Below, one piece after another: positions 1-29,638 of a stretch of DNA of 29,638 bases. The translations under genes were made by a program, and so were the position numbers. Below the pieces are notes generated by a model, which saw nothing but the letters and a program-made list of their open reading frames with translations, ran no database searches and had not been told where the DNA came from. Positions within the stretch are counted from its first letter, which is position 1. Each line of letters starts with the position of its first letter. Origin of the DNA: a virus; the IMG/VR virus record IMGVR_UViG_3300009537_000119, positions 1 to 29,638 of that record; one strand, 5' to 3'.

Positions 1-117
1 AAACTAAAAAAGGAATATGATAGGCCAGGCGGGAGTGACAGTTCTGGGGCACAGTACATGCAGACAAAGATTTTAGCAGATCGCTTCCGCAAACTGGCAA
101 AGCAACCGACCGAGTAA
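1..117 (+). CDS. C-terminal end of an unknown plus-strand gene (partial)
   Basis: An open frame runs from the first base of the window to a TAA at 115-117, giving the last 38 residues of a protein ending in ADRFRKLAKQPTE. It is hydrophilic and basic, with no recognisable motif. Support comes from context: the stop is followed about 20 bases later by a perfect hairpin with T and A tracts that would end transcription arriving from both sides. It is the only gene on the plus strand and converges on the late phage operon, so it belongs to a different transcription unit, either another phage arm or flanking DNA. The fragment is too short to assign a function. Confidence 0.5.
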   Translation, partial: KLKKEYDRPGGSDSSGAQYMQTKILADRFRKLAKQPTE

Positions 118-138
118 ATCCCCACTGATCAGTTAAAT

Positions 139-170
139 AAAAAGAGACCTCTGCTCGGAGGTCTCTTTTT
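139..170. terminator. Bidirectional intrinsic terminator
   Basis: A perfect 13-bp inverted repeat, A5-GAGACCTC at 139-151 and GAGGTCTC-T5 at 158-170, has a 6-base loop (TGCTCG). The A tract on one side and the T tract on the other make it a terminator in both directions. It sits between the plus-strand gene end (stop 117) and the holin-like gene of the minus-strand operon (stop 180), as expected for convergent units. Confidence 0.9.
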
Positions 171-179
171 ATGAATCGC

Positions 180-548
180 TTATTTCTTTTTCTTGGCCTT
201 GACCTTGGCCTCGGTCAGAGAGTATCCCAATAATGGGATCCCTTTAACCTTATCGTATGCAGAGCCAGAAATCCAGATCCCGATCGGGACAAGAGCGAGG
301 ATCGAGTTCCCAAACTCGGCGAGCAGTTTTGCATAGCCGTCGATCATCTTGAGATCGACCTCGGGGAAAAATGTATTCGCCAAATAAAAACCGGCGAAAA
401 TGACCGCAGTCAACCATTTAACCCAGGTCTGAGAGTCGCCATCCTTGACGACCTTGAGCATTTTCAAGACATTGACCAGGACCAGGACGAACAGGGGGAC
501 CCCGACCAGCGCCTGAAAAAACTCGACAAAAGTATTAAGATTATCCAT
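180..548 (-). CDS. Holin-like membrane protein
   Basis: The 122-residue protein has three clear hydrophobic segments, at about residues 10-31 (rich in VLVLV), 44-62 and 80-97, followed by a strongly basic tail ending in KAKKKK. Small size, three membrane spans, a charged C-terminus and position as the last gene of the late operon fit a class I holin, which would make inner-membrane holes at the end of infection. The start is supported by a GGAGG motif 8 bases upstream. Its upstream neighbour is an XhlA-like coiled-coil membrane protein, often paired with a holin. No family is matched by sequence alone, so holin is an inference from topology and context. Confidence 0.6.
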   Translation of the reverse strand: MDNLNTFVEFFQALVGVPLFVLVLVNVLKMLKVVKDGDSQTWVKWLTAVIFAGFYLANTFFPEVDLKMIDGYAKLLAEFGNSILALVPIGIWISGSAYDKVKGIPLLGYSLTEAKVKAKKKK

Positions 549-583
549 TTTACGAACCTCCGTTCTAATATTGGATTTCTCCC

Positions 584-609
584 ATTATACAGTTAATTTC
601 CTATATAAT
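584..609. promoter_or_regulatory. Two opposed TATAAT boxes
   Basis: A perfect TATAAT lies on the plus strand at 604-609 and another on the minus strand at 589-584, within an A+T-rich gap. The minus-strand box points at the holin-like gene, whose start is 548. The plus-strand box points at the compact hairpin RNA candidate. Neither has a good -35 hexamer at 16-18 bases, so they would be weak or activator-dependent. This is a candidate from motif match only. Confidence 0.35.
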
Positions 610-610
610 A

Positions 611-688
611 GGGTTGCAAACGCCGGAAAATCAGACTGATCGAAGCGGCCACTTCTCGGAAAACGAACACAGAACCGGCGTTTTTTTT
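611..688 (+). ncRNA. Candidate short structured RNA ending in an intrinsic terminator
   Basis: A 9-bp closing stem pairs AAACGCCGG (618-626) with CCGGCGTTT (675-683), and the T run continues to 688, so the structure terminates plus-strand transcripts. The roughly 48 enclosed bases can form inner hairpins, for example GAAG/CTTC around 640-653. A perfect TATAAT at 604-609 would place a start near 616, giving an RNA of about 70 bases. It is antisense to the late mRNA between the XhlA-like and holin-like genes, and its T run covers the stop codon of the former. In size and layout it recalls lambda OOP RNA, but no sequence match is claimed. Confidence 0.45.
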
Positions 689-1019
689 ATGGAACATTAG
701 ATAATAATACTTGAGCCTTATCCCACAACTCAAGAGCGACGTTTATCAAGAGAGCACCCCCAACGACCCAGGCTCCCCGAAAGAATCTCCGGAGATCCCG
801 GACCATGCCTGTTATCCCCTGATCGTCGATCACTTTCGGATCTCCAAATAAAAGTAATTTTATGTTTTTCATATCTTCTCTCATCTCGAAAAAATCAGAC
901 TCGAGATCCGTTCTGGTTTTAACCTTATCTTTGAGAGAGGAGAAATCCCGAGCGAGTTGAGCGATATCGTCTCGAATTTTTCGGATCTGCTCTCTGAGGG
1001 TCGGTTCTTTCGGTGACAT
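687..1019 (-). CDS. XhlA-like coiled-coil protein with C-terminal membrane anchor
   Basis: Reading from the ATG at 1019 the protein has 110 residues. The first 60 or so are charged and heptad-like (LREQIRKIRDDIAQLARDF and on), then comes a segment rich in V, G, A and L at about 85-104 (WVVGGALLINVALELW) that would span a membrane. This layout matches the XhlA-type phage proteins encoded beside holins. An upstream in-frame ATG at 1040 lies inside the preceding gene; the 1019 start, just after that gene's TAA and with GGGAG about 8 bases upstream, is preferred. Its role in lysis is inferred from topology and from the holin-like gene that follows. Confidence 0.6.
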   Translation of the reverse strand: MSPKEPTLREQIRKIRDDIAQLARDFSSLKDKVKTRTDLESDFFEMREDMKNIKLLLFGDPKVIDDQGITGMVRDLRRFFRGAWVVGGALLINVALELWDKAQVLLSNVP

Positions 1020-1021
1020 AA

Positions 1022-1552
1022 TTATTCTCCCGCTATCCATTGAACATTTAAATTAGCTCTGCCGAATTGAGCGACCGTAGTTCCCACAGATGCTGCTAGT
1101 TTCACGACGACGACATCATTCGGGACGAGCGTTTTAAATCCCGAAATGGCGACCGAGGTCATTAGATTCAGAGCGGTATGATTAACAACATAACTCAGAC
1201 TCCGATATCCGACTGTGTTGATATAAACCCGGCACTCGATTTGACAGGCCTTGTTCGTCATAAATGAGCCGGCGAAATTAATACGATATACGCCCCCCCC
1301 TTTATCTCCGATCGTGATCGATCCGGCAGATGCCCCGACCACGTATCCCGCTCCGGTCTCATTTCCTACCGTGAAACCTGTTGCCATTTGATAAAAAGTA
1401 GCTACTGTGGTTAAGGTCGTGTTGACTGTCCCTCCGACGTCATAAAAAACCTCTCCGTGTGGATGATAGTTCGAAACCTCGGCGAGGATCCGGAGGATCT
1501 CCGGCGCTCCGTAATTCTCGAGAGACGGGTTTCCGTGTAAACCTGGGCTCAT
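1022..1552 (-). CDS. Tail tip or receptor-binding protein with C1q/TNF-like jelly-roll domain
   Basis: The 176-residue protein has a short N-terminal segment, then from about residue 70 a beta-rich domain with the rhythm of phage C1q/TNF-like heads: GGVYRINFAGSF, CQIECRVYIN, a central strand pair, LVPNDVVVVKL and a closing RANLNVQWI strand. Such trimeric heads cap fibre or baseplate proteins and contact the host surface. Its start overlaps the stop of the preceding tail gene in an ATGA, so translation is probably coupled. Last place in the tail module supports a tip or receptor-binding role. The fold is recognised by pattern, not by close sequence match. Confidence 0.55.
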   Translation of the reverse strand: MSPGLHGNPSLENYGAPEILRILAEVSNYHPHGEVFYDVGGTVNTTLTTVATFYQMATGFTVGNETGAGYVVGASAGSITIGDKGGGVYRINFAGSFMTNKACQIECRVYINTVGYRSLSYVVNHTALNLMTSVAISGFKTLVPNDVVVVKLAASVGTTVAQFGRANLNVQWIAGE

Positions 1553-2730
1553 AATTGAGACGCTCCTCCAAAATTTAGTTTAGCCAGAACGACGTCGGCC
1601 TGGGATGCTCGGTTCGATGCCATCGTCAGACCGGCCGGCTCGTTAAATATAACCGATTCTATATATGCGAGTTGAGGATCACGAGCTCGAGAAACCTCTT
1701 TTGGGAGAGTGCTCCCGAACAGATCCAGGATCCAGAGATAATTATTCGGACGGATCTCGGCCGGGTTAAGTGGGTGACCAGTCGCAGGATCGATTAACAT
1801 CTGCCGATTATCCCGGACCCGCAAACCAAACCGAATATTATCAGGATCAGATCCGACGTCTCGAGCCTGTTCGTATCTCAGGATCCTCGGTTCATACATG
1901 CCGGCGATCCAGCGATTATTTGATGCGTCTCCCATCCGGCAGATCCCGAGGATCGCATCTCCGGAACGGACGTCCATATCGTAAACCTGGGAGATCTGGA
2001 TCGTGTTCGTTGCGAGAGAGGTCTCATTAACAAATTGACCGGCGACGTCGACGATATCCTGGATCTGAGCATTCGCATTCTGGTCGGTCCTCGTGCTGGT
2101 CTGATTGTAGGTGATCCAGTCGAGGGTCCGGAAATATCCGGAGCAGTAAACCGTCAGATCTGTCGTCCCTCCCCCCTGGGCATTTTGACGAACCGAGATC
2201 CGGGCTCGGCGAGGATCTGCATATTCGTTTTTATAGGCCTCCGCAGCTTGATCGGCTTTCCCGCTCGAGTTGATGATCCCTCCCTGGAGAATCTCCTCAC
2301 GGACGCCGAACGTCGCCTGAGAGTTTGCATCCGTTGCGACCGTCGATCTCTTGAGTAGTCCTCCGTCTGCCGTCAGATATCGGACCCAGACCTTATTTGC
2401 CATATCCCGCATTGAGACCTCGACCTCTGCTCCTGGGAGAGAGAGTTTCATTCGAGTAATATGTCCCTCCCAGGCGATCCGACCATCAGGGAGAAAACTC
2501 TCGACGTGTCGACCGAGACCGAACCGGAGATACTCCTCGAGATATTCCAGTCCGTAATGATTCGGCAGGATTTTAAATTCTGCTTTCCAATATCCCCCGA
2601 GAGATCTGATCTCGTGAGAGTATGACATCGGCGACCAGGCAGATTTAGAACCGGCGACCAAAACATCGGAAAACATGAGCTCGGATCCCTGGAGGATCTT
2701 ACTCTCAGTAATGGATATCGATCCGATCAT
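1549..2730 (-). CDS. Tail tip or baseplate hub-like protein
   Basis: The 393-residue protein follows the Dit-like protein with an ATGA overlap at 2727-2730, the usual place of the Tal or hub protein in siphovirus tail modules. The N-terminal 130 residues look like hub beta domains (YWKAEFKILPN, GRIAWEGHITRMKLSLPGAEVEVSMRDMANKVWVRYLT), followed by a region rich in polar residues and turns. It has no transmembrane segment and no peptidase or lysozyme motif that I can see. The function as a tail tip component is inferred mainly from position and general character; the sequence gives no exact family. Confidence 0.55.
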   Translation of the reverse strand: MIGSISITESKILQGSELMFSDVLVAGSKSAWSPMSYSHEIRSLGGYWKAEFKILPNHYGLEYLEEYLRFGLGRHVESFLPDGRIAWEGHITRMKLSLPGAEVEVSMRDMANKVWVRYLTADGGLLKRSTVATDANSQATFGVREEILQGGIINSSGKADQAAEAYKNEYADPRRARISVRQNAQGGGTTDLTVYCSGYFRTLDWITYNQTSTRTDQNANAQIQDIVDVAGQFVNETSLATNTIQISQVYDMDVRSGDAILGICRMGDASNNRWIAGMYEPRILRYEQARDVGSDPDNIRFGLRVRDNRQMLIDPATGHPLNPAEIRPNNYLWILDLFGSTLPKEVSRARDPQLAYIESVIFNEPAGLTMASNRASQADVVLAKLNFGGASQL

Positions 2731-5312
2731 CCGTCAGATCCCCTCAGATTAAACCATCTCTCATGGGCGTATAACTGGATACCCCCGGCCGGACCGGTTC
2801 CGGATTTTAGGATCGTCCCGGATAGGTTCCCCATCAGGAAATAAAATCTCATATCTCGGCGAGGTTCGAGGACCGGCAGAGATCCTCTCGTCTCCCAATA
2901 TCCGAACGGGGATTTCGTCGAGAAAATATCGAGGGTCCCAGAGTTTCCGACCGTGTTTAAAATAACCGTACTCTCTCTTAAAATGCCGGCGTCGATCTGG
3001 AGTTGCTGCATATCGACGAGATTCATTCCGGTCCTGCCAGAACTGGAGACCACGACGGAGACCTCATCGGAGGGGATAAAAATCAGGTCATAACAGATCA
3101 GATCCGGCGTCGAGGACTTAGCGCTCGCCTGAATGGTGAAATCGAGCGTCGTCAAGAAATCCGAATCATCCCCAAGCAGACGGAAATCCCCGATCGAGAC
3201 GATGCCGAGACCGACGATCTCAGTTAATGCAGTATCTCGGAGAGGGACCGTCTCGGTCACATAGGTGACTGTCGACTCGATCTTTAATCGGACAGAAACA
3301 TCTCCGTCAGATCCTCCGGACTGCCGGCATCTCAGATATACATTATAGGACCCTTGGAAATCTCGTTTCGTGTCGTTGTCATTGATCGAGAACGTGATCC
3401 GATCGGCCATCGACGCGTCTGCCGTGAATGTGGTATCAGTCCGGTTCCCCCCAGGTGCGAACGTGTTTGCGACTGCCGACGTGTCGGCATCATAGGACGG
3501 AGCGTCGACGGTCGACGGGTTGCTCCCTCCTGGGTTGAGCCGTGAAATAAAATTCTCGGTCCCTCTGCTCTTTCCCCCGATCGATATCCATTCGATCGTG
3601 TTTTGAGTGACCTCATAATTTATGAAACGGAGCAGAGCGAGAGCGGGGACGTCTCCGAGGATCTGTTTCGAACTGATATCGAAACTCGGATTAATAACCG
3701 AATATACTCTCTGATTTCCTTGCACTGGAGTTGTCGTCCAGGATGTAAACGCCGAGATCCTGATCCGCAGCCAGAACTTATTCTGTCCGTTAACGGTCCT
3801 CTTGGCAAAATCAGCGTGACCGTCCATCGATAACATACAATGACCGGTAAAACCATTAACGAGGAGACTGTTATCAAATGCGATATCGTCCGAGGTCGAC
3901 CAGCCTGCCCCGGTCCCAAACTCCGGCGTTAATGTGACGACTGCATTCCCTCCGGTCGTGATATTTAAGACGATCTGAAATGCCGGATCGTCGGATCCGA
4001 AATAGATCGCATCGTCGACGGCCGGCGTAGATCCAGAGACCACAAAATAAGAGAACGACGGATCGTTTAAAAGGTTCGACGAGAATGCAGCGAGACTATT
4101 GTCCTCATTGAAAATATGCGTGAGTTGTCCGTTCGCCTGTCTGAGGTTTGCAACAAATGCGATCGTCTGCTCGAAATCGATCGTCCGAATTGCCGTCACA
4201 AAAGGAGAGGCGTCGTCGTAGGTTATATCGTCGATATAAAGGGAACCGAGGGTCCCGGCGTCCACTCCGGCGATTAAACCGATCTGGAAATTATCGACGT
4301 CATGTCCGTCGTTATCCAGGGTCGAGAGCGTTTCCTTAAGAACTCCCCCGACATATATTTTCCCCTCTCCGTCGTTGCTTCCTGGTCCGGTCGATGCTTT
4401 CCATTCTGCCTTAATTTCGATCTTTCCGTCGGCGACATCATACCAGGAGGAGTCGGACGATGCCCCACTATCGAGATAAACTCTGAGTCGAACCTGTCGC
4501 GTCCCGGCCGAGTCTTGATATTCGATCTCGAAAGCGATCCCCCCGGACCCGGATCCATTCGCATAGAACAGAGAAAACTCATCTCCCGAGGTCATGGCGA
4601 GACTATCCTGCTTAATATTAAAGACGGTCGAGAACTCGGCCAGGTTAGAAATCCCGTTGATCTGTCCGTATGCAGTATCGGCAGCTGCCGCAGACACAAA
4701 CTCTCCCCCCCAGTCTCCGGTTAATGCTCCGTTTCCGGAGGCCTTGAAATTTCCGGATCCTGATTCTGTCAATAAATCGAAATACGGAAAATCGGCGTGA
4801 GAGATCGCCTCGAGACTGGGGAGAGTTCCTGGAGGAGTGGATCTCCAGAACGGCTCCCGAGTGATCATAACTTCCATCTCGTCGAGCTCGGCATCGATCT
4901 CGAATGGATGATCGAAAAAATCCGAGAGTTTATAGCTCATCCAGGCGATAACCAGAGCATATCGAGGATTAGTTTCGCCGGTCGTTTGTTGAGTAATATA
5001 AACCGGCGTCTGTTGCCAGGAGGTCGTCTGATACTGATCCGCTTTCCGGAGCAGTATCATGAGCTCCTGTAGTTGGCCGGCAGCGAGATCATGTGTGCTA
5101 TCTTTCAAGTTGAGGAGAAATCTCTCCGTCACTGGGGGATATGTTTTAAATCTCAGATGAGCGCCATCGACCAGAGGCGAGGAGGAGAACATCGCATCCG
5201 GATTTAATCGATTAACTCCGAAACCTCCCCGGGATGCTATGATCCCCGGGTTCGCAGTGTTGATCAGATTGACGGTCGTCGTCCCATCCGTGATATTAAA
5301 GGTTCGAGCCAT
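2727..5312 (-). CDS. Large distal tail (Dit-like) protein with LamG-like insert
   Basis: The 861-residue protein begins with a section typical of siphovirus distal tail proteins: PPVTERFLLNLKD, a helix with LQELMILLRKADQY, then PVYITQQT, RYALVIAWMSYK and EMEVMITREPFWRS. From about residue 205 to 370 it holds a concanavalin/LamG-like sandwich (FSLFYANGSG, RQVRLRVYLDSG, GKIYVGGVLKETLS, GSLYIDDITYDD), a probable carbohydrate-binding module. The remainder is beta-rich. Conventional Dit proteins are about 250-300 residues, so this is a greatly enlarged form, probably displaying adhesins on the tail tip. The ATG follows directly after the tape measure TAA. Confidence 0.65.
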   Translation of the reverse strand: MARTFNITDGTTTVNLINTANPGIIASRGGFGVNRLNPDAMFSSSPLVDGAHLRFKTYPPVTERFLLNLKDSTHDLAAGQLQELMILLRKADQYQTTSWQQTPVYITQQTTGETNPRYALVIAWMSYKLSDFFDHPFEIDAELDEMEVMITREPFWRSTPPGTLPSLEAISHADFPYFDLLTESGSGNFKASGNGALTGDWGGEFVSAAAADTAYGQINGISNLAEFSTVFNIKQDSLAMTSGDEFSLFYANGSGSGGIAFEIEYQDSAGTRQVRLRVYLDSGASSDSSWYDVADGKIEIKAEWKASTGPGSNDGEGKIYVGGVLKETLSTLDNDGHDVDNFQIGLIAGVDAGTLGSLYIDDITYDDASPFVTAIRTIDFEQTIAFVANLRQANGQLTHIFNEDNSLAAFSSNLLNDPSFSYFVVSGSTPAVDDAIYFGSDDPAFQIVLNITTGGNAVVTLTPEFGTGAGWSTSDDIAFDNSLLVNGFTGHCMLSMDGHADFAKRTVNGQNKFWLRIRISAFTSWTTTPVQGNQRVYSVINPSFDISSKQILGDVPALALLRFINYEVTQNTIEWISIGGKSRGTENFISRLNPGGSNPSTVDAPSYDADTSAVANTFAPGGNRTDTTFTADASMADRITFSINDNDTKRDFQGSYNVYLRCRQSGGSDGDVSVRLKIESTVTYVTETVPLRDTALTEIVGLGIVSIGDFRLLGDDSDFLTTLDFTIQASAKSSTPDLICYDLIFIPSDEVSVVVSSSGRTGMNLVDMQQLQIDAGILRESTVILNTVGNSGTLDIFSTKSPFGYWETRGSLPVLEPRRDMRFYFLMGNLSGTILKSGTGPAGGIQLYAHERWFNLRGSDG

Positions 5313-7094
5313 TTATAAAACTCCCTCGATCAGTGCGACCAACATCGAGACGTCGACACTATTCGAAACGTTTAAGTTAAAGTGATTACTCCCTCCTCGT
5401 GACGGAGGAGGAGATCCGTCACGAGGCGTGACCGTGACCGTCTCTCCCCGCTCGGCGACGAAATTGACAGGAACCCGATCTCCGAGAGGACCCTTGTCCG
5501 GGATCTTGAATTGAGCTCCCTCCTGGAGAAAACCTCCCTCGTCGAGATCTCGTTTCAAGGTCCCAAGATCTCCGAATAGCGTCACTATTGCGACCTTGGT
5601 CGTATCCGGCAGAGCATTGAGTTTCGCCGTAAATGCGTCGACGTTTCGCTCGGCCTCGAGCGTGTCGGCAGTGACCTCGATCCCCCTGCTGGTCAGACTG
5701 TCGACGTCCTGTTTTAATATTCTGGTCTGCTCCGCAAACTCATCGGCAGAGATCGCCCCGAGATCATAAGCGGTTCTGAGTCGTTGTGCCTCTTGTGCGA
5801 CAGCGAACGTCGCCTCATCCATGATCCCCAGAGCGCGAGCGAGAGCGAGGGTCGCATCGGCATCGAGACCGGCAGCCGACTGCTGGAATATTAATTGTGA
5901 TGTTGTCTCCTCGAGCGAGGTTCTGAGGTCCTGAGATTTCTCGATCAGTCCCTGCATATCGGCCTCGGTGTCTCCGTGAGCCTCCCCAACATCGATCAGA
6001 GACGTTCTCCATCTCTCGATCGCCTTTCCAAGCGGTCCTCGGATAGCAGAGGATACCGACCGATGCAGAGTTTCATTTTCGGAGATGAGTTCATTCAGGC
6101 CACCCAGAGTGAGAGCGACCTCCTCCTCGGTTCTCCCGAGATCCTGCATATGTTTCGAGGCAGTCATCGCAGATCTCGCCATCTCGAATTGACCCTCGGA
6201 GATTTCCCCGATCCCGAACGCCAGGAGGCCGGCCGTCTTTTTAACTTCCTTCATTCTCTCGACGTATTCCTCCCAGGTCCTCGAGGATGCGAGGATCTGT
6301 TTCTCCTGGTCTCTGACGGCGTCTCGGACCCCGAACAGGCCATCGGTTATAGGGAGCAGTCCCTCGGCGAGCCATTTAGAGACGGCGAGTTTCGCATCCT
6401 CGACGGTTGCTCTCCATCGGTCGAGCGAGCTCGTCGCCTGGAAACCGGCCTCGTCGAGTTGATCCATTTTTTCACGGGCGATCTCAAGCGTCGCATTATT
6501 AAATCGCATCGTCCGATCCATCTCTGGAAACTCGGCAGCGAGCTCGGCCATTCGTTCCCGAACCTTACCGGCAGAAATGCCGTATGTATCGAGACGGAGA
6601 ATCGACTGGTTCGCAAGCAGGAGAGTAAACTCCTCAAATGCTCCTTGAGCATCCTTGCCCATCGTCGCCCCAAGCGTAATCGCCGTTCGAGTGACCTCCT
6701 CGGCCTCTTTAGCAGTCGATGCCAAACCGAGAGATAATAATCTCGTCGCCGAGGACATCGCCTCCATTTTCGAGAGAGATCTCCCCGAGGCCTCCGTCAC
6801 GGCATCGGTTAACGCTCTTGCTCGTTCTGCTCCCCCTGCATACGCCTCGAGAGCGGTCTCCATATTCCCATATTGAAAACCCAACTGAGTCATGGCGGGG
6901 ATTTGTTTTAATATCGAAACCGCTCCGGCAGTGATCCCGGCAGCGAGACCGAGTTGAGCGAGAGAAAAATTTCTCGTTTTCTTTTCTGCTCCCTCGGTCG
7001 CCTTGTCGAGTTCCTTGAGATCTTTCGTCGCAGTCTGAGCGCCCCCACCTTTTTTTATAAAATTGAGAATGATATCAAGATTTGAGACGGACAT
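5313..7094 (-). CDS. Tail tape measure protein
   Basis: The 593-residue protein lies directly after the tail chaperone frameshift gene, the fixed place of the tape measure. It is rich in alanine, leucine and glutamate, with long helical stretches and a glycine/alanine-rich hydrophobic part near residues 45-60 (LGLAAGITAGAVSILK). Typical tape measure phrases include KDLKELDKATEGAEKKTRNF, KEAEEVTRTAITLGATMGKDAQGAF and ARALTDAVTEASGRSLS. The C-terminus has a short PRDGSPPPSRGGS linker encoded by a 12-bp inverted repeat. At about 1.5 angstrom per residue it would set a tail near 90 nm. No peptidase or muramidase motif is seen. Confidence 0.85.
   Translation of the reverse strand: MSVSNLDIILNFIKKGGGAQTATKDLKELDKATEGAEKKTRNFSLAQLGLAAGITAGAVSILKQIPAMTQLGFQYGNMETALEAYAGGAERARALTDAVTEASGRSLSKMEAMSSATRLLSLGLASTAKEAEEVTRTAITLGATMGKDAQGAFEEFTLLLANQSILRLDTYGISAGKVRERMAELAAEFPEMDRTMRFNNATLEIAREKMDQLDEAGFQATSSLDRWRATVEDAKLAVSKWLAEGLLPITDGLFGVRDAVRDQEKQILASSRTWEEYVERMKEVKKTAGLLAFGIGEISEGQFEMARSAMTASKHMQDLGRTEEEVALTLGGLNELISENETLHRSVSSAIRGPLGKAIERWRTSLIDVGEAHGDTEADMQGLIEKSQDLRTSLEETTSQLIFQQSAAGLDADATLALARALGIMDEATFAVAQEAQRLRTAYDLGAISADEFAEQTRILKQDVDSLTSRGIEVTADTLEAERNVDAFTAKLNALPDTTKVAIVTLFGDLGTLKRDLDEGGFLQEGAQFKIPDKGPLGDRVPVNFVAERGETVTVTPRDGSPPPSRGGSNHFNLNVSNSVDVSMLVALIEGVL
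5395..5426. repeat. Perfect 12-bp inverted repeat inside the tape measure gene
   Basis: CCTCGTGACGGA at 5395-5406 is mirrored by TCCGTCACGAGG at 5415-5426 with an 8-base loop. It lies about 80 bases before the end of the tape measure gene and encodes the flexible PRDGSPPPSRGG segment. There is no T run, so it is not a simple terminator. It may be an mRNA stability element or a mosaic junction. Confidence 0.6.
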
Positions 7095-7097
7095 TTT

Positions 7098-7369
7098 TTA
7101 CATTCGCCTTTTACCATATTGAGGATGCGATCTTTTTATATCGTCGATAATCTTTTTTGCATCCTTGACGCCGGCCTGTATTCCCGGAAATTTCTCGACC
7201 ACGTATCGAAACGTTGTGACCCAGTCTCCCGGGAGATCCTCGATTTCCCAGGGTCTGATCACAGTCCCTCCGGAAAACCGGTTAATCATCTCGGCCGTAG
7301 ATATGGCGATTATGTGAGGATGCGAGGAGGTCCCGCTCGTCGCCATATCGAGCAGGGCATCGTCTAATT
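7098..7369 (-). CDS. GT extension of the tail assembly chaperone (reached by -1 frameshift)
   Basis: This frame continues the chaperone reading after a -1 slip at A AAA AAT, just before the TAG at 7366-7364. The joined protein would be about 240 residues, the added part starting LDDALLDMATSGTSSHPHII and ending SHPQYGKRRM. An ATG at 7346 exists in this frame but has no ribosome binding site, which argues for frameshifting over separate initiation. By analogy with lambda gpGT, the extension would bind the major tail protein while the shared N-terminal part coats the tape measure protein. Its stop lies 3 bases before the tape measure start. Known from the family: this arrangement is widely conserved in long-tailed phages. 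Confidence 0.8.
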
Positions 7370-7813
7370 TTTTAAGTGTTGGTTCCGATGACCGATGATC
7401 ATTCCCTGAGTCTGGGTCGTGATCCAGGTCCAGAAACTCCCGTTATCCTGGTCCTGAGATAATTTGTGCAGATCGGCGACCTGCTTCGGATCCTGGGACC
7501 AGACCTCGGCATAAAATGCATATACTCGATCATTGATCGACCTCATCTCGGCATTATTTTTCTCGAGTTCGGCCTCGAGGAGTTTTTCGGTAAACTCCTC
7601 CTCTGGGATCCTTGCGATCTCGGCCTGGAAATCGGCATCGAGTTTCCGGATCCCTTTCTGGATATCCGTCCACTCCTTGAACAAAGTCGAGTTGATATTG
7701 ACCCAGACGTCGATCTTTTGATCCTTGAGATCCTCTGCCCCCGGCGAGTATCCGCTCAGATCGAGAACCTTGATCACTTTCGGGATCTTGAAACCCTTAT
7801 CGAAAACAGACAT
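7364..7813 (-). CDS. Tail assembly chaperone (gpG-like)
   Basis: The 149-residue acidic, helical protein lies between the major tail protein and the tape measure gene. It contains KVLDLSGYSPGAEDLKDQKIDVWVNIN at the start and a helical KLLEAELEKNNAEMRSIND stretch. Small size, position and the slippery sequence at its last codons identify it as the G-type tail chaperone, which binds the tape measure protein during tail assembly and is absent from mature virions. AGGAG lies about 9 bases before the ATG. Its leader carries an 11-bp hairpin and an 18-base motif shared with the gene starting at 13841, so its level may be controlled at the RNA. Confidence 0.8.
   Translation of the reverse strand: MSVFDKGFKIPKVIKVLDLSGYSPGAEDLKDQKIDVWVNINSTLFKEWTDIQKGIRKLDADFQAEIARIPEEEFTEKLLEAELEKNNAEMRSINDRVYAFYAEVWSQDPKQVADLHKLSQDQDNGSFWTWITTQTQGMIIGHRNQHLKN
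7367..7373 (-). promoter_or_regulatory. Slippery heptamer A AAA AAT for -1 frameshifting
   Basis: In the chaperone frame the codons run TTA AAA AAT TAG, so the heptamer A AAA AAT is in the correct X XXY YYZ register immediately before the stop codon. A one-base backward slip continues into the 7098-7346 open frame without interruption. This matches the lambda G/GT arrangement. Confidence 0.85.
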
Positions 7814-7824
7814 AATTTTTTTCT

Positions 7825-7914
7825 CCTGTAGTCCCTGTTAGTAGATATCGGTCAGGTCGGCGACAGGGGGAGCACCATCAACCGGAAGCACCAGGCCGGG
7901 CTAGACCTGACCGA
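7825..7914 (-). promoter_or_regulatory. Hairpin plus shared ACTAACAGGG motif after the major tail gene
   Basis: The 110-base gap between the major tail protein and the chaperone holds an 11-bp perfect stem, TCGGTCAGGTC (7848-7858) with GACCTGACCGA (7904-7914), around a 45-base loop. It starts about 11 bases after the major tail stop. Five bases beyond its far arm, on the minus strand, is ACTAACAGGGACTACAGG (7842-7825), leading into the chaperone ribosome binding site. The same 18-base pattern follows an 11-bp hairpin at 13850-13895. There is no U tract, so transcript-end protection, RNA processing or translation control is likelier than termination. Confidence 0.6.
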
Positions 7915-7924
7915 ATATCCCAGA

Positions 7925-8947
7925 TTAAATCGAGGCTACGTTCGTTTTTGTTGTCAGAGCAAATTCTTGAGCTCCCGTAATGTCGTATGAACCTCGCAGT
8001 ATAGCGGTATGCAGATTGTTTCCCTGAGAGTTTTCGGCGAGCGGAGTTACTGCCTGCCAGAAACCCCCGACCCCGAGCGTCAGATTATGATTATCTCCTG
8101 CTCCGATCTGAGGACCGTCAAGAGAGAATTGCAGGAAGGATTTCGTCCCTGCCTGGAATAAATCATAAATCGCATCGGCGCCTGAATTGCCCTCAAGAGT
8201 GAGGTTAAACAGGACATCAAATTTCCCCTGACCGAAAGTATCGAAATATTTGTTAGCGTCTCCGTGAAATTTCGGATGCAGTCCAGTCAGGATCTCGATC
8301 GTGTAGGCTCGGAGTAGACCTGTTACCTCAGTCCCCCCGAGACCTGCCCAGGAGGTGTCCCGATAAAAACGGGTCACTTTTGCATTTAACTCGGTCGTGG
8401 TCGGTATTGTGATCCCCCCGGTAAACGAGACCGGCGTCCACTGCCGAGCGTAAAAATCGACATCGATCCCCACTCTCGCCGGCGTGTTGTCCTGGTTGAT
8501 CGTCCCGTTAATTGCGAGCCGTTCGATCTGCATAAACTCGCACTCATACGCCTGAGTGTCGTCGCCGACCTCGAGGGTCCCTGAGTCGGGAGTGTTGGTT
8601 GCAGTCATCGACGGCGTAAACGTCCAGAGATAATCTCCCTCTCCGGAGGTCTGCTCGACAGGCGTGACGCCTCCCTTGATCCCCATTGAGAACAGGATCG
8701 GGAGCAGTTGATAATAAGCATCCGAGAAATTAAGACTGCTCTTAACCTCCAGTTGATCGATGCGAGGATTAGCACGAACGCCGAGAGCACGAACCCCGGC
8801 ATCGTCCTCGATCATCGTCGGGACCCGATCTGGGGGGATCGGAGGATGCGTTCCGGCCAGGAGCAAAGTATCCGCAGCGACGGCCGTCCCTTGAGCCGAT
8901 GACGGCTCAAGGCCCCATTGTATTTTAGAGAATGCTCGTTCGCCCAT
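7925..8947 (-). CDS. Major tail tube protein
   Basis: The 340-residue protein lies directly before the G/GT chaperone pair, the usual place of the tail tube subunit. It begins MGERAFSKIQWGLEPSSAQGT and continues with beta-rich, Thr/Gly-rich sequence (DQLEVKSSLNFSDAYYQLLPILFSMGIKGG, TLEVGDDTQAYECEFMQIERLAINGTINQ, ARVGIDVDFYARQW). Stacked rings of this protein would form the tail tube. AAGGAG lies about 12 bases before the ATG. A strong hairpin follows the stop and may protect its abundant message. The identification rests on position, size and composition, which together are characteristic. Confidence 0.8.
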   Translation of the reverse strand: MGERAFSKIQWGLEPSSAQGTAVAADTLLLAGTHPPIPPDRVPTMIEDDAGVRALGVRANPRIDQLEVKSSLNFSDAYYQLLPILFSMGIKGGVTPVEQTSGEGDYLWTFTPSMTATNTPDSGTLEVGDDTQAYECEFMQIERLAINGTINQDNTPARVGIDVDFYARQWTPVSFTGGITIPTTTELNAKVTRFYRDTSWAGLGGTEVTGLLRAYTIEILTGLHPKFHGDANKYFDTFGQGKFDVLFNLTLEGNSGADAIYDLFQAGTKSFLQFSLDGPQIGAGDNHNLTLGVGGFWQAVTPLAENSQGNNLHTAILRGSYDITGAQEFALTTKTNVASI

Positions 8948-8949
8948 GA

Positions 8950-9315
8950 TTATTTATCTCCTTTCTGGTTTTTGGGTTGAACTTCATTTTCGGGATCATC
9001 GACCGTCTCCGGTTCTGGATCCTCTTTCGTTCCGGATATCTTGGATCCGGGTTTCTTGGCCGATAGTTTTTTCTCGTCATCGTCCAGCCTATAAATATCT
9101 TTCGCCAGGCAGTCGAGGAGAATCTTCCCGGGTTGCCCGTCAAGATATGGACGGCGAAACGGTTTTTTATCCTTGATCGCCTGTTTCTCTGCCTTGTCAA
9201 TATCCTCGAGGAGTTTCTCGTAATTCTTAATATAAGTATCTCCGAGATCTTTCGAGAGTTCGTGAGGCAGTCCCAGAACTCCGTCGCCCTTGCCGATAAA
9301 CTTGTAAATTTTCAT
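8950..9315 (-). CDS. Small acidic/basic protein between tail genes, unknown function
   Basis: The 121-residue protein begins MKIYKFIGKGDGVLGLPHELSKDL, a section that looks folded and resembles short phage proteins where a field value such as a monitor of membrane or connector fit is not assignable. Residues 83-121 are almost wholly charged or polar (KKPGSKISGTKEDPEPETVDDPENEVQ) and likely disordered. A good AAGGAG is placed before the ATG, and the gene ends 2 bases before the major tail protein start. Its position between tail terminator and tail tube suggests a structural or assembly accessory protein, but no family is recognised. Confidence 0.65.
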   Translation of the reverse strand: MKIYKFIGKGDGVLGLPHELSKDLGDTYIKNYEKLLEDIDKAEKQAIKDKKPFRRPYLDGQPGKILLDCLAKDIYRLDDDEKKLSAKKPGSKISGTKEDPEPETVDDPENEVQPKNQKGDK

Positions 9316-9333
9316 AATTGAACTCCTTTTAGT

Positions 9334-9813
9334 TTATGCCTGGACCGTGAATGTCCCGGTCTCGACGTCTTTTAAATCATAGTGAAACATTAATCCGGCG
9401 TGTGGAGTGCCGGCGTACTCCAGGACCCCGGGTCCCTCATAAAAGAGAGCAGGGAGGGGAGGAGGCAAAAACGTTTTACAGGTCCCGCCGAGGTTCATAT
9501 CTTGAGCGAACATATTTCGAACTCGCTCGACGAACGGCCAGGACATTTTTTGTGCCTCGGCGAGCGAGAGCCCCAGAGAGAAATAAACCCAGATCTTGAC
9601 ATTATGCATAGCGACGGCCGGAGACCCCTCTCCGTAGACCTGCCCTCCTCCCTGGGTCCCAATCAGGGTCGAGGGAAACGAGAGCAGTTTTAACGGCCAT
9701 TGATTATAGCCATATACGACCCCCGCAGTCGGGATCTCGGCGGCGGCCTGAGAAGCAGTGTGGACGGTCTGCATATTCGTTTTTATTATGGGACCCCAGT
9801 CATCGACAGGCAT
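9334..9813 (-). CDS. Tail terminator / tail completion-like protein (gpU position)
   Basis: The 159-residue protein lies after the gp10-like connector protein and two genes before the tail tube protein, where siphoviruses encode the tail terminator that caps the tail tube. It has alternating strand and helix patterns (VKIWVYFSLGLSLAEAQKMSWPFVERVRNMFAQDM, ALFYEGPGVLEYAGTPHAGLMFHYDLKDVE) that resemble these small alpha/beta proteins. The start codon overlaps the previous stop as TAATG, with GGAGG about 8 bases upstream. The role is inferred from gene order and general features. Confidence 0.6.
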   Translation of the reverse strand: MPVDDWGPIIKTNMQTVHTASQAAAEIPTAGVVYGYNQWPLKLLSFPSTLIGTQGGGQVYGEGSPAVAMHNVKIWVYFSLGLSLAEAQKMSWPFVERVRNMFAQDMNLGGTCKTFLPPPLPALFYEGPGVLEYAGTPHAGLMFHYDLKDVETGTFTVQA

Positions 9814-10247
9814 TATTTAACCTCCAGATCTTTAACTAATTTCTGACCGGCCGAGGCGAACTGTTTTAAGACGAGCGGTCTCCGGTTGAGAAACATCCGA
9901 GCGACCTGTCCGGCCGTCCTCTGGCCCCGGCGAGACGTCGATCGATAATGATATCGGGTCGAGTCCTCGAGTGCTCGAGGATATGGAAATCCCCTCGAGC
10001 TCGTTGCGAATGTCCGGACGGCTCCCTGGAGAAATTTTGTTCCGGCGATATGCTCGACCTCCATTTTTAAAGTATTTTTATAATACGACGTGTCGACCGC
10101 AGCGACCTCTCGCCAACCAACATACATGATCCGGACGGAGGCCATCATCGCAGGGAATGCGATCTTGTCGGCTCGTTTTTCAGCATTCATTAACTTAAAA
10201 ATCTGCTGCTGTACTTTGGGATATTCGATGGTCATATTTAAAGACAT
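9813..10247 (-). CDS. HK97 gp10-like head-tail connector/tail completion protein
   Basis: The 144-residue basic protein has the character of the HK97 gp10 family: an N-terminal helix pair (IFKLMNAEKRADKIAFPAMMASVRIM), a middle part with VDTSYYKNTLKMEVEHI and GTKFLQGAVRT, and a basic C-terminal helix region. It sits between the gp6-like connector and the tail terminator, as in HK97-type phages. The ATG at 10247 lacks a clear ribosome binding site, while a possible promoter, TTGACA plus TATTAT, overlaps it; initiation at the second ATG (10235) is possible. The stop overlaps the next start. Confidence 0.7.
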   Translation of the reverse strand: MSLNMTIEYPKVQQQIFKLMNAEKRADKIAFPAMMASVRIMYVGWREVAAVDTSYYKNTLKMEVEHIAGTKFLQGAVRTFATSSRGFPYPRALEDSTRYHYRSTSRRGQRTAGQVARMFLNRRPLVLKQFASAGQKLVKDLEVK

Positions 10248-10275
10248 AATATTTTTATATAGTTAGGTGTGTCAA
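10246..10275 (-). promoter_or_regulatory. Candidate promoter over the gp10-like start
   Basis: TTGACA at 10275-10270 is followed after 18 bases by TATTAT at 10251-10246 in an A+T-rich gap. The predicted start would fall near 10239, inside the gene but before the second ATG at 10235, which would make a near-leaderless message. It is a motif match only. Confidence 0.3.
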
Positions 10276-10293
10276 GTATATAATTAGGTGTTT

Positions 10294-11169
10294 TTACCAA
10301 ACGAGCTCGGCGGCCCGGACCCTCTTGAGGAGTTCGACTGCCTCCGGATCGAGCGTTTTAATATGCATAATTTTTCCAGTGTCGAATATTGCCTCGGCGT
10401 CTCCGAAAGCAACTTGACCTCTCTTGAATTGTCGGATCGCCTGAATGATACAGGCTCGATTAGCGAGGTCATGGACTTTCCATTTCTGGATTGTGGTCGT
10501 CGATGAATGCTCCGCAGCCGTCGACCCGTTTCGAGCTCGGATGATCGTCGCAGTGTTCGCCGAACTGGTATCGGTAGCAGTGACCTCGGCGAGCTCGCTT
10601 TCGATCTGGAGGATGGACCCGACAGAGATCCGAGGAGCGATCCCCCAGATATCCGCTCCATCGACGTCGGCCACAGAGAGAGAGGTCCCGTCGATTAAGA
10701 GAGGATCGTCGAGGACCGTGTCGGCAGTACCGACCCAGGCATCGTCTCGATTTTCGGCGAAACCCCAGGTCCCGACCACTCGGACGGATTTCTGTCCTTT
10801 CGGCCATTTATTAATTGAGGTCGAGTTCTCATCGATCCACAGTGAGTCGTAGGATCCGAGAGCGTTAAAATCGTCGCCCTTCATAGCGATATAGTCAGTC
10901 ATCGCCGTGTAGTTTTGCCCTCCGTCGTAAGAATAAGCGACCGAGGTTATTGAGAGCAGGTCCCCGACATATAAAACTTTCTCTCCGGAGCCGGCGAAAT
11001 ATCGGGTTGCGATCTGGGGATAAAAAACCCGGTTGCATTCTCGATCGATGAAACGGGAGATCGTCCCCGATATCTGGAGAAATAGATCGTCGTAGGATGT
11101 CGTCGCAGTAAGCAGAGCATCGGGAGCGACGTTTCGAATATCGTCAAGGGTTGCATATAGGTTCGGCAT
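10294..11169 (-). CDS. Head-tail connector protein (gp6-like), enlarged
   Basis: The 291-residue protein begins MPNLYATLDDIRNVAPDALL and ISRFIDRECNRVFYP, the typical helical start of gp6-type connectors that dock beneath the portal. The usual length is about 100-200 residues. Here a beta-rich section with a TADTVLDDPLLIDG to IIRARNGSTAAEH stretch is inserted before the last helices (ANRACIIQAIRQFKRGQVAFGD and DPEAVELLKRVR). The insert resembles a small virion decoration or adhesion domain. An AGAGG motif precedes the ATG. Position between the head cassette and the gp10-like gene supports the assignment. Confidence 0.75.
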   Translation of the reverse strand: MPNLYATLDDIRNVAPDALLTATTSYDDLFLQISGTISRFIDRECNRVFYPQIATRYFAGSGEKVLYVGDLLSITSVAYSYDGGQNYTAMTDYIAMKGDDFNALGSYDSLWIDENSTSINKWPKGQKSVRVVGTWGFAENRDDAWVGTADTVLDDPLLIDGTSLSVADVDGADIWGIAPRISVGSILQIESELAEVTATDTSSANTATIIRARNGSTAAEHSSTTTIQKWKVHDLANRACIIQAIRQFKRGQVAFGDAEAIFDTGKIMHIKTLDPEAVELLKRVRAAELVW

Positions 11170-11174
11170 CTTTA

Positions 11175-12026
11175 TTAACCTCTTAATTTGTAATGATCGA
11201 CAATCTGGGCGAGCCCCTCATCGAGCACGTTTCCCATGTGCATAGTTAATCTCTCAATAGTTGCCAGTCTCAGAAAACCGGCCTCGTCGAGAGATCGATC
11301 GAACAGGTTTTCTCTCGGCGTCCCACTTGTGACAAAACTATGATTTTTAAAAGGGACGATGTCTCCGGCTCGAGCGACGAACTGGCAATGATGAGAGGTC
11401 GCATACGCCTCGTGATTTTTATAAATGATGAGTTTGTCTTGATCATCATATTTGCCGTGTAGTTTCTTTCCAGGAGATCCGATCGAGGTCTGATAATCGT
11501 CCTGCCATTCTGCCGGCAGAAAATCGCCTGTCTTGATCTCGGCATTCTCCCGAGCCCAGTCGAGCGTAAATTTATTATCACGATTGAAACCCTGTCGGGT
11601 CGGATATCCACTGATCACGGCAGGACCTGGAAACGCATCCAGGAGAGCGAGTTGTTTCGATAACCAATTGGGAAGATATAACATATCGTCGTCGGCATAG
11701 GCGACGATTGTATCGGGAGGGACCATCCTATATATCGAGGCCTGGGCATTTAGTTTCCCGACATTATGGGAGAGGATCAGTGTGTCCGGTTGATAAAAAG
11801 ATCTCAACCATCCCCGCATATTTTCGCAGGACCCATTATCCCAGACGAGGATCTGAGCACGAGCGCCGGCGTGTTTCCGCAGCGACCGGAGCGAGATCTG
11901 GACGATTTCCATCCGTTCGGCGTGATATCCCTCATGGTTGGGGAGATGGACGATGACGGCGATCAGGACCTCGGGGAGAACGTCTCCGATATCTTTATGC
12001 CGGTTCGGGTTCTTTCCGACTCTCAT
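11175..12026 (-). CDS. GT2-family glycosyltransferase
   Basis: The 283-residue protein has the marks of a GT-A fold family 2 transferase: an N-terminal Rossmann-like strand (EVLIAVIVHL), VWDNGS at 61-66, NVGKLNA at 88-94 and the nucleotide-sugar/metal motif AYADDDM at about 109-115. No membrane segment is present. The probable reaction is transfer of a sugar from a nucleotide donor to a protein or DNA acceptor; the acceptor cannot be read from the sequence. It overlaps the preceding methyltransferase-like gene (TGATG) and stands directly before the connector gene, so it is made with virion proteins. Capsid or tail glycosylation is a reasonable inference. Confidence 0.8.
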   Translation of the reverse strand: MRVGKNPNRHKDIGDVLPEVLIAVIVHLPNHEGYHAERMEIVQISLRSLRKHAGARAQILVWDNGSCENMRGWLRSFYQPDTLILSHNVGKLNAQASIYRMVPPDTIVAYADDDMLYLPNWLSKQLALLDAFPGPAVISGYPTRQGFNRDNKFTLDWARENAEIKTGDFLPAEWQDDYQTSIGSPGKKLHGKYDDQDKLIIYKNHEAYATSHHCQFVARAGDIVPFKNHSFVTSGTPRENLFDRSLDEAGFLRLATIERLTMHMGNVLDEGLAQIVDHYKLRG

Positions 12027-12565
12027 CAGATCTGTTTCTCCGATCCACCAGGCAGGCGGTAAAATCTGGTTTTTATATACCGGAGATTATTCCCGATCAG
12101 GTCGATCGAGAGATGCGTCGTCGAGATCTCATCAAGTTTCCGGATCTCCTCTGCACATTCGGGACGATTGTAATTATCGACGATCACGATCCCGCCTGGT
12201 CTAACGATTTTCGGAGCGAGCCGGATCCACTCCGGCCGGTCGTCTTTCCATCCGTCGATTAAGAGGAGATCATAATTTCTCCCCTTAAAATAAACTGGTT
12301 TATGATCGAAAAACATCGTCACATTTCCAGGAGATTGATACTCGACGACTTGCGTCCACTCAGGATCATTATCGACGGCATGAACCGCTCGAACTCTCTC
12401 AGCAAACCAGAGAGTCGATCCTCCGCATCCGTGCTCGAGGATCATCCAGTCAGGACGGAGGAGACTTTCCAAATATAGAACGACGGCAGGATGCAGCCAG
12501 GGGACCGGATCCTCTCCGATCTGATCCGGCGTTTTCGGACGATACCATTTCTCATTATTGACCAT
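12026..12565 (-). CDS. Class I SAM-dependent methyltransferase-like protein
   Basis: The 179-residue protein shows a class I methyltransferase core: ILEHGCGGSTLWFAE at 42-56 (the glycine-rich SAM loop), an acidic end of strand two near D65 (HAVDNDPEW), LLLIDGW at 100-106 and GGIVIVDN near residue 125. There is no DPPY or cysteine DNA methyltransferase motif, so it is more likely to act on a sugar, small molecule or protein. It overlaps the upstream gene by 11 bases and the downstream glycosyltransferase by one base, with GGAGG 7 bases before the ATG. The three genes look like one cassette. Confidence 0.75.
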   Translation of the reverse strand: MVNNEKWYRPKTPDQIGEDPVPWLHPAVVLYLESLLRPDWMILEHGCGGSTLWFAERVRAVHAVDNDPEWTQVVEYQSPGNVTMFFDHKPVYFKGRNYDLLLIDGWKDDRPEWIRLAPKIVRPGGIVIVDNYNRPECAEEIRKLDEISTTHLSIDLIGNNLRYIKTRFYRLPGGSEKQI

Positions 12566-13841
12566 TGAGCATCCTCCGAGCTTTCTCGCCTCCCGCAGCT
12601 TTAATTCGCCGATCGAGTTCCATCATACATTGAGTATTAAATTCGTAGATACCCATGTGAGCCCCATATTTATACGCCTTGTCTGATTGATCATGTTGTA
12701 ATTTTCTCAACTGTTCGCCGGCTCGTTTCTGGAGGCCGGGATCTTTCTCGGCGAGTTTCCATGTATGCCAAACATACTCGGTTTTTCCGGATGCGTTCCA
12801 CATTTCAGCGGATAGCTCCTCCCCTTTCTGAGCGGTCCGGCCGGCCTGGAGTTCGTACTCGTCCCGAGCGAGGGTCGCATCCTCCCCGGATGCTTTCTGG
12901 ATCTCGTCGTATTTCCGGAGATATCTTTCAATCTCTCCGATCTGTCCGGCGACCTGTCCCTGCTTGATACAGTGATCCTGCCTCTGGATGATCATCTCGC
13001 CGGCGTCCTTATACTGCCGGTCCTTGATCAGGAGGAGGAGAACGTCCTTAATCTTGATATGCTCCCTCTCGAGTTGTTTAAATTTCTTATTCAGATCATC
13101 GAGGTTTTTCGAAATATATTCTTTATCGAGTGTGACCGTGTCTCCCTCATAGCCATAAATTAGGTGAGTGAACATCGTATGAGCCGAGTTTAATTTAACC
13201 TCGACCCCTTGGCCGGTTGCAATTCCTAACCAGAAAGCGAAACAAGATCTCTGATATTCATACTCGGTCCCGTTAGATAATTCGACCCCGTAGATCTCAA
13301 TCGTCGTAAATCCCAGATGCAGAGCGAGAGCGATCGCATAAGGAAACGTCGACGTAAAATATTCGAGTTGGATCTCCTTGTCGCTTTTGACGAGTTTGAT
13401 CGTCGAGAGATATTTTTCGACGATCTGATCATATGGATATTTGACGGAGTTCGGGACCTCTGGGACCTTGTCGATCATGTATATCGATCGGGATCCGTGA
13501 TCCTCTTGTAGCCATTTCCAGTGAAAAGGATCTGAGAAATTGAGCGGATTTTTAAAGACGGCCGGTTTATGGATCTGGAAAACTGCGTCCCATCTCCGGA
13601 CCCATCTCTCCGCTATATCGGGAAGTTCGAGCGTCTGGTTTTTATGTTTGATTTTTTTTCCGAGTTTCAATTTCCCGACCTGCTCGGATGTGAGGCCGAG
13701 TTCCTTGATCTTTTTATCATCCTGGACCCGACCATTCGGAGCCTCATTCAGAACCCAGATCGTTTTATCCGGATCATCGAACGGAGCATCGGCCCGAGTC
13801 TCCTTGTGAGATCCGACGATGCAGACTGTTTTATCAATCAT
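12555..13841 (-). CDS. Rossmann-like phage protein with C-terminal coiled coil
   Basis: The 428-residue protein has two parts. Residues 1-240 look like an alpha/beta domain: VCIVGSHKETRADAPFDD, KTIWVLNEA, ERWVRRWDAVFQIHKP, SIYMIDKVPEVPNSVKYPY, YFTSTFPYAIALALHLGFTTIEIYGVEL. This resembles phage proteins with a sialyltransferase- or DUF115-like Rossmann core that travel with glycosylation genes. Residues 245-400 are helical and charged, probably a coiled coil. It heads the methyltransferase/glycosyltransferase cassette and has a hairpin plus shared motif in its leader. I do not recognise a defined activity; a role in making or transferring a virion sugar is inferred from neighbours. Confidence 0.65.
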   Translation of the reverse strand: MIDKTVCIVGSHKETRADAPFDDPDKTIWVLNEAPNGRVQDDKKIKELGLTSEQVGKLKLGKKIKHKNQTLELPDIAERWVRRWDAVFQIHKPAVFKNPLNFSDPFHWKWLQEDHGSRSIYMIDKVPEVPNSVKYPYDQIVEKYLSTIKLVKSDKEIQLEYFTSTFPYAIALALHLGFTTIEIYGVELSNGTEYEYQRSCFAFWLGIATGQGVEVKLNSAHTMFTHLIYGYEGDTVTLDKEYISKNLDDLNKKFKQLEREHIKIKDVLLLLIKDRQYKDAGEMIIQRQDHCIKQGQVAGQIGEIERYLRKYDEIQKASGEDATLARDEYELQAGRTAQKGEELSAEMWNASGKTEYVWHTWKLAEKDPGLQKRAGEQLRKLQHDQSDKAYKYGAHMGIYEFNTQCMMELDRRIKAAGGEKARRMLNGQ

Positions 13842-13849
13842 TTGTAATC

Positions 13850-13895
13850 CCTGTTTTCCCTGTTAGTGAGAGCAGGGACCGAAATCCCTGCTCTC
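13850..13895 (-). promoter_or_regulatory. Perfect 11-bp hairpin with shared ACTAACAGGG motif
   Basis: GAGAGCAGGGA (13868-13878) pairs with TCCCTGCTCTC (13885-13895) across a 6-base loop, about 20 bases after the stop of the decoration-like gene. On the minus strand it is followed immediately by ACTAACAGGGAAAACAGG (13867-13850), the same pattern found after the hairpin at 7848-7914. No U tract follows. Both copies stand between a gene for a presumably abundant virion protein and a gene needed in smaller amount, which suggests control of relative expression. Confidence 0.65.
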
Positions 13896-13915
13896 TTGAT
13901 AGTTGATCCTGCAAA

Positions 13916-14410
13916 TTAGCTCGAGGACAGAGGAGCAGTCGCCGGGTATCGTGGTTCTAGGATCGCAATAACGGAGACCTCGCAAGCAGTAACGCTCGAG
14001 GATCCTGGAGTTACAAGGACCCGGAGATAATTCGCATCGGCATCGGCAGCCTGGACGGCGTCCGGATCCACGTCGATCATGACGATTGAATCCTCACCAT
14101 CGCCAGCGACCGATGAGAACAGTATTCCAGCACTTGAGAAAGCAGTATTTGCTCCCCAACTGTCCGACCCTACGGCCCCGCTCAGACGATATCGAGCGGC
14201 GATCGCAGTATCCCCGGCAGCCGTAGAATTGCCGGTCGAACTTTCGACAGTGAGCGTAATACTATCCCCCGTGATCGTGCCAAAAAAGACCAGAAAAGTG
14301 ACCCAGTGAGTATTTGAGATTTTTACAAAATTTGAACCGGTTGCGTTCTCGGTAATATCGACTGGGGATAGCAGTCCGACCGCTTGATGTTTAGCATTAA
14401 AACGTACCAT
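13916..14410 (-). CDS. Capsid decoration-like protein
   Basis: The 164-residue protein follows the capsid gene directly. It is small, neutral and beta-rich, with Ser/Thr/Ala-rich strands (VKISNTHWVTFLVFFGTITGDSITLTVES, DTAIAARYRLSGAVGSDSWG, NYLRVLVTPGSSSVTACEVSVIAILEPR). Similar proteins downstream of HK97-type capsid genes decorate the head or form its outer layer. The 152-residue protein at 18200-18658 has a similar feel (SSAGDTAITVAQRR against STAAGDTAIAARYR), so the two may be distant copies. AAGGAG lies 7 bases before the ATG. Confidence 0.6.
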   Translation of the reverse strand: MVRFNAKHQAVGLLSPVDITENATGSNFVKISNTHWVTFLVFFGTITGDSITLTVESSTGNSTAAGDTAIAARYRLSGAVGSDSWGANTAFSSAGILFSSVAGDGEDSIVMIDVDPDAVQAADADANYLRVLVTPGSSSVTACEVSVIAILEPRYPATAPLSSS

Positions 14411-14462
14411 AATATTTCTCCTTTATGGTTTCATTAGTTCACGAGTTGATCAGTCGACCCTA

Positions 14463-15746
14463 TTATGAACTGGTCGACATTACGACGAACGGGCTCTGAG
14501 TGTTGGATCCCTTGAAGGGGGTCACGGCAGTTCTCCAGGCCGGTTGTCCGTCGATCCTATAGGTGAACTTATAGGTCATCTCGTCGGTTTCGAAACGAAC
14601 ATGGATGGACTCGGATCCCTTGACCGCTCCCTTATCAATGGCAAGATACTGATCCATAGATGCGAGCATGAGATCTCCAGTGGTCCCCAGGGTTGCGGCG
14701 TATTCGATATCGATGACGGGGAGACCTTTTAAGCGAGCGAACGGAGCATCGGCGAAACCTCCGGGCGGCATATAAACCTCGTTCGTGAGGGTCATACTTT
14801 CAAGGACGGGGTGTATATCCTGGTTTGCAAACCAGACATAATTCCCGGCTCCCCCCCATCGGCGAGAGTACATGTTCGAGATATCTCGGGGAGTGATGGT
14901 TGACGCATTGATCCGAGTGACGGAGATCAGACAGCCGGAGTTCATAATTCCGAGCGGTTTCCCGACCCCGTCTCCTTCGTAGATCGCATCCTCGACCATA
15001 AACTTGAGCTCGTCGGCGACGGTCCTCTGTAACCAGGCGGCGAGAGTGGTCGTGTCCATCAGGAGTTCGTCGGTTGCATAGGCCAGGGCCGCAACCTTTT
15101 TTAACTTGAGATCGATCTGGGAAAATGAGGGTTGAGAGTTCGTGATCGAACTGCCCTCGGCGACCCAATAACCCCGGATCCCGCCCCATCTGGAGCCGGC
15201 GGCCCTGGAGGTCTCGTCAACCGTGTTAAAGCTCATCGAGTTTGAGGTCGGTCCGAGCGGATATGGATCGACCCGATTGAGGATCTCGCCGATGGACCAC
15301 ATTTTTTCTTTGAGGGTTCCGTCGACCGTAGTCGTCACGAGAAAACCACCTTGAGCGGGATCGGCCTCCTCCATTCCTGCTCCGGCTTTGACGGCCAGCA
15401 GACGGGGATCTACATTATGCGGAGAGAGTGCAGCAGATTTTACGGCCAGGAAAAACTCTCCGTCGGTTTCCCAGGGTTGGTCGCCCTCGTCAGTGACGAC
15501 GGTAATCCCGGACCCGGGATCGACGGGCGGAGCAGATTCGGCGACTGCCTTGACTGCCTCGGTGACCGCAGTCTTAACAATTTCCCCGACATCCTCGAGA
15601 GAGAATGACGGTTCGACGACCAGATCCTCGATCTCCCATTTAGTACCCTTGAGAGCATAGCGGATTTGATCGTCATTTAGGTCGGCGACTTTCACACTTA
15701 CCAATTTAGCAAAATGCTCGAGCGCCTCCTGTTTTGTTTTAAACAT
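14463..15746 (-). CDS. Major capsid protein from an internal start
   Basis: An in-frame ATG at 15746 inside the fusion gene is preceded by AAGGAG with a 7-base spacer, one of the best ribosome binding sites in the window, although it lies within coding sequence (codons for TRSNT). Initiation here gives 427 residues starting MFKTKQEALEHF, the expected size of an HK97-fold capsid precursor with its delta domain. The fusion would supply a few protease copies while the internal start supplies the roughly 400 capsid subunits a head needs. The start is seen in the sequence; its use is inferred. Confidence 0.7.
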   Translation of the reverse strand: MFKTKQEALEHFAKLVSVKVADLNDDQIRYALKGTKWEIEDLVVEPSFSLEDVGEIVKTAVTEAVKAVAESAPPVDPGSGITVVTDEGDQPWETDGEFFLAVKSAALSPHNVDPRLLAVKAGAGMEEADPAQGGFLVTTTVDGTLKEKMWSIGEILNRVDPYPLGPTSNSMSFNTVDETSRAAGSRWGGIRGYWVAEGSSITNSQPSFSQIDLKLKKVAALAYATDELLMDTTTLAAWLQRTVADELKFMVEDAIYEGDGVGKPLGIMNSGCLISVTRINASTITPRDISNMYSRRWGGAGNYVWFANQDIHPVLESMTLTNEVYMPPGGFADAPFARLKGLPVIDIEYAATLGTTGDLMLASMDQYLAIDKGAVKGSESIHVRFETDEMTYKFTYRIDGQPAWRTAVTPFKGSNTQSPFVVMSTSS

Positions 15747-16466
15747 AGTATTACTCCTTGTTTGAGTAGATTTTACAGGGATTGGATCCTTATCTGCCGG
15801 CATCGTCTCATCGACGATCTCGCCGGCGACCTCTGGATCAGTTGTTTTCCTGCTTGTGTTTTTATCGCTCATAAATGCCTTGAGCGGTATCACTGAATTT
15901 GTGTCCCGATATTCGTTCGGGGTGGGCGTGAGACTTGCATCCAGGCCTAACGGCCATTTAGTAATTTTCCAGGACCCCCAGTTGAGAGCATCGTCCTCGT
16001 CCTCACTATTGGCGACGTGCTCATAATCGACCAGGTGGTAAGCGGTCCCACTGGACCAGCCGAGTTTCTTTTTTAACCCCAGGTCGGCGATCATTTTCTC
16101 GTATTCGTTTCTCATCTGGATAACGACCTCAGCGAAAATGCCGACCTCGTCGAGTTTGAGTTCTGCTTTCCCGAGAGTTTTCCGATATGCAGGGATCGTA
16201 TATTCCCCAGAGGCAAGCGGGTATCGATGATGGAAATAAACCTCGGAGGATTTCAGATCTCCGAAATCTGTCTCAGGAGTGAAAAAATCTCCGGAGAGAT
16301 CGGTCTCGTCCGGAGATCCAAACCGGACCAGATATCCCCCGAGCAAAACTTTTCCGTCGTCCTGCTTGACGGCCTTGATCGGGTCCCCGATATGGATGAG
16401 CGTCTCGTCCGGTCCCAGGTCCTCGAACCTCGACTTTATATTTATGCCTGTTCGTTTGATGAGCAT
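14463..16466 (-). CDS. Prohead protease fused to major capsid protein
   Basis: One uninterrupted frame of 667 residues holds two proteins normally encoded apart. Residues 1-220 form an HK97-type prohead protease: LLGGYLVRFGSPDETDLSGD, the histidine motif YFHHRYP at 77-83 and the serine motif GWSSGT at 136-141. Residues 241-667 form an HK97-fold capsid protein: a helical scaffold-like delta region (about 241-330), FNTVDETSRAAGSRWGGIRGYWVAEGSSI, KKVAALAYATDELLMDT, the EGDGVGKPLGIMN loop and a VHVRFETDEMTYKFTYRIDG-type C-terminal strand. A strong internal start at 15746 can also make free capsid protein. Scaffold removal by the fused protease is the inferred role. Confidence 0.9.
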   Translation of the reverse strand: MLIKRTGINIKSRFEDLGPDETLIHIGDPIKAVKQDDGKVLLGGYLVRFGSPDETDLSGDFFTPETDFGDLKSSEVYFHHRYPLASGEYTIPAYRKTLGKAELKLDEVGIFAEVVIQMRNEYEKMIADLGLKKKLGWSSGTAYHLVDYEHVANSEDEDDALNWGSWKITKWPLGLDASLTPTPNEYRDTNSVIPLKAFMSDKNTSRKTTDPEVAGEIVDETMPADKDPIPVKSTQTRSNTMFKTKQEALEHFAKLVSVKVADLNDDQIRYALKGTKWEIEDLVVEPSFSLEDVGEIVKTAVTEAVKAVAESAPPVDPGSGITVVTDEGDQPWETDGEFFLAVKSAALSPHNVDPRLLAVKAGAGMEEADPAQGGFLVTTTVDGTLKEKMWSIGEILNRVDPYPLGPTSNSMSFNTVDETSRAAGSRWGGIRGYWVAEGSSITNSQPSFSQIDLKLKKVAALAYATDELLMDTTTLAAWLQRTVADELKFMVEDAIYEGDGVGKPLGIMNSGCLISVTRINASTITPRDISNMYSRRWGGAGNYVWFANQDIHPVLESMTLTNEVYMPPGGFADAPFARLKGLPVIDIEYAATLGTTGDLMLASMDQYLAIDKGAVKGSESIHVRFETDEMTYKFTYRIDGQPAWRTAVTPFKGSNTQSPFVVMSTSS

Positions 16467-16479
16467 TATTTCTCCTTAT

Positions 16480-16531
16480 AAAAAAACGACGACCGGGACC
16501 CGAATTGATTTTTTCGGATCGCAGTCGTCGT
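16480..16531 (-). terminator. Intrinsic terminator in the capsid gene leader
   Basis: The outer stem pairs ACGACGAC with GTCGTCGT (16524-16531 with 16486-16493); an inner stem pairs ATCCGAA with TTCGGGT around loop AAAATCAA. Seven U residues follow on the minus strand (16486-16480). It ends 14 bases before the capsid fusion ATG, so capsid expression needs readthrough or antitermination. Confidence 0.75.
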
Positions 16532-16580
16532 CCCGGATCTCTTATCCGGTCGGTTCTGCCTCGTAATTTTATTTGATTAT
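16480..16580 (-). ncRNA. Terminated leader RNA upstream of the capsid operon
   Basis: Transcription from the promoter at 16587-16614 should start near 16580 and meet an intrinsic terminator ending at 16480, giving an RNA of about 100 bases that stops before the capsid fusion gene's ribosome binding site. Within it, CCGGGAC (16536-16530) can pair with GTCCCGG (16499-16493), a fold that conflicts with the terminator stem and could act as an antiterminator. It may be a free small RNA or an attenuator of capsid expression. Both readings are inferences from motifs. Confidence 0.5.
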
Positions 16581-16586
16581 GGTTTC

Positions 16587-16614
16587 ATATTAGCATAAAA
16601 TTATGTATTGTCAA
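16587..16614 (-). promoter_or_regulatory. Promoter with consensus -35 upstream of the capsid gene
   Basis: A perfect TTGACA (16614-16609) is followed by a 16-base spacer and TAATAT (16592-16587), with a TG one base upstream (TGCTAATAT) forming an extended -10. The spacer is A+T-rich. It is the best sigma-70-type match seen in the window and faces the protease-capsid gene. Decamer repeats lie about 80-100 bases upstream. Confidence 0.65.
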
Positions 16615-16686
16615 CCGGCCAGGAGGCGCCCTGTCGTCGTTTTCCCTCTCTTGATGTACTTTGACCTTATCGGGAAATAAAACGAA

Positions 16687-16714
16687 ATTTGACGCTTTCT
16701 GACCGTTTCTGACC
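16687..16714. repeat. Direct repeats spaced about 10 bp upstream of the capsid promoter
   Basis: TTTCTGACC occurs at 16696-16704 and 16706-16714, exactly 10 bp apart, and a related TTTGACGC lies just before at 16688-16695. Helical-turn spacing upstream of a promoter suggests a binding site for a regulator. The remainder of the 269-base gap up to the morphogenesis gene shows nothing else definite. Confidence 0.4.
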
Positions 16715-16735
16715 TGGGTCTGGGAGAGATCCTGG

Positions 16736-17437
16736 TCATGTGACGAGCTCGAGCTCGGTCCAGCAGCGGTCGTTCGGATGAGCCGGTATCTCGGCGACCG
16801 TCCATCCCTCCGATCTGAGTTTCTCGTCGTTCGGCTCGCAGATGACGCAAACATTATTATCTTTCATCGTGTACCATCTCGGCTCGGTCAGGATCCCGTC
16901 GATCTCAAGTTTCTCAGCATAGATCCGTTTTCCGTTCTCGAAACCCCGGGTCACTTCCGTGACGGCGATCGTCTGAGCTCGTCGGGGAGTGAACATCGAG
17001 GAGAGATCTCCGATGAGGAGATCCAGGTTCCGATCAGGAGTATCGAAATAATTCCGGAGTGCGTTTTGTAAATGGTTCCGAGTATTCTCATTGAGATCGG
17101 AGACCATGTTAAAACCATAGGTACGAGCCCAGTTCGAGGCCTCGGCGACGATCTCATCATGATCGATCTCGATACCCAAGGAGAGAGCCTCGGTCTCGGA
17201 TGCGGAGACGGCCATCCCGGTTAACATCGGGACCAGGAAAGCGAGAAAGATCCCGGACCATTTCTCCCAGAATGCCGGAGGAGGAGGAGAGGGATCCTCG
17301 TCTCCCATCTCGTCGAGCAGGTCATCGAATTGAGCCTCGAACTGTTCGCCAAAAAAGAGAGCGATATCCTCCTCGGCCTGATCTTTCGATTGACTGTCCG
17401 GATCTGTTTTCCCTGATCTGCTCGTTCGTTTTAGCAT
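16736..17437 (-). CDS. Mu gpF-like minor head / head morphogenesis protein
   Basis: The 233-residue protein carries the C-terminal Mu gpF / SPP1 gp7 type signature: AQTIAVTEVTRGFENGKRIYAEKL at about 157-180, WYTMKDNNVCVICEPNDE at about 191-208 with its Cys pair, and AHPNDRCW near residue 223. The N-terminus is acidic (AEEDIALFFGEQFEAQFDDLLDEMGDED) and is followed by a hydrophobic stretch FLAFLVPMLTGMAVSA. These proteins are packed in the head or attached to the portal. The family is often near 300 residues or more, so this is a short member. It lies between a LamG-like gene and the capsid operon. Confidence 0.85.
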   Translation of the reverse strand: MLKRTSRSGKTDPDSQSKDQAEEDIALFFGEQFEAQFDDLLDEMGDEDPSPPPPAFWEKWSGIFLAFLVPMLTGMAVSASETEALSLGIEIDHDEIVAEASNWARTYGFNMVSDLNENTRNHLQNALRNYFDTPDRNLDLLIGDLSSMFTPRRAQTIAVTEVTRGFENGKRIYAEKLEIDGILTEPRWYTMKDNNVCVICEPNDEKLRSEGWTVAEIPAHPNDRCWTELELVT

Positions 17438-17444
17438 TTCCGCC

Positions 17445-18197
17445 TTAATAAATCGACCATCTGTTATTTAAATATGTTTGTATATCGGATTGTTGCGCAG
17501 AGGTGTAATCACTCACAAAAAGAGATTCAAAAATATAACTGTTTGTCGCTTCATTCGTCCCGACTTTCCCATCATCAAACAGGGTTGCTATTGCCGTTCC
17601 CATTGACGTCGCAAGAGCATAAGTCGTGGCCTCTTGTACACTATTCACAGCGGCCTTGATTGTCCCTGCATCTCGCCACACTTCGAGTAAATAACTCGTT
17701 CCAGCACTCAAGACAGTGTCGAATTTCTTTTCTGCGACCCAATAAAGCGCCCATTGAGTAGCAGACCCACGGGCGTATATTGCGGGCACGAATTGACCAT
17801 TTCCCCACAAACCCGCCCACGTTCCATTATCAGAAACGTACTGCATGGCAATTGCAATATAAAAATCTCCCGTTCCTATTCCATGAGCAAGCGAGGCAGA
17901 CTTGACCTCATCATTCACCCCGTCTCCAAGAACGCCGGGGAGACCATTCTGGACGCCTGTCACAAGCGTCGGTCTTGTGTTATCGCTCGCCGGAGCAGAA
18001 AAATCGACCGCATTCCCGGATTGATCCTCCCAAGTCCCGACCGGGTTCCCGTTTCCAGACGGAGTCGTTTTGCTATCATGCTCCTGAAAAACCCCGGCAT
18101 CGGCCTTTACCCACCAAAGCAAACCCGATAAATCGGTGGGCGAGAAAACAGCTCCCCCCATGCGTCGCCGGCGTCTATTGTTTAGTTGTGGTCTCAT
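17445..18197 (-). CDS. LamG/concanavalin-like surface protein, compositionally foreign
   Basis: The 250-residue protein has a short basic start (NNRRRRRMGG) then a laminin-G/concanavalin-like domain: LSGLLWWVKADAGV, GTWEDQSGNAVDF, NTRPTLVTGVQNGLPGV, FYIAIAMQYVSDNGTWAGLWG and YLLEVWRDAGTIKAAVNS, closing with DIQTYLNNRWSIY. Such domains bind sugars on capsid or tail surfaces. The gene has only one GATC in about 720 bp, while nearby phage genes have several per 100-200 bp, and it uses many GCA and AT-ending codons. That points to recent acquisition into the head module. The ATG follows the previous stop by two bases. Confidence 0.65.
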   Translation of the reverse strand: MRPQLNNRRRRRMGGAVFSPTDLSGLLWWVKADAGVFQEHDSKTTPSGNGNPVGTWEDQSGNAVDFSAPASDNTRPTLVTGVQNGLPGVLGDGVNDEVKSASLAHGIGTGDFYIAIAMQYVSDNGTWAGLWGNGQFVPAIYARGSATQWALYWVAEKKFDTVLSAGTSYLLEVWRDAGTIKAAVNSVQEATTYALATSMGTAIATLFDDGKVGTNEATNSYIFESLFVSDYTSAQQSDIQTYLNNRWSIY

Positions 18198-18199
18198 TC

Positions 18200-18658
18200 C
18201 TACTCCGCTCGATATCCGACCCGAACCTCGAGGATCTCATCATCTCCAGACGCCGAGTTATATCCGGTTGCGTCTGAATGGAACCAGACCAGGAAAACAG
18301 AGGTTTGACCGGGGATCGTGATCGGTCTCGTCGGATACTGGACACTCCCTCCATTACTATCTGATTGCCAATCGGCAGCGGCGACAGGAACCTCTCCGAG
18401 TACCGTCCGTCTCTGAGCGACCGTGATCGCCGTATCCCCCGCACTGGACCCAGGATCCGCACTCATAACCAACAGACGACCGGCCGGCGTGAGGATATCT
18501 CCTCCGGAGGAGATAAACTCGAAATCGAGGAGTTCTCCTTGTGCCGGAGCATGAGGAGCGAGAGGCAGTTCGACAGATGCCGAATACTGGTTTTGAGCGA
18601 CGGCCTCATCGATCCCGATGAGCTCGATCGCCGCAGACTTTTGAATATATGTAACCAT
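18200..18658 (-). CDS. Small beta-rich head-module protein, unknown
   Basis: The 152-residue protein begins MVTYIQKSAAIELIGIDEAVAQNQYSASVELPL and contains ELLDFEFISSGGDILTPAGRLLVMSADP and TIPGQTSVFLVWFHSD. It is beta-rich without membrane spans. A phrase, SSAGDTAITVAQRR, recalls the decoration-like protein at 13916-14410. AAGGAG is placed 7 bases before the ATG. It may be a head decoration or fibre anchoring protein, and its neighbour is a LamG-like surface protein, but the family is not recognised. Confidence 0.6.
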   Translation of the reverse strand: MVTYIQKSAAIELIGIDEAVAQNQYSASVELPLAPHAPAQGELLDFEFISSGGDILTPAGRLLVMSADPGSSAGDTAITVAQRRTVLGEVPVAAADWQSDSNGGSVQYPTRPITIPGQTSVFLVWFHSDATGYNSASGDDEILEVRVGYRAE

Positions 18659-18676
18659 GATATTTCTCCTTTATTC

Positions 18677-18946
18677 TTAACTATAGGACAACTCCCCGAC
18701 AATTTCCTCGGGGATAAACTTTTCGGGTTTGAGCGTTAAATCGACCGGAGGCTGTCCCCCGACGATAGCCAAAAAAAGAGGACGACCGAACAGGATCGAG
18801 AAACGCTCTCGGATAGTAGGTTTCCAGGCACTCACCTTAAGAGATCCGTATTCTTGATCGTCGACCTCGAGGACCGGCAGAGTATAATACGCCTCTTGAG
18901 TCTCCCCGTACATTTTGCAATTCTCACTAAATTTAATCGGTTTCAT
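18677..18946 (-). CDS. Small portal-adjacent phage protein
   Basis: The 89-residue protein MKPIKFSENCKMYG... contains LKVSAWKPTIRERFSILFGRPLFLAIVGGQPPVDLTL, the pattern of a small family found beside portal genes in many siphoviruses (a Trp-Lys-x-Thr, Arg-Glu-Arg, hydrophobic, Gly-Gln-Pro-Pro layout). The function of the family is unknown to me. AGGAG is present upstream of the ATG, and the gene directly follows the portal gene. Confidence 0.7.
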   Translation of the reverse strand: MKPIKFSENCKMYGETQEAYYTLPVLEVDDQEYGSLKVSAWKPTIRERFSILFGRPLFLAIVGGQPPVDLTLKPEKFIPEEIVGELSYS

Positions 18947-18958
18947 CCTTTTTCTCCT

Positions 18959-20755
18959 TTATGGATGATTCTTAAACTCCGAGGACCCGGCGAACGCTCT
19001 CCGGATATCGGCCTCGGTTTTTGCTTTTTTGAGTGATCCTCGGATCGATGCTTTCTGGACCCGACTATATCCTGGTCCAGGATCGAAATCGAGTGGATCT
19101 CCGGCCTGGAGTGCTTTCCGGACCTTGATTTCCCAGAGGAGAAACTCTCCCTCTCCTCCGTCCTCGATTTTCTGCCTGGTCGCCGTAAATACGTCCTTTA
19201 TTTCGTCCTTGTTCTTACACCGACCCAGATGATCACGGATAAATTTTTCAATATCCCCCTTGAGATAATGAGCCTGAAATTCAGTGCTCGCCCTGTCGCC
19301 TCCGATCCGCAGTGCGTTTCGCTGCCATTGACCAACCTCTTTTAAGCTCTCTTGGAAATGCATAATAATATTTCGGACCTCTCGATCCGGAGTGACCTCC
19401 AGGATCTCTCCTGAGATCTCGGTCCCAGTCTTAACGCTCATCGTCTCATCAAGAGGCGGTTCGTTTCTCTGGGAGAGTGCCTCGATCCTCTGTTGTCTCG
19501 CCTCCTCGTTTCGTTCTCGCCTTGCTTCCTGTTCGGCGATCATTCCCTTGAGCTCGGTCTCCTCGGCGTCTGATAGTTCATAACCGAGAATACTCATCGA
19601 GAGTTTAGCGGCTCGTGGGTTTGTCGTAATCGCCTGAGTGAGTTTCGAGGTCGACTCAGATCGTTTCGTCTCGTCCTCCTGGAATACGTCGATCTGCTTT
19701 TTATTGAGCACGATCCTATAGCCGAGAGGAGAAAAGACCTGGTCATTGAGGATCTCGAATATCTCCTCGGCCTCGGGAATGATCGTCTCGAGCATAAATC
19801 GACGGTCGTCTGCCTCGACAACTCCTCCTCCTCCCAGGCCTCCGGCCTCGGTCGAAAATAATCTCGTGAGTGGGATCCCGAATGCCGAGGCGATATCCTC
19901 CCGTTTTGTCTTGGTGAGTTCTTTCGCCTCGAGCCCGTCCAGTCCCTCTCCGATAGTTTCGACATTGAGTTTCTCAGCGTTTAATACCTTCTGATCATTC
20001 GCTCCCATCAGACCAGAGAAAAATCGTTTCCACCATGTCTCGAGTTTTTCCCGCTCGGCAGTGTCGGCGAAACCCGATGCAAATAATAGAGTTGCCTTGA
20101 CCAGGCCCCGGCCGAAATAAGATGAGATAAACGAATCGACATTCGTCAGGACGCCGACCGCAGTGAGTGCAGCCTTGGCCGGGTAGTTGATCGCCGGACC
20201 GATCTCGACGTAGGGATCAGACATCCATAACCAGACCATATCCTCGAGATCGACCTTGACTTTCTCCGTCTGTTTTCTGGACATCGAGATCTTTCGTTCG
20301 AACCCGAGGAGAGTTCCTGGAGGAGGTTTCGGTTTCTCCGAATAAATCGGATCGACTGACAAGGGATTAAGATACTTAAATCCCTTGAACATTTTTTTGT
20401 TATTCGTCAATCGATACAGATAGGCTCGGCCGGTCAACTGACGGGAGGCAGTTATCAGAGATAACCATTTTCTAGGGTATTGTAAAAATCCGACCTTATT
20501 CTGATAGTTGTCGGATGAGTCTATAATCTCCCCCTTGGAGTTGAGGATCGAGAACGGGAGGCCGGCGACGTTCGTCGAAATGATCCGGACGCCTCTCCAT
20601 AACCAGGCGACCCGGGAATATAAATCCGCATTTTTTAAATCGACGTCTTGAGTTTTAGATCCCCCGATGTCGGTCCAAACAGTCGGATCGTCTGACCATG
20701 GATTGACCGTTTTAACCTTGTCCCCGTCCGTAAAAATTACTCTGTCGTTTCTCAT
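18959..20755 (-). CDS. Portal protein (HK97 type)
   Basis: The 598-residue protein follows the large terminase, as portals do. Recognisable sections include AWLWRGVRIISTNVAGLPFSIL, ASRQLTGRAYLYRL, LNPLSVDPIYS, VWLWMSDPYVEIG, KLETWWKRFFSGLMGANDQKVLNAEKLNVETIGEGLDGLE, and KREDIASAFGIPLTRLFSTEAGGLGG with the following helix EADDRRFMLETIIPEAEEIFEILND, which form the clip/stem/crown order of the Phage_portal family. A C-terminal charged region from about residue 385 extends it beyond the usual 400-450. Twelve copies would form the DNA channel at the head vertex. AGGTG lies before the ATG. Confidence 0.9.
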   Translation of the reverse strand: MRNDRVIFTDGDKVKTVNPWSDDPTVWTDIGGSKTQDVDLKNADLYSRVAWLWRGVRIISTNVAGLPFSILNSKGEIIDSSDNYQNKVGFLQYPRKWLSLITASRQLTGRAYLYRLTNNKKMFKGFKYLNPLSVDPIYSEKPKPPPGTLLGFERKISMSRKQTEKVKVDLEDMVWLWMSDPYVEIGPAINYPAKAALTAVGVLTNVDSFISSYFGRGLVKATLLFASGFADTAEREKLETWWKRFFSGLMGANDQKVLNAEKLNVETIGEGLDGLEAKELTKTKREDIASAFGIPLTRLFSTEAGGLGGGGVVEADDRRFMLETIIPEAEEIFEILNDQVFSPLGYRIVLNKKQIDVFQEDETKRSESTSKLTQAITTNPRAAKLSMSILGYELSDAEETELKGMIAEQEARRERNEEARQQRIEALSQRNEPPLDETMSVKTGTEISGEILEVTPDREVRNIIMHFQESLKEVGQWQRNALRIGGDRASTEFQAHYLKGDIEKFIRDHLGRCKNKDEIKDVFTATRQKIEDGGEGEFLLWEIKVRKALQAGDPLDFDPGPGYSRVQKASIRGSLKKAKTEADIRRAFAGSSEFKNHP

Positions 20756-20762
20756 ATTTCAC

Positions 20763-22331
20763 CTATGATATTAACCAGTTATCGTCTCCGAGGAGATCAT
20801 GCCATGACCAATATCCGGCATCTGCCAGATCCAGAGGTTTTTTAGGAAATCGCCGGAGTGCTTTTTCGAGGATCCCACTTGTGCCGACGACATGGATTAT
20901 TTTTCCTCTTTCATAATCGGCCAGCATACGGAGACCCCGTTCGACCTTTCCTCCGTGTCCGGCTCCGGCCTTGGCGCTATCAAACGCCGGCCAGTAAATT
21001 TTATTATACTCTTTTTTGTAATCATCTCCAAATTTACGCTTGTATGATTCTTTGATTTCTTTCTTGACCGTTGCCAGAGATGCGTTAAAAACAGATCTCC
21101 AGGTGTCCCCCCCCTGATCGGTTTCGACCCCGACCTTAACACTCCCGAGCTCGACCGCCTTCCTGATTGCCCTTGCGATCGCATCCTCCGGAGACGTGAT
21201 CGCCTCCCAAGAATAGAGACGATATAAAATCCCTCCGGAGACGGCGTCGGCCTGGATCCCCATCGAATCGCTTTTATCGGTCGAGGTTACGGCCGGATCG
21301 ACCCAGACGACGACCCGATCGAGATCCGGGATTTCGTCCCAGGTGCATCTCCGAAATTCGATCTGATCATACATCCCCCCGGTTAACTCGACTTCATGCT
21401 GAGCCTCTCGGAGAAATGAGGTTAATCCCCATGTGTTTATTTGATGCTCGGCGACCTCGAGACTCTGTCCGGCCGTCCAGGTCGCATCTCCGGAGAGTAC
21501 CCGATATAGGCCGGTTTCTGGATCTCTCTCGTATATAAGATTGTCGACGGCCTTATGCGGTCCACTCACGACCCGATCCAGGAGAAACTCGGCTCTACCG
21601 TCGACGAGTTGAGACATTACTCCGTCAGGCGTGATCAGGTTCTGAATAAAAATGACCGTGACATCCGTCGAGCCGGCCGGGATCAGTGATTGAGTGAGTG
21701 TCTCGATTTTTTTCTGGGTCGCTTTTGCCGTATCGTGTCGATCGTCAATGTCGTCGATAATGATCAGGTCCGGTCTCTGTTCGACATCCTTTACCCCTCG
21801 GACAGCCTTGTCTAAACCGAGACCGTCGAGAGTGAAACCTCCGGCAGTCGTGAGACGGTCCCTCCTCCAGGCTTTCGGTTTTCCGTATTTCGTGATCAGC
21901 CGCTCGCTCATGAGCGGATAGGATCTCTCAACTCGCGAGGATCCCAGGAGAGCGTCAATATTTCCGATCGACTTGTCGGCCTGATCCTGGGTCTCTCTTA
22001 CATACCAGGCATAAGAACGTTTATTCTGTCCCCCGAGTTCGATCGGCAGAACCTCGGCTCCGGTCGATTTTCCGCTGCCCCGAGGCCAGATCCCAAAAAA
22101 CGCCGGCGACGGGACGCCGAGCCGGATGCCGTCGACCCACTCCCAGAACTCGGCATGATAAGAGGAGAATGGCTTCGAAAAATGTTTCGGATAAACCAGG
22201 GGGAGACGAGTTTTCCAGTCGAGAAAGGAGATGTCACTTGTCAGACGGTCGATCTCGTCGATCTCGTCCTCGGTCAAGTATTGCAGCAACTCGGCGAGCT
22301 CGCTCCTCGTCGGTAAGTGTTTTGTCGTCAA
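20763..22331 (-). CDS. terL: Terminase large subunit
   Basis: The 522-residue protein has a Walker A motif PRGSGKST at 83-90, preceded by FFGIWP, an aromatic/arginine switch section (SYAWYVRETQDQADKS), Walker B DLIIIDD at 188-194, and a C-terminal RNase H-like nuclease with VVVWVDPAV about residue 340, KVGVETDQGG and a final acidic/HGGKVERG section. It powers DNA packaging and cuts the concatemer. The longest start is TTG at 22331, overlapping the small terminase gene by 98 bases and without a clear binding site; a later TTG at 22289 is possible. The start is therefore uncertain. Confidence 0.92.
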   Translation of the reverse strand: MTTKHLPTRSELAELLQYLTEDEIDEIDRLTSDISFLDWKTRLPLVYPKHFSKPFSSYHAEFWEWVDGIRLGVPSPAFFGIWPRGSGKSTGAEVLPIELGGQNKRSYAWYVRETQDQADKSIGNIDALLGSSRVERSYPLMSERLITKYGKPKAWRRDRLTTAGGFTLDGLGLDKAVRGVKDVEQRPDLIIIDDIDDRHDTAKATQKKIETLTQSLIPAGSTDVTVIFIQNLITPDGVMSQLVDGRAEFLLDRVVSGPHKAVDNLIYERDPETGLYRVLSGDATWTAGQSLEVAEHQINTWGLTSFLREAQHEVELTGGMYDQIEFRRCTWDEIPDLDRVVVWVDPAVTSTDKSDSMGIQADAVSGGILYRLYSWEAITSPEDAIARAIRKAVELGSVKVGVETDQGGDTWRSVFNASLATVKKEIKESYKRKFGDDYKKEYNKIYWPAFDSAKAGAGHGGKVERGLRMLADYERGKIIHVVGTSGILEKALRRFPKKPLDLADAGYWSWHDLLGDDNWLIS

Positions 22332-22848
22332 TTTCGATCGGGCCTCCGTCCGGACCGGAGACCTCTCTCCGATCTGTAAATAATTTGAAATGTTTTCCTA
22401 TATGCACGAGTGCCTGCATTTGATCATGCCATTCGATGATCATCGTCCCTCGTTTCGTGCTCGATACTCTCTTGATGAGGTGAGAATATCCGTCGGTTTT
22501 GAGCGCCTCGAAATCGACTTTCATCGCATAGCCGGCGAGATACTTTCCGTCCTTTTTGTTCGACTCGTAGATCGGGACCTGCTCAATATAGTTCGCAATA
22601 TCGAACCCTCGAGCCATAGATCCCAGGCGAGAGAGCACCTCGTTCGCATCCATGATCGTTTCGGAGATCCGTTTCTGGATCTCCTCCCGTATGAGAGGTT
22701 TTCTCAGGTTTTCGCTCCCGACTGACTGTAACGTCGTATAGTTCCCTTTATATCCCGCTTTCCTGGACGCCTGGGTGGCATTCCAGGACTGGAGATAATA
22801 TTCGACAAACAGTTTTTGTTTATCTGTGAGCTTTCTTTTCTTTGCCAT
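22234..22848 (-). CDS. terS: Terminase small subunit
   Basis: The 204-residue protein has the classic small terminase start: KKRKLTDKQKLFVEYYLQSWNATQASRKAGYKGNYTTLQSVGSENLRKPLIREEIQKRI, a DNA-binding helix-turn-helix that recognises the packaging site. The rest contains a helical oligomerisation section and a charged C-terminus (DDKTLTDEERARRVAAILDRGRDRRDRPSDK). It overlaps the large subunit gene. The ATG at 22848 has a weak ribosome binding site. Its leader contains a GC-rich hairpin and an extended -10 box further upstream. Confidence 0.88.
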   Translation of the reverse strand: MAKKRKLTDKQKLFVEYYLQSWNATQASRKAGYKGNYTTLQSVGSENLRKPLIREEIQKRISETIMDANEVLSRLGSMARGFDIANYIEQVPIYESNKKDGKYLAGYAMKVDFEALKTDGYSHLIKRVSSTKRGTMIIEWHDQMQALVHIGKHFKLFTDRREVSGPDGGPIEIDDKTLTDEERARRVAAILDRGRDRRDRPSDK

Positions 22849-22879
22849 CGTTTAACCATAATAGCATATTTAAAACCTA

Positions 22880-22907
22880 ATGACCCGGGGAGGAGGTCCC
22901 GGGTCAT
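22880..22907 (-). promoter_or_regulatory. GC-rich hairpin in the terminase operon leader
   Basis: ATGACCCGGG (22880-22889) pairs with CCCGGGTCAT (22898-22907) across an 8-base loop. On the minus strand it is followed by TAGGTTTTAA, only a weak U tract. It stands between the candidate promoter at 22945-22953 and the small terminase gene, so it may be an attenuator, a weak terminator or a stability element. Confidence 0.55.
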
Positions 22908-22944
22908 AGTCTAGGAGGGGAAAGAAATGTTACGACGCACTCAC

Positions 22945-22953
22945 ATTATAGCA
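22945..22953 (-). promoter_or_regulatory. Extended -10 box for the packaging operon
   Basis: TGCTATAAT on the minus strand is a perfect extended -10 (TGn-TATAAT). The TAA of the TATAAT is the stop codon of the DNA methyltransferase gene. No -35 match is seen at 16-18 bases. A start near 22938 would leave a roughly 90-base leader before the small terminase gene. Confidence 0.5.
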
Positions 22954-23710
22954 GGTTTTTTCTCTCATTAATTCTTGTTTCTGCATCTAAACTATGAACG
23001 AAATCAACCTCGAAACCAATATAATGTCTCTCTAGTTCTACACACGCTACCCCAGTAGTCCCCCCCCCCATAAATGGATCGAACACGAAATCGCCCACAC
23101 TAGAGAAACAGTCGATATAATATCTCGCTTCCGATAATCCCTGTTGCCATTTATGATGACTTTTTTCCAGACCGGTCCCCTTAAACAAATTATGAAACAT
23201 CGATCGAGATTTCGCCTTTGATCCTTTTGGGACATATACATTAATAAACTTCGCTCGGGCTAACATTTTTAGATTCCACAAAACAGAGGCGTTCCCCTGG
23301 GTGCTTACAACACAAAGAGTATAATGTTCGAGTTTTTTCCTCATCATGGCCATAATAAAATCCATCGAGGCAGACGGCGTATATACCAACAAAAAACCCT
23401 CGGGCTTAAGTAACCTTGCCGCCTCCCCTGCTAACCATTCATAAAGATACAAATATCTTTCCGGGTAAGGGGGATCCGTAAATATTAAATCAATGCTCCC
23501 AGACGGTATCTCTCTCGACAACTCTCTACAGTCTCCCGTCAATATCTGATTTCGGAATTTTCCGGGGATCCGGAGAGCAGTGTTTCTCTTTCTCTCAATC
23601 TCCCGCACACGTTTTCGGACATCAGACGCCTTAATCGTCGGGTCCGTTTGGTCTATTTGAATAGACGGGTTCGCCTTTACTCCTGTATCTCGTTCTTTTG
23701 TTCTACTCAT
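22946..23710 (-). CDS. DNA N4/N6 (amino) methyltransferase
   Basis: Read from the ATG at 23710 the protein has 254 residues. The catalytic motif IV TDPPYPE is at 78-84 and the SAM-binding motif I FDPFMGGGTTGVACVEL is at 210-225, followed by ERHYIGFEVD. This IV-then-I order is that of beta-type adenine-N6 or cytosine-N4 DNA methyltransferases. The target site cannot be read. The frame is open upstream to 24139, with an ATG at 24025 after a weak AGAAG site, which would add a membrane-like N-terminus. The 23710 ATG overlaps the stop of the 23707-24012 ORF as ATGA. The gene has fewer GATC sites than its neighbours, suggesting later acquisition. Confidence 0.85.
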   Translation of the reverse strand: MSRTKERDTGVKANPSIQIDQTDPTIKASDVRKRVREIERKRNTALRIPGKFRNQILTGDCRELSREIPSGSIDLIFTDPPYPERYLYLYEWLAGEAARLLKPEGFLLVYTPSASMDFIMAMMRKKLEHYTLCVVSTQGNASVLWNLKMLARAKFINVYVPKGSKAKSRSMFHNLFKGTGLEKSHHKWQQGLSEARYYIDCFSSVGDFVFDPFMGGGTTGVACVELERHYIGFEVDFVHSLDAETRINERKNLL

Positions 23711-24012
23711 GGCATTATCAGGTTTAAAGGTTCGTTTAGTGGGAGCGTAAGAGATAACGAGAATGCATCCAAGTAGTAATGAGAGAGCAAGGCCAAGGAG
23801 ACCCCAACCAACAGGACCGAGAGCATCATGCCATAGTTTACAGCCGTAGAGATTTTGTATCGGCCAGAGCGGGATTTTATTTTGAAGACCACAAATAATA
23901 TGGTCGAGGTCAACAAGCACCCCAACGAGCCCAAAATAGACGAAAATGCAAAATGCATCGATGAGTCTAAGAGAGCCCCTTTCAAAGTATGTAAAATTTC
24001 GAACGTCGTCAT
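23707..24012 (-). CDS. Small membrane protein in a segment open in two frames
   Basis: The 101-residue ORF starts at an ATG overlapping the nuclease gene stop (ATGA) with GGAG 7 bases upstream, and ends with a TGA overlapping an in-frame ATG of the methyltransferase, so translation could be coupled at both ends. It has two hydrophobic spans, near residues 22-44 (SILGSLGCLLTSTILFVVF) and 64-83 (MMLSVLLVGVSLALLSHYY). The other frame, continuous with the methyltransferase, is also membrane-like and carries LVGVLVDLDHII and KLWHDALGP, recalling membrane proteins with a DxDH motif. Which frame is used, or whether both are, is not settled. Confidence 0.45.
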   Translation of the reverse strand: MTTFEILHTLKGALLDSSMHFAFSSILGSLGCLLTSTILFVVFKIKSRSGRYKISTAVNYGMMLSVLLVGVSLALLSHYYLDAFSLSLTLPLNEPLNLIMP

Positions 24013-24707
24013 TTTTTTTCTCCATTAGTTTCTTCTTTTTGGTTAATAGCGATCCGAATATTATCGTCGAGTAGATAAAACTTAAAAGGCGTTTGGCTCT
24101 TGTCCGTGTAGCACCAACTCTCAAATTTAACAAGAGCATTTCTTAAACTATCTGATCCAGATCCGTTATAGTGCGTCTCTCCAATTCCTGCAACAATTTC
24201 TCGAGCAGTAGATCCGGGATTATTTGTAATGAATTGTTTAACCCGAATCATCGTTTCCTTATAAGGTGTCAAGTGGGCGCCCCCTTGAGATCCTGCCGGC
24301 GCAAACGTTTTATGGAGGCCTGTTAATTTCTTTTCCATCTCTTTTCCCCATAAGGTAAATTTTTCCTTAAATGGGGGAGATTCGATTTCCTCTACCCATC
24401 CGTAATCCATGACCTCTATAATCCCGACTTCGTAAAAATCGAGAGCGACTTCTCTCCAGCTGGCCGGACGAGGTCCTCGGGTTCCTTTCACGGCGACGGA
24501 TCGATAAGGAACCCGCCATTGATAAGCCTGATCCAGAACCGGGATCCCATACCCGATTTTTGTTTCAATAATCCAGAGATGCCCGTCTAAGAAAGTGACG
24601 ATATCAGCCACAGCGGATCCATAAAAAAACTGGACCTCCTGATAAACCTCGTGTCCGTTCTCTTTTAACCACGAAACGACATGCTCGGCGAGGTCGATTT
24701 CTTTCAT
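24009..24707 (-). CDS. PD-(D/E)XK nuclease-like protein with C-terminal winged helix
   Basis: From the ATG at 24707 (AGGAG about 5 bases upstream) the protein has 232 residues. An N-terminal helix (MKEIDLAEHVVSWLKENGHEV) precedes a restriction-endonuclease-like core: VADIVTFLDGHLWIIETKIG, with D35, E48 and K50 as the likely metal site, then LDQAYQWRVPYRSVAV. Residues about 155-215 look like a winged helix (MIRVKQFITNNPGSTAREIVAGIGETH, then DSLRNALVKFESWCYTD). It probably cuts or trims DNA. It is followed by a membrane ORF and a DNA methyltransferase, so a modification-linked role is possible. A longer form from 24746 would overlap the transglycosylase gene. Confidence 0.65.
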   Translation of the reverse strand: MKEIDLAEHVVSWLKENGHEVYQEVQFFYGSAVADIVTFLDGHLWIIETKIGYGIPVLDQAYQWRVPYRSVAVKGTRGPRPASWREVALDFYEVGIIEVMDYGWVEEIESPPFKEKFTLWGKEMEKKLTGLHKTFAPAGSQGGAHLTPYKETMIRVKQFITNNPGSTAREIVAGIGETHYNGSGSDSLRNALVKFESWCYTDKSQTPFKFYLLDDNIRIAINQKEETNGEKK

Positions 24708-24717
24708 AAGACTCCTT

Positions 24718-25962
24718 TTATTTTTTGTCGAGAACCTCGACCGCACTCCCCGGGATGTAATGTCCCGGAAAATATCTCATTTGGAAAAATGCCTGTCCTC
24801 CGTCGGCGATCATCCGGGTCGAGAATACATCCAGAACGGATCCTTTCGGGAGATCGATCCGGTCCTCGACCGAATGCCTCTCCAGGATCGGATATCCGTT
24901 TTTATTGTATCGAGTGATCGTGTATGTTGTTAGATCTTTTTTCAACACTCGGACCGAGAGCGTCTGAGCCTCTCCTGGTACTCCGAGGTATCCCAACATT
25001 TCGATCATTTCTGGTCGATGCAGAAAGAAAGGATCCTCAATATATCCGACCTCATTAAAATGATATTTCTCGAGAGCAGGCAACCAGCACGAATAGATTA
25101 ACTCGGCATAGGTCGGACCCCCGAACGATTTGCAGAGAGCAGATTCGAGAGACGTATATCCGCAGTTATACGCAGCCAGTCCGAGAAAGATCGGGTCATC
25201 GAAACGCTCTCGAGGCGTTAAGTAAAATAACGACATCGCATCGGCTCGATTTTTATCGAGGGGAGTTTCGTAATAATGTTGGATGGTTTGATTGAGGATG
25301 TTTATCCCAAGGCCGATATTTATCGCCGGATTCTTTAACATCGTCGCCGTGTATGTTTTGTTTCTCGGCGAGATCTGCATCAGACCGACCGTCGAAAACC
25401 CGTCGGAGGATACCAGAGACGGAGATCCTCCCGACTCTTGAGCGATCACAGCGAGAGGGAGCAGGACCGGGTCTGATAAATACAGGGGATTTCGAGAGAC
25501 CTCGAGAGCGTCCAGATTCGCAGTGAGACCACTCTTAACGGTTTTGAAATATCGATATACTCGAGCGAGTATCGCCTCGTTATAGCAGTCGAGATCGTCC
25601 TCGTCGTGAGATGCCATCACATCAAAAAACCTCGGAGGCAGGTCCGGCGTTTCTATCGGGTCCTGGATCTCGTCGGCGATCTCCGGCTCAGCGGAAATCT
25701 GTATCTCTGGTTTAAACAGAGGACCTCCGTCCGGGATGGTCCCTCGATATCCGAAACCAGATCCGGTCTCGAGAGTGGATCGGAGCAGAGCGATCTCGGC
25801 CTGCTCTCGGATCCTGGTCTGCTCAACTCCCCAGGCCATCGCATACCAGACGACCAGGAAAACAAAACTCATCCCGAGGATCAGGGGACCTCGTCTCTTA
25901 AAGAATGAGAGCGTTCTCTGCATGAGGTCCTCGTCACTTGCTTTCTGTTTTGTGGTTTTCAT
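24718..25962 (-). CDS. Membrane-anchored lytic transglycosylase (SLT fold)
   Basis: The 414-residue protein has a basic N-terminus, one membrane span at about 27-46 (LILGMSFVFLVVWYAMAWGV), a linker, then a soluble lytic transglycosylase domain: catalytic glutamate in AVIAQESGGSP (E176), VGLMQISP at 192-199 and LGLAAYNCGYT at 260-270. It would cleave peptidoglycan between MurNAc and GlcNAc from the outer side of the inner membrane. The C-terminal 100 residues (from about 315) form a small beta domain. The ATG follows AAGGAG, immediately after a 49-residue membrane protein gene. It may serve as endolysin or in DNA entry. Confidence 0.85.
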   Translation of the reverse strand: MKTTKQKASDEDLMQRTLSFFKRRGPLILGMSFVFLVVWYAMAWGVEQTRIREQAEIALLRSTLETGSGFGYRGTIPDGGPLFKPEIQISAEPEIADEIQDPIETPDLPPRFFDVMASHDEDDLDCYNEAILARVYRYFKTVKSGLTANLDALEVSRNPLYLSDPVLLPLAVIAQESGGSPSLVSSDGFSTVGLMQISPRNKTYTATMLKNPAINIGLGINILNQTIQHYYETPLDKNRADAMSLFYLTPRERFDDPIFLGLAAYNCGYTSLESALCKSFGGPTYAELIYSCWLPALEKYHFNEVGYIEDPFFLHRPEMIEMLGYLGVPGEAQTLSVRVLKKDLTTYTITRYNKNGYPILERHSVEDRIDLPKGSVLDVFSTRMIADGGQAFFQMRYFPGHYIPGSAVEVLDKK

Positions 25963-25963
25963 T

Positions 25964-26113
25964 TTATCTCCTTGTTTTTTTGAGCCGTTCGATAATCCCC
26001 TCGAGCTCGTCGGTTTCAGTGCGTCTCGCTCGATGCCGTCTCCATGCTACCAGGTAGACGAACGTCGTCAGGACGCAGATTAAGTATATACCAAAAATAA
26101 GAAGATCATACAT
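25964..26113 (-). CDS. Small single-span membrane protein
   Basis: The 49-residue ORF starts MYDLLIFGIYLICVLTTFVYLVAW and continues with a basic then charged helix ending RLKKTRR. It has one N-terminal membrane span and a cytoplasmic-type tail. Its start overlaps the stop of the upstream 35-residue ORF (ATGTATGA), AAGG lies about 10 bases upstream, and its stop is followed at once by the lytic transglycosylase ATG. Position suggests a lysis accessory, for instance a small holin or spanin-like protein, but sequence gives no family. Confidence 0.6.
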   Translation of the reverse strand: MYDLLIFGIYLICVLTTFVYLVAWRRHRARRTETDELEGIIERLKKTRR

Positions 26114-26213
26114 TTTCTCGTTTTTCCTTTTGCAATAAATTATGTATTATGGTCCGTGATCTCAGCTGATCCTCAGCTCGTCGGTAGAGAGAACCCTGCA
26201 AACTTTTTTGCAT
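26106..26213 (-). CDS. 35-residue basic ORF, unknown
   Basis: MQKSLQGSLYRRAEDQLRSR and the following TIIHNLLQKEKRENV form a short, basic, probably helical peptide. The ATG follows the DUF1064-type gene stop by 6 bases and its TGA overlaps the next ORF. The ribosome binding site is weak (GAGTGAG). Tight packing on both sides is the main argument that it is real. Confidence 0.4.
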   Translation of the reverse strand: MQKSLQGSLYRRAEDQLRSRTIIHNLLQKEKRENV

Positions 26214-26219
26214 TATCTT

Positions 26220-26555
26220 TTAACTCACTCGGAAATCCAGATCCGGATATTTGTATCTGAATAGTTTTTCCTTGATCCGATATACGTTCTCCTTATATCC
26301 CTTGCTCTCCCAGACGACGGTCTGTCGGTTTTCTGTAAACTGGAAATCGGCTCGATAGGTGATCGGTCGATGCCATTTTCCGGACTTATCTCGGAAACCC
26401 TCCTGGAGTGTAAAAACCGGTTGCAGTACAAGGTCCGAGATCTCGCCGGCCTGGAGACGGGAGAGGAGATACAGATAATCGTCCCCCTCTTTTTTAGAGT
26501 CGAAAATATATCCGTCGATCTCTGTTTTTCTCGCAGCCGATCGGCCTCTAGGCAT
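26220..26555 (-). CDS. DUF1064-type PD-(D/E)XK protein
   Basis: The 111-residue protein shows the DUF1064 layout found in many siphovirus replication regions: FDSKKEGDDYLYLLSRLQAGEISDL, LQPVFTLQ, then YRADFQFTENRQTVVWESKGY with D70, E83 and K85 matching a PD-(D/E)XK metal site, ending RIKEKLFRYKYPDLDFRV. Such proteins are thought to be endonucleases acting on recombination or replication intermediates. The start overlaps the stop of the preceding small Cys-rich ORF by 8 bases with AGGA 7 bases upstream. Confidence 0.8.
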   Translation of the reverse strand: MPRGRSAARKTEIDGYIFDSKKEGDDYLYLLSRLQAGEISDLVLQPVFTLQEGFRDKSGKWHRPITYRADFQFTENRQTVVWESKGYKENVYRIKEKLFRYKYPDLDFRVS

Positions 26556-26785
26556 CGGGGATCCTTTTAAAAACGATGACCCAGACCCAGGGATTAATCT
26601 CCCATCCGAGATCTCGTTTCTTGTTTAGTGCGTCCCAAAGATTTTGAAATAATTTTGTTTCCGAATCGCAGTCGGTACAATCACATTCGGACATCCCGAG
26701 ATTTTCTCCCAGGCAGGGATAAACGCCCTCTCCTCGGCAGGTCTCGCACCATATCGGTGAAAAATATAATCGGTCGCTCTTTCAT
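26548..26785 (-). pseudogene. Small Cys-rich gene with an apparent one-base insertion
   Basis: The ATG at 26785 has AGGAG 7 bases upstream and overlaps the previous stop (ATGA), but its frame stops after 34 residues. A second frame, open to the TAG at 26548, has a zinc-finger-like pattern: CETCRGEG, YPC, then ECDCTDC and a natural hydrophobic end (WEINPWVWVIVFKRIPDA). Removing one base from the A5 run at 26760-26764 joins them into a 78-residue protein starting MKERPIIFSPIWCETC. It may be a natural frameshift, an RNA or ribosome slippage site, or a sequence error. A 48-residue product from the internal ATG at 26694 is also possible. Confidence 0.55.
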
Positions 26786-26922
26786 TTCTCATCTCCTGAA
26801 AAAATAATTTTATCGGCCTCCAGGATCGATCTCCCGAGTGCCTTGATGATCGATGGAGTGACGGCCTCGTCCAGACCGAGCTCGAAACCGCCGACCCCAG
26901 TAAAAACGGACCCATATTTCAA
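26782..26922 (-). pseudogene. Internally deleted remnant of a cytosine-C5 DNA methyltransferase
   Basis: A 46-codon frame starting with TTG at 26922 reads LKYGSVFTGVGGFELGLDEA directly followed by VTPSIIKALGRSILEAD. The first part is the N-terminal SAM-binding motif I of Dcm-type enzymes (FxGxGGFxLGL). The second matches their last conserved section, motif X after GNAV. Everything between, including the PC catalytic motif IV and the target recognition domain, is missing, yet the frame is intact. The TTG overlaps the previous stop and the TGA overlaps the next ATG, so the remnant keeps operon spacing. A complete enzyme would exceed 300 residues. It cannot methylate DNA. Confidence 0.7.
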
Positions 26923-27335
26923 TTTTTCGGTACCTCGGCTCCCATCAGCAGGACCGGGACGATCTTACAGTCCAGATTTCCAAAAAATGCAGGATAGGAT
27001 CTCGCTCTCGGATGCCTGCTTTCCTTGATCGGTTTGTATATGAGCATACCCTCTCGGACAGTGATCCGGCCAGAGACCCGAGCATTTTTTATCCTGCCGG
27101 CGATCTGATATTTTCCGGTTTGGTGATCGACCCTGGATAATAATTGTTGTTTGAACCTTTCCTCTCTGAGGACCTCGATCTCCTCCGTCCTTAATGTGAT
27201 CAGGTCCTCTCGTGCCTGGAGGAAAACGTCGGTCCGGGGAGACCAGTTTTTAAAATATGCGAGATCCTTTAACTTGTGCATTATGGCCTGATTGATTTCA
27301 ATGAGCGTCATCGTCGTTATTTCTTTCTCGGTCAT
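26919..27335 (-). CDS. Unknown protein of the replication region
   Basis: The 138-residue protein has a helical N-terminal half (LIEINQAIMHKLKDLAYF, DVFLQAREDLITLRTEEIEVLREERFKQQLLSRV) and a more beta-like C-terminal half (KYQIAGRIKNARVSGRITVREGMLIYKPI, CKIVPVLLMGAEV). GAGGAG lies 8 bases before the ATG. It stands between the helicase loader and the methyltransferase remnant, so a part in phage DNA metabolism is plausible. I do not recognise the family. Confidence 0.65.
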   Translation of the reverse strand: MTEKEITTMTLIEINQAIMHKLKDLAYFKNWSPRTDVFLQAREDLITLRTEEIEVLREERFKQQLLSRVDHQTGKYQIAGRIKNARVSGRITVREGMLIYKPIKESRHPRARSYPAFFGNLDCKIVPVLLMGAEVPKN

Positions 27336-27351
27336 CGTTTTTCTCCTCTCG

Positions 27352-28155
27352 TTAAAATAACATTCCCGGCCGGAGATCTCCGGCCTCCATTTTCAAAACT
27401 TTAAATCTCCCGTCGTGGATCCTGCTTGCGAAATAAGGATCGAATGTTTTCGGGTCCTGGTTCGAGGTCATGATCGTGATCGTCTCTTGATTGAGTGCCG
27501 CCTGGTATCGGCCATCGAGTAGGAGAAATTGTCTCTCCTTGACATAGGCCGTCGCATTTACCCGATCGACCTCATCCAGGACAAGGAGTTTCGCATTTTT
27601 CCAAACCTCGAGCCGGCGATAACTTTCGGCAGACGGCCGGTCCGTATCGAATGCCATTCTCAGATTTTCGATGACTTGAGCCATCGTCGAATAAATCGCA
27701 GGTTTTCCCGACTTGATATATTCAGCGACCGCAGTTTTTAAGAGGACCGTTTTCGCATTCCCCGGATCTCCCCAGAGAAAAACCCAACCGAAACCGGCCT
27801 CAATAACTTTTCGGATCTCCTCCAGGACAAGGAAAGCGTTTCCGTCGTCGAGGATTTTCTCCCATCCGAGATCCGAGATCTCGTTCGGCAGCAGGCCCGA
27901 TCCGGAGATCTTTACTCGTCGAGCCAAATTCGGACAGGTCCCCCACCTATCGACCAAAACCGGCCGTCCGAGGAAATCTGTCTCCTCGACCTGGATCGAA
28001 GATACTCCCTCTCCTTGGCAGATCTCGCAGTCCGGATCGCATTTCGACCGGCCGCCGAGTTCGATCGTGTTATTCGATCGGATCATCGGTCTGACTTTCA
28101 TTCGCTCTTTCAACTCCTGGGATAATCGAGCGACATTCTGTTTATCGTTTTTCAT
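27352..28155 (-). CDS. DnaC/DnaI-like helicase loader ATPase
   Basis: The 267-residue protein has an N-terminal Cys cluster (C39, C43, C46 in CDPDCEICQGEG, and C74), as in DnaI/DnaC loaders, followed by an AAA+ core: Walker A GDPGNAKT at 129-136 (Ala instead of the usual Gly before Lys), a YSTMAQVIENLRMAFD helix, Walker B LLVLDEVDR at 190-198, sensor MTSNQDP and ASRIHDG with a likely arginine finger. It would load the host replicative helicase at the phage origin. Its ATG overlaps the stop of the initiator gene (ATGA) with GAGGAG upstream, the O-P order of lambda-like phages. Confidence 0.85.
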   Translation of the reverse strand: MKNDKQNVARLSQELKERMKVRPMIRSNNTIELGGRSKCDPDCEICQGEGVSSIQVEETDFLGRPVLVDRWGTCPNLARRVKISGSGLLPNEISDLGWEKILDDGNAFLVLEEIRKVIEAGFGWVFLWGDPGNAKTVLLKTAVAEYIKSGKPAIYSTMAQVIENLRMAFDTDRPSAESYRRLEVWKNAKLLVLDEVDRVNATAYVKERQFLLLDGRYQAALNQETITIMTSNQDPKTFDPYFASRIHDGRFKVLKMEAGDLRPGMLF

Positions 28156-29003
28156 TTTCTTTCTCCTCGTTTCGCTTTCGCTTTTTTGACCCTCTCCTGG
28201 GCATCTGCTTTTTTATCGGCGAACTCCTGCTCCCGAGATTTCCCAGACGCCGGCAGAAACCTCGGAAATGAATTAAGCAAGGACCTCGGGGAGGTTATAT
28301 CGAAATCGACTTTCCAAACGATCGCCGAGATCGTCGCCATCGTCAGATCGATATCCTGACCGGCAATGATCCACATATCCCGCAGCGGAGCGACCCAGGA
28401 GGCGCCAAACGAGCGAGCTCCGGAGTCTGACATATTCTCGAAATCAGGCGTCTTGATTTTAGTCTCGGCCGAAAAATGAGCATATAGTTTCTCGATGTCT
28501 GCTTTCGGGATCTTGATTTTCTTTGGAGTTGATTTTTTCCGATGGGGAGAATCCCCATTAAAAGAATCTTTGCTCTTTATTTCTTTCTTAACTTCTTTCT
28601 TCGTGTTGCTTAAAGCAACAGTAGTGTCGTCTAAAGCAACAGCACTGTTGTTTAAAGCAACACCGGTGTTGTCGAAAGCAACAGCAGATAATTCTAATCC
28701 TGCCTTTTTTGTCGGTCTATATTTGTGGGGTCTGTTTCTTACCTCTGGCGTTAGATCTTTTAGATATTTGTTTTTCACTAATAATTGAATATGCCTGTTC
28801 ACTGTTGAGCGATCAACCCTGAGCCAATCGGCTATCGATGTCTGAGACGCCGAGCAGTAACCTTGTTTGCCCTGAGAATATCGCCAAACCCGTCCATAGA
28901 CGGCAGCAGTCATCAGCCCGTATTTTTCAACTATGGTATCAAGGCAGGGAGTGAAGTTTTTTATTTTCACTTTTCTAAATATTTCAAGCAGGCAGCAACT
29001 CAA
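28152..29003 (-). CDS. Winged-helix replication initiator (O-like) carrying origin repeats
   Basis: The 283-residue protein has an N-terminal winged helix (FTPCLDTIVEKYGLMTAAVYGRVWRYSQ, SQTSIADWLRVDRSTVNRHIQLLVKNKYL at about 53-81), a middle section of four 7-residue repeats (A/VALxxx at about 107-134) encoded by 21-bp iterons, a lysine-rich linker, and a C-terminal domain that probably contacts the helicase loader made by the next gene. It matches the build of phage O/DnaD-type initiators. The TTG at 29003 overlaps the previous stop; a GTG at 28970 is an alternative start. The 5' part is less GATC-rich than the 3' half, hinting at a mosaic gene. Confidence 0.75.
   Translation of the reverse strand: MSCCLLEIFRKVKIKNFTPCLDTIVEKYGLMTAAVYGRVWRYSQGKQGYCSASQTSIADWLRVDRSTVNRHIQLLVKNKYLKDLTPEVRNRPHKYRPTKKAGLELSAVAFDNTGVALNNSAVALDDTTVALSNTKKEVKKEIKSKDSFNGDSPHRKKSTPKKIKIPKADIEKLYAHFSAETKIKTPDFENMSDSGARSFGASWVAPLRDMWIIAGQDIDLTMATISAIVWKVDFDITSPRSLLNSFPRFLPASGKSREQEFADKKADAQERVKKAKAKRGERK
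28561..28604. other. AT-rich, strand-biased tract beside the iterons (candidate unwinding element)
   Basis: By my count 12 of 44 bases are G or C. The plus strand is nearly all pyrimidine in its right part (CTTTATTTCTTTCTTAAC and on), coding the lysine-rich linker of the initiator on the other strand. It touches iteron 1. In lambda an AT-rich segment next to the iterons in gene O is where the origin opens. Confidence 0.6.
28605..28682. repeat. Four 21-bp iterons: candidate replication origin
   Basis: Imperfectly palindromic 15-base cores lie at 28605-28619 (GTTGCTTAAAGCAAC, itself nearly self-complementary), 28626-28640, 28647-28661 and 28668-28682, spaced by exactly 21 bp. All share AAAGCAAC on one side and GTYGT or GTTGC on the other. 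Six-base spacers (AGTAGT, AGCACT, ACCGGT) separate them. The length is a multiple of three, so the host gene reads through as a 7-residue repeat. Symmetric repeats inside an initiator gene, next to an AT-rich tract, match the lambda ori plan. Confidence 0.75.
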
Positions 29004-29407
29004 TCTGTTGGCGGTTCATCAAGAAGGTTCCCTATAATACATTCTCCATAATGTCCATCTGGTTTCTTGTATCCGCACCAGGGGCAAAATGTCCATTTGG
29101 CGGCATAGGCATTATGTAATTCCAAATCGGCAATAAAATCTGTGTAATCAATGTATTCAATTTGTCTTAGACCGATCTTCAATTGTTCGTTCAAAGCCAG
29201 CGCCTCATCCAGGGCTTGCAGGAGGCGTATAACCACGCCAAAATTCATGACATCATGCGTATCAAATTCCCAGGGCTTTACCTTCATCGCCCGTTCCCCT
29301 ATCTCCTGCGCCCAATCTGGTAAGTGTTTGTATTTAGTCATTTTGCCTCCGGGGGGATCTCGTTCCGCTATCTCCTGCGCCCATTCGAAGTGTTTGTATT
29401 TAGTCAC
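29000..29407 (-). CDS. Unknown early protein with CxxC motif and duplicated N-terminus
   Basis: Starting at GTG 29407 (AGGAGG about 5 bases upstream) the protein has 135 residues. The first 22 residues (MTKYKHFEWAQEIAERDPPG) are repeated with changes at 23-40 (MTKYKHLPDWAQEIGERAM). A second ATG at 29341, with GGAGG 4 bases upstream, starts the second copy and may be the original start. The centre is helical (VVIRLLQALDEALALNEQLKIGL). The C-terminus has WTFCPWCGYKKPDGHYGECIIGNL, a likely zinc-binding knuckle. Its stop overlaps the initiator TTG. Function is unknown. Confidence 0.7.
   Translation of the reverse strand: MTKYKHFEWAQEIAERDPPGGKMTKYKHLPDWAQEIGERAMKVKPWEFDTHDVMNFGVVIRLLQALDEALALNEQLKIGLRQIEYIDYTDFIADLELHNAYAAKWTFCPWCGYKKPDGHYGECIIGNLLDEPPTD
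29297..29406. repeat. 66-bp in-frame tandem duplication
   Basis: The stretches ending TTTGTATTTAGTCA at 29340 and 29406 are copies offset by 66 bp and share TATCTCCTGCGCCCA. The copies differ by several substitutions and a small length change near ATCTGGT/TTCGAAG. The unit carries a ribosome binding site and start codon as well as coding sequence. Confidence 0.75.
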
Positions 29408-29538
29408 GCTATCCTCCTTGGTATCAGAAGAGCAACAATAACTACCAGCCCACCGATATATCCATCTGGGATAATTTCAAAAACTGACAACCAGGCACCG
29501 ATGAACATTATTAAAATATCTGATAATTGTATCCTCAT
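29404..29538 (-). CDS. 44-residue double-span membrane protein
   Basis: MRIQLSDILIMFIGAWLSVF is followed by EIIPDGYIGGLVVIVALLIPRRIA: two hydrophobic segments with a short polar turn. AGGAG lies 9 bases before the ATG, and the TGA overlaps the next gene's GTG (GTGA). Small membrane proteins of this kind occur in phage early regions, sometimes for exclusion or host membrane effects; no family is recognised. Confidence 0.6.
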   Translation of the reverse strand: MRIQLSDILIMFIGAWLSVFEIIPDGYIGGLVVIVALLIPRRIA

Positions 29539-29566
29539 TTTTAGTCTCTCCTAATATTCTGTCCAA

Positions 29567-29638
29567 TCAGGGAGTGTGGCGGGCTTTGAATGTACACTGG
29601 CAAACATCCTTAGAGACTTCAACCGCTAGGCTACTAGC
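29567..29638 (-). CDS. C-terminal end of an unknown gene (partial)
   Basis: A frame open at the window edge reads ASSLAVEVSKDVCQCTFKAR and ends HTP before TGA at 29569-29567, about 30 bases before the next gene's start. It keeps the strand and spacing of the operon. The 23 residues are too few to identify. Confidence 0.4.
   Translation of the reverse strand, partial: ASSLAVEVSKDVCQCTFKARHTP

Follow-up and report, generated by a model that had tools for sequence, protein, structure and literature searches.

Detailed knowledge of late operons behind a terminator gate comes from a small number of phages and of phage-like gene clusters in proteobacteria. In the pR'-tR' region of phages lambda and 21, promoter, short leader, intrinsic terminator and late genes follow one another on one strand. 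In Q systems a pause element resembling a −10 hexamer must lie in the initially transcribed region, and a factor site is needed between the −35 and −10 elements (PMC6606751). For AlpA of Pseudomonas aeruginosa, two reports describe a promoter, an intrinsic terminator before the first ORF, a promoter-loaded factor that bypasses it, and a binding motif between −35 and −10 (PMC7969949, PMC9371919). The phage-like head cluster of the Caulobacter gene transfer agent is opened by antitermination through GafYZ, with a palindrome between −10 and −35 and a terminator after the first gene (PMC11150451). The put RNA of HK022 is about 70 nt long, has two stem-loops and carries its signal towards the 5′ end of the transcript (PMC9378689).

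The locus analysed here belongs to an uncultivated phage whose record is 29,638 bases long, and "the window" below means this whole stretch. A predicted promoter, a start motif (family consensus AACTRAATAR), a short leader and an intrinsic terminator stand there immediately before a prohead protease-capsid gene. Our analysis suggests, with about even probability, that this feature is the start of a late head operon, where a terminator gate like that of lambda pR'-tR' with Q would be opened by an antitermination factor.

The order of elements is that of lambda and 21, and the layout is that of AlpA. Opening of a head cluster by antitermination, as described for GafYZ, is also what we propose here, and some of the promoters here, like that of the GafYZ system, may carry a palindrome between −10 and −35. 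As in the Q gate, the candidate signal lies in the initially transcribed region, and like that of put it is near the 5′ end of the transcript. From the start region to the U tract there are about 190 nt in lambda and about 57–144 nt here. Unlike the lambda/21 system, AACTRAATAR lacks a NANNAT-type pause element, no Q gene was recognised in the 37 records searched, and the gate precedes capsid or scaffold genes rather than lysis genes, with its terminator near the Shine-Dalgarno sequence. The AlpA motif lies between −35 and −10, whereas here the spacer varies and conservation is seen at the start site; the GafYZ terminator follows the first gene, whereas the one here precedes it. The conserved two-stem structure of put is absent from the present leaders, which cannot be aligned and several of which are nearly unstructured before the terminator.

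Gene order in the window

All identified large genes of the window lie on the minus strand, in the order replication loader, methyltransferase, small and large terminase, portal, head-morphogenesis gene, protease-capsid fusion and further genes. The gated gene (14463..16466, minus strand, ATG at 16466) encodes a prohead protease-major capsid fusion of 667 aa. Its capsid part matched PF05065 in the Pfam search (residues 373–651, E 3e-34). The N-terminal part had no Pfam match of its own and aligned with the N-terminal part of a relative, L029, which itself scored E 0.00047 and 20.8 bits against Peptidase_S78, where the cut-off is 21. The PF05065 match and this alignment bear out the protease-capsid label that the initial annotation had given to the gene.

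The gene upstream of the gate (16736..17437, minus strand) is head morphogenesis/portal C-terminal-like (phrog_2662, 1.1e-13; phrog_2468, 1.7e-7), and the feature lies between the end of this gene at 16736 and the capsid ATG at 16466. A transcript of the upstream gene would also run into the terminator. Directly behind the capsid gene, a 428-aa protein (12555-13841, minus strand) with a Rossmann-like motif at its start is common to 8 of 37 records, and is named by neither Pfam nor PHROGs.

Promoter, leader and terminator

The putative promoter, on the minus strand, consists of a −35 hexamer TTGACA (16609..16614) that matches the consensus in 6/6 positions, a spacer of 16 nt, and a −10 hexamer TAATAT (16587..16592) extended by a TG one base upstream, whose position agrees with that in relatives. 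From promoter geometry, transcription would be expected to start at 16580, 7 nt after the −10 hexamer. The conserved start motif, in its window form AATCAAATAA (16569..16578, minus strand), sits 8 nt after the −10 and was identified by a motif search against shuffled sequences and in other phages. This motif beside the expected start is the most informative feature of the locus, and was absent from the initial annotation. The window contains 26 promoter-like sites, compared with 20.1 ± 4.9 in shuffles; the promoter match alone is therefore within chance, while its recurrence in relatives exceeds chance. A short inverted repeat in the spacer, CATAA-TT-TTATG (16594..16605, minus strand), was read from the sequence without a control; its arms are only 5 bp, and it may be a binding site or a chance occurrence.

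The intrinsic terminator hairpin (16485..16532, minus strand; about −29 to −30 kcal/mol in computed folds) has a 19-bp stem of 11 pairs, a C:C mismatch and 8 pairs, with a loop of 8 nt. It runs into a U7 tract (T7 at 16480..16486), which is followed by the ribosome-binding site AAGGAG (16472..16477), and 13 bases lie between the last T of the tract and the A of the capsid ATG. A smaller hairpin upstream, CCGGAT-AAGAG-ATCCGG (16533..16549, minus strand), was predicted by folding and is not conserved. The 117-nt leader folded to −39 kcal/mol, against −24.6 ± 3.3 kcal/mol for shuffled sequences (z −4.33), and none of 200 shuffles was as stable. Sequence and fold thus agree with what had been noticed originally, namely that a TTGACA promoter runs into a strong U7 hairpin just before the capsid gene. 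A consensus terminator scan of the window did not list the hairpin at 16485..16532, probably because that scan is limited to simple stems with short loops.

There is a second, weaker promoter-hairpin-gene arrangement at 22848-22951 (minus strand), where an extended −10 promoter (TGCTATAAT) precedes a 10-bp G+C-rich hairpin, a weak T tract and the ATG of the small terminase, without the start motif. A 144-aa gene (9813-10247) has its predicted ATG overlapping with a TTGACA-N18-TATTAT promoter (10235-10275, minus strand); an in-frame ATG lies a few codons downstream, which suggests a leaderless transcript or a start to be re-annotated.

Recurrence in related protease-capsid loci

The capsid protein of the window had no close relatives among the viral contigs and only distant ones among the phages. 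The large terminase was up to 66% identical to that of viral contigs, but no capsid match over the fused gene was present at those loci, and no phage record matched. Through the portal protein a single distant contig, L027, was reached, whose capsid is 27% identical to that of the window, and the L027 capsid led to L029 (67% identity between these two capsids). In L027 and L029 the order of promoter, unrelated leader, strong terminator and capsid start is the same as in the window, and the spacing is similar. The gate promoters of both (L027 4440-4475; L029 4570-4610) contain GAACNNNNGTTC, which has the pattern of the Gram-positive SOS box, so that in these phages the short RNA or the late operon may be damage-inducible.

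A search with the aligned capsids of the window, L027 and L029 gave 51 viral and 4 genome loci. Loci that were duplicates or lacked the fused gene (L001, L002, L028, L030-L033, L046 and L048) were left out before counting. A strong terminator, meaning −14 kcal/mol or better and ending no more than 50 nt ahead of an in-frame start, preceded the gene in 21 of the 56 related protease/capsid loci (including L069 and L084, which are weak and without the motif), against 40 of 1121 ORFs from 37 element-bearing records, where the 40 positives include protease/capsid genes. Of the remaining loci, 33 had no terminator and 2 were unclear; L034 and L035 are near copies. This indicates that the gate is common in this protease-capsid family, though by no means present in all its members. 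In the gated loci the terminator ends 0–39 nt before the start codon, and most stems have energies of −20 to −44 kcal/mol and tails rich in U.

Upstream of the terminator, the start motif was found in 13 of the 21 loci; in L038, L040, L041, L044, L063 and L073 the terminator is strong but there is no strict match to the motif. Among the 31 leaders compared, only those of L206 and L229 could be aligned with each other, so that the motif is kept while the remaining leader is not. As to the idea that the same leader might be met in relatives, it is the order of promoter, terminator and gene that recurs, and not, save in this one pair, the leader sequence. No close relative of the L231 capsid or of the L133 DNA was found among named phages and plasmids.

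The start motif

An unsupervised motif search was performed on the 190 nt before the terminator (87 nt in one case) of 18 loci, without promoter positions being supplied. It returned the consensus TAACTGAATAAC with an LLR of 63.7, compared with 38.2 ± 2.7 and a maximum of 42.6 in 12 dinucleotide-shuffled sets; these 18 leaders had been chosen for having a terminator. In 10 of 13 loci the motif is preceded by a −10-like hexamer that ends 5–9 nt before it, compared with 19 of 104 control bins nearby (p 4e-5), and the motif thus falls at the expected transcription start. In L047 and L037 the distance between the motif and the best TATAAT is at least about 37 nt. The strict pattern occurred exactly once per record in the 20 matching records out of 30 scanned, several of them being fragments.

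A NANNAT pause-type element within the first 25 nt was not enriched, being present in 42% of the 31 leaders and in 49% ± 9% of shuffles. A sigma-dependent −10-like pause hexamer in the motif was accordingly rejected; what stands at the start is the conserved motif described above, and we therefore liken the locus to the Q gate without filing it as a member. In the literature searched, which was partly judged by titles, no description of this motif as a late phage promoter signal was found.

Pattern scan of IMG/VR

Because the motif definition began with terminator-selected loci, a pattern scan with a reversed control carries most weight as a test. In IMG/VR, the pattern TATAAT-N6-AACTGAATAA matched 97 contigs, a second pattern, in which the −10 was extended and the variable base was written as R, matched 81, and the reversed-motif control matched 78. 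A terminator (−12 kcal/mol or better, no further than 220 nt away) was present after 15 of the 97 matches, 11 of 76 new ones with the second pattern, and none of the 78 controls (Fisher p 1.4e-4 for 15/97 against 0/78, computed on redundant counts). With near copies removed, the counts were 12/53, 9/45 and 0/48, and in contigs with a GC content of at least 0.42 they were 13/19, 9/16 and 0/6. Other TATAAT sites in the same contigs were followed by a terminator in 6 of 48 cases. Many of the 97 and 81 matches are AT-rich and terminator-free, and are probably due to chance.

Several of the genes behind these matches, in unrelated phages, are head or terminase genes. Head scaffold genes were found in L131, L155 and L158 (by PHROGs) and in L242, whose hairpin has a weak T tract; protease-capsid fusions were found in L102, L163, L206, L208, L229 and L231, a small terminase in L263 and a portal gene in L211. 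Some of the gated genes were unnamed by PHROGs.

Three of the four genome relatives of the capsid are in Chloroflexota MAGs, and the gate is absent at those loci. The motif pattern matched 2 of 400 Chloroflexota genomes, against 1 for the reversed control, with a terminator at neither match; the motif scan thus gave no support to Chloroflexota as the host.

Two observations concern individual contigs. In L155 (2076-2220), two hairpins of one leader have nearly identical loops (AGTCCGANAGGCCCG), and a similar AGTCCGAGA is present in the leader hairpin of L242. In L062 (2340-2400), the sequence that immediately precedes the gate resembles a tRNA (GTTCGAATC), but ARAGORN calls no tRNA there.

Proposed alternative pairing in the leaders

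The initial annotation had proposed that pairing of CCGGGAC (16536-16530) with GTCCCGG (16499-16493) would disrupt the terminator. Both segments are present in the window and are complementary. Forced-pair, nascent-RNA and leader-only folds were used to obtain the energies. The forced pairing gave −21.3 kcal/mol against −38.8 kcal/mol, that is, 17.5 kcal/mol worse than the terminator fold, and even in a nascent RNA ending at GTCCCGG the pairing was not preferred. In 30 leaders (L119 was left out, its leader being too short), pairing of upstream RNA with the terminator arms was not clearly above that in shuffled leaders, with a mean z of −0.47 ± 0.24 for the 5′ arm and 0.00 ± 0.19 for the 3′ arm. 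On the energy in the window and the comparison of leaders, CCGGGAC/GTCCCGG was rejected as the antiterminator. Of the suggested attenuator before the capsid gene, the promoter-driven terminator was retained, and it is repeated in related and unrelated phages; regulation by alternative pairing was not.

Discussion

Anatomy, recurrence, motif and placement before head genes have been computed. From them we infer the activity of the promoter, termination by default, factor-dependent readthrough and a role of the motif in loading. A host sigma-70-type RNA polymerase would initiate at the extended −10 promoter and copy the start motif. By default it would halt at the terminator about 100 nt on and release a short RNA, and transcripts from the upstream packaging genes would stop at the same terminator. 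Late in infection, an antitermination factor, probably encoded by the phage, would join the polymerase while it is at the promoter and start motif; thus modified, the polymerase would pass the terminator into the capsid gene and the genes behind it. The short distance from terminator to start codon leaves little room for a second promoter, so that expression of the head gene would need readthrough. Since competing RNA structures fail to explain the passage, modification of the polymerase remains as the explanation.

An unlikely alternative is that the unit is a separate trans-acting small RNA with a promoter, a single-stranded conserved 5′ seed and a terminator, whose place before a head gene would be incidental. 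A conserved 5′ tail and a 3′ terminator on an RNA of about 57–144 nt are indeed the anatomy of base-pairing small RNAs, promoter and terminator of its own are predicted, and there is one strict motif copy per matching record. But the body is not conserved between L027 and L029, whose leaders are unalignable beside their similar capsids, and the terminator recurs near the Shine-Dalgarno sequence and start codon of a head gene, a position for which an RNA acting in trans has no need. The motif, moreover, had no unusual complementarity to E. coli 16S, 23S or 5S rRNA.

It is rather improbable that the hairpin is a fixed leaky terminator or insulator, shielding the head genes from upstream transcription while letting a constant fraction of polymerases pass. 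Such an element requires no factor, and none was found in the 37 records, yet hairpins of this strength (mostly −20 to −44 kcal/mol, with tails rich in U) ought to halt the majority of polymerases before a highly expressed gene, and the conserved start motif would be left unexplained.

Quite improbable, too, is a protein-free antitermination RNA like HK022 put, in which the nascent leader would bind the polymerase and suppress the terminator. The motif is near the 5′ end of the RNA and common to unrelated phages, as if a conserved host partner read it. Compared with put (PMC9378689), the gap between motif and terminator can here be as short as about 25 nt and free of stable structure, as in L050, L051, L158 and L211, and if the RNA acted by itself the terminator would serve no purpose. 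An attenuator or riboswitch of the classical kind, with an alternative leader hairpin competing with the terminator, is very improbable despite the complementary segments of the window, given the energies above, the lack of a clear excess of competing pairs, and the absence of any Rfam match at gathering score in the window and 15 relatives.

A further proposal can be made, although we consider it somewhat doubtful. AACTRAATAR could be a loading signal for processive antitermination that is new, widely shared and independent of Q, N and put. Its reader would be something conserved, either RNA polymerase or a host elongation factor, alone or together with a phage protein, and the signal would form the single late-gene gate of many unrelated lineages of uncultivated tailed phages. 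If the gate reading is right, the same gating logic, with a start-site signal not met in the literature searched, would control head genes in many phages without a cultured member, the motif module would serve as a sequence tag for late operons in metagenomes, and it would offer a direct route to a new antiterminator.

No shared or recognisable candidate for an antiterminator gene was found in the 37 records, many of which are fragments, and none of the 10 small genes of the window matched an antiterminator PHROG. The protein may be divergent, the contigs may be incomplete, or the factor may be of the host. Inverted repeats were seen in the spacer of 9 of 47 promoter rows, a count made without a control. 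In the promoters of L208, L231, L040 and L037, inverted repeats of 6–9 bp extend over the −35 and spacer region with sequences that differ between the phages; these are candidate operators or antiterminator sites.

What the first reader, a model, noticed from the sequence alone, without database searches (positions are those of the whole stretch)
28561..28682. Lambda-style replication origin inside the initiator gene
Four near-palindromic 15-base cores at exact 21-bp spacing lie within the initiator gene and directly adjoin a 27% G+C, strand-biased tract. The spacing keeps the reading frame, so the same DNA encodes a 7-residue repeat. The next gene is a DnaC/DnaI-like loader. This copies the architecture of lambda O-ori-P with unrelated sequence.
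Basis: partly seen in the sequence, partly recalled or inferred. Interest (0 to 1): 0.78.

Follow-up and report, generated by a model that had tools for sequence, protein, structure and literature searches.

The report
Phage replication origin inside initiator gene
The phage appears to carry its DNA-replication start site inside the gene for the protein that recognises it, as phage lambda does, and distant relatives keep this layout while changing the actual DNA letters, which makes it a well-supported but not new kind of origin.

Summary
Four 17-bp, near-palindromic repeats (TGTTGCTTTAAGCAACA; 28604-28683) sit 21 bp apart inside a winged-helix initiator gene. They directly adjoin a 45-bp tract of 27% G+C, and the next gene is a DnaC-like helicase loader. 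With the peptide held fixed, synonymous-codon shuffles never reach the observed score (0/3000, z=12.9), and 32 other window genes show nothing similar. Relatives settle what is selected. In genes upstream of the same loader family, and in many other HTH_36 genes of Chloroflexota genomes, the iteron sequence changes completely. The layout stays: post-wHTH linker, mostly 20-24 or 32-36 bp steps (two or three helical turns), and AT-rich DNA on the 3' side. About half of all steps are out of frame, so DNA rather than a peptide repeat is maintained. In three related prophages the two longest stretches without synonymous change are the iterons and the AT block. Best reading: a theta-type origin of the lambda O / SPP1 gp38 / TP901-1 kind, bound by the gene's own product. 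No binding or origin mapping was possible. New member of a known kind; the conserved geometry with swapped sequence is the interesting part.

The parts
28152..29003 (-). Initiator gene, up to 283 aa (TTG start at 29003; a GTG at codon 12 is also possible)
   Evidence: ORF; HTH_36 E=5e-7; weak PHROG replication-initiation matches, best 1e-5
28761..28904 (-). Winged helix-turn-helix DNA-binding domain (residues 34-81)
   Evidence: HTH_36 match positions
28667..28683 (-). Iteron 1, TGTTGCTTTCGACAACA
28646..28662 (-). Iteron 2, TGTTGCTTTAAACAACA
28625..28641 (-). Iteron 3, TGTTGCTTTAGACGACA
28604..28620 (-). Iteron 4, TGTTGCTTTAAGCAACA, perfect 17-bp dyad next to the AT tract
28559..28603 (-). AT-rich, purine-biased tract (27% G+C), probable DNA-unwinding element
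   Evidence: weakest-melting 1% of the gene
28542..28558 (.). G+C-rich 17-bp dyad ATGGGGAGAATCCCCAT after the AT tract; tentative third element
   Evidence: best hairpin of the gene, p=0.01; similar element in lambda and L041, weak or absent in other relatives
27352..28155 (-). AAA+ DnaC-like helicase loader, overlapping the initiator stop by 4 bp
   Evidence: phrog_50 E=1e-17; family alignment A5

Best explanation
This is a theta-type phage replication origin embedded in the coding sequence of its own initiator. Most likely the wHTH domain binds the 17-bp dyads as dimers, four dimers on the same face of the helix two turns apart, forming an O-some-like complex. This strains and opens the adjoining AT-rich purine/pyrimidine tract, and the loader encoded by the next gene, recruited by the initiator, places the host DnaB helicase on the opened strand. 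Shown here: the repeats, dyads and AT tract; their maintenance as DNA rather than peptide; the conserved layout; the linked loader gene. Inferred: binding, dimerisation, unwinding, helicase loading and actual initiation at this place.
For: Window test: 0/3000 synonymous shuffles, z=12.9, and no signal in 32 other genes. Loader-family relatives with post-wHTH iterons of unrelated sequence: L006 AGTCCAGCCAGTGGACT at 33/23/22 bp in different frames; L029 GGTGCCAAAATGGCACC at 34/22/22 bp in three frames; L041 (Ornatilinea apprima) TTCACCAGGTGAA three times at 21 bp; L049 TCAATTATTGA six times. The wider HTH_36 survey in Chloroflexota gives 12 of 24 genes with z>5. Spacings cluster at 20-24 and 32-36 bp, 35/71 not multiples of 3, helical-phase R=0.57 at 11 bp. 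The weakest-melting 2% of the gene lies within 60 bp 3' of the iterons in 14/21 genes, against 13.7% for random positions and 1/21 on the 5' side. In L045/L046/L048, synonymous identity is 39/39 in the iteron block against 324/578 elsewhere, and the two longest synonymously unchanged runs are the iterons (15 columns, permutation p=0.003) and the AT block (10 columns). Lambda O as positive control gives T=55 and the same layout. Literature: lambda, SPP1 and lactococcal phage origins lie inside the initiator gene.
Against: No binding, unwinding or marker-frequency data could be obtained. The window's own initiator has no close relative in the collections searched, so selection on this exact copy cannot be measured by comparison. 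Four genes of the survey show no detectable in-gene or nearby iterons, three of them beside the same loader family (L028, L047, L074) and one other (L033). The AT tract of the window also encodes lysines, which alone would make it AT-rich. In-gene iterons could in principle serve autoregulation.
Confidence: 0.88

Rival explanations
1. A repeated linker peptide (7-residue repeat) is the selected feature and the DNA repeat is a by-product.
For: All four copies of the window are in one frame and encode VA-rich heptads; L041 and L049 are also in frame.
Against: The peptide does not force the DNA repeat (0/3000 synonymous shuffles). In L006, L029, L084, L083, L093, L102 and L106 the repeats run through different frames and encode unrelated peptides. 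Synonymous sites are frozen in the L045/46/48 iterons.
Confidence: 0.04
2. The dyads are operators through which the initiator regulates transcription of its own operon, with no origin function.
For: wHTH proteins often bind dyad operators as dimers; replication initiators are often autoregulated (general knowledge).
Against: The sites lie about 320 bp inside the gene, four or more in helical phase, usually beside an AT-rich tract on the loader side; no copy lies upstream of the gene; same layout as lambda, where the origin function is proven.
Confidence: 0.05
3. The repeats are a partition or incompatibility site (centromere-like iterons).
For: A ParB-like ORF (by reading of its sequence) follows the loader in L006 and the iteron gene in L102.
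Against: No ParA/ParB gene was recognised among the window genes scanned near the repeats; the AT tract beside the iterons is not explained.
Confidence: 0.03

Closest known systems
Phage lambda O gene / ori-lambda / P
   Same: Four dyad iterons in the middle of the initiator gene, AT-rich purine-biased tract on the 3' side, further dyad beyond it, loader gene next; same score in the same test (PMC6022878, PMC7466680)
   Different: No Phage_rep_O domain in the window protein, unrelated iteron sequence, AAA+ DnaC-type loader instead of lambda P; spacing 21/21/21 against 20/24/23
SPP1 gene 38 / oriL with loader gp39
   Same: Repeats plus AT-rich DUE within the initiator gene, loader gp39 (PMC6316719)
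   Different: SPP1 has a second origin, oriR; sequence relationship was not tested
Lactococcal P335 phages TP901-1 ORF13, Tuc2009 ORF16, r1t ORF11/12
   Same: Origin repeats within the replisome-organizer gene; r1t has a DnaC-like loader next to it (PMC8965321)
   Different: Different initiator and different hosts; no sequence match found in phages
Prophage in Ornatilinea apprima (L041, NZ_LGCL01000039) and IMG/VR L006, L029
   Same: Same loader family, wHTH initiator, palindromic iterons in the same linker, AT repeats next
   Different: Iteron sequence unrelated in each; no paper describing them was found in the library searched

Membership tests
Initiator-gene-embedded phage origin (iterons + DUE + loader module) | Repeated binding sites inside the initiator coding sequence | tested here: met
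   (repeats; that they are binding sites is inferred)
Initiator-gene-embedded phage origin (iterons + DUE + loader module) | AT-rich unwinding tract directly beside the repeats | tested here: met
Initiator-gene-embedded phage origin (iterons + DUE + loader module) | DNA-binding domain in the initiator and helicase loader in the adjacent gene | tested here: met
   HTH_36; phrog_50 loader
Initiator-gene-embedded phage origin (iterons + DUE + loader module) | Initiator binds the repeats and replication starts there | not testable with these tools
   needs binding assay and marker frequency or plasmid assay
Lambda O/P family proper | Phage_rep_O (PF04492) N-terminal domain | tested here: not met
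   HTH_36 instead; lambda O itself scores 6e-36
Lambda O/P family proper | O-like protein in remote clustering | tested here: inconclusive
   weak phrog_345 'O-like' match, E=7e-4
Lambda O/P family proper | Lambda P-type loader downstream | tested here: not met
   AAA+ DnaC/IstB-type loader

The most novel reading that the evidence does not exclude
In wHTH (HTH_36) initiators of Chloroflexota phages and elsewhere, the linker is a standing slot for a self-specific origin. The dyad sequence turns over together with the recognition helix, while copy phasing (two or three helical turns) and the position of the unwinding tract stay fixed, so the gene is a self-contained, swappable origin-plus-initiator cassette in front of a conserved loader. 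Support: iteron similarity follows wHTH similarity (Mantel r=0.33, p=0.0002, n=19, not corrected for shared descent).
Probability: 0.4. Interest if true: 0.55.

Novelty: new member of a known kind. Interest (0 to 1): 0.42.

Why it matters
It gives a testable origin for an uncultured phage group (probable Anaerolineae/Chloroflexota hosts) and a simple sequence test (synonymous-shuffle iteron score) that detects lambda's origin and a dozen new candidates in unannotated genomes. If wHTH and iterons really turn over together, the set is a natural table of recognition helices against DNA targets, each pair encoded in one gene.

Tried and rejected
Close relatives of the window initiator: none in phage records, IMG/VR or genome contigs, and no second contig with the same iteron pair. 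The TerL route and the loader-family route were used instead. AlphaFold of the initiator with 5 sequences: mean pLDDT 37, unusable, so no fold search was run. The third element (G+C dyad after the AT tract): significant only in the window, L041 and lambda, marginal in L006 and L004, absent elsewhere; kept as tentative. L028, L047, L074 and L033: no iterons in or near the gene. Promoter and terminator scans and GC skew for origin mapping were not pursued because the record is a 29.6-kb fragment; cumulative skew falls through 27000-29600 without a clear turn.

Full report
WHAT WAS CHECKED. The window is a 29,638-bp IMG/VR virus record. The finding lies in the ORF 28152-29003 on the minus strand. 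Reading that strand, four 17-bp units follow the DNA-binding domain: TGTTGCTTTCGACAACA, TGTTGCTTTAAACAACA, TGTTGCTTTAGACGACA and TGTTGCTTTAAGCAACA, start to start 21 bp. The last is a perfect dyad (8/8), the others 5-7 of 8, with the outer TGTTG/CAACA arms nearly invariant. Directly 3' comes a 45-bp tract of 27% G+C, purine-biased on the coding strand, then a G+C-rich 17-bp dyad, then the C-terminal part and, overlapping by 4 bp, the next gene. The initiator has an HTH_36 domain (E=5e-7, above cut-off) and weak matches to PHROG replication-initiation families; the next gene is a DnaC-like loader (phrog_50, 1e-17).

CHANCE AND CODING. A score combining repeat identity and dyad symmetry was compared with shuffles that permute synonymous codons and so keep the peptide. 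The window initiator scores 64.8 against 14.1 +- 3.9; none of 3000 shuffles reached it. None of 32 other genes in the window exceeds z=2.3. The peptide repeat therefore does not explain the DNA repeat. Lambda O, run as a positive control, scores 55.3 against 11.3 +- 2.9 and the score recovers its four annotated iterons.

RELATIVES. The window initiator itself has no detectable close relative. Relatives were reached through the large terminase and the loader. L006 (66% terminase identity) has a loader 32% identical and, before it, a wHTH gene with four AGTCCAGCCAGTGGACT-like copies at 33, 23 and 22 bp. The loader alignment then gave L028, L029, L041 in Ornatilinea apprima and L045-L049 and L074 in Chloroflexota genomes. 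Iterons: L029 GGTGCCAAAATGGCACC at 34/22/22 bp in three reading frames; L041 TTCACCAGGTGAA three times at 21 bp; L049 TCAATTATTGA six times; L045/46/48 TGAAAAnnTTTCA pairs; L004 (terminase relative) AAAGAATCAGA at 21/22 bp. L028, L047 and L074 gave no signal, nor did L033. The sequences and encoded peptides are unrelated; the position and geometry are kept.

WIDER SURVEY. Of 24 HTH_36 genes examined from Chloroflexota genomes, 12 have z>5 in the same test. This count includes L087, which is the Ornatilinea gene L041 again. Among 71 neighbouring spacings from 21 independent genes, including lambda and some with weaker scores, values cluster at 20-24 and 32-36 bp, 35 of 71 are not multiples of three, and the helical-phase vector is R=0.57 at 11 bp. 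The weakest-melting 2% of the gene lies within 60 bp on the 3' side of the iterons in 14 of 21 genes, against 13.7% for random placements and 1 of 21 on the 5' side. The layout iterons, then unwinding tract, is thus directional, as in lambda.

SELECTION ON SYNONYMOUS SITES. The three prophage initiators L045, L046 and L048 differ enough for a test. Codon identity at conserved residues is 39/39 in the iteron block and 324/578 elsewhere. Without choosing blocks beforehand, the longest run of synonymously unchanged columns (15, permutation p=0.003) is the iteron block and the second (10) is the AT block. This is direct evidence, in relatives, that both parts are kept as DNA.

MECHANISM. [quoted passage not shown] PMC7466680). 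SPP1 gp38 binds direct repeats at oriL within gene 38 with loader gp39 (PMC6316719). TP901-1 and Tuc2009 do the same, and r1t pairs such a gene with a DnaC-like loader (PMC8965321). By analogy the window's wHTH should bind the four dyads on one face of the helix, open the AT tract and hand over to the loader and host DnaB. Every step after the anatomy is inference.

CO-VARIATION. Iteron similarity follows wHTH similarity across 19 genes (Mantel r=0.33, p=0.0002). The strongest pair, L041 and L105, shares TTCACCAGGTGAA with wHTHs 53% identical; the next, L093 and L096, also 53%. Shared descent was not removed, and both members of the first pair use the same codon register, so this is consistent with co-evolution but is not proof.

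VERDICT. A convincing in-gene phage origin by sequence, of a long-known kind, in a sequence family where no description was found in the papers searched. The AlphaFold model was too poor to use. A third, hairpin-like element after the AT tract is present in the window, L041 and lambda but not general.

Noticed in passing
window 29292-29406: Imperfect tandem duplication (CGTTCCnCTATCTCCTGCGCCCA 69 bp apart, AAGTGTTTGTATTTAGTCA 66 bp apart) at the start of the small gene upstream of the initiator, encoding MTKYKHxxWAQEI(A/G)ER twice.
   Followed up: no
L105 and L041: Two initiators from different Chloroflexota genomes share the identical 13-bp dyad TTCACCAGGTGAA, with wHTH domains 53% identical.
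   Followed up: partly
L083, L084, L093, L096, L101, L102, L105, L106, L108, L109: HTH_36 genes of Chloroflexota genomes carry strong in-gene iterons, several running through all reading frames; L084 and L096 have a DnaC-like gene next, L102 a ParB-like gene (by reading of the sequence).
   Followed up: partly
L041, L045-L049, L074 against window 27352-28155: The loader family was found in Anaerolineae/Chloroflexota genomes, which suggests a Chloroflexota host for this phage; other phyla were only covered by one pattern-limited scan.
   Followed up: partly
L049:599-1486: A weak Phage_rep_O-like initiator (PF04492, E=2e-4, below the curated cut-off) sits in front of the same loader family that elsewhere follows HTH_36 initiators, a sign of module exchange.
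   Followed up: no
window 22946-24139: N6/N4 DNA methyltransferase domain (residues 216-378) behind a long N-terminal stretch rich in hydrophobic segments, overlapping the gene at 24009-24746 (phrog_12193).
   Followed up: no
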